A model generated the notes under the pieces. That model was given only the letters and a program-made list of their open reading frames with translations, did no database searches and was not told where the DNA came from. A DNA stretch of 64,000 nt from the IMG/VR virus record IMGVR_UViG_3300027881_000011, positions 1 to 64,000 of that record, one strand, 5' to 3'. The DNA comes from a virus. The translations under genes were made by a program, and so were the position numbers. Positions 1 to 64,000 of the stretch are shown here, one piece after another; the first letter of the stretch is position 1, and each line of letters begins with the position of its first letter.

Positions 1-285
1 CTACAGGAAAAAACTTGTGCTGGCTGCGGCAACAAATGGAATCACGATACAGTCTGGTGTCCTGAGTGCGCCATCAAAAGGGCCGACAAGCTACAGGAGC
101 AGACACGGTGTCGTTGTGGCAGAGAACTCGACACGGTGGGTAGGTGTGAATATCACGGATTGCCAGCCGAAGCCAAGCTACAGGAGCAGAAGGACGATGA
201 GTGTAAGGGCTGCATTGGCATTGTCGATGAACATACCTGTAAGGGCTGGCAGGACTATCAAGACCTACTACAAGAGCAGAAGTGA
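1..285 (+). CDS. Cysteine-rich zinc-ribbon-like phage protein (5' truncated)
   Basis: Frame 1 is open from the window edge to a TGA at 283-285, so the start lies outside. About 94 residues are visible. They carry four Cys pairs or near-pairs (CAGC, CPEC, CRC, CKGC) separated by a repeated LQEQ motif (KLQEQ twice, then LLQEQ) that marks three short tandem units. This pattern suggests several small zinc-binding ribbons, a design common in phage accessory proteins. The stop overlaps the ATG of the next gene (TGATG), as in a translationally coupled operon. Function unknown. Confidence 0.7.
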   Translation, partial: LQEKTCAGCGNKWNHDTVWCPECAIKRADKLQEQTRCRCGRELDTVGRCEYHGLPAEAKLQEQKDDECKGCIGIVDEHTCKGWQDYQDLLQEQK

Positions 286-488
286 TGTTCAAGTGCAAAC
301 ATCCATTCTGGGCGCTGGCAGTGGAGAAGGAGCAGACAGTCACGGTGGCTGATGATGATTTTGAACATGTGGATTATCACTTGCTTTGCAGAAAGTGCAG
401 CGAGCTACTGACGCTGAAACATGCCAGATGTATTGGCGGCGTTGATGCCTTTCTTGCTCGCAGTAGAGAGGTGTGTACTGATGGCTGA
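285..488 (+). CDS. Small conserved-type phage protein with Cys pair
   Basis: 67 residues. The ATG at 285 overlaps the previous TGA. It has an early CKHPF motif, then DDDFEHVDYHLLC and a CRKC pair followed by LTLKHA. From memory, small zinc-finger-like proteins with this CKHPF...DFEHV...CxxC layout recur in phage early or accessory operons, but no function is established. The end overlaps the start of the next gene by 8 bases. A GTG at 282 is an alternative start. Confidence 0.7.
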   Translation: MFKCKHPFWALAVEKEQTVTVADDDFEHVDYHLLCRKCSELLTLKHARCIGGVDAFLARSREVCTDG

Positions 489-726
489 GAACCCGAACAA
501 CAACGACTACATGGGCTTAGGTCCACAAACGAAAGTCCCGAACACGAACATGGACTCACGCTACTTGATACCGTCAAACGGGATGCTGCGCTTCGTGAAG
601 CGTAACGTGCCCACTGAGAACCCAGACGTGATGGAGAAGACGTGCATCCTGCAAGAGTACGGGTACAGCCAGATACTGGGTGAATCAGACTGGTTCGATG
701 TGCCACTGGTAGAGGATGAGACGTGA
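481..726 (+). CDS. Hypothetical phage protein
   Basis: 81 residues from ATG 481, which overlaps the upstream stop. The frame is open further upstream, but the coupled ATG with the AGAGAGG-like purine stretch just before it is the better start. The protein is hydrophilic with many Asn, Glu and Pro residues and no recognisable motif, membrane segment or cysteine pair. It sits in a chain of overlapping small genes and ends in a GTGA overlap with the next gene. Function unknown. Confidence 0.6.
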   Translation: MAENPNNNDYMGLGPQTKVPNTNMDSRYLIPSNGMLRFVKRNVPTENPDVMEKTCILQEYGYSQILGESDWFDVPLVEDET

Positions 727-947
727 CCAGAATGCTTCATTGGTGTGATTGGCGGAAGCCGTGCCAGATTTGTGACGATAACATGAGTGCGCCGACCTTT
801 AATCTCTGGTGCTGGCTGTTCGGTCACGCATGGATCATGCAGGGGGAGCCGATCATACACGTGGAGCGTAATCTGGTTGAGACAGATAAAGACTGCGGTC
901 GCTGTGGGCTCAAGGTGACGAATGTAACGGTGACGCCTGATGAATGA
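723..947 (+). CDS. Small Cys-rich phage protein
   Basis: 74 residues starting with GTG at 723, which overlaps the preceding TGA as GTGA. The protein contains CQIC near residue 14 and CGRC near residue 60, with Trp-rich sequence between, consistent with a single zinc site formed by two CxxC knuckles. The C-terminal part (CGRC followed by a Val/Thr-rich strand) resembles a short zinc ribbon. It overlaps the next gene by 8 bases. No specific role can be assigned. Confidence 0.6.
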   Translation: MTRMLHWCDWRKPCQICDDNMSAPTFNLWCWLFGHAWIMQGEPIIHVERNLVETDKDCGRCGLKVTNVTVTPDE

Positions 948-1242
948 ACTCGACAGATTCCAGATCGAAGCACATCGCTGGGCAACCCAGACCTTTGGTG
1001 CGGCGCGTCCACCCCATGGGGCCATATCACATCTCAGGAGAGAGGTAGAAGAGCTGGCCCAGAATCCATATGACAGCATGGAGTACGTAGACTGCCTGAT
1101 GCTGCTACTGGATGCAGCCAGCAACGCAGGTATCAGCACCAAGACCATCATGGACTGTGCATGGGAGAAGCTGGACATCAACAGGCAGCGTGAGTGGGGC
1201 GAGGTGCAGGGAGACGGCACCATTGAGCATGTACGGAGATGA
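940..1242 (+). CDS. MazG-like / DUF550-type nucleotide pyrophosphohydrolase
   Basis: 100 residues. It shows HRWATQTFG at the N-terminus, then HLRREVEEL with the paired Glu residues, then EYVDCLMLLLDAA. This is the ExxE...D metal-binding layout of all-alpha NTP pyrophosphohydrolases (MazG superfamily), and the order and spacing fit the DUF550 dATP/dGTP diphosphohydrolase branch. Members hydrolyse (d)NTP to (d)NMP plus PPi, and phages use them to adjust nucleotide pools or alarmones. There is no adenylosuccinate-synthase-like PurZ nearby, so a 2-aminoadenine genome is not indicated. It overlaps its neighbours on both sides. Confidence 0.72.
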   Translation: MNELDRFQIEAHRWATQTFGAARPPHGAISHLRREVEELAQNPYDSMEYVDCLMLLLDAASNAGISTKTIMDCAWEKLDINRQREWGEVQGDGTIEHVRR

Positions 1243-1550
1243 GTACGACCCGCAACGCCAAGCAGTACACGCCGCAAGTACTGAACGTGTGGCACGTGCA
1301 GCTGATCACTGCACAGGGGCGCATCAAGCTGTTGGAAGAGACACTCGAAGCAGTACGCGAAGACCTTGAACTGAGAGCGGACGTGGGTACACCTGATGGG
1401 ATTCACGTAGTGGAGCTGTCGTGCAGTGTGTACGCCAAGCTGTGCGACGTGACTGACAGGTACGGCAAGTACGAAACGCGCAAGGATGCACCACCTACCC
1501 TATGGCAGAGACTGCTAAAACTTTCACACTCAGTGGTAAGACGCCGGTAA
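1239..1550 (+). CDS. Hypothetical phage protein
   Basis: 103 residues; ATG 1239 overlaps the TGA of the pyrophosphohydrolase gene. It is mostly helical, with a Glu/Leu-rich segment (residues about 28-50) that could form a short coiled coil, and a basic C-terminal tail. No cysteine motif or membrane segment. The coupled position suggests cotranslation with the preceding gene; function unknown. Confidence 0.6.
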   Translation: MSTTRNAKQYTPQVLNVWHVQLITAQGRIKLLEETLEAVREDLELRADVGTPDGIHVVELSCSVYAKLCDVTDRYGKYETRKDAPPTLWQRLLKLSHSVVRRR

Positions 1551-1594
1551 GAGAAGATGCATAACCACGTTTGCACGATGCTCGGTAACGCGAG

Positions 1595-1831
1595 ATGATC
1601 GAGACACAGGGGCACAGCAAAAGGAATGCGCCCATGAGTGGGGATGGCATTGACGAGAAGACTGGCACGTTAAACGTGTATCAGCTCCTGCCAGAGCAGG
1701 GTGATTCACTGATGGTCGTGAACTGTGGTGACCACTATGAAATCAAGCGTCACCGCTGGACCATAGAGCCTATCTTTCTCACCGATGAAGACATCGCCTA
1801 CCTCAAGGCGGGAACCATTGTTTGGCACTGA
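1595..1831 (+). CDS. Hypothetical phage protein
   Basis: 78 residues. The ATG at 1595 overlaps the stop of a 13-codon reading frame (1557-1598), which may be only a coupling peptide. Met14 is an alternative start. The sequence is a mix of predicted beta strands (YQLLP, SLMVVNCG, EIKRHRWTIEPIFLT) and ends in IVWH. No motif recognised. It is followed by a good Shine-Dalgarno (GGAGAGGA) for the next gene. Confidence 0.55.
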   Translation: MIETQGHSKRNAPMSGDGIDEKTGTLNVYQLLPEQGDSLMVVNCGDHYEIKRHRWTIEPIFLTDEDIAYLKAGTIVWH

Positions 1832-1843
1832 CGGAGAGGACCA

Positions 1844-1996
1844 ATGACTGAAACCCCGTACATGGCACAGCGACGCGAGATGATGAGGTTGCGAGACAAG
1901 CAGGAAATTGTCATTGGTGTCGATTTGGCACATGAGGATCAGACCCCACTCACCAAGAAGAAGCCCAAGAAGAAGGCGAAGAAAACCAGTGGCTGA
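1844..1996 (+). CDS. Small basic hypothetical protein
   Basis: 50 residues; ATG 1844 is preceded by GGAGAGGA with ideal spacing. The N-terminal half is helical and Arg/Met-rich. The C-terminus is a run of Lys with interspersed Pro and Ala, typical of a nucleic-acid-binding tail. It overlaps the next gene by 8 bases. The strong ribosome-binding site and basic tail support a real gene; function unknown. Confidence 0.55.
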   Translation: MTETPYMAQRREMMRLRDKQEIVIGVDLAHEDQTPLTKKKPKKKAKKTSG

Positions 1997-2252
1997 CCTG
2001 TACGAGATCACCACTCCACCCAGAGAGAGCGTCATCGAGTATCTCGAAGACTTGGTGGAACGGGCGAAGACAGGTGAGATTCAGGGCTTTGCGATAGCCA
2101 TTATGAAGGGCGCTGCGACCACAGCGAACGGCTGGGCAGGTCTGGGCACCAACTGCATCACCATGGTAGGCGAGGTGGAAGCCATGAAGGTGGACATGAT
2201 CAGATGCCACGTGGATCAGCGCTACGACTGCGAGGGACACATCAAACCATGA
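1989..2252 (+). CDS. Hypothetical phage protein
   Basis: 87 residues from GTG 1989, which overlaps the stop of the preceding gene. The longer open frame to 1908 would run through the Lys-rich coding region in another frame and is rejected. An N-terminal helix (SVIEYLEDLVERAKTGEI) and a central hydrophobic strand (GFAIAIMKG) are followed by a Gly/Ala-rich section. Small phage proteins with this 'xxEyLexlvexaksGei.g.aiai' layout are common, but I know no function for them. Confidence 0.6.
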   Translation: MADLYEITTPPRESVIEYLEDLVERAKTGEIQGFAIAIMKGAATTANGWAGLGTNCITMVGEVEAMKVDMIRCHVDQRYDCEGHIKP

Positions 2253-2359
2253 GCAATCTGGAAGAGCTGGCGCTCGGCATCATCATTGGTACGTTGGTGT
2301 ACTTCGCCATCAAGACGCTGGTCAGGATAGCCCAGCTGTTGTTGGAGTCAGGCGAGTGA
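2249..2359 (+). CDS. Single-pass membrane microprotein
   Basis: 36 residues starting at ATG 2249 in an ATGA overlap with the previous stop. The core LGIIIGTLVYFAIKTLV is a convincing membrane helix, with acidic residues on the N-terminal side and a Glu-rich end. It is the last gene of the first small-gene block. Too short for a confident role. Confidence 0.55.
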   Translation: MSNLEELALGIIIGTLVYFAIKTLVRIAQLLLESGE

Positions 2360-2607
2360 GGACTGGCGAAGTCAGCACTTAATGGTATAAACTTCACAGA
2401 CACCGCGACTTATCCAGCTAACTGATGGAACTACGGTCCAAACGTACACGGACCAAGCATGAGCCGGGAGTCATGACCCAGCGAGTAATTGTGCGAAAGC
2501 AGCGTGCGTGACAGCTGGAGAGACAGCATAAATCGGTCCCTGCCACAGGTGGCGACTCAAAGTGGAACAGGGGCTCCTACGGGAGCCCTGTCTGTATTGG
2601 GACGTGC
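2360..2607 (+). other. Intergenic leader with a stable hairpin before the structural block
   Basis: A 248-base gap without a convincing gene separates the small-gene block from the structural genes. At 2567-2591 there is a strong hairpin: ACAG plus GGCTCC pair with GGAGCC plus CTGT around a TACG loop, with one bulged G. A weaker GGTCC/GGACC hairpin lies near 2436. No clear T-tract follows, so it may be a processing or attenuation hairpin rather than a simple terminator. A TATAAA near 2390 could be part of a promoter, but no good -35 is seen. Confidence 0.45.
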
Positions 2608-3210
2608 ATGGCATATTCGGGACAACGCAGGATCGCATTCGACCACGGCTTCAATGACGCCCTCTTCGGTCGCGACCGCAACAATCCGTATGACCAGTCA
2701 GTAGTCGGTGGCTCGTGGCAAGCCTACGAGGAAGGCTACGAGCTGGGTCTCATCTCAGACACTCCACCACGCGGCCCACAGGGCGAGCAGGGCGACGCCG
2801 GACCACCGGGTAGCACTGGCGCAGCTGGGTCGAATGGCGCGAACGGTGTCGATGGTAATCAGCACTTCGTTGGCAATGGCGCACCAAGCGCTGGTCTGGG
2901 CAACGATGGCGATATCTACACCGACGCAGACAACGGTGACATCTACGAGAAGATAGGCGGCTCGTGGTCACTGCAAGGGAGTCCGGGCAGCATGGCACTG
3001 AGCATACGCAGCGACACAATCGATCCCACCGTATTCCCCGAGATCACCTATCGTGGTGATGCTCTTCCCGGTACAGCAACTTCAGCAGCTTCATGGCGCG
3101 TGCAACAGATGACCATGCAGAGTGATGGTGACATCGCCATCCTGTTCGCTGATGGCAACGACAACTTCGACAACATCTGGGACAACAGGCTGAGCCTGTC
3201 GTACTCGTAG
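2608..3210 (+). CDS. Collagen-like virion appendage protein
   Basis: 200 residues. Residues about 1-50 form an N-terminal domain. About nine Gly-X-Y triplets follow (starting GPQGEQGDAG, near residue 55), then a GxIYTDADNGDIYEK module often found directly after collagen stretches in phage fibres, and a C-terminal beta-rich domain. Gly-X-Y repeats form trimeric collagen helices, so this is likely a trimeric fibre or head decoration. It opens the structural gene block, close behind the 2567-2591 hairpin. Confidence 0.7.
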   Translation: MAYSGQRRIAFDHGFNDALFGRDRNNPYDQSVVGGSWQAYEEGYELGLISDTPPRGPQGEQGDAGPPGSTGAAGSNGANGVDGNQHFVGNGAPSAGLGNDGDIYTDADNGDIYEKIGGSWSLQGSPGSMALSIRSDTIDPTVFPEITYRGDALPGTATSAASWRVQQMTMQSDGDIAILFADGNDNFDNIWDNRLSLSYS

Positions 3211-3219
3211 GAGAGCAGC

Positions 3220-3504
3220 ATGAGGGCACGACACAGGAAAGAACCGGGCGCAGGAGAGAAGGTAGTGCGGCGCATTGGCAGGGGCATGAAGAGAGCGGGT
3301 AAGGCACTTGCCAAGGAGATCAAAGACAAGACCGACAGGAAGCGAGCGGCAGGGCAGCAAGTAGCTGACGAGAAGATACCCAGTGTCAGGGCGAAGCGTA
3401 AGGTCGAGAAGATGCGGGAGACCGAAGCAGCTGGCCTGAAGAGGGGCGGCAGGCCGAAAAAGGGCAAGGTCTATGTGACCGACATCCCGAAGAAGAAGAA
3501 ATAG
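3220..3504 (+). CDS. Highly basic small protein
   Basis: 94 residues, very rich in Lys and Arg over the whole length, ending in a Lys run. The start ATG 3220 is preceded by GGAGAGC at good distance. The composition suggests nucleic-acid binding (DNA compaction or packaging) or an internal head protein. A second, similarly basic small gene follows immediately. No family recognised. Confidence 0.55.
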   Translation: MRARHRKEPGAGEKVVRRIGRGMKRAGKALAKEIKDKTDRKRAAGQQVADEKIPSVRAKRKVEKMRETEAAGLKRGGRPKKGKVYVTDIPKKKK

Positions 3505-3513
3505 GAGCAGACG

Positions 3514-3669
3514 GTGAGTGACTATAGATCAGGCGGCAAGATACACGGCAAGCGCACCGGTAAGACGGCACTGAAGGGTAGCAGGGCAGCAAACGCAGCT
3601 ATCGCGAAGTCGAAGCGCGTGCTGAAGCCAGACAAGGACATGAAGCCACCGGAGAAGGCTAAGCGCTGA
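3514..3669 (+). CDS. Small basic protein
   Basis: 51 residues from GTG 3514, with AGGAG at 3503-3507. Rich in Lys, Arg, Gly and Ala, with KxxGKRTGKTALKGS near the start and a Lys/Pro-rich C-terminus. It overlaps the next ATG (TGATG at 3667-3671). Like its upstream neighbour it looks like a nucleic-acid-binding or internal head peptide. Function unknown. Confidence 0.5.
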   Translation: MSDYRSGGKIHGKRTGKTALKGSRAANAAIAKSKRVLKPDKDMKPPEKAKR

Positions 3670-4094
3670 TGAGCGTAGGCGTAGTCTTTTTCCGTGAGAA
3701 GGGCTGGGAGCAGGACCAGTGGTCGTACCTGTTCTCCAACTTCGGGGTGTCTGACATCTGGGAGATGAATGATGACGGCAACCGTGATTGGAACATCTAC
3801 CAGCCGACGACCAAGATCAAGATTGCTGCCGAGCTACCGACTGACCGCCCGTTGGTGCTGCTGGCCCCACAGGAAGGTAGGTACATTCAGGGCACGGAGA
3901 GCTTAAAGGGCTTCGTACACCCGGAGAATGCGATCTATATGTTCGGACCTTCGCACGCAAACCTGAATGACGAGGATCACATGGGTGCGCGGGTTCCCGA
4001 TCACAGCGTGTACATCCCGTTGGTGAAGCATGAAGCCTTTGGTCACACGGCTGCATACATGACTCTCTGGGATCGAGTACAGAAGAATGGCTGA
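3669..4094 (+). CDS. SPOUT (SpoU/TrmD-type) RNA methyltransferase-like protein
   Basis: 141 residues. The C-terminal half follows the order of the SPOUT knot: a hydrophobic strand (LVLLAP), then IYMFGPSHANLNDEDHMGA, then HSVYIPLV and a final helix (TAAYMTLWDRVQ). This resembles the SpoU motifs 'l.lGnE..Gls', 'v.IPm' and the closing helix with small residues. SPOUT enzymes methylate RNA with SAM. The usual SLN motif is replaced by FGHT, so catalysis is uncertain. It is encoded between structural genes and overlaps the next gene by 8 bases. The call rests on motif order only. Confidence 0.45.
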   Translation: MSVGVVFFREKGWEQDQWSYLFSNFGVSDIWEMNDDGNRDWNIYQPTTKIKIAAELPTDRPLVLLAPQEGRYIQGTESLKGFVHPENAIYMFGPSHANLNDEDHMGARVPDHSVYIPLVKHEAFGHTAAYMTLWDRVQKNG

Positions 4095-6855
4095 CACAAT
4101 CACAGACAACCGAGCACAGATTCATGACGCGGACAGCGTTCCAAGTACTGCTCCGTGGTGGGTTGACCTCTCAGGTAATGTCATGGCTTCCGGTAACCTT
4201 GATACGGAAATCTTCCTTGAAGGTACTGGTTCCATCACCGAGACCGCTGGCTCTACGAGAGCGGGTATCTTTTGGGAGTACGCGACTACTCAGGACCTCT
4301 CCAGCAATCACATTTACCTCTGGGTCAACTGCGGTGTCGTAGGTCTGCTTTCGGCCAAAGCCAGCCAAGGCATGACCTTCAGAATATACACCACTGATCC
4401 CACAACAGATTACGCGGAGTGGGACATCGGTGGCAACGATAGCTGGCCGCCCTCTATTCAGGGTGGTTGGACGTTGTTCTGTATTGACCTTGAGTCTACA
4501 GCGTCCCGTACTTCTGGAACACCACCGTCAACGGCAGCAGTTCTAGGGCTGGGCATCTCTTTCATAACCGATTCCATGCCCCGAATGGTGAACAACACTT
4601 GGATGGACGCTTTGTACAGCTTGGCTGACGGTGTTCCTGCGTGCATTGTCGAGGGTCAGAACGGCGGTGTAACTCCGTGGACATGGGCTGACTTGCCTAC
4701 TGAACTGGGCGTTGCTTCAGGTGTGGCTCAGGACGGACCCGGTGGCACAATCGTATTGAATGGGCCGATTGAGTTCTTTGCAGATGACGCAACAGATCAT
4801 GAATTTGCCAGTACGAACGAAACGGTACTGTTTGCGGATCACGAGTTCATTGCAACCGACTTCTATGGCATTACGGTTCTGGGTGCAGCTTCAGGCACCG
4901 CAGACTTCAAGATGGGGATCAAGACCGGAACCGGTGATGACGCTACTGGCTCGCAAGGCGGCTCTATCATCGCCGGTTCTGCTGATGTTCGATGGTTCTG
5001 GGATTCCGACATAGCCAACATCGATACCTGCAATATGTACGGCGTACAGCTAATCCATGGTGGCGACTTCCAGATTGACTCTACTGCTAACTCGTGGATC
5101 AGCTGTGCGTGGATTGATTGCACCTCTGCTACCGTGAGCAACGCTGAGGTGTTGAGCTGCACAGCCATAGATGCTAATACGGCTGATGGCGTGGCGTTCA
5201 TGACTACGGACGATTTGACTGACATCGTGAACTGCACGTTTGAGTTCTCGGATGGTCACGCGGTAGAGCTGACGACACCAAGGGTGGCAAGCCAGACCTC
5301 GAAGGGCAACACGTACACAGGCTATGGGTCCACCGGCACAAACGATGCGGTCATCTACAACAACACGGCAGGCGCGGTAACCATTGGTGTACTGGGTGGC
5401 GACACACCAACATATCGGAACGGCACAAGCGCAACCACCACAATAGAGAATAACGTCACGGTAACAATAGGTGGCGTCACCGAAGGCACATCAGTCAAGG
5501 TTATTGCTGACGAGACAGTGGGCACGATCACCGCAGGCGACGTGCTTGATGAGTCCTTCGCAGACGTTAATGGTGAGAGCACCTTTTCCTTTGCTTACGA
5601 GAGCGCCTTCAATCCATCAGGGTTAGATGTGATTGTGCGAGCACGCAACGCAGGCATTGCTGTTGCAGCTATAGCAGACAATGGTGGGGCATTCACTGAC
5701 GAGACGCTTGAAGCGAACTCGGTTGCCACCAATGACATGAACCTGTTGCCAGCTGTACCGGTAGCAGATGATGCCTACTATTTTGGTCATACAGAGCGCA
5801 TCCCACGACTGAGGCTCGACGTGACAACCGCACTGACAGGCACAGGTAACAGCGTCATCTGGGAGTATTACAACGGCTCGACGTGGGCAACATGCCCTGA
5901 CATCAGTGATGGCACGGATGGCTTCGAGACGGTAGGCGACAACGTGGTGGCATGGTCGAACGTCGCTGATGGCAGTTGGGGTACGACCACGATCAATTCT
6001 CAAGGTCCGTTCTTCTACGTGCGAGCAAGGCTTGATACCACGACCACTGTTACAGCTGTACCGAAAGCTCGCAAGGTGCAGCTCGATACAACCAAGTACC
6101 TGCCGTATGTGGCAGACAGGACGATAGTAGAAGGGACTGGCTTGTCAGATATCGCAGCATGGCAGATAGATAACGTAGCCGTGTTGACTGAAGACCCGTT
6201 TCCGCAACCACCGCCACCGGGCGATCTGGCAATACTGGTATCTGGTGGAGCCAGCAATGCAGCGTCAGGCACCACGCTCAACGACACCATCAATCTGGTG
6301 GCTGGAGCAAACCGTAAGCTGGTGGTGTGGACGAGTTTTCAGGATGCCACTGGCACGATCAACATAAGCTGTACTTATGACGGCAACACCATGAATATTG
6401 TTGGTGATTACAGTGAGTTCTCAATACTGAATGGCAGAATAATTTGTCGGTACTACGATGTGCCTGATGTAGACACTGGTAGCAAGACGATTTCTATGAC
6501 AGTGCCATCAGCGAGAACGAACAGAGACCTGAGTTGGGCGCTGATCGATGAGACGGCATCAGGTATAGAAGAGGCTGAAACTGGTGCCCACAGTGCCGGG
6601 GGAACGAGCAGAGATACAACCCTGACCAACACGACAGCAAGCGCAATACTGATTCAAGGGTTGCACACTCAGGCAAGCACGAGTGCTCACGCCCCCACTA
6701 ATGGGGCGACAGAAGAGTTGGATCAGGCCGGGGCTCAGGGGCAGCAACACATCGTTTACGAGATTGTGTCCGTGGCGCAATCCGAGACCATTGGGGCGTC
6801 ATGGACTACCTCAGCGAACCATCTCTGGGTCGGAGCATTTTTCGCAGGATCGTAA
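4087..6855 (+). CDS. Large structural/appendage protein with beta-helix-like region
   Basis: 922 residues, acidic and very rich in Thr, Ser, Gly, Asp and Ala. Residues about 60-200 look like a carbohydrate-binding-type beta sandwich (IYLWVNCG...DTEIFLEGTG). Residues about 230-460 show repeated short strands with Asn/Asp turns as in right-handed parallel beta-helices. A proline-rich linker (PPPPGD, near residue 715) precedes a C-terminal beta domain. Such proteins form virion appendages or receptor-binding structures. It lies between a SPOUT-like gene and another large structural gene. Confidence 0.65.
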   Translation: MADTITDNRAQIHDADSVPSTAPWWVDLSGNVMASGNLDTEIFLEGTGSITETAGSTRAGIFWEYATTQDLSSNHIYLWVNCGVVGLLSAKASQGMTFRIYTTDPTTDYAEWDIGGNDSWPPSIQGGWTLFCIDLESTASRTSGTPPSTAAVLGLGISFITDSMPRMVNNTWMDALYSLADGVPACIVEGQNGGVTPWTWADLPTELGVASGVAQDGPGGTIVLNGPIEFFADDATDHEFASTNETVLFADHEFIATDFYGITVLGAASGTADFKMGIKTGTGDDATGSQGGSIIAGSADVRWFWDSDIANIDTCNMYGVQLIHGGDFQIDSTANSWISCAWIDCTSATVSNAEVLSCTAIDANTADGVAFMTTDDLTDIVNCTFEFSDGHAVELTTPRVASQTSKGNTYTGYGSTGTNDAVIYNNTAGAVTIGVLGGDTPTYRNGTSATTTIENNVTVTIGGVTEGTSVKVIADETVGTITAGDVLDESFADVNGESTFSFAYESAFNPSGLDVIVRARNAGIAVAAIADNGGAFTDETLEANSVATNDMNLLPAVPVADDAYYFGHTERIPRLRLDVTTALTGTGNSVIWEYYNGSTWATCPDISDGTDGFETVGDNVVAWSNVADGSWGTTTINSQGPFFYVRARLDTTTTVTAVPKARKVQLDTTKYLPYVADRTIVEGTGLSDIAAWQIDNVAVLTEDPFPQPPPPGDLAILVSGGASNAASGTTLNDTINLVAGANRKLVVWTSFQDATGTINISCTYDGNTMNIVGDYSEFSILNGRIICRYYDVPDVDTGSKTISMTVPSARTNRDLSWALIDETASGIEEAETGAHSAGGTSRDTTLTNTTASAILIQGLHTQASTSAHAPTNGATEELDQAGAQGQQHIVYEIVSVAQSETIGASWTTSANHLWVGAFFAGS

Positions 6856-6943
6856 ATACGGAATTGATCGTGACCTCAGCAGTGGGCATCACGAGCACTT
6901 GAACTGAAAAGCAGGGGCATTTTATCAATAGGAGCACACAGTA

Positions 6944-9505
6944 ATGACAACTCTCTCAATACTCGGCGGGGATTTCGAAATTCTCTTCGATGACGAGACG
7001 GTCGGCGGCAACGCAGTAGCAGGCATGAGGATGGTTCGTCGTGCGACTGGTGCGAGCGCCACCGTTTATACATCTCTTGCCCTCTACTCGGACGTAGCAG
7101 CCAACGCTGATGCGTTCCAAGCAATGGGTTTTACTAACCCGATGCTGCCGACGACGCCGAACGCATTCACCATGGAGAACAAGTACTTCATGCCGCGTTC
7201 GTCCACTGAGTTCCTGAAGGAAGGAACATTCACTTGCGACTGGACCAACGGCATCTTGCCAGACACCAACGGCAATGGAGTGATCCGAAAGCCGTACACC
7301 GATACCACGCCTTTCGTGGTTGGTGATATTGGCAGGCAGGTTACTGCATCAGCGTCCACTGACACAGGCACGCTGCTGGACTTCGAGGTGGAGCCTGACG
7401 GCACCCTTGTCCTCTGGATAAGACCAGATGTGTCTGGTGCGGGTGGTGACGAGTTCGATGACACCACAGGCACGATCAGCGTGACTGGCGACGGTGGCAC
7501 TGGCTCAGGTTCACCTATTGCTGGCGAGACCGATGGCGTTACCAAGTACACCGCGATTCAGGCAATCGGTAGCGTACCGACAGCCACCGAAGTGTACGTG
7601 GTGCAGAACCGCATCAAGCTGGCAGACTCTGTGTCCAATACGTTTCAGTGGTGGGCAACCGATCCGGCTGTCTCGCTGGGCATCATCTCAGTACTGGTCC
7701 GCACCAGAACACAGAGCGTGGATATCGCTGACGAGGATTTGGAAGTCTTCTCTCGACGCTACACGTCGCTGTACGACAACTTCCGACTGAACGTCGCAGC
7801 GGGTGGCTTCTCAGCACTACCGCTGGCGTCTGCGCCTGACATCAACAACACCACCGGCTACTTCGCTGGTGTTTGGCAGTCAGGTACTGGCACAGCCATG
7901 TTGGTGGGAGATATTCTCGACAACACCACAGGTGGCAAGACAGGCGGCGCATATGTCGTCACCGCAGTAGTAGACAGTGGTGCCACAGGCACCTTCGAGT
8001 ATTACGAGGTGGGTGACTTGACTGCGTTCGCAACCACGGACACGTTCACCAGTCCCAACCGCAACGGCACCATCAATGGTGCGCCAACAGCAAACGTGGG
8101 TGGACCAACCGAGACAGGCGCTGGCAACGGTGGCACGGTTACCATCACCATTGGCAACGTGCTGGCAGACCATGATGGCTCAGGTACGACAGAGCCATAC
8201 TCGGTGACCATCGATGCACAGGGTCCGGGCGCTAATGGTGTCGCGGTTGCTGATGTGTACGAGCGCATCAAGTACGTAACTCGCCGGGGGCAAGACAACA
8301 CCTTCTGGGACACGATAGCTTGCACGATTCCGGGTGAGCAGTATCACGGCATTGAGTCACAGGTATGGACGGTCACTGAATCAGGTGTCTTCACTGAGGG
8401 CGATGACATCACAGGTCAGGGTGGCTACACGGCACGAGTGCTGGGCGTGAACGGCTCAGGAACTGGTGAAGGCACTTTGCAGAACTACATCATGGTCACC
8501 GATCAGCAGACATCGCTCGATGGTATTGCTGACAATGACTTGCTGACTGATACCACTGGTGGTGACACGGTTAATGCCGACACTGGTGGTGCGGGTGGTG
8601 CGATTCAGAACTTCCCATCGTCCAACAAGGCATCTCCGTTCGGCACCTTCACTGGTACGCAGCTCTTCGGTAGTCGCGGCATCCTGTACACAGGACAGCA
8701 CGATGACGACACGCAGGCGTACACGCTCATCGATGATAACGGTACGCAACGAGTTAGCCCGAATACCGTCACGTTTCAGGTTGCCAACACGGCAGCCGGT
8801 GACAGGGTGTTCGTGGCTCGCGATACCGGCGTTGACGGCATCATCGACAAGGATCAGTTCGGTGGCATGACGGCAGTCGCAGCCAGCTCGAAGACCATCA
8901 CGGTCGCGGGTACGGTTGATGCTGAGGTACCGACAGCTGGTTTCGTGCGAGTGGTCGAGACGACCTTGCAGGAAGAGCATAAGTACCATTACGCCAGCCG
9001 GACCACAGGTGCATCAGGTGTCTTCACGTTGGTTGACATCACGGCCAGCACTGCCAACGACACTGGTGCGACGACTACGCCGACTCTCCTGAATGACAGC
9101 ACAGCGACGTTCCAGACTGAAGGTGTGGTACCGGGCATGTTGATTCAGGACACCACCAACGGTGACACCTACGAGGTTGTCGAGCTGGTCTCTGGTTTTG
9201 AAGAGACTCGGATCACGATCTTCCAAGTGTTCGGTACTGGCGGCACGCTGGCATCGGGTGATGCGTACACCATCAACGAGACCATTCAGCTGTACGCAAC
9301 CAGTGATGACATCTACGACCTTATCCTCGATAAGGAAGCAACTGGCACGAGCGAGAGTAATACGTTCGTCCAGTCCACGCTGTTCGACACCGTGGTGAAC
9401 GTGAGACAGGGCAAGGTAATCCTGCCATTCACGCAGAATCAGGCAGTCACAGCATCAGGCGCGACGGTGACCGTTGTAAGGCAGCCAGACACCATCGCCG
9501 TATAA
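6944..9505 (+). CDS. Large phage structural protein
   Basis: 853 residues, almost entirely beta-strand and turn sequence rich in Gly, Thr, Asp and Val, without cysteine clusters or membrane segments. Repeated TGGDTV, TGTGEGTL and DxTTG turns suggest several Ig-like or beta-prism repeats. The start ATG 6944 follows an AGGAGCAC-like ribosome-binding site after an 88-base gap. Composition matches the preceding gene product, so both are likely virion surface or neck/tail components. No specific family recognised. Confidence 0.6.
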   Translation: MTTLSILGGDFEILFDDETVGGNAVAGMRMVRRATGASATVYTSLALYSDVAANADAFQAMGFTNPMLPTTPNAFTMENKYFMPRSSTEFLKEGTFTCDWTNGILPDTNGNGVIRKPYTDTTPFVVGDIGRQVTASASTDTGTLLDFEVEPDGTLVLWIRPDVSGAGGDEFDDTTGTISVTGDGGTGSGSPIAGETDGVTKYTAIQAIGSVPTATEVYVVQNRIKLADSVSNTFQWWATDPAVSLGIISVLVRTRTQSVDIADEDLEVFSRRYTSLYDNFRLNVAAGGFSALPLASAPDINNTTGYFAGVWQSGTGTAMLVGDILDNTTGGKTGGAYVVTAVVDSGATGTFEYYEVGDLTAFATTDTFTSPNRNGTINGAPTANVGGPTETGAGNGGTVTITIGNVLADHDGSGTTEPYSVTIDAQGPGANGVAVADVYERIKYVTRRGQDNTFWDTIACTIPGEQYHGIESQVWTVTESGVFTEGDDITGQGGYTARVLGVNGSGTGEGTLQNYIMVTDQQTSLDGIADNDLLTDTTGGDTVNADTGGAGGAIQNFPSSNKASPFGTFTGTQLFGSRGILYTGQHDDDTQAYTLIDDNGTQRVSPNTVTFQVANTAAGDRVFVARDTGVDGIIDKDQFGGMTAVAASSKTITVAGTVDAEVPTAGFVRVVETTLQEEHKYHYASRTTGASGVFTLVDITASTANDTGATTTPTLLNDSTATFQTEGVVPGMLIQDTTNGDTYEVVELVSGFEETRITIFQVFGTGGTLASGDAYTINETIQLYATSDDIYDLILDKEATGTSESNTFVQSTLFDTVVNVRQGKVILPFTQNQAVTASGATVTVVRQPDTIAV

Positions 9506-9521
9506 ACAGGAGAACAGGGGT

Positions 9522-10103
9522 ATGTCAGAGGACAGGAACAGCAACATCGGTCAGGTTGGTGTTGAGTCCATTCGGATCAAGGGGCGGATGATTGATGATC
9601 TGCCCCTTGGTCAGGGCAATGAGGCGAAGGCAGGACTGCCAGCGGCCATTGAACAGGAGCGACTCAATAAAATCGAGACCATCAACGCGAACTACCCGAC
9701 GCATCGCATCGACTACTTGATCTCACGCATCAACGAGTGCGAAGAGAACAAGAAGAGGATGATGCTGACGATAGCTCAGCTTGGGAAAATGAGCAGTGAC
9801 TACAAGGGTCAAATCGTGATGTGCGAACACCGTGACAGGGAGATCGCGATAGCACAAGAAGATGTGATGTTGAGTGATGACGAGATCACCGCCAAGGTGA
9901 GAGAACTACGCAGGCAGTTTCCACTGTATGACGTGGTTGCCATGGAGCAGCAGATCATCCAGAACGACGAAGGCACCGAGCGTTGCACTAAGGTCATTGA
10001 ACAGGAAGACACCAGCATCAAGGAGCTTACCGAGGTGCTGACATTGTGCAGGGAGCGCGACAAGAAGCTGGCAGAGTATGGAGCAATAGCTGAAGGATCA
10101 TGA
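9522..10103 (+). CDS. Coiled-coil structural or assembly protein
   Basis: 193 residues; ATG 9522 follows an AGGAGAACAGGGG stretch. From residue 50 on it is mostly amphipathic helix with heptad-like spacing and many Glu, Lys and Arg, so a long coiled coil is expected. Overlaps the next ATG (ATGA). Position shortly before the terminase raises the possibility of a chaperone for the fibre proteins or a small-terminase-like role, but no DNA-binding motif is visible. Confidence 0.55.
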   Translation: MSEDRNSNIGQVGVESIRIKGRMIDDLPLGQGNEAKAGLPAAIEQERLNKIETINANYPTHRIDYLISRINECEENKKRMMLTIAQLGKMSSDYKGQIVMCEHRDREIAIAQEDVMLSDDEITAKVRELRRQFPLYDVVAMEQQIIQNDEGTERCTKVIEQEDTSIKELTEVLTLCRERDKKLAEYGAIAEGS

Positions 10104-10903
10104 CCACTCGCACGGACGTAACGTATGACCTGAGACGATCCCCACGGATCGCAGAGGTCGCCTCGCCATCGGTAGAAATGCTGGTGCAGGATTACGTCGA
10201 TACCACACGTCCGTTCGAATCATCCTTTGAAGCGATGTCGCACACATTCCTGATCAGTGCAGGCGGCAAACAGGACTTGGGTGGTGGCAAGCTGGTCGAG
10301 ATCACGCTCGAAGAGCAAGACATTAAGCTGTCGTTTGAGGCACGCACCACGCCTGCCGAGACTGGTACGGTGACCACAGGCTCAGCGACTCCCATCAAGG
10401 GCGAGATCACCTTTACTGATACCGCAGCAAACTTCACTGCCGCCAACGTCGCTCGTGGCTCACTGGTAATCAACTTCACTGATCGCAGCATCGCTGACGT
10501 GGTGTCGGTGGATGCTGATGACACCCTGACCACGAAGATACTGGTGAATGGCATCGGCAACACGTTCGACGTTGCTGATGTGTACCACGTCTTCAATGTC
10601 ATACAGATGACAGTGCAGGGCGGCAACGTGGTGGCAGTGGACGATCTGGATGCTATTACCAACGCAATCCTGCCGACAGCGTTCTCGCAGGTAGTACTGA
10701 CGCTGGCATCGTCCGGCACCATTCAGGGGCTTGACCAGATTGAGACTGATCTTGCCACCATCATCGCGCAGACCACCGCAGCAGCACAGGCCGCTGCGGT
10801 ATGGGATGCACTCATCTCTGCGCACTCAGTCACTGGCTCATTCGGAGAGTTCGTCGTGCGTCGTCTGTTGACGATTGCGAAGTTCTTCAGTCTGCGCACA
10901 TGA
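10100..10903 (+). CDS. Structural/tail-fibre-associated protein
   Basis: 267 residues. The first 200 residues are beta-rich and Thr/Ala-rich. The C-terminus ends with an AAAVWDALI...GSFGEFVVRRLLTIAKF segment, a tail often found at the end of phage structural or fibre-associated proteins. It overlaps the terminase start in ATGA. Context suggests a virion component; exact place unknown. Confidence 0.6.
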   Translation: MTTRTDVTYDLRRSPRIAEVASPSVEMLVQDYVDTTRPFESSFEAMSHTFLISAGGKQDLGGGKLVEITLEEQDIKLSFEARTTPAETGTVTTGSATPIKGEITFTDTAANFTAANVARGSLVINFTDRSIADVVSVDADDTLTTKILVNGIGNTFDVADVYHVFNVIQMTVQGGNVVAVDDLDAITNAILPTAFSQVVLTLASSGTIQGLDQIETDLATIIAQTTAAAQAAAVWDALISAHSVTGSFGEFVVRRLLTIAKFFSLRT

Positions 10904-12561
10904 ACAATCTCCTGATGCCAGAGACCGTTGCTGACTTCCATCATGGCTGGACCATGATCGAAGCCGAGGACATGCGGCGCAGCTTCAGAGAGTTTGTCGA
11001 AGGCGCGTGGCATGTGGTTGAGCCGGGTAAGACATTCAAGGGCGGCTGGCACATCGATGCCATCTGCGATCACCTCACGTATGTATCGTTGGGCGATATC
11101 GATGATCTGGTGATCAACATCCCGCCACGTCACACCAAGTCGATCATCGTCGCTGTCATGTGGCCTGCATGGGAGTGGACGTGGAAGCCAGAGGTGCAGT
11201 GGCTGTTCGCGACCTACGCATTGGCACTGACGCTGCGTGACTCGGTGAAGTGTCGCAGACTGATCCAGTCACCGTGGTATCAGGAGCGCTTCGGGCACTC
11301 CTTCCACCTCAGCTCGGACCTGAACCAGAAGGGCAGGTTCGACAACGACCACATGGGCTACCGACTCGCAACAGCTGTCGCTGGTACGGCAACGGGCGAA
11401 GGTGGTGACCGCATCGTAGTGGACGATGCGCACAACATGAAAGAAATCAACTCCGACACTATCCGTGGTGGGGTCATCGAGTGGTGGCGTGATGTCATGT
11501 CCACTCGTGGTAACGATCCAAAAGAGTTAGGCCGTGTGATCATCGCGCAGCGGGGTCACCATCAGGACTTGCCGGGGCATGTGCTTTCTACTGGTAACTG
11601 GGTTCACCTTAACTTGCCGGGGTACTTTGTGCCCCAGACACGTTGCGTGACCAAAGCCAAAAAAGACTCAAAGCGCATTGTCCCGGTGAATCCTGAAACC
11701 TACACGTTCGGTGATCACGTCGAGCCATTGAAAGAAGAGCAGGTGATCTTCGTTGATCCACGCAAGAAAGAGAACGACCTGCTGACACCAGATCGTTTCG
11801 GTCCAGACGAGATGGCGAAGCTCTCCATGGAGTTGACCGAGCGCGGCTTCGAGGCACAGATTCAACAGAACCCGTCTGCTAAGGGCGGCAACATCATGAA
11901 GGTGCATCACTGGCGCAAGTGGGAAGAGCCAGAGCTGCCCAACATATCCATGGTCATCCAGAGCTACGACACTGCGTTCGAGGAAGAGGAAGAGAACGAC
12001 TTCTCGGCCCGGACCACATGGGGCGTGTTCGAGCATGAAGAGCGTCTCAACCCGAATCTGCCATGGACAGCCAAGTACAAGGGGCAGACGCGCCTGTGCC
12101 TGATGTTGTTGGAACGCATGAACAAACGCTTGGAGTTTCCAGAGCTGCGAGAGAATGCAATAGAAGCGGCGCAGCTGTGGAAACCAGACAAGATACTCAT
12201 CGAGAAGAAAGCATCAGGACACTCTCTGGCGCAGGAGTTGCGGCGCGCTGGTCTACCGACCGCACGCATCAAGGTGAACGATTCAAAGTTTGTGCGTGCC
12301 CATGCCGCATCGCTGGTACTGGAGCGCGGCTGCATCTTCTACGTGAAGCGCAACTGGGCTGATGAGGTGATTACCCAGTGTGGCAACTTCCCAGCTGATG
12401 ACCATGACGACATGGTTGATACCTGCACCATGGCGATGCTGTGGCTCAGGAAGCGCTGGAGTGCCGACTTCCTCGATGACGATGATGACGATAACGATGA
12501 TCTGATGCGCCACGTTGACAAACCTGTCAGGACGTATGGCGGCATGAGAGGGGCAATGTAA
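10900..12561 (+). CDS. terL: Large terminase subunit (TerL)
   Basis: 553 residues from ATG 10900 (ATGA overlap); the in-frame extension to 10801 lies inside the upstream gene and is rejected. The ATPase half has PPRHTKS (Walker A type, near residue 75) and RIVVDDAH (Walker B, near residue 172). The nuclease half has QSYDTAF (first acidic residue, near 357) and the closing DDHDDMVD motif (near 501). It is the packaging motor that translocates and cuts phage DNA at the portal, which is encoded immediately downstream. Family-typical length. Confidence 0.93.
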   Translation: MNNLLMPETVADFHHGWTMIEAEDMRRSFREFVEGAWHVVEPGKTFKGGWHIDAICDHLTYVSLGDIDDLVINIPPRHTKSIIVAVMWPAWEWTWKPEVQWLFATYALALTLRDSVKCRRLIQSPWYQERFGHSFHLSSDLNQKGRFDNDHMGYRLATAVAGTATGEGGDRIVVDDAHNMKEINSDTIRGGVIEWWRDVMSTRGNDPKELGRVIIAQRGHHQDLPGHVLSTGNWVHLNLPGYFVPQTRCVTKAKKDSKRIVPVNPETYTFGDHVEPLKEEQVIFVDPRKKENDLLTPDRFGPDEMAKLSMELTERGFEAQIQQNPSAKGGNIMKVHHWRKWEEPELPNISMVIQSYDTAFEEEEENDFSARTTWGVFEHEERLNPNLPWTAKYKGQTRLCLMLLERMNKRLEFPELRENAIEAAQLWKPDKILIEKKASGHSLAQELRRAGLPTARIKVNDSKFVRAHAASLVLERGCIFYVKRNWADEVITQCGNFPADDHDDMVDTCTMAMLWLRKRWSADFLDDDDDDNDDLMRHVDKPVRTYGGMRGAM

Positions 12562-14975
12562 TGGCAAGACCAGAAAGCGATATTGACTACGGGCGCTCAC
12601 CGGAGATGCCGGGAGTTGACGACCCCGGTTACGACGGCATGGTCGGTGGCGCGATGGTGAAGCGTCGCGGTAATACTGCCACGGTCGATTTCAATCCCGG
12701 CGCTGCACGCATGTCACAGGACGACAGCGATGAACACTCAGCGAACATCATGGATGAGCTTGATGAACGTGAGCAGGCAGAGCTGGCGAACAAGATCATC
12801 GAGTGGGTGGATGTCGATCTTGAGTCGCGTAAGGATTGGGAACAACGCATGGAGCAGGCCATGGAGTTACTGGGCCTGAACAACGTGCCGTTCGATGAGC
12901 TGCCATTCGATGGGGCAAGCGCTGTGACGTACCCGGTCATTGGTGAAGCGGTAGTGCAGTTTCAGGCACGCGCCATTGAAGAGGTCTTCCCCTCTGAGGG
13001 ACCAGTGAAGGTCAAAGTTGTCGGTGATATGACTCGCGAAAAGCAAGACCAGTCAGAGCGCGTCAAAAATCACATGAACTACCAGATTCTGGATCAGGAT
13101 CGCAGCTACTTCTGGCACGTCGATCAAATGCTTTTCATGCTGCCGCTTGGTGGGTCTGCGTTCAAGAAGACGTACTTCGATCCGATCCCAGAGATGGTGG
13201 TAAGTCGCTTCGTGCAGTCACCTGACTTCATTGTGCCCTACATTGCGACGGACCTTGCGTCCGCACCACGTTACACGCATCGCATGTACAAGAACGAATC
13301 GGAGATGAAGAAGCTCTTCGAGTCTGGCTTCTATCGAGAGATCGAGTTGCCGAAGGTGACGCCGTATTCCGCCGACACCATTGATGATCGTGAACATGAG
13401 CATCGTGATACGGCAGACAGTCGTTCTGCTGATACGCACCCGGATGACAGCGTGTACACAGTACTGGAGTGCCACTGTGATCTGGAGTTCGAGTTTGATC
13501 AGGAAGCGTATGACAAGGCATCGCCGTTACCGTATATCGCCACCGTGGAGCGTGAGACTCGCAAAGTGTTGTCGATCAGGCGGAACTGGAAAGAAGGTGA
13601 TCTGTTAGCCCTAAAGCGCATGTGGTTCACGCATTACAAGTACCTGCCGGGATTCGGCTTCTACGGCTTCGGTCTACTGCATCTTATCGGCTCGGTGGCA
13701 GAGGCAACCAGTGGCACCATCAGGGCACTGCTGGACTCGGCTGCGTTTGCGAACATGCAGGGTGGCTACGTCTCCAGTGATGCCAAGATGCAACCGGGCG
13801 ACGAACACATCGCACCGGGCGTCTACAAACAAGTCAACATGACAGCTGAAGAGCTGAATAAAGCGTTCTACACGCCACCGTTCAAAGACCCATCGCCTGC
13901 ACTGGCGCAGCTGTTCGAGTTGCTGCTGGATGCTGGCAAATCATTCTCGTCAAGCACCGAGGTGCTGACTGGCGAGGCTACGAATACTGGTCCGGTGGGT
14001 ACAACCATCGCTCTCATAGAACAGGGCAGCAAGCCCTTCTCAGCAATCCATCGTCGCCTGCATATGGCGGCTGCTGAAGAGTTCAAACTCCGAGGCGAGC
14101 TGAACTATGAGTTCCTGCCGGACCGGTACCCTTACAAAGTTGAGGATGATAAGTCGGTGGTCATGCGTAATGACTACGATGGTCGTGTTGATGTCATCCC
14201 GATCAGTGACCCGAACATCTTCAGCTCGACGCAGCGCATCGCACAGGGACAGGCGCTGGTCGAACTGTCTGATTCACATCCGCAAATCTACAACCAGATG
14301 GAATGCCATGAGCGTTTCCTGCGAGCGATCCGCATCCCCGACTATGAGCAGGTGTTGCAGAAGCAAGAACCGATCAGGGTAGACCCTGTGCAGGAGAACA
14401 TGAAGATGCTTCAGGCACAGGGAGCGCAGGCATTCATCGATCAGGACCACGATGCACACATACAGGTGCATATGAACTTCCTCAACGGGCTCAACGAGGA
14501 AGCGCTGGAACAAATGGGTCCGATCATGCAGGCGCACTTAGCCGAACACTTCGCCTTCAAATACTTCGTGGAGATGCAACGCCAGATGGGTGGTCAGTTG
14601 CCGCAGCCGGGATCGTATGGTCCAGAGCAGCCGCTTGACCCGCAGATGGAGATGCAAATCGCACAGATGGCAGCACAAGTGCCGCAGATTCAGATCATGC
14701 CGCCAGCTGAAGAAGAGGGAGATGATTTCGAGCGCGAGCAGGCACGCCTCGATGATGCGCATGAGCGTGATCAAATGCGTAAGGACGAAGCCGCGATGGC
14801 CGATATCAGTCGCAAAGAGCTGGACGCGATGAGCAAGGACCAACGCGATAACTTCATAGCACGACAGAAGGAAGCTCGTGAAGCAAGGGCCAACGAAGCC
14901 AAGATCGAAAGAGAAAATAAACTGGCAGCAGCAAAGGCTGCGACAGCGAAAAAGGCACAGAGTGGAAAGCGTTAA
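12561..14975 (+). CDS. Portal protein
   Basis: 804 residues, directly after terL (TAATG overlap). Long portals of this size are typical of podoviruses with P22/T7-like necks. The central part contains the stem and wing helices, and the C-terminal 150 residues are Gln/Met/Glu-rich helical barrel and coiled-coil sequence ending in a Lys/Ala-rich tail. The portal is the dodecameric ring through which DNA enters the head. The assignment rests on position, size and sequence character (PVIGEAVVQFQARA and FSSSTEVLTGE segments recall portal homologues). Confidence 0.88.
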   Translation: MARPESDIDYGRSPEMPGVDDPGYDGMVGGAMVKRRGNTATVDFNPGAARMSQDDSDEHSANIMDELDEREQAELANKIIEWVDVDLESRKDWEQRMEQAMELLGLNNVPFDELPFDGASAVTYPVIGEAVVQFQARAIEEVFPSEGPVKVKVVGDMTREKQDQSERVKNHMNYQILDQDRSYFWHVDQMLFMLPLGGSAFKKTYFDPIPEMVVSRFVQSPDFIVPYIATDLASAPRYTHRMYKNESEMKKLFESGFYREIELPKVTPYSADTIDDREHEHRDTADSRSADTHPDDSVYTVLECHCDLEFEFDQEAYDKASPLPYIATVERETRKVLSIRRNWKEGDLLALKRMWFTHYKYLPGFGFYGFGLLHLIGSVAEATSGTIRALLDSAAFANMQGGYVSSDAKMQPGDEHIAPGVYKQVNMTAEELNKAFYTPPFKDPSPALAQLFELLLDAGKSFSSSTEVLTGEATNTGPVGTTIALIEQGSKPFSAIHRRLHMAAAEEFKLRGELNYEFLPDRYPYKVEDDKSVVMRNDYDGRVDVIPISDPNIFSSTQRIAQGQALVELSDSHPQIYNQMECHERFLRAIRIPDYEQVLQKQEPIRVDPVQENMKMLQAQGAQAFIDQDHDAHIQVHMNFLNGLNEEALEQMGPIMQAHLAEHFAFKYFVEMQRQMGGQLPQPGSYGPEQPLDPQMEMQIAQMAAQVPQIQIMPPAEEEGDDFEREQARLDDAHERDQMRKDEAAMADISRKELDAMSKDQRDNFIARQKEAREARANEAKIERENKLAAAKAATAKKAQSGKR

Positions 14976-15144
14976 ACCCAAAGACGTTCGTGCCGCACGC
15001 GAGTTCCTGCGTAAGCGTGGAGTTCGTGGTGTTTCCCCTCGACAATTCGCCCGTTCCGCACAGGAGACCGGCGCAAACTATCAAACACTGCTCGATAAAC
15101 TAGCAGGCGTAGCAAGGAGAAAGTTAGATGCACGTAACAGTTAA
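14962..15144 (+). CDS. Small basic protein between portal and chaperonin genes
   Basis: 60 residues from GTG 14962, overlapping the last 14 bases of the portal gene. It is Arg/Lys-rich with a helix-turn-helix-like run (VSPRQFARSAQETGANYQTL). A longer open frame upstream lies entirely within portal coding sequence and is rejected. Similar small genes follow portal genes in related podoviruses. Function unknown. Confidence 0.55.
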   Translation: MESVKPKDVRAAREFLRKRGVRGVSPRQFARSAQETGANYQTLLDKLAGVARRKLDARNS

Positions 15145-15367
15145 GAAGTTCGTGAAAGACCTGAAGCAGGTCATTGCTCAGGAAGCGGGTGGCAAGTCCC
15201 TGCAACTTGGTAAGGGGCAGTGCGCAAACATGGAAGAGTACAAGCGTGCGGTTGGTTGGATCGCTGGGCTGAACGACGCTGGTGCTCTCGCTGACAGGAT
15301 GATGCGCCAGATCGAAGAAATGGACGACGACGATGATGGGTTGCCGAAGATGGGTGACCAAAAATGA
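15128..15367 (+). CDS. Hypothetical phage protein
   Basis: 79 residues; ATG 15128 overlaps the preceding gene by 17 bases. It has an N-terminal helix, a middle section (MEEYKRAVGWIAGLNDAGALAD) resembling the small helical proteins often coded beside capsid assembly genes, and an Asp-rich patch near the C-terminus. It ends in an ATGA overlap with the GroES-like gene. No function known. Confidence 0.6.
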   Translation: MHVTVKKFVKDLKQVIAQEAGGKSLQLGKGQCANMEEYKRAVGWIAGLNDAGALADRMMRQIEEMDDDDDGLPKMGDQK

Positions 15368-15762
15368 CAGAGGTAGAGTTCAAGAAACCGAAGGTTGATA
15401 TCGAAGTCGTTTTGCCAGTGACACCGATAGGCTGGCGTGTGTTGATTCGGCCTTTCAAGCCGTCGAAGACATACGGCGAAGCAGAGATCGAAGTACCGGA
15501 TGAGGCGCTGGAATCAGAAGAGCTGTTGACCTGTGTCGGTGAGATTGTCGCCATGGGGGAGCAGTGCTTCACTGCGGTGACTCGCTCAGGTATCGAGATG
15601 TCGAAGATCAATCCGAGACCGAAAGTCGGAGATTGGATCATGTATGGCACCTATGGTGGGCAAACAATCCGCACCAAGGCTGGTGTCAAGTATTTGATTA
15701 TGAACGATGACGGCATCATGGGCATCGTTGAAGACCCGGCAAGTTTCCGGGCGTATCTATAA
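15364..15762 (+). CDS. GroES-like co-chaperonin
   Basis: 132 residues. Residues about 18-125 follow the GroES beta-barrel: an initial TPIGWRVLIRPF strand, a glycine-bearing loop, a GEIVAMG strand, KVGDWIMYGTYGGQTI, and a closing KYLIMNDDGIMGIVED strand equivalent to the GroES 'y.il.e.dIlgv'. Phage co-chaperonins replace or modify host GroES so that GroEL can fold large capsid proteins, as T4 gp31 does. It sits next to scaffold and capsid genes, as expected. Confidence 0.75.
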   Translation: MTEVEFKKPKVDIEVVLPVTPIGWRVLIRPFKPSKTYGEAEIEVPDEALESEELLTCVGEIVAMGEQCFTAVTRSGIEMSKINPRPKVGDWIMYGTYGGQTIRTKAGVKYLIMNDDGIMGIVEDPASFRAYL

Positions 15763-15774
15763 CAGGGGTATACT

Positions 15775-16827
15775 ATGGGACAGGAAAATGAAATTGTCTT
15801 TGAAGACCTTCATGGGGTCAATGAAGACGAGCCGGTAACGGTAGATTTGGACGCTGCCTCGAAAGACGATGGCATCACGCGCACTCCCGCTGATCAAGCG
15901 GCAGGCGACGATGCCACGGACGACGACAGCATTGAAATTGATGGCCTGCGGTCCGCAGATAAAGACGACGATGAGTCGTTGTCTGCCGACACACAGACTG
16001 ACGATGACGATGATGCAAGTAAGGGTGGCGAAGATGATGACTACTCGAAGAAGGTCAAGGCACGCATCGGACGAGAGCGCCGCGCTAAGCGTAAGGCGCA
16101 GCAGGAAGCAGGTTACTGGAAAAGCCAAGCTGAGAAGCTCGCAAAGGATCAGTACGAGGGTGACAAGACCAGACTGAAGGGAGACATCGAACAGGCCGAC
16201 GCTCAGATCGAGAACACACAGGCCCAACTCGAAACAGCTATCGAGGATGGGAAAACCAAGGATCAGGTACGTCTGACTACTCAGCTGAATAATCAGACCG
16301 CTGTGAAAGTTCGATCTGAGGTCGCCTTAGAGAATTTATCAGAGAGTGGTAATGTACAGCCGTTCGATGATAAAGTTGCATCACCGAAAGCCAAAGATCA
16401 GTCGAAGGCTGATCAATGGATGGACGATAGAGCGGATTGGTACGGCGCGAAGGGCTTTGAACGCCAGACGCGCCTTGCCAACCGGCTCGACAAAGAAGTG
16501 TACAAGGAAGGTTACGAGCTGGAGACAGACGAGTACTTTGAAGAACTCGACCGTCGAATCAAGGAAGCAGCACCTGAATTGTATGATGACGCTGGATCAG
16601 CTGCCGACGATTCACCGCCGCGCAAGGACAAACGACCAACACGGTCACCCGTTGCGCCGGTAAGTGGAAACGAATCACGTCGCCAGTCATCCAGTAGCAG
16701 CAAGGTCGAACTTGGAGAGAGCGATTTCGCGAACATGCGACGTTTCGGACTGGACACGAAAGACCCAAATGTCCTGAGAGAGTACGCCGCGAACAAACGT
16801 GAAGCCGACCAAGGAGATCAGAGATGA
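15775..16827 (+). CDS. Capsid scaffolding protein
   Basis: 350 residues, strongly acidic at the N-terminus (runs of Asp around residues 55-90), then a Lys/Arg/Gln-rich coiled coil (residues about 100-200) and a low-complexity Ser/Pro-rich stretch before the C-terminus. This acidic plus coiled-coil profile, and the place between portal/co-chaperonin and major capsid protein, is characteristic of scaffolding proteins that direct procapsid assembly and then leave. No protease motif was seen. Confidence 0.8.
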   Translation: MGQENEIVFEDLHGVNEDEPVTVDLDAASKDDGITRTPADQAAGDDATDDDSIEIDGLRSADKDDDESLSADTQTDDDDDASKGGEDDDYSKKVKARIGRERRAKRKAQQEAGYWKSQAEKLAKDQYEGDKTRLKGDIEQADAQIENTQAQLETAIEDGKTKDQVRLTTQLNNQTAVKVRSEVALENLSESGNVQPFDDKVASPKAKDQSKADQWMDDRADWYGAKGFERQTRLANRLDKEVYKEGYELETDEYFEELDRRIKEAAPELYDDAGSAADDSPPRKDKRPTRSPVAPVSGNESRRQSSSSSKVELGESDFANMRRFGLDTKDPNVLREYAANKREADQGDQR

Positions 16828-17378
16828 CAGCTGCAAAGAAAAAAGTAAGCAAGAAGGTAGCACCGAAGCCCGCTGTTACCACCCATGGCACAGACCATGG
16901 ACACGAATCTCGTGTGGACGAGATGTCGGAGTACGATGCCACCCACCAAACAGAGTCAACTCCATGGATTCGTCCATCGAGTTTAGATGCTCCACCAGCG
17001 CAAGAAGGCATGACGCAACGCTGGGTCAGGAAGTCTCTGCGAGGTGCGGATGACCCGAAGAATTTGAACCGTACTTGGCGAGAAGGGTGGCGTCCGCGTG
17101 ACCCATCAACCTTGTCAGAAGAGTGGCGCGTCTATGCCACTTTTGCGAACAGTTCCGAGGGCATGATCGTGGTGGATGATCTCATCTTGATGGAGATCGA
17201 CTCCGAAGTCCTCGCGAGACGGAAGCAAGCTATTGCGCAAGCGACAGCCAGTCAAATGCGCTCCGTTGAACATGACCTTGAGTCGGCCCAGATAGCGGGT
17301 CATCCGATTGTTAAGGAACACAACACATCGGTGACACACCCGCCTGTCAAAGTGCAGAGGGTAGCCGATGATGAGTGA
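16824..17378 (+). CDS. Head-associated protein before the capsid gene
   Basis: 184 residues; ATG overlaps the scaffold stop. A Lys-rich N-terminus leads to a conserved-looking block: PWIRPSSLDAPPAQ, then MTQRWVRKS and WREGWRPRDP. Proteins with the same 'W.rP..LdaP...gm.qRWir' block precede major capsid genes in several podovirus groups, so a head role is inferred. The second half is helical. Precise function unknown. Confidence 0.6.
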   Translation: MTAAKKKVSKKVAPKPAVTTHGTDHGHESRVDEMSEYDATHQTESTPWIRPSSLDAPPAQEGMTQRWVRKSLRGADDPKNLNRTWREGWRPRDPSTLSEEWRVYATFANSSEGMIVVDDLILMEIDSEVLARRKQAIAQATASQMRSVEHDLESAQIAGHPIVKEHNTSVTHPPVKVQRVADDE

Positions 17379-17389
17379 GGTAATGTTCA

Positions 17390-17983
17390 ATGGCAAATAT
17401 CGACGCACCTAACGGGTTTATACCAACCCGGCACTTAAAAGGTGGGACGATGCGATACGATGGTGGCTACACCATTGCATCCGCGCTGGCTGAAGACATC
17501 TTCCTTGGCGATGTGGTAGTAACCACTGGCTCTGGCACCAACATCCGACTGGCTGTTGGTGGTCCGACATCACCCGACACAGACATTCTGGGCGTCTTCG
17601 CAGGCGCTCAGTATGTCGATGCGAACGGTGACGTTCGTTGGGTCAAACAGTGGGTCTCTGGCACCGTCACCGCAGGAAGTGTTGATGCTGAAGCGTTCGT
17701 CTTCACTGATCCCGATGTCATCTTTACCGCTCAACTGTCCGGCAGCATCACCGCCGCTGACATTGGGCAGTTGGTTGACTTTCTCACCGCATCGCAGGCC
17801 AACGGCAACGCTGCCACCGGCATCTCTGGTGCGGAGATTGAGGCAGTCTTCACAGGCGGCACGCAATTCAAGATTCATCGTCTTGCGACCGCACCAGATG
17901 GCATCTTCCCGGCAGACATCTCTGCCGCTAACCCGCGTCTTGAAGTGAGCATCGTTGGCTCAACTCATGGCGTAGCAGTCTAA
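17390..17983 (+). CDS. Probable head decoration/stabilisation protein
   Basis: 197 residues, beta-rich, Thr/Gly/Ala-rich. It starts ANIDAPNGFIPTRHLKGG and has a central LGVFAGAQYVDANGDVRWVKQW segment. Phage proteins with this start and a 'GVF.gv.Y.d..G...f..yw' core are coded directly before the major capsid gene and act as decoration proteins. It ends 13 bases before the capsid start. Assigned by these features and position. Confidence 0.68.
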   Translation: MANIDAPNGFIPTRHLKGGTMRYDGGYTIASALAEDIFLGDVVVTTGSGTNIRLAVGGPTSPDTDILGVFAGAQYVDANGDVRWVKQWVSGTVTAGSVDAEAFVFTDPDVIFTAQLSGSITAADIGQLVDFLTASQANGNAATGISGAEIEAVFTGGTQFKIHRLATAPDGIFPADISAANPRLEVSIVGSTHGVAV

Positions 17984-17996
17984 GGGGGCGTAACTA

Positions 17997-18911
17997 ATGG
18001 CTATCATGAATCGCGCTCGCTTTAGGAAGCAGCTACAGGAAGGTCTCAACACCGTGTTCGGTCTGGAATACAGACGCTACGAACAAGAGTGGAGACCTAT
18101 TTTCGCAGTCGAAAATTCTCAGAAAGCGTATGAGGAAGACGTGTTGCTCGCTGGTCTGGCAGGTGCGCCTGTTAAGCCAGAAGGCGCTCCGGTCAGCTAT
18201 GATCAGGGCGGCGAAGCGTACGTCTCTCGCTACGTCCATGAGACGATTGCGCTCGCATTCAGCCTGACGGAAGAAGCCGAGGAAGACGGACTGTATGGTT
18301 CGTTCGGCTCCAAGTACAGCAAGGCTCTCGCACGTTCGATGCAACACACCAAGGAAGTTAAAGGTGCTGCAATCCTGAACAACGGCTTCGACTCTGCCTT
18401 CCCCGGTGGTGACGGAGTTGAGTTGTTCTCGGTACTGCATCCGCTCTTCGGCGGTGGCACGCAAGCGAACACGTTCAGCACGCAAGCTGATCTCTCTGAG
18501 ACTTCCCTTGAGGAAGCCTGCATTGCGATCAGCAAGTTCGTGGACGAACGGTCGATCCCGATTGCCGTACGTGTCCAGAAGCTGATTGTCCCACCCGATC
18601 TGATGTTTGTGGCAGAACGTCTGTTGATGTCTCCGTACCGTCCCGGTTCGGCTGACAACGACATCAATGCCATCAAGAAGATGGGTATGGTTCCCGGTGG
18701 TTGCTACAAGAACCATCGGCTCACCGACCCGAGCGCTTGGCATCTGATCACTGATCAGCAGGACGGTCTGAAGCACATGGTCAGGAAGAACATCCAACGT
18801 GGACTCGAAGGCGACTTCGAGACCGGCAACATGCGATACAAGTCGCGTGAACGCTATTCGTTCGGATGGTCGGACTACCGTGGTAGCTTCGCAAGTTCCG
18901 GCAGCTCGTAA
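17997..18911 (+). CDS. Major capsid protein (HK97-like fold)
   Basis: 304 residues. It follows scaffold and decoration genes. The start region (helix), the YVSRYVHETIALAFSLTEEAEEDG segment and the Gly/Phe/His-rich central domain (LFSVLHPLFGG) resemble the P-domain and A-domain of short HK97-fold capsid proteins. It carries KLIVPPDLMFVAERLL and a C-terminal RGDFETGNMRYKSRERYSFGW-like strand set (here GLEGDFETGNM). The product forms the icosahedral shell. Length is at the short end but normal for this class. Confidence 0.87.
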   Translation: MAIMNRARFRKQLQEGLNTVFGLEYRRYEQEWRPIFAVENSQKAYEEDVLLAGLAGAPVKPEGAPVSYDQGGEAYVSRYVHETIALAFSLTEEAEEDGLYGSFGSKYSKALARSMQHTKEVKGAAILNNGFDSAFPGGDGVELFSVLHPLFGGGTQANTFSTQADLSETSLEEACIAISKFVDERSIPIAVRVQKLIVPPDLMFVAERLLMSPYRPGSADNDINAIKKMGMVPGGCYKNHRLTDPSAWHLITDQQDGLKHMVRKNIQRGLEGDFETGNMRYKSRERYSFGWSDYRGSFASSGSS

Positions 18912-19015
18912 GCAAAATCGAGTGGGGCTGAAAGGGATGCCGAGGTATTCCGCTGGTGAGAAACCAGCCAGCCCCATCTCACCCTGACGACTCGTAAGAG
19001 ACTGGAGACAGACAG

Positions 19016-19486
19016 ATGGGTAAGAGAAGCACAGTAACAGGCTATTGGCGTGCCAAGGGCGCGACAGAAGCCAGTGGAAGTAGGATACCGGGACCAGCAG
19101 TCGCAGTACTGCCGGTCGTTTTGCAAATCAAAGACCTCGATGCCACGGTTGATGCTGGCACGTTGACTGGCAAGTTCTTGCCGATTGGCGCTATACCGCT
19201 TGCGGTACATGTGCTTGGCGGTGGTACTGGTGGTACGGCACCGATTCTCGATGTTGGCCTTGAGCTTTTAACGCCGGACGATAACGGTCTGGCTGACGGC
19301 TTGACATACGACGCCACGGATATGGCTGATGTAATCACCAAAGCTGGAGTTCTGCTTGGCACTATCCTCACGGAGCAGGCTGAAGTCACATACGGCGATG
19401 ACGGTGTTGGTACGAACAACACTGGTGGCACGGTTGACATCCTCATCACGTACACATTCGATGATGATGGCAAACTGAACGACTAA
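19016..19486 (+). CDS. Head/neck structural protein
   Basis: 156 residues, beta-rich, starting with GGAGACAGACAG as ribosome-binding region before ATG 19016. It contains GAIPLAVHVLGGGTGGTAPILDVGL, a pattern seen in phage proteins coded after the capsid gene and thought to be head fibre or decoration components. It is followed by a 121-residue protein of similar composition. Exact role unknown. Confidence 0.6.
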   Translation: MGKRSTVTGYWRAKGATEASGSRIPGPAVAVLPVVLQIKDLDATVDAGTLTGKFLPIGAIPLAVHVLGGGTGGTAPILDVGLELLTPDDNGLADGLTYDATDMADVITKAGVLLGTILTEQAEVTYGDDGVGTNNTGGTVDILITYTFDDDGKLND

Positions 19487-19497
19487 GGGGGTGAGTC

Positions 19498-19863
19498 ATG
19501 GGACACACCCGTAAAAGGCCAATTACTGGTACTACGCCTACGGGCGTGGGTATCAAGTACATTATCGTTGAAGCAGGGCACGTTGATGATACGAGCATTC
19601 GGGTCATCGCGAACGGTACGGTTACGTTCACTGTTGACTCGACGTACGAGAACATTTTGTACGACGCGACAGCAAAGGCTGCGATCAACATAGGCAATCC
19701 AAACGAGCGCTATGTTGCACCTACAGATGCGGTGTGGAAAAACGAGATTGCATCCGGCTCTGTTACTGCGACAACTTTGTTGCAGAGTGAGCCAATCTTC
19801 GCTATTCGCATCAACATCACGGCTGGTACTGGCTCGGTAACGTACACGATATTGCAGGCATAA
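19498..19863 (+). CDS. Small structural protein
   Basis: 121 residues, beta-rich with Thr/Val/Ala strands, no cysteine. The start ATG 19498 has GGGGGTGAGTC immediately upstream. Composition and order (after the capsid gene, before the adaptor-like gene) suggest a virion protein, perhaps paired with the preceding 156-residue one. No family recognised. Confidence 0.55.
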   Translation: MGHTRKRPITGTTPTGVGIKYIIVEAGHVDDTSIRVIANGTVTFTVDSTYENILYDATAKAAINIGNPNERYVAPTDAVWKNEIASGSVTATTLLQSEPIFAIRINITAGTGSVTYTILQA

Positions 19864-19867
19864 CCTC

Positions 19868-20590
19868 ATGGCGACATCAGGGACGTACATCTTTAATCCC
19901 GATCTCGCTGAGCTGGTTGATGAGGCCATGGAGCGGGCACGGATAGACCCGGCGCACATCACTGCGCGCCATATCCTGTCTGCGCGTCGTTCCATGCGCT
20001 TCATGTGTGCTGACTGGGCGACGAAGGATTACCACAACTTCCGCATCGTGGAAGAATCGTTTACGACTGTGCAGTCACAGCTGGAGTACGTGGCTGGTGT
20101 TGATTTCGACATCACAGACGTAAACCTCATCGACATCATCGATATGGTCCTGACCAGAACAGGCGTTGATACGCCGGTCATTCCATGGTCACGGCAGGAC
20201 TACCTGAACATTCCTGAGAAGGACATCGAGGGTCGGCCTGATCGATGCTTCATCGATAAGCAACGTGACAAGCTGGTCCTCAAGTTCTGGCCGATACCAG
20301 AGAACTCGACCGACATCATCACGTTCAACGCACTGCGTAAGTTCGAGGACTTCGACACTGCCTCGGACAACGCTGATATCCCCTACTACATGTACGATTC
20401 GTTCGCTTACAGTTTGGCGTTCCGCATGGCAGAGAAGTTTTCGCCGCCAGAGTTGGAAGGCGCTCTGTACCAGAAGTCACAGAACGCATTCAGGGACGCG
20501 CAAAACGCCGTGCGTGAGCTTGGTGACGTGAGGATTGTGCCCACGTCGGCATCACGCAGGAGACGTGGCAGCGCAGGCAGGTACCGATAA
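19868..20590 (+). CDS. Head-tail adaptor-like protein
   Basis: 240 residues, starting with an N-terminal helix pair (DLAELVDEAMERA, ARHILSARRSMRFMCADW), followed by a region with VSRQDYLNIPEK-type sequence and KPDRCFIDKQRDKLVLKFWPIPEN, then helices and a basic C-terminal tail. This order matches podovirus gp11/tail tubular protein A and related adaptors that bind the portal. A second adaptor-like gene lies at 21746, so the neck probably contains two ring proteins. Confidence 0.68.
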   Translation: MATSGTYIFNPDLAELVDEAMERARIDPAHITARHILSARRSMRFMCADWATKDYHNFRIVEESFTTVQSQLEYVAGVDFDITDVNLIDIIDMVLTRTGVDTPVIPWSRQDYLNIPEKDIEGRPDRCFIDKQRDKLVLKFWPIPENSTDIITFNALRKFEDFDTASDNADIPYYMYDSFAYSLAFRMAEKFSPPELEGALYQKSQNAFRDAQNAVRELGDVRIVPTSASRRRRGSAGRYR

Positions 20591-21147
20591 TGGCTGGGCG
20601 CTCGTACGCAAAAGGGAAGAACGCAGTTGCTGAGTGCCAGCGTTCAGGGCAGAAGATGAAGTACCGCGATCTGGTCGAGGACGGTCACGTTCCCGGCCTG
20701 CTGGTGCATCCCACTTGGTGGGAGCCCAAACACCCGCAAGAGATACCCGTCACCATCACCGATCCGATAGCACTGTACCGGCCAGCACCGGAGATATCGG
20801 TTGAGGAAGGCTACGGTTTGCCTGACGGTATCGGGCTTAACTCTTGCCCGCCAGAACCGAACTTGCTGCACCCACCGACAGGCACGATTGCTGAAGCGTT
20901 GGTTGGTGCTGAGCGACAAATCGTCGTGGACAGTGCAGTGAAGTACAACTTCGGTGAGTGTGTGTATGTGGAGCTGGATGGCGGTGGTTGGTTTGTCTCG
21001 AAGATCAGAACTGAGGCTGACGCACCATCCTTCACCGTGCCGTTCAATGTGGAGTTCACTGGTGTTGCTGCGATTGGTAACGACTATTACATCGGATACG
21101 TATTCGATAACTCATTCAGTGCTGACTTCAGCGCGGAGTTCGACTAA
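20590..21147 (+). CDS. Structural protein with a degenerate zinc-ribbon N-terminus
   Basis: 185 residues. The first 50 residues (QRSGQKMKYRDLVEDG...HPTWWEPKHPQE) align with a domain of phage structural proteins that normally carries four zinc-binding Cys (CdrcGf.y....CWEpkHPQ). Only one Cys (residue 17) is left here, so the zinc site appears lost. The second half is beta-rich and may be the fibre or neck part. Overlaps neighbours on both sides by one base. Confidence 0.58.
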   Translation: MAGRSYAKGKNAVAECQRSGQKMKYRDLVEDGHVPGLLVHPTWWEPKHPQEIPVTITDPIALYRPAPEISVEEGYGLPDGIGLNSCPPEPNLLHPPTGTIAEALVGAERQIVVDSAVKYNFGECVYVELDGGGWFVSKIRTEADAPSFTVPFNVEFTGVAAIGNDYYIGYVFDNSFSADFSAEFD

Positions 21148-21749
21148 TGGTAGACACTGTAAGAACAGAGGCCGAACTGCAAACCATCTTCGCTGATGGT
21201 CAGGCAGAGGGCGCGATCACACCACAGGACGTGCGCGACTTGGTGGTCAGTTCACCGTATCTGGCGAATCAGGCATGGGACTTTCATCTTGATGGCACTT
21301 ACACGGTGGGCTCACCAAGAACCATACTGGCAGGCATACGCACACAGGTAACCATCGATGGTACTGGTGAAGACACCGGACATCCTGAGACAACTCACGG
21401 TCCTGCGAATCATTTCTGGGATGTGACCCTGAATAAGCTGGTGCCGAACGGACTGAATAATTTCGGCATGGTGCGACTGGCATTCACAGGACAGTCAACA
21501 GCTGCCCCAACGAATCGTTTTGAAGTGGAGCTGGATGTCGGTGGTGGAGCATTCCCTGTCATCTATCAGCAGACCGGCGTGTTTGCGAAAGGCGCTGGCA
21601 GTCCACAGTACTTCAACTTCGTTATCCCATTGTTCTCTGGTGCTGACTTTCAGACCAACGGTGGCACGTTCTACGTCACGCCGCTGGCTGATGCGACGTT
21701 CTGGACATTCGCAATCACTGCTGTGCAAATCTATGGAGCTGCACCTTGA
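21147..21749 (+). CDS. Tail/neck protein with C-terminal jelly-roll-like domain
   Basis: 200 residues. The N-terminus (ELQTIFADGQAEGAITPQDVRDLVVS) is a short helical motif widely found at the start of phage fibre proteins. The rest is a predicted beta sandwich similar in character to C1q/TNF-like fibre heads. It is coded between two adaptor/neck genes, so it may be a head fibre or collar protein. Confidence 0.6.
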   Translation: MVDTVRTEAELQTIFADGQAEGAITPQDVRDLVVSSPYLANQAWDFHLDGTYTVGSPRTILAGIRTQVTIDGTGEDTGHPETTHGPANHFWDVTLNKLVPNGLNNFGMVRLAFTGQSTAAPTNRFEVELDVGGGAFPVIYQQTGVFAKGAGSPQYFNFVIPLFSGADFQTNGGTFYVTPLADATFWTFAITAVQIYGAAP

Positions 21750-22405
21750 GCAACAAAACGCACACTGAATTAGTAGCCAACCTGCAAGCATGGCTTGAGG
21801 ATGACGACGGTGAGTTCACCGTCAGCATCGATGAGGTGCTTAACCTCGGTGAGATGCGCGTATGGAAAGACCTCGATCTGTCGATCTTCACCAGTGAAGA
21901 CACGACGCCAACCGTACAGTCGAGTGAACTGGTAGCGAAGCCGACCGCTGACACCGAGCTGGTGAGCTTTCAGTCGCTGTGGTACGACAGCGGTGGTGTG
22001 CGAACCTTCCTTGAATTGCGCTCAACGGACTGGATCAGGGACTACCAAGACCCGGCAGCAACAGCAGCCCCGAGATTTTATTGTGAGTTGGAAGAGGCCA
22101 ACTGGGCTGTCGCACCAATTCCAGATGCCGTGTACACGCTCAACACTCGTGGCACGACACGACCAACAGCACTGACTGCCGGTAACCCGACCACGTGGCT
22201 ATCGTTGCATCAGGATGACCTGCTCTTCAAAGCCTGTCTGGCTGAGGCTGAGGGCTTCCTGAAGTCAGATGATCGCATTCCAGTATGGACCGAACAGTAC
22301 ACCGCCATGCTGCCGCTGGCGAAGCGAGAGTGCTACACGATGCTGCAAGAGCGTTACAACCTGACACCGCTTGAAGTTCCTGCGGTGCCGACGAACCAGA
22401 GGTAA
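21746..22405 (+). CDS. Tail adaptor protein (gp11 / SU10-adaptor type)
   Basis: 219 residues. Starts with TTG at 21746 in a TTGA overlap with the previous stop; GGAG at 21734-21737 supports this start. N-terminal THTELVANLQAWLEDDDGEF and C-terminal QDDLLFKACLAEAEGFLK...YTAMLPLAKRECYT match the helical bundle of adaptors such as T7 gp11 and the SU10 adaptor, with a beta insertion between (VSFQSLWYDSG, FLELRSTDWIRDY). These rings connect the portal to the nozzle. Confidence 0.75.
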   Translation: MSNKTHTELVANLQAWLEDDDGEFTVSIDEVLNLGEMRVWKDLDLSIFTSEDTTPTVQSSELVAKPTADTELVSFQSLWYDSGGVRTFLELRSTDWIRDYQDPAATAAPRFYCELEEANWAVAPIPDAVYTLNTRGTTRPTALTAGNPTTWLSLHQDDLLFKACLAEAEGFLKSDDRIPVWTEQYTAMLPLAKRECYTMLQERYNLTPLEVPAVPTNQR

Positions 22406-22408
22406 ACC

Positions 22409-23281
22409 ATGTCAACGACATCACCACTTCTTAAACTGACGCTTCAGGTTCTCGATGAGAACCCTGATACATGGGGCGACATTGTTAATGTCAGCGCACT
22501 TCAGTTGCTTGAAGATGGCATTGCTGGTACGGCTGTAGTCTCGCTCACGGCAGCGACTGATTACACGCTGGATGACACCGCTGGTGGGCCAACAGAAACC
22601 GATGGCGCTCGCTACATGATCCTTGATGTTGCTGGTACGCCGGGTGGCGCAACCAACATCATCGTGCCCACGCGCAGCAAGATTTACATTGCCGCGAACA
22701 ACACGACCGATGCATCCGATATCGTTATCAAGACGGTGGCTGGTACCGGGCAGACGATACCGAACGGGACGGCACACTGGGTCTATTGTGATGGCACTGA
22801 TGTGGTAGCGGTGAGCGTACTGAATGCAGTGACAGCTGACTCAGCAACGTCTGCTACCAACTCGAACCAGCTTGGCGGTGTGGATTCGACTGAACACGCA
22901 CTGAAAGGTGTCGCACAGACTTTTACCAAGGGACAGGTAGTGTCGCGTGAGGCAGTGGTTCTTGATGTCTCTGACTTGGATATTGACTGCTCACTGTCGA
23001 ATGCTTTCTATCACCTGACGACCGCAACTTTCAATCTGACTGCGCCCACCAACGCAACAACCGGGCAGCAGTTCTCGTTGTTTGTCGAGCAGGGCTCTGG
23101 CGCTCCACACGGAATTACATTTCAGGCAGGCACGTTCATGTTTGAGGGCGGCACCGCGCCAGTACTATCAACGACATTCGGTGCTATCGATTACATGGCA
23201 TTCGAGTACGTTACTGGGCTCAGCGATCTTGGTGGTAACCGCTGGGTTGGTTCAATCATCAAGGACGTGAGTACTGTTTAA
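22409..23281 (+). CDS. Tail fibre protein
   Basis: 290 residues. The N-terminal LLKLTLQVLDENPDTWGDIVNVSALQLLEDG-like start (TLQVLDENPDTWGD) is a common virion-attachment segment of phage fibres. A middle SNQLGGVDSTEHALKGVAQTF-type segment (LGGV...QTFTKG) is the shaft motif seen in many distal fibres. The C-terminal 90 residues form a beta domain. It is followed, with no gap, by a glycine-rich fibre gene, so the two may form one fibre. Confidence 0.68.
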   Translation: MSTTSPLLKLTLQVLDENPDTWGDIVNVSALQLLEDGIAGTAVVSLTAATDYTLDDTAGGPTETDGARYMILDVAGTPGGATNIIVPTRSKIYIAANNTTDASDIVIKTVAGTGQTIPNGTAHWVYCDGTDVVAVSVLNAVTADSATSATNSNQLGGVDSTEHALKGVAQTFTKGQVVSREAVVLDVSDLDIDCSLSNAFYHLTTATFNLTAPTNATTGQQFSLFVEQGSGAPHGITFQAGTFMFEGGTAPVLSTTFGAIDYMAFEYVTGLSDLGGNRWVGSIIKDVSTV

Positions 23282-24477
23282 TGTGGCGCATCCCACTCTC
23301 TCTCATAGCTGGTGGAACACAGCAAGCATTCACAATCACAAGCGATGAGCTGATAGGTAACCTGTGGGTGTGGATGGGCTCACCGTCCGTGCCTGTGAAC
23401 GTCACACTCACCATCGACAACGCTGACGTTGGCAATATCTACGTTCCGGCAGACTTTACCGCAGGCTCCACATTTCAGATCACCTGCATTAACGGTGGTC
23501 GTGTGTTGGGTCTCGGTGGCGACGGTGGTGTCGGTGGTAATGATACTGGCGCGACCGGCACGGCTGGTGGCGGCGGAGACGATGGTGGTGCTGCTATTTC
23601 CAGCGAAGGCTGGACTATCAACGTCGATGTCGATAATGGCTTCCTCTTCGGTGGTGGCTCGGGTGGTGGCGGTGGTGGCGCAGCTGATCGTGGGGCAACG
23701 GCTGATGCTGGCGGTGGCGGCGGTGGCGGACAGGGCTGGACAGGTGGCACTGGTGGCACTGGTGGCACTGGCAGTACGCCATCAGCTGAGAACGGTGTGA
23801 ATGGTCTTCGTTCTGCTTCCGGTGCAGGCGGTGGCGGTGGCGGTGTAACAGCCCCATTCCCTGATGGTGGTGCAGGTGGCAACTGGGGAGAAGCAGGCGT
23901 TCGTGGGTATCACGATAGTGAGCAGCTGAGAGCTGGTGTTGCTGGCATAGCTGGCAATGCCTTTTTGCCGGTGAGTGGTGCTGCTGCAATCAACTACAAC
24001 GGCTCCCTTACAGAAGCACAGTTACGCTCTACTGGTCGTTTGAAAGGTGAGACTGAAGGGCTCATCGTCTTGCACCCATTTCGCAATGCGTTTGCGTTCC
24101 ATCCCAGCACATCAGCGATACTTGGCTGGCAGTGGGAAAATGATGGTCAGCTGGAGAAGCTCGACGGCATCGACGGCAGCGTTTTCCAAGACGGCTATTT
24201 CTGGCGCGATACGCTCAATGGCATCGGCATCGCGAACTTCGACAACACCATTTACGAAATCATACAGGACAGCGCGACTCGTGAAGGCACATGGGATGCG
24301 CAGTTCCCAACAGAGGATACGTATTACGCGCTTTCGACGGATCGTACTCTCAGCTTCACCACAGCAATCAATCAGGAAACATCTCAGATGGTCAGGATTA
24401 GGCGCACCGCAGCCGCAGGTGGTGACGGTGGTGATCTGGCGATGGGCTATTACAAAGGGTGGAGAGAAACGGTTTGA
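23281..24477 (+). CDS. Glycine-rich tail fibre/adhesin
   Basis: 398 residues; the ATG overlaps the upstream stop codon. Residues about 65-230 contain several runs of five to seven glycines alternating with short spacers (GGGGDDGG, SGGGGGGAA, GGGGGGGQ, GTGGTGGTGST). Such runs build polyglycine type II lattices in receptor-binding adhesins such as phage S16 gp38 and in gly-rich fibres. The N-terminal 60 residues are a beta domain, the C-terminal 170 a mixed domain. Likely host-receptor contact. Confidence 0.65.
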   Translation: MWRIPLSLIAGGTQQAFTITSDELIGNLWVWMGSPSVPVNVTLTIDNADVGNIYVPADFTAGSTFQITCINGGRVLGLGGDGGVGGNDTGATGTAGGGGDDGGAAISSEGWTINVDVDNGFLFGGGSGGGGGGAADRGATADAGGGGGGGQGWTGGTGGTGGTGSTPSAENGVNGLRSASGAGGGGGGVTAPFPDGGAGGNWGEAGVRGYHDSEQLRAGVAGIAGNAFLPVSGAAAINYNGSLTEAQLRSTGRLKGETEGLIVLHPFRNAFAFHPSTSAILGWQWENDGQLEKLDGIDGSVFQDGYFWRDTLNGIGIANFDNTIYEIIQDSATREGTWDAQFPTEDTYYALSTDRTLSFTTAINQETSQMVRIRRTAAAGGDGGDLAMGYYKGWRETV

Positions 24478-26969
24478 CCGTCAAACAGATATTTCAGCTT
24501 CCTATTGGTCCGGGCCAATACACCGAAGAGTCCGAACGTGGCGCTGTGGGCAAATGGTTCTCCATGGACAAGGTGCGCTTCAGGAAGGGGCTCGCTGAAA
24601 AGATCGGTGGCTGGGTCAGGCTGGAGCCACAATTTCTTGGCACTTGCCGTCGTCTGAAGGATTGGTCGTCACTGGATGCCAAGCGTTGGTCAGCTGTCGC
24701 AACCGACACCAAGCTGTACGTGTGGCAGGACGGCACTCTGTACGATATAACGCCTGTCAGGCGCTCTGAGACGCTGGTAGCGCCCTTCCAGACATTTACC
24801 GGGGAAACCCGCGTGCGGGTGACGGATGTCAACCATGGGGCGCAGGGTGGTGACTACGTGCGCTTTGCGGACGCCATCGTTGGTGGCGCTTCGGGCATCA
24901 CGGTGGATGGTGAATACCAAATTGATACGATCATCGATCCCGACACTTACGAGATCACCGATGACGAGACCGCAGCAACGGGCGGTGCAGGAGAGGGCGG
25001 CACAGCCGTACAGGTCGAATACGATATCTCGGCAGGAGCAGAAAGCGCAGTTGTAGCAGCAGGCTATGGCACTGGTCCATACGGCAGGGAAGGCTGGGGT
25101 AATGCACGTACTGGATCGACGTTGGTGTTGGGCATTCGCACATGGTCACTGGACACATGGGGCGAGGACTTGCTGGCCTGTCCGAGAGGTGGGGCTATCT
25201 ACTGGTGGGATCGCTCGAAGGGCACAGGCACGCGAGCCACGGCTTTGGGTGGCGATGCACCACCGAACAATGAGTACATGTTGGTGTCACAGCGAGATCG
25301 ACACGTGTTTGCTCTGGGTGCGTTTGACTTCTTCAACGACGCATTCGATCCGATGCTGATCCGTTGGTGTTCCACTGAAGACCTGAATGACTGGGTGCCC
25401 ACCAGCACGAACACATCAGGTGATTTACGCTTGTACTCAGGCTCGAAGATCGTCGCTGGTGTGCGGTCACGGTTGGAGTCTGTCATCTTCACTGATGTCA
25501 GTGTGCATACGCTGCCGTTCCTTGGTGGCTTCGCAGTGTTCGGTCTCAACATCGTGGGCGAGAATGTTTCGATCCTTGGACCAAACTGTGCTGTACCCAT
25601 CGATCATCGTGTGTTGTTCATGGCTGAGTCTGACTTCTATATGTATGACGGTGTGGTCAAGGTGGTGAAGTGCGATGTCAGGAATTTCGTGTACGACAAT
25701 CTCAACGTGGTACAACGTGACAAGATTTACGGTGGGCTGAATCGCGAGTTCAACGAAGTGTGGTGGTTCTACCCATCGTTCGATCCAGACGCATGGGTGC
25801 AACAGGACTTCTCACTTGGTCTGCCGACAGGGTACTCGTTGGCAGCCGCATCAGGTGGTGGCGCGATTGGTTACACCTACGTATTCAACTCAGGTGGCTG
25901 GACCGAGGTCGAGAACACTGCAAGCAACGGCTACGAGTATGACTTCTCCCTGACCAACGATGAGCCCATCATCACACCACTGGAGAGCGAGTACGCAGTC
26001 GAATTCGCATTCAACGGTATCGGTGGAGCTGCAACCCGGTGGGGTGGTTTGGTGTTCTTGCGTACAGAGATCACAGGGACGCCAGACACAACTTCAGATG
26101 ATGCTCAGGGCATCTATATCGAGGCTGACTTCTTTACCGATACCATTCGCGTCCGAAGGAAGAACGCGACTGGCGTGAAGAGCGTCATGGACAATGATCC
26201 GGGCACTGACACCTTCACATCTGTGCTTGGTTCGGTAGCAGCACAGGACACGAAGTACATCATCACGGTGCAGTTCGATACACCAACGATCACTGTGTGG
26301 CTTAACGGGATTCAGGTATGGCAGTTCGACCTGTCATCTGCTGAGCTGTTGCTATACACAAGCGGCTCTGCTGGTCTTCATGTAGAAGAGGCAGCCACCA
26401 TCGAGGACGAGTTCAAGTTCTACAATTTTGCAACCGGACCAGTGGGGGTAATTACTGCAACTGATTTCGATATCAGCCCCATTGAGGTCAATCGATACGT
26501 GGCACTGAACTATGAAGAGGGATCGTGGATCACCGGGAAGCTGGCAAGAACCGCATGGGCTGATCGCTCACCCCTGCTTGAGAAAGCATATGCAGCAGGC
26601 ACAGACGGTTACCTGTATAAGCACGAAACAGGCACAGACGATAACGGCGCAGCGATGGCAGCATTCACTGAGTCCTTCGATATGGAAATACCCACCGCTG
26701 GAGAAAGTTTGATGCATGTTGACCAGCTGATTCCTGACTTCCTCACGCTGGAAGGATCGGTCACGGTCAACCTGACAGGACGTAAATATCCGCAAGACCC
26801 GAACCGCATCAGCAAAGGTCCGTACACGGTTCAAAACGGTACGAGAAAAATATCAACACGCATGAGGGCGCGTCAGGTAGCGCTGCGTATTTCATCGAGC
26901 GATACCGGCGACAAGTGGCGCATGGGTCACTGGAGAGCAAGAGCAGGGGCGCACGGTAAACGCGGATGA
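24474..26969 (+). CDS. Tail nozzle/stabilisation protein with inserted lectin-like domain
   Basis: About 831 residues. I choose TTG 24474, because GGAGAG at 24461-24466 has correct spacing and the TTG overlaps the previous TGA; GTG 24459 is the alternative. The N-terminus (TEESERGAVGKWFSMDKVRFR, then KIGGWVRL) and the EFNEVWWFYPS segment are typical of podovirus nozzle proteins (tail tubular protein B class). Between about residues 435 and 665 lies an extra concanavalin/LamG-like beta sandwich. The nozzle sequence resumes at NRYVALNYEEGSW. Confidence 0.75.
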   Translation: MTVKQIFQLPIGPGQYTEESERGAVGKWFSMDKVRFRKGLAEKIGGWVRLEPQFLGTCRRLKDWSSLDAKRWSAVATDTKLYVWQDGTLYDITPVRRSETLVAPFQTFTGETRVRVTDVNHGAQGGDYVRFADAIVGGASGITVDGEYQIDTIIDPDTYEITDDETAATGGAGEGGTAVQVEYDISAGAESAVVAAGYGTGPYGREGWGNARTGSTLVLGIRTWSLDTWGEDLLACPRGGAIYWWDRSKGTGTRATALGGDAPPNNEYMLVSQRDRHVFALGAFDFFNDAFDPMLIRWCSTEDLNDWVPTSTNTSGDLRLYSGSKIVAGVRSRLESVIFTDVSVHTLPFLGGFAVFGLNIVGENVSILGPNCAVPIDHRVLFMAESDFYMYDGVVKVVKCDVRNFVYDNLNVVQRDKIYGGLNREFNEVWWFYPSFDPDAWVQQDFSLGLPTGYSLAAASGGGAIGYTYVFNSGGWTEVENTASNGYEYDFSLTNDEPIITPLESEYAVEFAFNGIGGAATRWGGLVFLRTEITGTPDTTSDDAQGIYIEADFFTDTIRVRRKNATGVKSVMDNDPGTDTFTSVLGSVAAQDTKYIITVQFDTPTITVWLNGIQVWQFDLSSAELLLYTSGSAGLHVEEAATIEDEFKFYNFATGPVGVITATDFDISPIEVNRYVALNYEEGSWITGKLARTAWADRSPLLEKAYAAGTDGYLYKHETGTDDNGAAMAAFTESFDMEIPTAGESLMHVDQLIPDFLTLEGSVTVNLTGRKYPQDPNRISKGPYTVQNGTRKISTRMRARQVALRISSSDTGDKWRMGHWRARAGAHGKRG

Positions 26970-29905
26970 CAAAGGTTGTTTTACCAGCATTTGGCGGCGA
27001 AATATTCTCTGCGCAGGAGATGCGACAGCTCGTGTCTGCGTTGGAGCTGCGCTTCCAATCGATTGAGCAGGAAAGCACCTCGTTATTTGACACTGGTGAT
27101 AGCAACGATCTCGACAATCGTTACTCCCAGCTTGGTCATGTCCACACTGAATCGGAGATCACTGATCTTCAGAATTACCTGACGAACATCGAGAGCGAAT
27201 CGATCTTTGATCTCAGTGACGTAACCGGTACGCCACAAGATAACTGGGTGTTGGTTTGGGACAATACTCAGAGTGCGTTCGTTGTGCAGTCACCGGGTGC
27301 CGCAGCTGCTGTGGCGCTTAATGACCTGTCTGATGTCAGCGTGCCAGTACCGAATGATGAAGACGTGCTGTCGTTCGATCAGGGCTCAGGGCAGTGGGTA
27401 GCATCAGCTATCGCGAGCGGTGGCGTGAATACGCTGGTTGATCTGCTCGATACCGACCTTTCTGGGCAACTGCAATATGACCTGCTATTCAATGCAGACA
27501 GCAGTGAGTGGCAACCCACTGGTCAGGCGTTCCAGTGGTTCCCCGGACAGTACATTCAGCTTGGCAATGACATAGCCGTTAATTGGTATGACTCTGTTGC
27601 TTCCAGTACAGAGCTGCTGAATTTCAGCAGCATTTTTGTTGGTGGTACTCCTACTCCAGACCCTGACATTGGTAGCGTCACCCTGCTTGTAAGCGCCGAG
27701 ACGGCGAATGTTAGCAGCGGAAGTTTTACCGCTGATATTGGTGGCGTAGGCTGGACCTTTAGCGGCACTCCCACTTCGGGCGTTGAGCAGGGCCACATAT
27801 CAGATGTCAGTTTCAAGCATGGCTCACGGTCTGTCTATGTCTTAGGCGCGACTGGCCCCACGTTTGAAGGTCTCGTTGGTCCAGCGGCTAACTCTACAGA
27901 AGCAGCCGTATTTTTCCCCATTGGCCTGCAAGAGTTCACAATCGAGTTTTGGATTGATCCGAGCACTGAAAATACAGAACTGAATCCAGACGGCAGGTGG
28001 GCTAACCCGAAGGAAATTCTCTCGTCGCTTAACACCCAGAATCCGGGTGCGCAACAGATACATATTGAGATCGCGGCAGATGGCGATTTGAATTTTTATA
28101 CGCCGATCAGCACTGGTCGTGATGTTACTTTTGCTCAGGTGCCGAATGGTCTCGGTACGACCGGCACAGATTGGATGCTTGAAGGCTGGACTCACTGGGC
28201 AATCACTCGTGAGTCTGATGGTGAATTCCGCGCGTGGTGCCAAGGTGTTTTACAGGGAACCACTGGAATTGGCTTACATCCAAGCAGGTCAACTCTCAGT
28301 CTCGTTCAACCGACCAACGCGCAGACGGTTAATTTTGGTTGCGCCCAAAGGAACGGTGCGGTGCCTAACGGTGGAGCGTCATCGGGATACATTGATGACA
28401 TTCGCATTACTATGGGTGTGGCTCGCTACACCACAGCGGGGGGCAGCTTCACGCCGCCCGGTCCTCTCGATGGAACGGTTGGCGACGAGGGTTTTATTGT
28501 TGGTGATCCGGGGTACATAACTCAGATCGACGGCACGACCACGACCATCACTGGTGCAGCGCAACTCGATACCACGCTCAACGTCGATGGCACCCTGACG
28601 GTTGCCGGTGTCAGCACGCTCAACAACAACACCGACATCGATGGCACGCTGGGCGTTAGTGGCATCAGCACGCTCAGCAACGACCTTGTACTGACCACAA
28701 CGCTCGATGATGCAACCGGCGATGAGGTTGCATTCGCGCTGACTTACACAACGAACAAGGCAACATCTGGAGCTGACACAGGCTTCCAGATGACCATGGT
28801 TGATACGTTGAGTCCGGGCACATCACTGTTCGCAGAGTACATTCTTGGTGTAACAACGCTGTTCGACTGGGGTATTGACGGCACGTTCACTCACCACGAT
28901 GCCAGTAGCGCGGATACGGTGACGTGGGGGCACAGTGGCGTGGACTACACCACCGTGCTTGTTGGCACCGATGACTGGAGCATAAGCGGCGCTCAACGAT
29001 ACGTATGGGATGAAGACATACTCGTCACCGCTGGTGGGTTCGTAACAACAGGTTCTCTCGAAGCAATGGGCTCAGTCGGTCTGTCAGGGTTCCTTGACGC
29101 GCAATCCACGTATGCTCGTGTAGGTGCTTACAACTGGACAGCAGTAGAGTACGACGATCTTCGCATCTATGGTGAGAACATCGATCTGTACACAAGCGCT
29201 GCCGGTACGACAAATGCAATGACAGTATCCAGTACGCTCATAACGAACAAACTGGATACGGACATAGCCAGCGGCTCTGTTTTCCGCATCTTTGATTCAA
29301 CGAACACAGACAGCGCAGCATTCTCGCATGACGATGTTGACTTCAACACTGACTTCACCACCACAGCTAATTGGAATGTTACCGGTATTACTGCCATAGA
29401 TGTTACTGGTGCGGTGAGAGCAAACGATGCGGCTGGACCTACCATGCTCAATGAAGCTGCGACATCGGTCAACCCTACGCTAATTCCGAACAGGGCGAAC
29501 GAGTCTACTGGCATTGGTTGGGCGGCCACAGACCAGCTGAGCATGATCGCTGGTGATATAGAAGCGATTCGTTACTCAGAGGCGTCCAGTCATGTTCTCG
29601 CTGATTCTCAAGTTCATACTGGTATCACCGCTGGCACAACGCAGACACAGGCCGATGGCTTCCAGTTACTGTCATCGCACAACGAAGTGGCGACAGTCGC
29701 AACCACCAACGATACTGTAGTTGCACCACTCGCGGTTACTGGCAGAATTCTCACCATCTTGAACAACGGGGCTAACACCATGCAAATTTTCCCGGCAGTC
29801 GGAGATGATCTGGGGGCTGGGGTGGACACGGTAATTACCTTGGCAGCGGCTGGTAAGCTATGGTTCGTTGCTTATGATGCGACCACGTGGACACAATTCG
29901 TGTAA
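26966..29905 (+). CDS. Large tail fibre/spike protein with LamG-like domain
   Basis: 979 residues. The N-terminal helix (FSAQEMRQLVSALELRFQSI) and NRYSQLGHVHTESEITDL are a virion-attachment and shaft start of tail fibres. Repeated LSDV segments follow. Residues about 235-490 form a concanavalin-like (LamG) sandwich with SVTLLVSAET and FTIEFWIDPS. Then come repeats such as LDTTLNVDGTLTVAG that fit a triple beta-helix, and a long C-terminal part. The LamG domain suggests glycan binding. Overlaps the nozzle stop by four bases. Confidence 0.7.
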   Translation: MTKVVLPAFGGEIFSAQEMRQLVSALELRFQSIEQESTSLFDTGDSNDLDNRYSQLGHVHTESEITDLQNYLTNIESESIFDLSDVTGTPQDNWVLVWDNTQSAFVVQSPGAAAAVALNDLSDVSVPVPNDEDVLSFDQGSGQWVASAIASGGVNTLVDLLDTDLSGQLQYDLLFNADSSEWQPTGQAFQWFPGQYIQLGNDIAVNWYDSVASSTELLNFSSIFVGGTPTPDPDIGSVTLLVSAETANVSSGSFTADIGGVGWTFSGTPTSGVEQGHISDVSFKHGSRSVYVLGATGPTFEGLVGPAANSTEAAVFFPIGLQEFTIEFWIDPSTENTELNPDGRWANPKEILSSLNTQNPGAQQIHIEIAADGDLNFYTPISTGRDVTFAQVPNGLGTTGTDWMLEGWTHWAITRESDGEFRAWCQGVLQGTTGIGLHPSRSTLSLVQPTNAQTVNFGCAQRNGAVPNGGASSGYIDDIRITMGVARYTTAGGSFTPPGPLDGTVGDEGFIVGDPGYITQIDGTTTTITGAAQLDTTLNVDGTLTVAGVSTLNNNTDIDGTLGVSGISTLSNDLVLTTTLDDATGDEVAFALTYTTNKATSGADTGFQMTMVDTLSPGTSLFAEYILGVTTLFDWGIDGTFTHHDASSADTVTWGHSGVDYTTVLVGTDDWSISGAQRYVWDEDILVTAGGFVTTGSLEAMGSVGLSGFLDAQSTYARVGAYNWTAVEYDDLRIYGENIDLYTSAAGTTNAMTVSSTLITNKLDTDIASGSVFRIFDSTNTDSAAFSHDDVDFNTDFTTTANWNVTGITAIDVTGAVRANDAAGPTMLNEAATSVNPTLIPNRANESTGIGWAATDQLSMIAGDIEAIRYSEASSHVLADSQVHTGITAGTTQTQADGFQLLSSHNEVATVATTNDTVVAPLAVTGRILTILNNGANTMQIFPAVGDDLGAGVDTVITLAAAGKLWFVAYDATTWTQFV

Positions 29906-29916
29906 GGAGAGGGACT

Positions 29917-30036
29917 ATGTTGTGGATAGGATTTTTTGTCGGAGCAGCTGTCGTTATGATGCTGCCGCCGAAGTACGAGGACTGGCTACGCCAGTGGATT
30001 ATCACACAGTGGCAAAAAGTTACGAAGAAGGGGTAA
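29917..30036 (+). CDS. Single-pass membrane microprotein
   Basis: 39 residues from ATG 29917, with AAGGAGAGGG just upstream. A hydrophobic segment (WIGFFVGAAVVMMLPP) forms one membrane helix, followed by a Trp-rich basic tail (DWLRQWIITQWQK). Similar tiny membrane proteins are coded near tail-fibre and ejection genes in podoviruses. Could be a holin-like or accessory membrane peptide; no family recognised. Confidence 0.55.
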   Translation: MLWIGFFVGAAVVMMLPPKYEDWLRQWIITQWQKVTKKG

Positions 30037-30037
30037 A

Positions 30038-30544
30038 ATGACGACGATCAAGATCAGACCGGCTAAACCCTTGGACACGTCGAATCTGGTACGGCTGCTC
30101 ACAGCCGCCCACGACGAAGCAGGCGTTTACCCACCAGTCGATCAGCACATGGGCCTTAATTGGATTACTCGGACCCTCGTGGAAGGCTACGTCATCGTAG
30201 CTGATGTGTCCGGCAGGCTGGTGGGAACACTGGCTCTTACCAATTATCATTTCCCATGGTCGCCAGAACAATACATGTATCTGGAATGGCTGTACGTGCA
30301 GAAGAAATTCCGCAAGGGTGGGGCGTTTGACGCATTGATCAAGGGCTGCCATGCGTTCGCTGACAGTCACGGCGCACCGATCCTTGCTGGCGTATCTGCT
30401 GGCGACAAAGATGTCTTCTTGAAAGACCGCTTATTCCAGACTCAGGGTTATCACTACATTGGTGGTGACTTCATCAGGAGTAGACGTAGTGGGCAGCAAA
30501 GAGAAGAAACAGACCCAGACTTACACGCCGCCATCGTGGGTTGA
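30038..30544 (+). CDS. GNAT-family acetyltransferase-like protein
   Basis: 168 residues. It follows the GNAT fold order: an N-terminal IRPAKPLDTSNLVRLL strand-helix, VIVADVSGRLVGTLAL (beta 3-4), MYLEWLYVQKKFRKGGAFDALI (beta 4, acetyl-CoA loop with RKGGA in place of the usual Q/RxxGxG/A) and a C-terminal YHYIGGDFI strand. GNAT enzymes transfer acetyl groups from acetyl-CoA to amines; in phages they may modify host or virion proteins. The coding end overlaps the next gene by 56 bases. Confidence 0.72.
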   Translation: MTTIKIRPAKPLDTSNLVRLLTAAHDEAGVYPPVDQHMGLNWITRTLVEGYVIVADVSGRLVGTLALTNYHFPWSPEQYMYLEWLYVQKKFRKGGAFDALIKGCHAFADSHGAPILAGVSAGDKDVFLKDRLFQTQGYHYIGGDFIRSRRSGQQREETDPDLHAAIVG

Positions 30545-31379
30545 GGGAACAGCACAGCAAGCGGTTGGAGTAGCCGGTCGTATTGCGAGTCAGGAGTACA
30601 CGCCTTACGAAGGTGAGCGTGTCGCTGGTTTGTCTGAGAACGAACAGTTAGGTATGACGATGGCTCGTGATACCGCTGGTGCGGCGCAGCCATACTACGA
30701 AGAAGCGGCTGGTCTTACGCGGCGTGGGTCGCAGCAGTTCCGTGATGCTGACATGTCTGAGTACATGAACCCGTACATCAAGAATGCACTTGATCCTGCT
30801 GCTCGTGAGATACGTCAAACAGGCGCGTTAATGGAACAAGACATCGAGGGCAGGGCAGCTTCGATGGACGCCTTCAGCGGCAGACGCTCTGCATTGGCTG
30901 TTGCAGACACGAAAGAGAAGACGCTTCAGGAAGTCAGCGACCTGTATGGCGAAGGGTATGCGAAGGCATACGACAGCGCTACCAGCATCTGGGGTAGCGA
31001 ACGCACGCGAGACCTGATGGCCGCTGGCAGGATTCAGGACATCGGCACATCAGTGTCGCAAGCCAACAAGACAGACATCTCAACCCTCATGACTACTGGT
31101 GCCACTGATCGTGGTATTCAGCAGGCCATGATGGACTTCGACTATCAGCAATTTGTAGAGAACAGAGACTGGGACTTTCGCAGTCTCGGCGCTTTGATTG
31201 CGGCGCTGGAAGGCACCAAGGGCTCCTACTCGACCACGCAGACCACTACCGAAGAAACGAGTGGTGGTGAATTCGCACAGGCGATTGGTTTGGCCGCGAC
31301 GCTGATCGGAACTTTCTATAACCCAGCTGGAACTGTTGCGAAAACGGTGGCAGAAACAGCTGGCGACGACAAGGGGTAA
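30489..31379 (+). CDS. Internal virion / DNA-ejection-type protein
   Basis: 296 residues from GTG 30489, placed by AGGAG at 30476-30480; the longer frame to 30459 has no ribosome site. The start is basic (GSKEKKQTQT), then mainly Ala/Arg/Asp-rich helices (NPYIKNALDPAAREIR, AASMDAFSGRRSALA) and a C-terminal Gly/Ala/Thr-rich stretch. Phage genes of this type lie between tail genes and giant internal proteins and are thought to encode proteins ejected with the DNA. It overlaps the GNAT gene. Confidence 0.62.
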   Translation: MGSKEKKQTQTYTPPSWVEGTAQQAVGVAGRIASQEYTPYEGERVAGLSENEQLGMTMARDTAGAAQPYYEEAAGLTRRGSQQFRDADMSEYMNPYIKNALDPAAREIRQTGALMEQDIEGRAASMDAFSGRRSALAVADTKEKTLQEVSDLYGEGYAKAYDSATSIWGSERTRDLMAAGRIQDIGTSVSQANKTDISTLMTTGATDRGIQQAMMDFDYQQFVENRDWDFRSLGALIAALEGTKGSYSTTQTTTEETSGGEFAQAIGLAATLIGTFYNPAGTVAKTVAETAGDDKG

Positions 31380-31382
31380 CAC

Positions 31383-32543
31383 ATGGCCGCTCTTGATGAA
31401 AAAACCACAGACACGGACCCGCTAACGGGTCAACCAATCGCTGTACAGGGCAGCGGTCTTGCCAATGCCCCAGCAACTTCAACTTCGGCTCCACTGCCAC
31501 CCGGTACAAACGCAGATGTTACGGGCGCACCCCTGTCCCAAAACGGAACGCAACCGCCGCAGGGCGGTGGGGCCGAACCTTCTGGTCAGGGAGCCCCTGA
31601 CACATTAAAGGATCGAGGTGATCCCAATACAGCCATGCGACGCAAATGGCAAGAGAACGCAGCAGAACTTGTTGAGATGCAGGAACAAGCCCTGACCAGA
31701 ATGCAGAACGCATGGAAAGACCCTGTATCGAAAGCACAGGGTCAGGTCATGACGGAGAACATGAAGGCACAGGGCGCTGATCCAACCAAGGCGGCAGAGC
31801 AAAGTCTGGAGATGGCCGAGACGAACATCGACCGCTCCGTCGAAGACAAAGGGATGACGAAGAAGATGGGCGCAAAGCTGAAGAAGCGCTTGCGTAAAGT
31901 CTACGACACGATCCCAGAAGATCAGATGGGCATGTTCCTGATCGACTTCGGACTGCGCGCCATGATGGCTGGCGAGACCATGGGCAGTATGGGCGCTCTC
32001 GGTGCGGCAGGCAGTGGCGCGATGGGTGCCATGCAGGGTCGTCAGCGGCAGGAGAAGACAGATCGGCTGTCAATGGAACAGGCCGCTCAGGCAGAAGGCA
32101 GGGAGCAATTTGGTGCTTTGTCTGATCGAACAAGGGCTGATGCTGCAATGATGACAGCGGAAGCACAACGTGATCGTGCTGGTCGAGTCAATCGGTTCAA
32201 AGACGAAGTGATGATTGATTTCTATCGTAAGCAAGGTTGGAGCGAAGAAGAGATCACAGCGGAAATATCTGGCGCTCAAACAGCTCAACAGATGTATGAC
32301 GTATATGCCCCAGCGTTCGACAAAATACGCTCTGCGATCAAGGCTGATCCACCAATGATTCCTTCTCAGATTCAGTATGTCGAGGTTGGTGGTGAGAAAG
32401 TTGCCATTCATGAGATGGATGAAGGACAGGTTGCTGCATACATCGGAGAGGTTGTGGAACAGCGCATGGCAGCACGTGGCGCGCTTGGCAAGGAAAATGC
32501 GTTGTCGAAGAGTGGGCAAGACTACATAAACGAAGCAACTTGA
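31383..32543 (+). CDS. Internal virion / ejection protein
   Basis: 386 residues. Residues 1-85 are disordered and rich in Pro, Thr, Gly and Ser. The rest is helical and rich in Met, Ala, Gln and Glu, with a hydrophobic Gly/Ala/Met segment (MMAGETMGSMGALGAAGSG, near residue 200) that could insert in a membrane. It is directly followed by the giant polyvalent gene, as ejection proteins often are in podoviruses. No enzyme motif seen. Confidence 0.6.
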   Translation: MAALDEKTTDTDPLTGQPIAVQGSGLANAPATSTSAPLPPGTNADVTGAPLSQNGTQPPQGGGAEPSGQGAPDTLKDRGDPNTAMRRKWQENAAELVEMQEQALTRMQNAWKDPVSKAQGQVMTENMKAQGADPTKAAEQSLEMAETNIDRSVEDKGMTKKMGAKLKKRLRKVYDTIPEDQMGMFLIDFGLRAMMAGETMGSMGALGAAGSGAMGAMQGRQRQEKTDRLSMEQAAQAEGREQFGALSDRTRADAAMMTAEAQRDRAGRVNRFKDEVMIDFYRKQGWSEEEITAEISGAQTAQQMYDVYAPAFDKIRSAIKADPPMIPSQIQYVEVGGEKVAIHEMDEGQVAAYIGEVVEQRMAARGALGKENALSKSGQDYINEAT

Positions 32544-32552
32544 GAGTAAACA

Positions 32553-35500
32553 GTGTCAGTACCACAGGAGAAGATCGAGCAGGCGCTTGAAGCTGCTCGC
32601 AAGGACGGCAACTCCGCAGCTGTAACTGAGCTTGAGGAAATGCTGGGTGGTGTTCGGCCAACCCCGTCTGAGGGGGCGGCGCTTTCTGATCAAGGGGCGT
32701 GGCAAGAGGACATTCTGTCTGGTGAGGCGAGGTCCAGACTAACTGCTGGTGATCCAGAGGGTGGGATTGGTACACCACCTGAGCAGGAAGGCGCACTATC
32801 AGATCGACCATCCCGAGAGCCACCACCGATTGAAACCGACGAGTTCGGTACTGGGTTATCTTTTCCAGAGATGACGCCCGAGCAACGTACAAGGCGTATG
32901 GCGAAGAACCAGTACGACTGGGATAAGGCATGGATGGATGATCCGAAGTCGGAACCGACTCGGGAGCAGCAGAACGAATTCATGAAAGAAAACACCGACT
33001 GGCGCTTCGGCTATGGTCCGAATGATTATATGGGTCGTCAGGTCATTCTTGATCAAGAGACCGGCGAACCACGTTGGAGCGCTCTGTCTCCGCAGCAAAT
33101 CAGTCAGGTTGAAGAGAAGGAAAAGAAGAGGGGCACCACCACTAAAGCCTCTATGGGTGCCTTGGGGTTTGGCATCATTCGTCCGGCTGCAAACATTGCA
33201 CAAGGCGTCGATGCAGACATCGACAGGTTGAATGATTTTCAGCGCTTCTTATTTCATGAGAAGTTACCCCAAGCAGAAAAAGATCGCATCAGTGAGCTGA
33301 TAGTAGATGAGTACGGTAAGGACAGCAAATACGTAGAGGATATCGGCAAACTGCCAGCGAACAAGCTGCGCGAATACATCGAGATGAACCCGGAGAACGA
33401 GAACGTCTTCGAGAACCTCTCTGGTGACGAATGGTGGGAGCAGCGCAAAGAGTTCGCAGCCAGACTGGCTGGCCGACTTCTTGGTCGGGGAGCGTTCCCG
33501 GTTCCAACACCTATGTTCGGTGCGGATGATCCGGGCGGCGCATTGATGGGTCGTGAGGCTTTTCAGGGCATTGAATACGAAGGCGACAAGGTAGCTCCAG
33601 CTTATGCTGGTGCATCAGAAGATGTTCGTGACTGGCTATCAGAGGCCAGCCATACCGAAAGCATCTATGAAAGCATTGTCACGCCGCTCCTGACCACAGA
33701 CGAAGGCGTTCAGCCCGGTGATCGGTTGATGGAGCTTGCCAACAAAGTTATTGAGAAAACATACACCGAAGAGCAGCAGGCTGAACGCAGACTGCCGTTC
33801 TTCTCGGAAGACGTGAAGGTCCATACAGTCTGGGATTTATTTAACTCTGACCTGTACAACGACCCAAATACCAAGCTGCCATGGAATAACTTTGAGGCGT
33901 TCGCACTGACGTTCTTCGAGAGCACTCCAGAGATGGCATTGAGCATGGGTGTTACTCGTGGTCTGGGTGGTCTGGGTGCCAAGACGGCGATGAAAGAAAC
34001 AGTTGGTCAGACCATCGGCCAGATTGATAAGACCCGGCGCTTGTATGCTGGGCGTTATGGTTTGATTGGTGGCAGTGGTACGGAAGGTATGTTCGTTGCC
34101 AATGCCGTTGAGTCTGAAACCAGAGACACACTCAATGAGGTGTCGATGGATAAGTACCGAGAAGACCCATTGTTCAATAACATGGTTGACGGTGGCATGA
34201 CCGAAGAGGCGGCGAAGCAGGTGCTGGTACAGGATGCCGCCAACATTGCTTCCACGATGTCGTTCGTATCTACGGTGCTGGTGAGCGGACCGATGAACAC
34301 TTTCATTGGTAGGAGCGCTGTCGGTCGCGTTATCAAAGATAAGAATGCATTACGACGTTCGGTTGGGATGCTGGGTGAGCCGGGGTCTGAAGGTCTTCAG
34401 GGTCTGGGTGAGCAACTGGCAACCGAGATGGGCGTGGTGCGCATCGACCCAGAGAATCCTATTTTTGATAATCCGAATCGATACCTCGAAGCATTCGGTG
34501 GCGAGGCAATGGTCGCTGGTCCGTTCGGGTTTGCGGCAATAGCAGAACCAAGCAAGCCTGTTGGTATCAATGAAGCTGATGTGGAAGTCGCTCGTGCTAC
34601 AGAGACGTACATGCGAGCCACCAATGATCGCTTCAAGTGGCAGACCAAGATCAGCGATCCAGAGCATATCGCCAACACGACACCGAACGAACGACTGACT
34701 GAACTGGAACAGCTGGAGACTCTGCAAAAGGTGGAAGCAAGGTCGCTGCTTGATGCCGAACCAGTGATGCGTAAACACTTGGAACAGCAGAACACGGAAG
34801 TCGCGAAGACCGAACTGAAGATGCTGGGTGCATTAAAGATGCGCGCCAATGCAGTACTCAACGATATCGCTGTTGCGAAGTCACGACGTGTTACTGCTGG
34901 TGAGGTGCAACAGCAGGAACAACAGATCGTCAAGGATCGTTACGATCTTCAGAAGCGCGTTAATGAGAACGTGCTGAAGCTCGATGATCTGGAGCGCATG
35001 AGCGGCGCGATAGAAACCATTCAGGATCAGGGCGTAGTCGATCAAGCAACTGAGACCGAACTGATAAAGGAAGGCTACGCGAGGCGCACCGATGAGGGTC
35101 AGATGGTCGTATTGCCGAAGGGTAAACGAGCGCTGAAGGAACTCAACAGGCAGGCACGCGGACTCCAAGATCGTCTGGAGAAGGGCTACATCGGCACTGA
35201 GAAGCGCGATCCACTAAACCTGATCAAGCGCGAGATGATTGACAATGTTGGTCCAGTCGAACGCGAGAAAATCTTGCATGAAGACCCACTGACCGGGACA
35301 CAGAATCGCAGGGCATTCAATGAGCGACAGGAGAACATCGACGTTCGTGAAGGCGAGACCGCAAAGGTCATTGAGAATCCAGCTCCAGCCGTAGCGGTGG
35401 TGGACGTGGACTCATTGGGCTGGGTGAACGACAACATGTCTCACAGCGCCGGGGATCGACTGCTACTCGCTGTATCAGACGCTCTGAGCGAGCAGAAGGG

Positions 35501-38500
35501 CGTAGAGGTGTTCCGCGTCGGTGGCGACGAGTTTGTGGTCACAGGGGCGTCTCAGGAGCAGCTGGAGACGGCTATGCAGGCAGCGGCTGCCAAGCTATCT
35601 GAGACTGAGGTCGCAGCTGGTGAGGACGCTGTAACACCACAGATTACGTGGGGCAAGGGCAAGACCTATGTCGAGGCCGATGCCGAGGCAATCACCATGA
35701 AAGATGAGCGCATTGCTCGTGGTGTAGTTGCCAAGAAAAAGGAGAAGGCAGCAACGTACAGGGTCCGCTCTCAGGAAGCCCTGTTCCAGAAAGGCGACGA
35801 GCTGGTCCTGACCAACTGGAGAAAGGCCAGAGACTTCGTTGAACGTGGTGACAGTGTAGAGGTGCTAACACCTGATGGCGCAGTGCAGGGCGTGGTCACG
35901 AACGTGACGAACAAGCGTGGGCGTCCACGTGTGAAGGTTAATGTGCAGGGCAGAGAATTTACTTTCAATCCAGAGCTGAATCACCTGATTATCAATGAGA
36001 CGTTGGACCGGGCAGACCTTGCATGGATCACTGGTGATGCTGAGTACGCGCAACCCGGTCGAGACACGTTCCCGCAGACGCTCTCTGATGTGCAGATAGG
36101 GCACATGGGCAAGGATGGTGTCTGGTATGCCGATCTTGCTGTTGAGCCTGAGTACGTTGATACAACGCCAGAGCCGTGGTGGTGGGAGTCCTATTCTGAC
36201 CTGAACTTCGACAGGAAGGTGTTCATGGCACCGATGCTGCCGAAGGCGACGCAGGAAGAGATCAGTCGAGCTGATGTTGTCAGGGAAACCATCACCAACG
36301 GCTATAGCAATCTGCCGCCGATCCACATGGTTACCGATATCGCGAAGCTCCAGCGCGAATCGCCAGAGATCGTCAAACAGATCAGGGCGGAAGGTGCATC
36401 CATGACCGGTGTTCGAGGTTACATGGATCACCTTAATCCAACGAACGGCATCTATATATTCGTACCCAACATCTACTCGATAGCTGGATCACAGAACTTC
36501 GAGCAAGGCGTTGCCGAAACCATCATGCATGAGCTGATTGGTCACTACGGTGTTCGTGGGTTCTTCAGGAACGAGGCAGACCTGCGTGTCGAGATGCATG
36601 GCATCGTTGATGATTTCCCGAAACTGGCGAAGCACTATGCTGGCAGGCTCGGGCTGGATATAAATGACCCGAACGCCAAGCAGCTGCTTGGTGAAGAGAT
36701 GGTGGCGTATCTCGCAGGCGAAGTAATGTCAGGCACCATCGACATGACGCCACGACAGAAGACGCGCTGGCAGCGCCTCATGGACTGGGTGAAGAAAGCC
36801 ATCAGGACAATGGGTCTGGATCGCTGGTCAACACTGAAAAAGATGTCTCGTGAAGACATCAACGACACGAAGAGTGAGTTCTGGAATGACGAGCGCATCG
36901 TAGACCTGCTCTCCAGCGCACAGGACTTTGTGCGTAATGGTCCTGCGTTCGAGTGGGTGTCCAAATACGACACGGCACAACCGTACATGCGTGATGCCGA
37001 CATCTTCCAAGCAGGACTGATCACAGCGATTCATACCGCAGATAAGAAACTTACTGGTCAGGAAAAGAAACAACTGGTAGAGCAGGGCAAGTATCCAGAC
37101 AAGGCGTCTGTGCCAAACGAGATGCCGATGTTCCCTGACCGCGCCTCGCCAAACATCTACAAGCAAGCAATCATCAATGCGAAGAAAGCAGGTTATATGA
37201 CAGATCGCGAGATCACCATGTCAGGGCTGGACCCAGACGGTGACTTCTATCTGTTCCGTGACGCATCGTATGGCACGTTGCAACGCTACTTGGCACAGAT
37301 GAACGGTGATCATGTCGATCCTGATTGGTACAGGGACGTATTGCCAGAGCATCTGGTGAAAGAGCTGGATGACATTCGTGCTGCGCAGTTGAAGAACCAC
37401 ATTGTTGGTCCATTAAAACCGACTGGTCAGGACGGTGGTTACGATGGTGATGCTGTTGTCTATCAGTACGATGAGAGGCCATCGCTGAACAAGGTGAGCG
37501 CGGAAGCTATGCGCGAACGTATTGCCGAAATCATGGCGATGAAGATTGAGCCAAAGAAGACACAGATGACCAAGGAGATGCTGCTGGCGCACATGGTCTC
37601 TGAGAATGCGTATCGAGTCTTTGTTGAGAAGCAAGGCAGGCACCCAAAGATTTCGCAGAGGCAGGCGTACGAAAAGCTGTATGGACCGCTGGAAGAGCAA
37701 GACATCTTCGTGTCTGCAACAGCCACAGAGGAACAGAAGAAGGAGATAGCAGACGAGATACAGCGCACCAGAGAGCGTGGTTATGATATTGGCTTTGATG
37801 CCGAACAAGATCGCTGGCTCGACTGGGCGGCACACACAACGGAGTACTCTGAGTGGTCACCACAAGGTTCTCGATACACGAGAGACTTCCGTGTTGCCTT
37901 AATAAAGACCACTGGCGGTGGCACTTCGATGGGCCATACCGGTCACTATGATCCGAACCTTATGCACATCAGAACTGGTGAGGCAGAGCTGCTTGAATGG
38001 GACGAGATGCCAGAGTTGACGTTCCCGAACCCAAAGATGCAAGGCAAAATGCTGTCGCTCATCGAGCTTCAATCAGATTGGCTGCAAAAACTACGTAAGG
38101 GTTTTTCGAGCCAAAATGAAAGACGAGACTCAGAGGAAAAGTATAGGGAGAACCTCTCGCTTCTGAACACAGTCGGTGACCAGTTTGGTCGTGGCGTTGC
38201 TGAAGATGTTTGGAAGGTGCTTGATTCAGTGTTGACGCCGATAGCCAATTTGCCGGACGGCAGAAGCCCGCTGGAAGGTGGTGGTTTGATGCCGGGGCTA
38301 CGGGAGCGCGCCAGAGAAGAGCTTGGACAAGCCTATGAAGACCTGACAGCTGATCAGAAGCACGAGCTGTGGAAATCACACATGGTCGATGAGCTGGACA
38401 AAGTGAAGTCTCGCTGGGATGACGCTGACGCTTATTTACATGGAGTGTTGGAAGCGCTGCCGAAGCTGGGTGATCTACCGGGCTCCATGGATGTTCGTGG

Positions 38501-41500
38501 CTTCGATACGCTGGATGCTATTGCCATGCGTCGTGCTACCACGGTATTAAGGAACGAGCTGTCCAAAGCCACTGACACGATGCAAAATACTTTTCGTTAT
38601 GCGGCGAACCAGACAGAGCTGGTTGAGCAAATTCAGCTGCTCAAAAACATCTTCGGTAAGAGATTGCATCAGCTTGCCACCGATGGTGATTATGGTGACG
38701 GCAGACGCTTACCGATGATCGAGTACCGGTTGGCTCCAATGCTGACAGAGGTGTACAGCATCCTTGGTGCAGACACCAACCATATCTCTGAGTTGATGTC
38801 TGGGCTTCAGTCACGCGAGATGGCTACCGTGCGCGTGCCACTTCAGGCTGTGAAAGACTTGAATCAGGCAATGACCGCATCCTTCACGCCTTATGATTTG
38901 GTGAAAGAGATTGTCGCGGCAAGTCGTATCAGCAGGCACGGTGACCTTGCGCCCGGAGCGCTTACCTTGACGGTTGGTAATGCTGGTGACGAGTTCATCG
39001 ATATCAAGGTGGTTGGCAATAAAGCGGACGTTGCCAAGGCAGAGCAGCTCGTACCGAAACTGATCAAGACGTGGATTGAAAACCATGCTGCCGACAAGTT
39101 GCGCATCAACACACAGAACCGCGAGCAGCGAACCCTCAGTGATGATGTGCAGGGAGATTACGAGTTTTCCGAATTGGAAGATGCATATGGCCTCGAAGAA
39201 CACGACACAGATTCATCAAGTTCAGAACTCAGCGATTACGGGGTTGAGTCGTTCGAGGAATATGAAGAAAGCACCCTTCCCGAGATCGAATCAGAGATTA
39301 TAAATGATGCTTTCGAGAATATAACAGAGTCAGAGTGGGACGACCTCGAAGCAGATAATGAAGGCGTTAGCAGGGAAGGCAATACGTACCGCGACGCTCT
39401 CGTCATTGATGATGATGGTGATGTAGACAACCAAACGGCTGAAGACGAACTGAGAGATGCGCGTGATGAATACCGTCAAGTATTGTACGAAGACGACGAT
39501 CTGCGGATGCAAGCCTACGATCAGGTTCGCGAGCAATGGCACGAGCGCGGAAAAACCGGACTGGTCACTGGTGACATTCCTATCTTGTGGGATGACGACG
39601 GTGATCCAATAGACTATGTGGCAGTCGTGATCATCGCCAAGAACCCCGGTGACTCGTACGATCTTTTGATCAATGGCGACGAAGTTGATTACGACTCCGA
39701 CTACGATGACGCGAAGGAGTTGTTATCAGCCGCCATCCTTGACTACTACCAGAATGAAAGCATTCGTCCACCACATGGAGCGCTGTTTGGACCAGACGCA
39801 CCACCCGCACCAGCAACAGATTTTCGACTGACAGCTCAGGAAGGCCCAGAGGCTGGACCGAACTGGGGAATCGCTACCGGTAACTTGGTCGAGAACCTGT
39901 CGATGATGAGTGACGCTACTCAAAAAATGGACAAGATATTTAATGAGACGGTGACGCTCGGCAAGAGAATCTCGAATGCAGGCGTGCATGTGGAGTCACC
40001 GCTGTCGAGAGACGAGCAATGGCGTCCACTGGCACTGAAGTACCTGATCGCAGACGCAGTGCGTCGCGGCATGGGCGGTGTGATGTGGAACAACGGGCTG
40101 TCATCTTCTACTCGTGGTGGGATCGGTATGCACGATGTTGTTGCCACATCCCGTATAGGCTGGACCAAAGAAGAGATATCACTGCGTGGTGAGCCGCAAG
40201 AGGTTTACATCATTCGCTCCGCAGACATGGGCAAGCCTATCGCTGTCAGCAAGAGTGGCATGGTGTCTATGCTCGGTCGTGACGTTACGCGCATCATCAA
40301 TTTGCAGGAAGCCGGAAAGCTGGAGAGCCCTGATGTTGTAAGTAGCGAAGTCGAACAGGGCGATGAAGTCCCACGAGACAGGTACATCATTGCAACAACA
40401 GAAAGCGGCACGCAGGCGCTGTATCGTCGCAGCGATAATTCTTTCTTGGGATTCCATTCCGACAACGCTGGTATTGATCAGGCGATTCAACAGGACATGG
40501 AGCATTACGGGCGTCCAAAGATAGCGGCAACAGAAGACTTGCCGACAGCTGAGCCGCTTGGTCCGGTAACCGCATCAGGAATCATCGATTCCGATATGGC
40601 TGGCGGCCTGATTCACGTGATAACTGGTAAACGTCCATCCGGTTATACGGATACGTTCTCGAATCCATTGTTGGCTGGTGCGCGTAAGTCATACGAAGAC
40701 ATCATGGTTCGCCTCTGGAACAAGGAGTTGAAAAAGTTTGGCGTGCATATCAGTGAAACTTACGTCAAAGCCAAGAACATGAAAAAGGCTCAGCAGGAAG
40801 AGGGCCAGCCCACCATGAAGTCACCCACTCGTGACGAGCAGATCGCTGAGAAACATGGTCGTCTTTATGTTGCAGAGTTGACTGGTGAGATGCACGGCTG
40901 GGTAGTTATGAGTGAAAAGATCGGACCAGTAGTCAATGACGTGTGGTCCGATAAGTCGCAGGCCGACAGAAAGCTCACCCAGTATATTGATGACAATTTT
41001 GGTTCTGATCGTGAAGGCGTCAAGGTCTTGTATTTCCCGATCACCGATGAGATGCGGGAAGAGTTCAGTGGGCCTACCGCACCGTTCCACTATGACCCAA
41101 CACAAGACCCGGTACTGAAACAGGCAGCGAAGAAATTCGGTTACACGAGAACACCGCTACGCGAGCGCTACAAAGCATTCAAGGACGCCTTTGGTGCAGA
41201 GTTCATACAGGGCGCTCTCGATCAGTTCTATGGTTTACGTCGCGCTTTGAACAACGCTGATGTTAGCGATGGTTCATACATCAGCGCACGACTCACAACC
41301 TCGCTCGACTCGATGATGAAGGGAATACTGGAGTACGGTCACCCAGTCTGGGAAGAGGGAATTGTTTCCAACCAAGGCAAAGGGTTACTGGAGATACTGC
41401 AACCGATCCTGAGCGACCCCAGCACGTGGGGCATGTACATGGCTGGCAAGCGAGCGAAGCGCCTCATGCTCGAAGGCTACGGCAATCTGGAACCAGAAGC

Positions 41501-44420
41501 ACGAGCATGGATAGATGCCGCAGCCGACACGCTCGACAATCCAGATCACATGGAGAACGTGTTCGAGATACTGTCGCGCTTCCACGAAGGCGCGTTGGTG
41601 AATCACCGTGAGGTGCAGGCAGGTGACCTGACCAAGGCAGAACGTGATGCGCTAACACCACTGGAACGCAAGTACTGGGATAGTGGTTTCCTCGCTCATG
41701 CCAAACGCAAGAACATCAAAGTCAGGAATGCTCCGAGAGGGCGCTGGCAGATATTCGATTGGCGCGTTGTTCTTTCTGACAACCCACAGAAGAACATCGA
41801 TAACAAATATGCAGCGGGCACGAAATGGCTGAAGAGAAAAGGCGTGAAGACCGACGCCGAGGCTCGGGTCATCATGGACAAACTGACTGATCTCGCGCTG
41901 AAGAAACAGGAGCAAGCGAACACCCGGCGACAGGCCAGAGTCGATGCAGGTAAGTCCGCAGAGAAGCTCATCGCTGGTGGTCGGGAGCATCTGTTCAATC
42001 CCAGTGAGATAAGGGGCATGGTTGCGCTCGGTGACAAATTCGGACACTTCGAGCGAGTGGCGAAGGACTATGCTGAGTTCAACAAGAAGATGCTGGACTT
42101 CGGTGAGGCATCAGGAATCATTGATCCAGAGACGCGGCCCATGTGGGAGAACGCCGACTACGTGCCGTTCTATCGCGTGGACGACGAGCGACTGACGGCA
42201 TCCGGCTTGTCACCGACATCGGGTATTGCCAATCAGCGAGCGCCGATCAAACGCTTGCATGGCGGCAAGAACAACATGGGTGATGTGGTCAACAATATCC
42301 TGATGAACATCACCAAGATCGTTGATGCTTCCGTGAAGAACAACGCGGCACTGGAAGCTGTTGATGCGCTCCGTGGTTCCGGCATCGTTTCCAAGCAGCC
42401 AATGGACTGGAAGCCAGAGCTGATTCCAATGACACAGGTGGAGAAGGCACTGAGGGATCGTGGTGTCATCGTGCCGGACGATCAGGAAGGCGTACATATG
42501 AGCGACATTCCGGCAGAGGCACTGACCGGGATGCAAAAGATGTTTGCGATCAAGGCGCCTTCTGGTCCGGGTGTCATCAGCGTTATGCGTAACGGCAAGC
42601 GCGAGTACTACTACACCGATGACATGCTGCTGTATCGGTCGCTAACTGCGTTGAATAAGAAAGCGTTCGGCAGGTGGATGTCATTGTTCAGAGGGCCGAA
42701 GCGACTACTCACTGAGTGGATCACTATCGATCCGGCATTCATGATTGCCAACTTCCTTCGCGATACCGGCTCTGCTTACGTCATTGGCAGAGATGGCAGC
42801 AAACCAATCCTTTCCGCAGCAGCTGGCTTCTATTCAGCGATCACTGAAGATGAAGCTATGCGTACTATGGTCAGTGCAGGGGCCGCGTTCGAGAATGGGT
42901 ACATCACTGGTGGTGATCCGAACGCCACGAGGAAGATGCTCAGGGCGGCAATGAAAGACCCGACCTTTGTGCAGAGCGTTCTGGACTCACCACTAAAACT
43001 CTATCGGGCATGGAAGCACATGGGCTCGGCCATCGAGAACGCGAATCGTATCGCTGTGTATAAAGCAGCGCGACGTGCAGGCAAATCGAAGAAACGATCC
43101 GCTTATGAAGGCAAAGACCTCATGGACTTTTCCATGGGCGGCGACTGGGGTATCACGCAGTTCTTGATGCAGACAGTACCGTTCATGAATGCGCGTGCGC
43201 AGGGTAACTATCGTCTTGCTCGCGGCGCGGCAGACAACCCACGTTCGTTCGCCTTCAAGGGCTTCTTGGTCGGTCTGGCTGGCATGGCTCTGTACTTGTC
43301 ATTCAAGGATGATGAGCGCTACAAAGAGCTGGAAATGTGGGACAAGCAGACGTACTTCCACTGGTGGATTGGTGATGTTCATTACCGGCTGCCGAAGCCG
43401 TTCGAGGTTGGTGCGATCTTCAACACGATCCCAGAGATGATGATGGAGTACATCAACTCTGAAGAGAACGACGCAGGGAAAGAACTGCTGCGTGGTTTTG
43501 GACATATGGTTGGCGAGACGTTCTCGATGAACCCGGTACCACAAACAGTGAAGCCGCTGACGGAGACTGCGTTCAATTACAATTTCTTCACCAAGCGCCC
43601 GATAGTCAGCTACTACGAGAGCAAGCGAAAGCCACCGGAGCAGTATCGTTACCGCACCAGTCCCACCATGATAGAAATGGCTCGCGCTTTGCCGCCTGAA
43701 CTGGATGCCGTGAGTGGCAAGATCAGATCACCGCTGCATCTTCAGAATCTGTATTCGGGGTACACCGGTACGCTGGGTCGTTACTTCCAGATGGTTGCCG
43801 ATGCTGGAATGAGACGCGGCCTTGAGTACCCGCTACCACCATCATGGGAAGACCGCGACTATCCTGTTTGGGGCAGGTTTGTGCGCGGCGATGACCCGGA
43901 GCGTAGGACAAAATACGAAAGTGAAGTCTACCGGATGCTCGACAAGGTGACTGCTATTCAGGGCTCGTTGAACTTCCTTGAGAAGACCGGGCAGATAGAT
44001 CAGTACGCAGAGTTGTACGAAGAGGACATGCCATACATCCGTATCGCGAAGCCGCTCGAATCGATCCGTGAAAACATCCAAGAGGTCAACAGGGCGATCC
44101 AGTTGATCTACCTGTCACCAGACATGGAGCCTGATACGAAGCGAGAAGAGATCAATCAGCTCGAAGGTTCTCGCAACATGCTGTTCAAGGAAGCCTACAA
44201 GTTACGACCGGGTGGTGAGTACAACCTTGGTGAGGAAGAAGTCACGAGGCTCGACATGATTGATCTCATTGATCAGTTTGGGGTCGATGACTCGACCGCT
44301 TTCATGCGTCGCATACAAGAGGACACTCCAGACACCTACGAGCTGCTGGAGATGATTCAGAACGACATGGCAGCACGTAACCTTAACTCGCTCGCAAGAG
44401 CATCGAACGAACCGGAGTAA
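32553..44420 (+). CDS. Giant polyvalent virion protein (GGDEF, HExxH, LPD-type modules)
   Basis: 3955 residues; GTG start at 32553. From N to C: a Pro/Glu-rich start; a long helical region with hydrophobic patches; a coiled coil (about 700-870); a complete GGDEF domain (about 908-1050) with DPLTGTQNRR, VVDVDSLGWVND, HSAGD and FRVGGDEF but no RxxD inhibitory site; an SH3-like segment near 1110-1180; a zincin motif HELIGH (1326-1331) followed by GEEMVAY; a polyvalent-protein domain with LIELQSDW (1833) and LALKYLIADAVRRG (near 2492); a very acidic insert (2190-2326); and a C-terminal LPD38-like region (about 3400-3650). Polyvalent proteins of this kind are injected with DNA to counter host defences. 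Confidence 0.8.
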   Translation: MSVPQEKIEQALEAARKDGNSAAVTELEEMLGGVRPTPSEGAALSDQGAWQEDILSGEARSRLTAGDPEGGIGTPPEQEGALSDRPSREPPPIETDEFGTGLSFPEMTPEQRTRRMAKNQYDWDKAWMDDPKSEPTREQQNEFMKENTDWRFGYGPNDYMGRQVILDQETGEPRWSALSPQQISQVEEKEKKRGTTTKASMGALGFGIIRPAANIAQGVDADIDRLNDFQRFLFHEKLPQAEKDRISELIVDEYGKDSKYVEDIGKLPANKLREYIEMNPENENVFENLSGDEWWEQRKEFAARLAGRLLGRGAFPVPTPMFGADDPGGALMGREAFQGIEYEGDKVAPAYAGASEDVRDWLSEASHTESIYESIVTPLLTTDEGVQPGDRLMELANKVIEKTYTEEQQAERRLPFFSEDVKVHTVWDLFNSDLYNDPNTKLPWNNFEAFALTFFESTPEMALSMGVTRGLGGLGAKTAMKETVGQTIGQIDKTRRLYAGRYGLIGGSGTEGMFVANAVESETRDTLNEVSMDKYREDPLFNNMVDGGMTEEAAKQVLVQDAANIASTMSFVSTVLVSGPMNTFIGRSAVGRVIKDKNALRRSVGMLGEPGSEGLQGLGEQLATEMGVVRIDPENPIFDNPNRYLEAFGGEAMVAGPFGFAAIAEPSKPVGINEADVEVARATETYMRATNDRFKWQTKISDPEHIANTTPNERLTELEQLETLQKVEARSLLDAEPVMRKHLEQQNTEVAKTELKMLGALKMRANAVLNDIAVAKSRRVTAGEVQQQEQQIVKDRYDLQKRVNENVLKLDDLERMSGAIETIQDQGVVDQATETELIKEGYARRTDEGQMVVLPKGKRALKELNRQARGLQDRLEKGYIGTEKRDPLNLIKREMIDNVGPVEREKILHEDPLTGTQNRRAFNERQENIDVREGETAKVIENPAPAVAVVDVDSLGWVNDNMSHSAGDRLLLAVSDALSEQKGVEVFRVGGDEFVVTGASQEQLETAMQAAAAKLSETEVAAGEDAVTPQITWGKGKTYVEADAEAITMKDERIARGVVAKKKEKAATYRVRSQEALFQKGDELVLTNWRKARDFVERGDSVEVLTPDGAVQGVVTNVTNKRGRPRVKVNVQGREFTFNPELNHLIINETLDRADLAWITGDAEYAQPGRDTFPQTLSDVQIGHMGKDGVWYADLAVEPEYVDTTPEPWWWESYSDLNFDRKVFMAPMLPKATQEEISRADVVRETITNGYSNLPPIHMVTDIAKLQRESPEIVKQIRAEGASMTGVRGYMDHLNPTNGIYIFVPNIYSIAGSQNFEQGVAETIMHELIGHYGVRGFFRNEADLRVEMHGIVDDFPKLAKHYAGRLGLDINDPNAKQLLGEEMVAYLAGEVMSGTIDMTPRQKTRWQRLMDWVKKAIRTMGLDRWSTLKKMSREDINDTKSEFWNDERIVDLLSSAQDFVRNGPAFEWVSKYDTAQPYMRDADIFQAGLITAIHTADKKLTGQEKKQLVEQGKYPDKASVPNEMPMFPDRASPNIYKQAIINAKKAGYMTDREITMSGLDPDGDFYLFRDASYGTLQRYLAQMNGDHVDPDWYRDVLPEHLVKELDDIRAAQLKNHIVGPLKPTGQDGGYDGDAVVYQYDERPSLNKVSAEAMRERIAEIMAMKIEPKKTQMTKEMLLAHMVSENAYRVFVEKQGRHPKISQRQAYEKLYGPLEEQDIFVSATATEEQKKEIADEIQRTRERGYDIGFDAEQDRWLDWAAHTTEYSEWSPQGSRYTRDFRVALIKTTGGGTSMGHTGHYDPNLMHIRTGEAELLEWDEMPELTFPNPKMQGKMLSLIELQSDWLQKLRKGFSSQNERRDSEEKYRENLSLLNTVGDQFGRGVAEDVWKVLDSVLTPIANLPDGRSPLEGGGLMPGLRERAREELGQAYEDLTADQKHELWKSHMVDELDKVKSRWDDADAYLHGVLEALPKLGDLPGSMDVRGFDTLDAIAMRRATTVLRNELSKATDTMQNTFRYAANQTELVEQIQLLKNIFGKRLHQLATDGDYGDGRRLPMIEYRLAPMLTEVYSILGADTNHISELMSGLQSREMATVRVPLQAVKDLNQAMTASFTPYDLVKEIVAASRISRHGDLAPGALTLTVGNAGDEFIDIKVVGNKADVAKAEQLVPKLIKTWIENHAADKLRINTQNREQRTLSDDVQGDYEFSELEDAYGLEEHDTDSSSSELSDYGVESFEEYEESTLPEIESEIINDAFENITESEWDDLEADNEGVSREGNTYRDALVIDDDGDVDNQTAEDELRDARDEYRQVLYEDDDLRMQAYDQVREQWHERGKTGLVTGDIPILWDDDGDPIDYVAVVIIAKNPGDSYDLLINGDEVDYDSDYDDAKELLSAAILDYYQNESIRPPHGALFGPDAPPAPATDFRLTAQEGPEAGPNWGIATGNLVENLSMMSDATQKMDKIFNETVTLGKRISNAGVHVESPLSRDEQWRPLALKYLIADAVRRGMGGVMWNNGLSSSTRGGIGMHDVVATSRIGWTKEEISLRGEPQEVYIIRSADMGKPIAVSKSGMVSMLGRDVTRIINLQEAGKLESPDVVSSEVEQGDEVPRDRYIIATTESGTQALYRRSDNSFLGFHSDNAGIDQAIQQDMEHYGRPKIAATEDLPTAEPLGPVTASGIIDSDMAGGLIHVITGKRPSGYTDTFSNPLLAGARKSYEDIMVRLWNKELKKFGVHISETYVKAKNMKKAQQEEGQPTMKSPTRDEQIAEKHGRLYVAELTGEMHGWVVMSEKIGPVVNDVWSDKSQADRKLTQYIDDNFGSDREGVKVLYFPITDEMREEFSGPTAPFHYDPTQDPVLKQAAKKFGYTRTPLRERYKAFKDAFGAEFIQGALDQFYGLRRALNNADVSDGSYISARLTTSLDSMMKGILEYGHPVWEEGIVSNQGKGLLEILQPILSDPSTWGMYMAGKRAKRLMLEGYGNLEPEARAWIDAAADTLDNPDHMENVFEILSRFHEGALVNHREVQAGDLTKAERDALTPLERKYWDSGFLAHAKRKNIKVRNAPRGRWQIFDWRVVLSDNPQKNIDNKYAAGTKWLKRKGVKTDAEARVIMDKLTDLALKKQEQANTRRQARVDAGKSAEKLIAGGREHLFNPSEIRGMVALGDKFGHFERVAKDYAEFNKKMLDFGEASGIIDPETRPMWENADYVPFYRVDDERLTASGLSPTSGIANQRAPIKRLHGGKNNMGDVVNNILMNITKIVDASVKNNAALEAVDALRGSGIVSKQPMDWKPELIPMTQVEKALRDRGVIVPDDQEGVHMSDIPAEALTGMQKMFAIKAPSGPGVISVMRNGKREYYYTDDMLLYRSLTALNKKAFGRWMSLFRGPKRLLTEWITIDPAFMIANFLRDTGSAYVIGRDGSKPILSAAAGFYSAITEDEAMRTMVSAGAAFENGYITGGDPNATRKMLRAAMKDPTFVQSVLDSPLKLYRAWKHMGSAIENANRIAVYKAARRAGKSKKRSAYEGKDLMDFSMGGDWGITQFLMQTVPFMNARAQGNYRLARGAADNPRSFAFKGFLVGLAGMALYLSFKDDERYKELEMWDKQTYFHWWIGDVHYRLPKPFEVGAIFNTIPEMMMEYINSEENDAGKELLRGFGHMVGETFSMNPVPQTVKPLTETAFNYNFFTKRPIVSYYESKRKPPEQYRYRTSPTMIEMARALPPELDAVSGKIRSPLHLQNLYSGYTGTLGRYFQMVADAGMRRGLEYPLPPSWEDRDYPVWGRFVRGDDPERRTKYESEVYRMLDKVTAIQGSLNFLEKTGQIDQYAELYEEDMPYIRIAKPLESIRENIQEVNRAIQLIYLSPDMEPDTKREEINQLEGSRNMLFKEAYKLRPGGEYNLGEEEVTRLDMIDLIDQFGVDDSTAFMRRIQEDTPDTYELLEMIQNDMAARNLNSLARASNEPE

Positions 44421-44423
44421 ACA

Positions 44424-44858
44424 ATGCCTGCTTTTGGAACAGCATCACGCGGACGGCTCGATACGTGTCGTGCAGAGATCATTAAGACACTGGAGATCGT
44501 GGTCATCGAGTACGACATCATAGTGCTTGAGGGTGTGCGCTCGTGGGACAGGCAAGCTGAGTTGTTACGGCAGAATAAAACGACAGTAGGACCGGGTGAG
44601 TCGAAGCACAACCCACCCAAGCTGGCAGACGGAACCGAAGATGGTAATTGGTTGTCGGATGCTGTTGACGCTGCTCCGTATCCCATCGATTGGAAAGATG
44701 CGAGACGGTTTATCTACATGGCAGGGTTGATCATAGGGGTCGGTCGCACGCTTGGGTTTGATTTCAGGTGGGGTGGCAACTGGGACGAGGATCAGGTCAT
44801 CATCGATGATCAGAACTTCGATGACCTTCCACACTTTGAGTATCGAGGCCCACTATGA
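44424..44858 (+). CDS. Endolysin, M15/VanY-type L,D- or D,D-peptidase
   Basis: 144 residues with the M15 zinc site: SKH (His62), AVD (Asp82) and DDLPHFEY (Asp134, His137). GVRSWDRQAELL near residue 37 matches the substrate-binding 'gyRs...Q..L' segment. M15 endolysins cleave peptide cross-bridges of peptidoglycan at lysis. The His-Asp distance is longer than usual because of an insertion (NPPKLADGTEDGNW). No signal peptide, so a holin is expected; a holin-like gene follows. Confidence 0.8.
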   Translation: MPAFGTASRGRLDTCRAEIIKTLEIVVIEYDIIVLEGVRSWDRQAELLRQNKTTVGPGESKHNPPKLADGTEDGNWLSDAVDAAPYPIDWKDARRFIYMAGLIIGVGRTLGFDFRWGGNWDEDQVIIDDQNFDDLPHFEYRGPL

Positions 44859-45064
44859 AAGCAATAGAGACAGTCGAGAGAATTATACCCGGCACACGAC
44901 AGGTCCAAATCACACCAGCTGTCACCGCATTTATGGTTATATTTTCATGGGCGATGACAGAGTTTGTTTTCCCTGAAGGCACCGTAGTGCCAGAGAAAAT
45001 CTGGATTTCCTTAACCGGCCTGATCATTTGGGGTCTTCAGTACTGGCATGGACCACGCGCATGA
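44855..45064 (+). CDS. Holin-like membrane protein
   Basis: 69 residues, ATG overlapping the endolysin stop. Two hydrophobic segments (AVTAFMVIFSWAMTEFVF and ISLTGLIIWGLQYW) are separated by a short loop with VVPEKI; the end is basic (HGPRA). Small two-helix proteins beside endolysin genes commonly act as holins that open the inner membrane at lysis time. The stop overlaps the next ATG. Confidence 0.65.
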   Translation: MKAIETVERIIPGTRQVQITPAVTAFMVIFSWAMTEFVFPEGTVVPEKIWISLTGLIIWGLQYWHGPRA

Positions 45065-45294
45065 GTCACGTTGAAATCATAATGTTCTTGGTCGCAGAAG
45101 CGGTCATTGTCGTTGGCGCGGTATTCACCTCGTACCTGAAGACCAAGGTGCAGATCGCGACGCTTGAGGTTCATGTTGCCACACTCAAATCTGCTGGCGC
45201 ACAGCGAGACAGAAAGCTGGAAGGCATCGGCAAGAATCTTGCTGAGGTAACCGGATGTATCAAGCACCTGCAATCAAGCAGGAAGAATGCATAG
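45061..45294 (+). CDS. Membrane protein with coiled-coil tail (lysis cassette)
   Basis: 77 residues from ATG 45061 (ATGA overlap). One N-terminal membrane helix (IIMFLVAEAVIVVGAVFTSYL), then a hydrophilic heptad-rich segment (KVQIATLEVHVATLKSAGAQ). The layout, membrane anchor plus cytoplasmic or periplasmic coiled coil, resembles accessory holins or antiholins in phage lysis cassettes. A longer frame upstream overlaps the holin-like gene and is not used. Confidence 0.58.
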   Translation: MSHVEIIMFLVAEAVIVVGAVFTSYLKTKVQIATLEVHVATLKSAGAQRDRKLEGIGKNLAEVTGCIKHLQSSRKNA

Positions 45295-45688
45295 GTATGT
45301 GAAGGTTCTGGTTGCGTTGGTGCTGATCGGTAGCATCACACTTGAAGCGTACCCCTTCAAGGATTGGAGCTGGATCAACCCTACCCACTACGAGAACGAC
45401 TTTCCGATCCCACCAGAAGACAATCTGACGTACAGGTTGTACTGCGGTGTTGCTCAGGGCGGACCGTACAGTTCGTTCTCCACGTTGCTTGAAGAGCCGT
45501 CACCAATCAACCTCGACATGGGTGCGCTGGTTGCGAACACGCCGGGAACTTACTACTGTGTTTCGACAGCGACATCATTACTGCACGGCACAGAAAGCCT
45601 GTACAGTAACGAAGTAAATTTTACTGTGCTTCCGGCGGACTTGGGGCTGCGACCGAAGCCACCTGTACTGTCGGTCGGGAGCGGGTAG
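45287..45688 (+). CDS. Exported protein with Fn3/Ig-like domain
   Basis: 133 residues with a clear signal sequence (VKVLVALVLIGSITLEA, cleavage probably after residue about 21), then a beta-sandwich-like domain with two Cys (YCGVAQGG, YYCVSTATS) that could form a disulfide. The 'YRLYCGVAQGGPYS...PGTYYCV' sequence is typical of fibronectin type III-like domains in phages. Encoded within the lysis cassette; it may act in the periplasm. Function unknown. Confidence 0.6.
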   Translation: MHRYVKVLVALVLIGSITLEAYPFKDWSWINPTHYENDFPIPPEDNLTYRLYCGVAQGGPYSSFSTLLEEPSPINLDMGALVANTPGTYYCVSTATSLLHGTESLYSNEVNFTVLPADLGLRPKPPVLSVGSG

Positions 45689-45712
45689 GGTCAGGATGTT
45701 GGGGAAACTGAT

Positions 45713-46150
45713 ATGAATCCATATGTCATTGGTGGGGTAGCAATCGTCATTGCTGTCATGGGGTGGCAGTTGAAGTCATCCATCACACGCAACGGTGAGT
45801 TGCAAGCGAAGCTGGAAGTTCAGGCAAGCGAGACGCTCGAATGTACAGACGCGAACAGCACGAACGTCACCACGATCACAACGCTTGAAGCGAGCATCAG
45901 GAAGATGATCGATGAGCGGCGTGTCGATACTGCGCGACGCGAACAAGCCATGGCCGAACGCGAGCAGGAGCTGCTGCGGGCGAACGCCAGAGCGGACCAA
46001 CTTGAGAGAGAACGAGAAGATGAAACCGAGACCAACCCGGACTGCGCAACACTTACTTCACTCAGCGTGGATATGTTCTGCCCTGATACTGCTCTCCAGC
46101 TGCGCCAGCGATCCATCGGTGAGGGTGGTGACGGAGACGAAGACGGTTAA
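45713..46150 (+). CDS. Inner-membrane spanin (Rz-like)
   Basis: 145 residues. An N-terminal membrane anchor (VIGGVAIVIAVMGWQL) is followed by a periplasmic coiled coil rich in Glu, Arg and Ala (residues about 60-110). This is the i-spanin layout. The outer-membrane partner is nested in the +1 frame near the 3' end, as in lambda Rz/Rz1. Spanins link and fuse inner and outer membranes in the last step of lysis, so the host should be Gram-negative. Confidence 0.75.
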   Translation: MNPYVIGGVAIVIAVMGWQLKSSITRNGELQAKLEVQASETLECTDANSTNVTTITTLEASIRKMIDERRVDTARREQAMAEREQELLRANARADQLEREREDETETNPDCATLTSLSVDMFCPDTALQLRQRSIGEGGDGDEDG

Positions 46151-46358
46151 GGTTCCGGTTGAGGTCGTAAAGCCCTTACCAGAGACACTGACCCGGCCAC
46201 TCGATTACCCGCAAGGGCATCTGGACGGTGACCTGACGGTCAGCGATTTGCTCGATCTGGTGTTTGATCTCTTCGACGTGGTGGACGTGGCGAACGCCGA
46301 CAGAGAGAGGGCGGCTGAGCTTACGCAGCCACAGGCTTCCGAACCATTTCCTCAGTAG
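46020..46358 (+). CDS. Outer-membrane spanin lipoprotein (Rz1-like)
   Basis: 112 residues from ATG 46020 in a different frame, starting inside the Rz-like gene and ending 208 bases after it. Signal peptide followed by lipobox LSSC with Cys28 (ICSALILLSSCAS). The next segment is Pro/Val/Thr-rich (KTVKVPVEVVKPLP), typical of o-spanins. The upstream part of this frame has no start fit. Its 3' end overlaps the convergent minus-strand gene by 38 bases. Confidence 0.75.
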   Translation: MKPRPTRTAQHLLHSAWICSALILLSSCASDPSVRVVTETKTVKVPVEVVKPLPETLTRPLDYPQGHLDGDLTVSDLLDLVFDLFDVVDVANADRERAAELTQPQASEPFPQ

Positions 46359-46527
46359 TAGAGATGATGTAATCCCCATGGTCGGGGCACGCCACCATAG
46401 TCAGCTGCTCCGTGTCGAACGTGCGCACGCATCCGCAGCCGAAGGCGATGTGAATCACCTTCTCATACCGTGGTAAAACTTTCCCGTTCTGCGTGTTCAT
46501 GTTCACAGTTTGTGTGAACATTTTCAC
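46321..46527 (-). CDS. Small Cys-containing protein at the end of the early block
   Basis: 68 codons from GTG 46527; Met at 46521 or 46506 are alternatives. The middle (FGCGCVRTFD...VACPDHG) has CxC plus CxxH, suggesting a small metal site. Its 3' end overlaps the convergent Rz1-like gene. TTGACT and inverted repeats (GTTCACA/TGTGAAC) lie in and before the start region, so this might be the site of a promoter or operator instead. Moderately supported as a gene. Confidence 0.45.
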   Translation of the reverse strand: MKMFTQTVNMNTQNGKVLPRYEKVIHIAFGCGCVRTFDTEQLTMVACPDHGDYIISTTEEMVRKPVAA

Positions 46528-46542
46528 AGAGTCAAGGTAGTT

Positions 46543-46737
46543 TCAGGCGCTCTCGACCTCAGACGGCCTGAGAGCCCCTGTAACCTTCAGCTTGGTGATG
46601 GTGACGCTGATTACCTGTTCTCCGAGAAAGTCCAGCATGGCCTGTAGGGCTTCTTCCTGTTGCGCTAACGGGCGACGCTCTTGGATGCGGATCACTTCGC
46701 CCTGAATCAGGTTGGTGAGGTGGGTGTAGTCAGCCAC
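46543..46737 (-). CDS. Small helical protein
   Basis: 64 residues from GTG 46737, which overlaps the stop of the upstream gene by 8 bases. The longer frame to 46884 lies within the neighbouring gene and is rejected. It has two amphipathic helices (LTNLIQGEVIRIQERR, EALQAMLDFLGEQ) and a C-terminal strand pair. No motif recognised. It belongs to the minus-strand operon. Confidence 0.5.
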   Translation of the reverse strand: MADYTHLTNLIQGEVIRIQERRPLAQQEEALQAMLDFLGEQVISVTITKLKVTGALRPSEVESA

Positions 46738-47374
46738 CGATGAGGACCATCTGTGGTTTCGCCCAGTGATTGAAATCACGCTGAAGTGTTCTGAGCAGAT
46801 CACCGCTACCGCAAACAAACGGCACATTCCTGACCAACCTCTTGACAGGTGGTTTGGACCTCTCGCCTTGAATTGCTTGCTCAATGTCGCTACTCGCTCT
46901 CGCCCGGAGATTGTGCTTTATGTTTTCCAGATCGGCGTAAGTGAGTACCGAATTGGTGCCGCTGGCGGTGGTGCTGCTAGTGGTGCCCCAGTCGGTCCAG
47001 CCGGTGAAATAGTGTGTTGACATTGCCATATCTCTCTCCCTTGCTAAGTCAGCGTACCCATTGCCGAAGAATCCGGGGGTGCGCATGTCCACGTATGGTC
47101 GGTTGCTCTCGTGCTTTGTGAAGTACGCTCGTGCGGTACCCTCACCAAAACGTGTGTCCAGATATCTGTGTGGGTCTTTTTGAAATACTCGTGACTCGTG
47201 CAGGTCCATCATGATCTGTTTGATGGCTTCGTTCATCTTGTGTAGATCGCAGCGCCAGACATATTCGCCCGTATAAACACGATATTCGTGTTTCCAGAAT
47301 CCAGAATGCCGACGCTTGTGATCGTCAACACTCTCGGTTGCTGAACCTCTGAATGAACAGTTGGTTATTGCCAC
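46730..47374 (-). CDS. Hypothetical protein
   Basis: 214 residues. The N-terminal third has Cys and His scattered among basic residues (SVDDHKRRHSGFWKHE). The middle has many Tyr and Arg, then a low-complexity TSSTTASGTNS stretch. The C-terminal part is helical with VRNVPFVCGSGDLLR. No family recognised. It overlaps its neighbours by 8 to 10 bases as part of the early minus-strand operon. Confidence 0.55.
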   Translation of the reverse strand: MAITNCSFRGSATESVDDHKRRHSGFWKHEYRVYTGEYVWRCDLHKMNEAIKQIMMDLHESRVFQKDPHRYLDTRFGEGTARAYFTKHESNRPYVDMRTPGFFGNGYADLARERDMAMSTHYFTGWTDWGTTSSTTASGTNSVLTYADLENIKHNLRARASSDIEQAIQGERSKPPVKRLVRNVPFVCGSGDLLRTLQRDFNHWAKPQMVLIGG

Positions 47375-47607
47375 GATTCGATTTTAATCATGAAGTGACC
47401 TTCTTCTCTATCGAAGCCAGCCGCAGTTTTCGATTTGCGAAAGTGGTGCCACAGTCGCTCAACAAGCTCTGTCTTGGTGCCACTGACTGGTAATCCGTTG
47501 AGCTTACAGCCCTGTTTCAGACCGGCCTTTCTCATCCAGTTGAGACACGTCTTGACCTGAATACGGCTCGCTGCAAACATGGCTTCTTCTTCTGTTCGCT
47601 TACCCAT
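47365..47607 (-). CDS. SAP-domain-like DNA-binding protein
   Basis: 80 residues. The centre, CLNWMRKAGLKQGCKLNGLPVSGTKTELVERLWHHF, read in parts (LKQGCKLNGLPVSGTKTEL), matches the SAP helix-extended loop-helix: a helix, 'l...gLpvsGtKaeLveRL'. SAP motifs bind DNA, often AT-rich, and occur in phage recombination and repair proteins. Lies in the minus-strand early block. Confident on motif, not on role. Confidence 0.6.
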   Translation of the reverse strand: MGKRTEEEAMFAASRIQVKTCLNWMRKAGLKQGCKLNGLPVSGTKTELVERLWHHFRKSKTAAGFDREEGHFMIKIESWQ

Positions 47608-47956
47608 TGCTTGGTCCTACCGTTATTGGTGGTGGTCGTGGTATTTCGGCATTTAACGGTCGCCACATGTGCAGACAGTATGGGTGATAGTTGATGTGGT
47701 CTGACTTCGGAACGAACAACTGCATCACGCAGTCCTCTTCATCCCAGAACAGGTCTTTCGCCCTGACCATATCCTCGTAGGTCGGCATACGGCTCTTGCG
47801 GCTGACGCTGACGTGTTCCCACTCCAGCCCATCACTGATGACCAAAAACAACCCATCGGGGAAAGAGAAGGCACCGTTTCGGTGGTTGCCCTTCTCAAAC
47901 CCCGCTGGGTGAATGCGGTATAGCTCCGCTGGTCTTGAAGCGTGGAGACCCATCAC
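47600..47956 (-). CDS. Phage protein of the WEHVSVS family (DUF7694-like)
   Basis: 118 residues. Contains the conserved block LEWEHVSVSRKSRMPTYEDM, then KDLFWDEEDCVMQLFVPKSD and YHPYCLHMWRP. I recall this block from many phage and prophage proteins now grouped as DUF7694; no activity is known. The His/Trp-rich conserved core suggests a small enzyme or binding fold. Overlaps both neighbours in the operon. Confidence 0.65.
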   Translation of the reverse strand: MMGLHASRPAELYRIHPAGFEKGNHRNGAFSFPDGLFLVISDGLEWEHVSVSRKSRMPTYEDMVRAKDLFWDEEDCVMQLFVPKSDHINYHPYCLHMWRPLNAEIPRPPPITVGPSNG

Positions 47957-48384
47957 TTTTTCTCTTTGATTTCCTTGATTTCCTTGGTGATCGCCATGGA
48001 TACATCGGGCAACCGCTTCAGAATCTGACCGTACATCGCCTTCATCTCGTCGCCGCGCTTCTCCAGTTGGTTCTCCAGTTTGTCGCGGTACTTGTCCTTG
48101 ACCTTGGCGATGCCATCGTCCTTCTCTCTCGCGGCCTTACGTTCTGCCGCAGAGACACGCTTGTCGGCATCGAGGGCGACAGACTCTTCGCGCATCTTTA
48201 ACTTGTGCGCGATCATCTCTTCGTCCATCTGCTTCTTCTGTCTCAGCTCTTCGTTTTCAGAACCAAGTTTGGCGTTCTCGTCTTGAAGGTTGTCTCGCAC
48301 CTTGGTAAGCACCAAGCAGCGATCTTCCAACTGCGTGATGCGTTTACCGAGCTGCGCGGCTCGCTTCTGGTTGAATCCGAACAT
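47953..48384 (-). CDS. Coiled-coil protein
   Basis: 143 residues starting at ATG 48384, which has AAGGAG eight bases upstream; an earlier ATG at 48408 lacks one. The sequence is a nearly continuous charged coiled coil (Lys/Glu/Arg/Ala heptads, residues 10-120). The start lies inside the 3' end of the upstream gene (41-base overlap). May be a scaffold or adaptor for the early proteins; function unknown. Confidence 0.6.
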   Translation of the reverse strand: MFGFNQKRAAQLGKRITQLEDRCLVLTKVRDNLQDENAKLGSENEELRQKKQMDEEMIAHKLKMREESVALDADKRVSAAERKAAREKDDGIAKVKDKYRDKLENQLEKRGDEMKAMYGQILKRLPDVSMAITKEIKEIKEKK

Positions 48385-49060
48385 TGCTTTCTCCTTCTTT
48401 TGCGACATACAGCCGCCTGTAGTTATAGCGAGCGACGGGGTTGTACTCAGCCATCTTCCCGTACTCCAGTTTGGTGGCTGCGTACAGCGCCTCTGGAGAC
48501 TGGTCGATGAACCGGCGCACTACGCTGACAAAACCATAGTTCGATTCGTCAACCTGCCACTGCTCAACATCGGTCAAGCCAATTATTCTGGCCTCACCAA
48601 CCTCGCTGATGAACATCCCTGTGTAGAACCCACTCAGCTCATTCCATTCAATGAACTGGTCGGCGTTACACCAGATGGTCGTCAGCTGCTTCTTACTCAA
48701 CAGGTCAGCCATGTCGTCATCGACAACATAACCAGTGGTCATGTCGCGGACGTACTCATAGTCGAAGCCACCTTGGTAGCTCGAATATGCCTTCACACCA
48801 CCCGTCTTGGCAGCAGGCGGAATACTTTCAAACGGCTTGCTGATGGGGGTTGGTTTTGGCTTCTTGTCGAATTGCCCTACGGAAAAGAGACCTCTCGGGG
48901 TGCCGTGCCCCATCATAACGATGTGGTTGTGCGCCTCGATAGCCTTTATGACCCCTTCCTTCGTGCCGCTATTGATGGCGGTGATGTTCTCACGGCCAGC
49001 GTAAATCGGCTTCAGGAAGTCGGTACTCTTATCTTTCGGATGTATTACAAGTGTCTTCAT
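48344..49060 (-). CDS. Caspase/CHAT-fold-like protein of a mobile-element family
   Basis: 238 residues. Begins KTLVIHPKDKSTDFLKPIY. The motifs HIVMMGHGTPRGLF (His after a hydrophobic strand) and TTIWCNADQFI (Cys after a hydrophobic strand) have the order and spacing of the His-Cys dyad of caspase-fold peptidases (CHAT, gingipain type). I recall similar 'vIHPkD..TdFL...GHGt..GL...iWCNAd' proteins from phages and Bacteroidetes elements, of unknown function. It is the first gene after a strong promoter at 49.1 kb. The AGGAG lies 15 bases before the ATG, longer than usual. Confidence 0.6.
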   Translation of the reverse strand: MKTLVIHPKDKSTDFLKPIYAGRENITAINSGTKEGVIKAIEAHNHIVMMGHGTPRGLFSVGQFDKKPKPTPISKPFESIPPAAKTGGVKAYSSYQGGFDYEYVRDMTTGYVVDDDMADLLSKKQLTTIWCNADQFIEWNELSGFYTGMFISEVGEARIIGLTDVEQWQVDESNYGFVSVVRRFIDQSPEALYAATKLEYGKMAEYNPVARYNYRRLYVAKEGESNVRIQPEASRAAR

Positions 49061-49092
49061 GATGTTGCAGACGTTCTCCTTCCATGTAGTTG

Positions 49093-49140
49093 AGACACTA
49101 TTATAGATGGCCTGCCGGTGGAAGTCAATGCCAACGGCAG
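49093..49140 (-). promoter_or_regulatory. Strong sigma70-type promoter with inverted-repeat operator
   Basis: On the minus strand: -35 TTGACT (49123-49128), 17-base spacer, -10 TATAAT (49100-49105). The -35 lies between two 10-base half-sites, CTGCCGTTGG (49131-49140) and CCACCGGCAG (49112-49121), related by inverted symmetry with one mismatch and 9 bases apart. The outer half-site touches the stop codon of the SSB gene. It should drive the caspase-like gene and the rest of the block down to 46.3 kb under repressor control. The same geometry recurs at 63.4 kb. Confidence 0.8.
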
Positions 49141-49578
49141 TTAAAAGGGGATGTCGTCGTCAAACTCGTCTGGCGCTGCCTGTGGGCCGCTCTTGGCGGT
49201 GCCGTGGGGCTCTGGTGCTGAGGCTGGTGTATCCCCGTCCCGTTTCGAGCCAAGGAACTGCACATTGTCAGCTCGTATCTTGGTCCGGTACTTCTTGACG
49301 CCAGCATCATCCACCCATGAGTCGGTCTGGAGTTTGCCCTCGACGTAGCACTGTGAGCCCTTACGCAGGTACTCATTGCAGGCTTCGGCGGTCTTGCCCC
49401 ACACCTCGATACTCATCCATTCGGTGCGCTCCTTCTGCTCGCCTGACTGCTTGTCCTTCCAGCTTTCGCTGACTGCGATGCTGAAGTTACAGACAGCCTG
49501 ACCAGACGGCAGGTACCGAATCTCCGGGTCACCACCGAGGTTCCCGATTCCTATTACTTTATTCACTCCGCGTGCCAT
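49141..49578 (-). CDS. ssb: Single-stranded DNA-binding protein
   Basis: 145 residues with the OB-fold signature of bacterial [53 protein letters not shown] and [12 protein letters not shown] disordered linker follows (Pro/Ala/Gly-rich) and ends in the acidic tip DDDIPF, the classic protein-interaction tail. It protects ssDNA during replication and recombination. Located with the RecT and exonuclease genes in one operon. Confidence 0.92.
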
Positions 49579-49850
49579 CAGTAGATTCTCCTTATGAGCT
49601 GTTCTTTCGTAGCGGCATCTTTCGTCGTTTCATATTCGTACAGCACTTTGTCACAGTACATGCAGCGCTGTACGGAGCGCCCGAGAGGCTCTCTCTGTAT
49701 CCTGTCAGGGCGATGGTTGTTGCAGAAGCACATGATCTTTCGCTTCCAGCGTTTGCGTGTGTACTGGTTGCTCAGGCAGATGCCAAGGAAGTACCCGGTC
49801 AGCGCAAGCGCGAATGCCAGTAGTGCAAATAGTACTGCATGGTCAATCAT
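49578..49850 (-). CDS. Membrane-anchored Cys-cluster protein
   Basis: 90 residues: N-terminal membrane helix ([20 protein letters not shown]), basic stretch (RKRWKRK), then MCFCNNH and RCMYCDKV, a CxC...H...CxxC set likely to bind zinc on the cytoplasmic side, and a helical Lys/Glu end. Stop overlaps the start of ssb. No known function. Confidence 0.55.
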
Positions 49851-50058
49851 AAAGTGCCCCCTCTTGCCAGCAGTCGATGGAGGCGTTTGCCCCGTTGTTC
49901 ACGACTGCACATTTTGTTGTTGGTGAAACCTCAATGACCTCGATGGTCTGGTAGTAGCCAGACGCATATCCGATCACCACGATCATCACGACTACCAATC
50001 CAGTGAAGACGCACATCAAGATTATTGCCTTTACGATATTCTCTAACAGGTTAGTCAT
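49843..50058 (-). CDS. Small membrane protein
   Basis: 71 residues from ATG 50058, in an 8-base overlap with the RecT gene; the longer frame to 50169 lies inside recT. One long hydrophobic segment (AIILMCVFTGLVVVMIVVIGY) and an extracytoplasmic tail with two Cys (TTKCAVV, IDCWQ) that may form a disulfide. Unknown role. Confidence 0.55.
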   Translation of the reverse strand: MTNLLENIVKAIILMCVFTGLVVVMIVVIGYASGYYQTIEVIEVSPTTKCAVVNNGANASIDCWQEGALYD

Positions 50059-51034
50059 GACCCTTTTCCTTCGCTGCTTCTGCGTCTTCCAGTAGTGCCG
50101 CACGCATCTTCTTGTAGGTGACGCGAGCGGTGCCCTGATCAAGGTCGTTGAGACCTTTCGCCAGCTCACCAGCTGCGAGCAGCGCTGTCATCGTTTCGCT
50201 CTGATGCATGGCTCGCTCGACCATAGCCAGCGTCACCTCGCTCTCTGAGACGCCCTCTCCGAAGACCTTGCGGGCCTCTTGCAGCTGTGGGCTGGTTTTT
50301 TCTACTGGTTTCGGTAGCGCGTAGTCAGTGATTGGTGGGGGCGTGTTTTCATGGTCCACCATCTCTTCGACCACACCAAGACCTTTCAACAGGTCAGGAT
50401 AGGCATCACGCAGACAGTACGCACGTGCCCTCATCTGAAGCATCCGCTTCGGGTGCTTCTTCCAGTTGAACTTGGATTCAATGCCTGCCTGCATAGCGTC
50501 AGACCAACTGTAAGTCGCCTGTATTGGATTCGGATCACCTTGCCGCTGTGTGCGGCAGGTCGCAGTTTTTCCATCATCAGAGATGGTTTCCTCAATCCAA
50601 AGGCACTTGGGTGAAGCGCGAACTACCCCAATCAGTCCGTCACCATACAGGCAGGGCTTTCCTTCGATCACAGCGATGGACTGGATGGCCTGAAACGGTT
50701 CCAGCCCAAGCTCTGATCCCATGTTGATTGCAACGAAGACATCGTTCGGACGACCACGGTACGCATCTGGCACGAGGTTCGATTGCGCCAATGTGTGCGC
50801 AACGCGCTTGGCTATCTCGAACTTTGCGAACGCTGGATCAGCACTCAACGCAACCTCAGCTGTTGCCGCCTCAATGATGGTCTGCTCGCCTACCGGCTTA
50901 CCAACCGCTTCCTCACCATAGTCTGTGCCGTGCTGAGTACAATACCCATCGTCTTTCGCTACTCGTGTGCAGCGAGTGCCTGAGCCTGTCATCGCCTTAC
51001 ACTTTTTCTTTGCTGCTTTCTTTTTCGTTGCCAC
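50051..51034 (-). CDS. recT: RecT-family ssDNA annealing protein with N-terminal zinc knuckle
   Basis: 327 residues. The core (FEIAKRVAHTLAQSNLVPDAY, DVFVAINMGSELGLEPFQAIQS and IEGKPCLYGDGLIGVVR) follows the RecT order of helix and strand motifs. The helical C-terminus carries an extended Glu/Ala-rich tail. Before the core sits C-x9-C-x9-C-x2-H (KCKAMTGSGTRC...YCTQH), a small zinc knuckle that usually forms a separate domain. Works with the exonuclease at 51668-52612 in single-strand annealing recombination. Confidence 0.8.
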   Translation of the reverse strand: MATKKKAAKKKCKAMTGSGTRCTRVAKDDGYCTQHGTDYGEEAVGKPVGEQTIIEAATAEVALSADPAFAKFEIAKRVAHTLAQSNLVPDAYRGRPNDVFVAINMGSELGLEPFQAIQSIAVIEGKPCLYGDGLIGVVRASPKCLWIEETISDDGKTATCRTQRQGDPNPIQATYSWSDAMQAGIESKFNWKKHPKRMLQMRARAYCLRDAYPDLLKGLGVVEEMVDHENTPPPITDYALPKPVEKTSPQLQEARKVFGEGVSESEVTLAMVERAMHQSETMTALLAAGELAKGLNDLDQGTARVTYKKMRAALLEDAEAAKEKGHD

Positions 51035-51035
51035 G

Positions 51036-51374
51036 TTACCTGCTCCTTGTGTAGGCGCTAACGTACAGCGTTGAGTTCTTCGGGAAGTCTGCTGTCAGCG
51101 TCACGCTGGCTTCCCACAACAGCTGCATAAAGTCAGAGTTAATGGCAGTTGTCAGTCGCCAGTGACCATCCTTACATTTACGCAAGATGTGCCAGCCACC
51201 GAGACGTTTTGGTTTGCTGTTAGTGACGCGAAACTCGACCAGCTTTATGCGCAGCCCAATATCAAACGCTTGTTGCACGGCACCCGGACAGAGCCTTGCG
51301 TCATTGTCATTCAGTCTGAAATAACCACTGTCCTTTCTGACGTTATATGTTTTTGTCTTCGCTTTGGTTCTCAT
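51036..51374 (-). CDS. Hypothetical protein in recombination operon
   Basis: 112 residues, basic, beta-strand rich (YFRLNDNDARL, RIKLVEFRVTN, HWRLTTAINSDF). One base separates it from the RecT gene. No metal or catalytic motif visible. It lies between the exonuclease and annealase genes, so a recombination accessory role is possible, but no family is recognised. Confidence 0.55.
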   Translation of the reverse strand: MRTKAKTKTYNVRKDSGYFRLNDNDARLCPGAVQQAFDIGLRIKLVEFRVTNSKPKRLGGWHILRKCKDGHWRLTTAINSDFMQLLWEASVTLTADFPKNSTLYVSAYTRSR

Positions 51375-51386
51375 TGTTTTCTTCCT

Positions 51387-51671
51387 CTATTTTGGTTTCC
51401 ATTCATTGCCGCGTGGCTTCCACTGCATCACGCCAAACAGTTCAGTAAGGAATATCTTTCGCGGCCTCGGACCTTCTTCGTACTCATGTACGGCAACGCT
51501 CGCAGGCCCATAGTGCTGCCCACCGTTGTCGCTCCAGCGACTTCCAGCTACGTGCAGGACGATGAGCTTCTTGTCACAGTTCATCGCCAGCACTTTGGTT
51601 TTACCGGCATCCACTCCGTGCCACTCGACGGTACCGTCATCATTGATTGTGATCGCGAACCTCTGGCTCAT
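51387..51671 (-). CDS. Hypothetical protein in recombination operon
   Basis: 94 residues, ATG overlapping the exonuclease stop. A compact beta-rich protein (RFAITINDDGTVEWHGV, KVLAMNCDKKLIVLHVAG) with a WKPRGNEWKP end. The first 60 residues look like a small all-beta fold. No function known; conserved spacing suggests cotranslation. Confidence 0.55.
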   Translation of the reverse strand: MSQRFAITINDDGTVEWHGVDAGKTKVLAMNCDKKLIVLHVAGSRWSDNGGQHYGPASVAVHEYEEGPRPRKIFLTELFGVMQWKPRGNEWKPK

Positions 51672-52612
51672 GACTTGTCCTCTATGGTCAGGGCTGTACC
51701 ATCTTCGATGGCTTTTGATGCAGAAACCGGCAGCTTCGAGGCGAACCGTGTCACTACGAATGTGTTTTCTTTGACCGTGTACTCCTTGCGTGTTTGCTCC
51801 TTGCGGGTGTAAGCAGTCCAGTCTGGCAACACGCCGACTGCTGCTTCACCCATCAGCATTGCGATGCGGTTTTTGCAGCCCTCGACAACCTTATCGAAGA
51901 TGTTGCGCTGCTCTGCCGCATCCTTCATTACGTCATGGTATTTCGCGGCCACATCTGGAAGCATAACCACCTGACCATTGGTGCCGGGGTACAAGCCCTT
52001 GATGAGCCGCGTGGTGGCAGCTGACTGCCAGTCTGGGGTGGGAGCAACCTTGTTCTGCACACGATCCCAGAATTCTTGTTCGGCCTCGATCAGGTCATTG
52101 ATGATCTTCTCGATGGGGTTGATGCGATACATGCGGAAGTCGCGATTGCCGATCAGTACAGCCAAGTCCCAGACATCGTAGCCAGTGACAGCGAGGTAGT
52201 GCTGCACCTGACACATGATGTAAGCGGGAATCTCGTCGGACCCTGACTCACCCCAGCCCTCTTTCCAGACTGCGGTCTTCGCCTCAAAACCGATGCGACG
52301 ATCTTCACCGACCACCTTGCGGTCGATGTTCGCGATCATAAAGGGATGCTCTTTCGAGCGGATTAACTTGTTGGCTTTTTGGATTTTGTAGCCGGTCTCT
52401 TCGGCGTACCGATCAGAGACGGGCTGTTCGAGAACGCTACCCCAGTACCGACCTTCTTTAAGAAAGTTTTTGTCTTCTGGTGGGGCTTGATCCAGCTTGT
52501 CCAGATAGAGTTCGTAGGCTGTTGAGAATGGACTGATGCCCAAAACGGCAGCCGCGTCTGAGCCACCTACCCCTGTTCTGCGTTCTTCGAGCTGTGCCTT
52601 TGTGAGGGACAT
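51668..52612 (-). CDS. YqaJ / lambda-type exonuclease
   Basis: 314 residues. It has the PD-(D/E)XK order of the YqaJ/lambda exonuclease family: GVGGSDAAAVLGISPF, WGSVLEQPV (Glu62), MIANIDRKV (Asp97), GFEAKTA (Glu110, Lys112) and YIMCQVQHYLAVTG. These enzymes degrade 5' strands of dsDNA to make the 3' overhangs used by RecT. It is the first gene after the promoter at 52.8 kb. TAGGAGAG lies just before ATG 52612. Confidence 0.88.
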   Translation of the reverse strand: MSLTKAQLEERRTGVGGSDAAAVLGISPFSTAYELYLDKLDQAPPEDKNFLKEGRYWGSVLEQPVSDRYAEETGYKIQKANKLIRSKEHPFMIANIDRKVVGEDRRIGFEAKTAVWKEGWGESGSDEIPAYIMCQVQHYLAVTGYDVWDLAVLIGNRDFRMYRINPIEKIINDLIEAEQEFWDRVQNKVAPTPDWQSAATTRLIKGLYPGTNGQVVMLPDVAAKYHDVMKDAAEQRNIFDKVVEGCKNRIAMLMGEAAVGVLPDWTAYTRKEQTRKEYTVKENTFVVTRFASKLPVSASKAIEDGTALTIEDKS

Positions 52613-52656
52613 GCTGCTCTCCTATCGTGATGCACTGATAACCAGTACAGGTAAAT

Positions 52657-52789
52657 GCGTGAGGGCCGGAATCCAACCGACTTCTATATTTCTTTATCCA
52701 CACATATCCTTGGAGATCATAAGGACGGTGGAGCGGACTCGTATATCCGTAGACGTTAGCCCGGATTGCCTGTCCTGAGTCACTCACGC
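52657..52789 (-). ncRNA. Candidate tRNA-like structured leader of the recombination operon
   Basis: The 197-base leader between the promoter and the exonuclease ATG can fold with a perfect 7-base acceptor-like stem, GCGTGAG (52783-52789) with CTCACGC (52657-52663). Just inside the 3' strand is a T-arm-like hairpin (GTCGG, 7-base loop TTGGATT, CCGGC). An internal AGGAC/GTCCT stem is followed by TATGATC, similar to the TTATC of the Y-RNA units. A separate 7-base hairpin with loop GTTAT (52631-52649) precedes the ribosome site. It may be a Y-RNA-like element or a regulatory leader; seen by eye only. Confidence 0.4.
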
Positions 52790-52809
52790 GAGCTGTAACT
52801 ACCTATGGC

Positions 52810-52851
52810 AGTTTACCACCCAGTGCTGAAAAGTCAACACTGGGTGGTAAA
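52810..52851 (-). promoter_or_regulatory. Recombination-operon promoter inside a perfect 14-base inverted repeat
   Basis: Minus strand: -35 TTGACT (52832-52837), 16-base spacer, -10 TAAACT (52810-52815). The repeat halves TTTACCACCCAGTG and CACTGGGTGGTAAA (52812-52825 and 52838-52851) are perfectly symmetric with 12 bases between, enclosing the -35 and covering the spacer and -10. A repressor bound there should shut the promoter. The upstream half matches 11 of 14 bases of the region upstream of the Y-RNA/ro60 promoter. It lies just after the ro60 stop. Confidence 0.75.
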
Positions 52852-52856
52852 GGATG

Positions 52857-64000: not shown

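What the first reader, a model, noticed from the sequence alone, without database searches (positions are those of the whole stretch)
48344..49060. Phage-encoded caspase/CHAT-fold-like protein under a strong early promoter
The GHG and WCNAD motifs give a His-Cys pair in the caspase-fold order. A peptidase, or an inactive mimic, expressed first in an early operon may act on host defence systems that use CHAT or caspase-like effectors.
Basis: partly seen in the sequence, partly recalled or inferred. Interest (0 to 1): 0.72.

Follow-up and report, generated by a model that had tools for sequence, protein, structure and literature searches.

The report
Phage-borne caspase-fold protease family
This virus of bacteria carries an optional gene for a small protein predicted to be a caspase-like protein-cutting enzyme, from a family common in phages and absent from the protein-family databases searched, so it is a good candidate for a weapon in the conflict between phages and bacteria.

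Summary
The ORF at 48344-49060 (-), 238 aa, is real: it is conserved at the same site in related phages, under purifying selection (dN/dS about 0.1-0.2), and preceded by the best sigma-70-like promoter in the window, which relatives keep. Two template-free AlphaFold2 models (window protein; an insert-free relative, pLDDT 97.7) superpose best on clan CD peptidases: SAVED-CHAT (Z 12.3), gingipain, separase, caspases, legumain. His52 and Cys131 follow strands beta-3 and beta-4 and are invariant in 56 relatives; Cys131 is the protein's only cysteine. An inactive mimic is therefore unlikely. No Pfam, PHROGs, NCBIfam or PADLOC model matches. The family is mostly phage-borne (78 viral contigs; distant Lak megaphage copies). 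In this phage group it is an optional cassette after ssb, missing in close relatives. Rare chromosomal members sit beside AAA+, vWA or RtcB genes. Distant cousins form the fourth gene of a Dcm methylase - paraMORC - receiver operon. Best reading: a compact, probably active cysteine endopeptidase used in phage-host or phage-phage conflict. The target, the activity, early timing and counter-defence specifically are inferred. New family (variant) of a known fold.

The parts
48344..49060 (-). ORF of 238 aa, caspase/CHAT-fold (clan CD-like) protein; the subject of the finding
48905..48907 (-). codon of predicted catalytic His52 (GHG motif after strand beta-3)
   Evidence: invariant in 56 of 56 relatives; strand E46-51 in the model
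48668..48670 (-). codon of predicted nucleophile Cys131 (WCNAD motif after strand beta-4), the only Cys of the protein
   Evidence: invariant in 56 of 56 relatives; strand E125-130 in the model
49022..49042 (-). HPKDKST (residues 7-13), loop after beta-1 with invariant His7, Asp10, Thr13; possible substrate (S1) pocket
   Evidence: invariance; pocket role is inference from clan CD topology
48593..48607 (-). SEVGE (residues 152-156), loop after beta-5 with invariant Ser152 and Glu156; possible pocket residues
   Evidence: invariance; pocket role is inference
48737..48856 (-). disordered insert (residues 69-108), present only in this phage group; other members lack it
   Evidence: pLDDT under 50; alignment
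49100..49128 (-). promoter-like site TTGACT-17 nt-TATAAT, about 40 nt before the ATG
   Evidence: kept in L003, L009, L020, L021
49141..49578 (-). SSB gene, upstream neighbour of the cassette
   Evidence: Pfam SSB E 1.2e-38; same place in relatives
47953..48408 (-). coiled-coil protein, downstream neighbour; follows SSB directly in L171, which lacks the peptidase gene

Best explanation
The gene encodes a compact, single-domain cysteine endopeptidase of the caspase/CHAT (clan CD) fold. Cys131 is the nucleophile and His52 the general base, at the ends of strands beta-4 and beta-3; invariant acidic residues near the predicted pocket (Asp10, Glu156) suggest cleavage after a basic residue. It is an optional phage cassette with its own sigma-70-type promoter, inserted after ssb, and it most likely acts in trans by cutting a host or rival-element protein during infection (counter-defence or exclusion of competitors). 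Shown by computation: fold, dyad conservation, purifying selection, optional presence, conserved promoter. Inferred: catalytic activity, P1 preference, timing, target.
For: Fold: the insert-free relative has pLDDT 97.7 and pTM 0.91. The VIA rows for it are clan CD structures plus the unexamined DdvA chain 8rw5, covering residues 1-182; the top row is SAVED-CHAT 8tl0, Z 12.3, 155 aligned, 2.9 A; then RgpB 10.7, separase 9.8, caspase-3 9.7, legumain 9.6. The window protein itself gives the same order, with flavodoxins at 7.5. Foldseek on the relative: caspase-4, E 9.3e-4, probability 0.99. Dyad: H52 and C131 invariant in 56 sequences and kept in the distant Lak phage copy and in the chromosomal cousins (profile alignment E 2.3e-12). 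Gene: dN/dS 0.08-0.21; promoter conserved. Optional cassette: absent from the same site in L169, L171 and L173, whose RecT is 61-73% identical. Conflict context: cousins in two genomes are the last gene of Dcm methylase - double-HATPase paraMORC-like - receiver-like operons, a locus type tied to restriction-modification in PMC8011034.
Against: Plain Foldseek is ambiguous: the window model has no hit below E 0.001, and for the relative a flavodoxin scores as well as caspase-4. Profile comparison with CHAT gave nothing, and with C14 only 10% probability, although GHG lined up with GHG. No atomic distance was measured. No substrate, no defence gene seen beside the phage copies, no expression data; no neighbour gene shared across the diverse phages lies close enough to be an obvious partner.
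Confidence: 0.6

Rival explanations
1. A caspase-fold protein without peptidase activity: a decoy or adaptor that binds host CHAT/caspase-like effectors or their substrates and blocks them.
For: Inactive clan CD homologues exist (c-FLIP is among the structural matches); a phage decoy would fit a conflict role.
Against: His52 and Cys131 are invariant in 56 sequences down to about 30% identity and persist in Lak phages and cousins; a decoy would not need both.
Confidence: 0.12
2. An active peptidase that defends the infected or lysogenic cell against other phages (superinfection exclusion or abortive infection), not one that disarms the host.
For: Optional cassette with its own promoter, the usual layout of phage accessory genes; cousins sit in Dcm-paraMORC-receiver operons that look like cellular defence; chromosomal members beside AAA+, vWA and RtcB genes.
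Against: Many carriers are large phage contigs of 100-400 kb and Lak phages of about 550 kb, probably lytic; no sensor partner was seen beside the phage copies.
Confidence: 0.25
3. A non-peptidase alpha/beta (flavodoxin-like or other Rossmann-type) protein whose conserved His and Cys have another role.
For: A flavodoxin is the top Foldseek row for the core model (E 8.8e-4).
Against: Full-length structural alignment puts clan CD folds at Z 9-12 over 140-155 residues and flavodoxin at 7.5 over about 116 residues for the window model, with no flavodoxin among the top 50 rows for the core model; the GHG and C positions match the clan CD catalytic layout.
Confidence: 0.06
4. A processing peptidase for the phage's own proteins (for example virion maturation or polyprotein cleavage).
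For: The phage encodes a 3955-aa polyvalent protein that might need processing.
Against: The gene lies in the recombination/SSB block, not with structural genes, and is missing from close relatives that keep the neighbouring block.
Confidence: 0.08

Closest known systems
SAVED-CHAT protease (type III CRISPR, PDB 8tl0)
   Same: Best structural match of both models (Z 11.9 and 12.3); caspase-like fold with His then Cys
   Different: Only the peptidase domain is shared; no SAVED sensor domain, no CRISPR locus, about 10% identity, no sequence-profile match to CHAT PF12770
Csx29 / TPR-CHAT of Craspase (PDB 8eex, 7y84)
   Same: CHAT-type domain superposes (Z 9.1)
   Different: No TPR region, not tied to gRAMP or a guide RNA; phage-borne
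Gingipain RgpB (peptidase family C25, PDB 4ief)
   Same: Second-best structural match; clan CD dyad
   Different: No propeptide or Ig-like domain; short phage protein; no detectable sequence kinship
Caspases and metacaspases (Peptidase_C14), separase (C50), legumain (C13)
   Same: Same predicted core fold and His-Cys order; Z 9-10
   Different: No Pfam C14 or C50 match at threshold; compact core of about 180 aa; WCNAD in place of the QAC-type motif
MTase - HEF_HK - Response_reg_2 loci (PMC8011034) and paraMORCs (PMC2292703)
   Same: The chromosomal cousins sit as a fourth gene beside Dcm methylase, a double-HATPase paraMORC-like protein and a receiver-like protein
   Different: PMC8011034 contains no mention of a peptidase in its text; the phage gene has none of these partners

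Membership tests
Clan CD cysteine peptidases (fold level) | Caspase-hemoglobinase alpha/beta/alpha fold | tested here: met
   Two AF2 models; Z 9-12 to CHAT, C25, C50, C14 and C13 structures over most of the domain
Clan CD cysteine peptidases (fold level) | Catalytic His after beta-3 and Cys after beta-4, in that order | tested here: met
   H52 follows E46-51 and C131 follows E125-130; same in the core model; both invariant
Clan CD cysteine peptidases (fold level) | His and Cys side chains within reach in space | not testable with these tools
   No coordinates returned; neighbouring strand ends imply proximity
Clan CD cysteine peptidases (fold level) | Peptidase activity dependent on the Cys | not testable with these tools
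   Needs bench work
CHAT (Pfam PF12770) | Match to the curated model | tested here: not met
   No Pfam hit for the window protein nor a CHAT hit in any of 56 members; profile comparison gave no meaningful alignment
Peptidase_C14 (caspases, PF00656) | Match to the curated model | tested here: not met
   No Pfam hit; profile comparison only 10% probability, with GHG aligned to GHG
Separase (Peptidase_C50, PF03568) | Match to the curated model | tested here: not met
   One member at E 0.12, not significant
Gingipain (Peptidase_C25) | Match to the curated model | tested here: not met
   No Pfam hit although the fold matches at Z 10.7
Known anti-phage defence or annotated phage protein family | Match to PADLOC or PHROGs models | tested here: not met
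   No hits
Phage accessory cassette (moron) | Own promoter and optional presence at a fixed site among close relatives | tested here: met
   Conserved promoter; gene missing between SSB and the next genes in L169, L171 and L173

The most novel reading that the evidence does not exclude
A family of compact clan CD proteases, spread over phages from mid-sized genomes to megaphages, derives from or shares ancestry with the peptidase gene of Dcm - paraMORC - receiver loci, and phages use it to cut components of bacterial (protease-based) immunity or to run a stand-alone version of that immunity against rivals.
Probability: 0.3. Interest if true: 0.82.

Novelty: new variant of a known kind. Interest (0 to 1): 0.58.

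Why it matters
Caspase-like proteases are known as effectors of bacterial immunity (Craspase, SAVED-CHAT). Here a caspase-fold family is carried mainly by the phages, has no model in the searched family libraries, keeps its catalytic dyad, and has distant chromosomal cousins in a restriction-modification-like operon. That makes a direct test possible: does a phage caspase-fold protein cleave defence proteins, or serve as a mobile immunity effector? It also suggests a possible protease component for some paraMORC/receiver loci.

Tried and rejected
Single-sequence searches gave nothing: Pfam, PHROGs, NCBIfam, PADLOC and PDB sequences, annotated phages and plasmids. A profile search of the PDB gave only chance hits. 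Plain Foldseek on the window model was uninformative, probably because of the disordered insert; on viral models nothing convincing. Profile comparison with CHAT and C14 alignments built from Bacteroidota genomes did not reach significance (a first attempt had unoriented sequences and is discarded). A search for a recurring neighbour across diverse phages found only local synteny among related phages. Fusion partners in L077 and L079 have no Pfam match. Literature searches found no description of this family; the held library is partial. Considered and set aside: virion protease, flavodoxin-like enzyme, inactive mimic.

Full report
What is there. The window is a virus record of 67,782 bases. 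On the minus strand runs a block with genes for a Ro60/TROVE protein, a RecE-like (YqaJ) nuclease, a RecT-like protein, SSB, then the gene in question, a coiled-coil protein and a DUF7694 protein. The gene (48344-49060, 238 aa) starts with ATG about 40 nt after a TTGACT-17-TATAAT site. That site is the best sigma-70-type match in the whole window (11 of 12; next best 10) and is conserved in related phages L003 and L009 with identical boxes, and in L020 and L021 with near-identical ones. The general scan found no excess of promoter-like sites (5 found, 6.3 expected), so conservation, not the match alone, is the argument.

A family without a name. The protein matches nothing in Pfam, PHROGs, NCBIfam, PADLOC or PDB sequences. 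Relatives were found in 78 viral contigs and 10 genome contigs. A 56-member alignment has 14 invariant columns at a mean column identity of 33%: H7 D10 T13 L16 Y20 G51 H52 G53 G57 W130 C131 M149 S152 E156. Members other than this phage group are about 180 aa; this group carries an insert of roughly 40-110 residues between the GHG hairpin and strand beta-4. No member matches a Pfam or PHROGs family at a meaningful level. Distant copies occur in all nine Prevotella phage Lak-B genomes and in an unverified faecal phage clone; the Lak copy keeps GHG, WC and the S...EA motif although its first strand loop differs. Only one of 295 other sampled Bacteroidota genomes had a match, so the family is mostly phage-borne in the collections searched.

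Fold. AlphaFold2 without templates gave, for the window protein, a core with pLDDT near 95 and a disordered insert at 69-108, and for the insert-free relative L026 a pLDDT of 97.7 and pTM of 0.91. The strand order places His52 right after beta-3, followed by a short strand (GLF), and Cys131 right after beta-4, as in clan CD peptidases (topology of clan CD from general knowledge). VIA-align ranks clan CD structures first for both models: SAVED-CHAT Z 11.9 and 12.3, RgpB 10.4 and 10.7, separase 9.8 and 9.8, caspases 8-9.7, legumain 9.6, Csx29 9.1, MALT1 9.4. For the window model the first other fold, flavodoxin, has Z 7.5; for the core model no clearly different fold appears in the top 50 rows, the DdvA chain 8rw5 being the one row not examined. 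Foldseek alone is ambiguous: caspase-4 at E 9.3e-4 (probability 0.99) ties with a flavodoxin.

Active or mimic. The dyad is invariant across the family, C131 is the only cysteine of the window protein, and dN/dS is 0.08-0.21, with the core more constrained than the insert. This favours an active enzyme over a mimic. Invariant acidic residues in the loops after beta-1 (Asp10) and beta-5 (Glu156), where clan CD enzymes hold pocket residues, suggest preference for a basic P1 residue; this is inference.

Optional cassette. Phages with a closely related RecT (61-73% identity) show the same gene order but lack this gene: in L171 SSB is followed directly by the coiled-coil gene, and L169 and L173 carry other short ORFs there. 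The tree places the window clade (100/100) with two Bacteroidota genome sequences nearby (97/84), with several long branches elsewhere. The gene thus behaves as a mobile accessory gene.

Chromosomal kin. L010 and L015 have a related AAA+ ATPase gene (31% identity to each other) directly upstream; L011 has a third copy of that ATPase family nearby; L098 (the region of L016) lies among AAA+, vWA, RtcB and NUDIX genes and L014 beside a vWA gene. A remote cousin found in genome G094, with a second copy in G311, is the last gene of a four-gene operon: Dcm-type methylase, a protein with HATPase_c_3 and HATPase_c domains, a receiver-like protein, then the cousin. The profile alignment of the family with these cousins has E 2.3e-12 and 97.7% probability and aligns GHG with GHG and Cys with Cys. 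Loci of methylase, HEF_HK ATPase and Response_reg_2 are described in PMC8011034 as restriction-modification-associated; its text does not contain 'caspase', 'CHAT' or 'peptidase'.

Function. The most likely role is a protease acting in trans in phage-host or phage-phage conflict. Counter-defence, competitor exclusion and host shut-off cannot be told apart with these data. Early expression is suggested by the neighbours (recombination genes) but not shown. The best-explanation confidence of 0.6 covers an active clan CD peptidase in a conflict role; fold alone about 0.9, activity about 0.75.

Noticed in passing
window 54540-54657 (-), beside ORF 52857-54482 (-): A full-length but sub-threshold Rfam YrlA (Y RNA-like) match (36.4 bits, gathering 69, E 5.7e-5) lies directly upstream of a phage Ro60 gene (TROVE E 2.3e-40, Ro60 vWA E 7e-58): a likely phage-encoded Ro60/Y RNA pair.
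   Followed up: partly
window 32553-44420 (+): A 3955-aa polyvalent-type protein holds a GGDEF (diguanylate cyclase) domain at residues 909-1034 (E 8e-10) and an LPD38 domain.
   Followed up: no
L097 3272-8354 (+) and L103 7043-12126 (-): A conserved four-gene operon in two Bacteroidota genomes: Dcm methylase, double-HATPase paraMORC-like protein, receiver-like protein without a Pfam match, caspase-fold cousin; in L103 the ATPase reading frame looks split.
   Followed up: partly
L010 2289-3977, L015 2344-3984, L011 1-1438: AAA+ ATPases of one family sit next to the chromosomal caspase-fold genes; directly upstream in L010 and L015.
   Followed up: partly
L079 5746-7170 and L077 5344-6525: Two phage members have long extra regions (C-terminal about 215 aa, N-terminal about 200 aa) without a Pfam match.
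   Followed up: no
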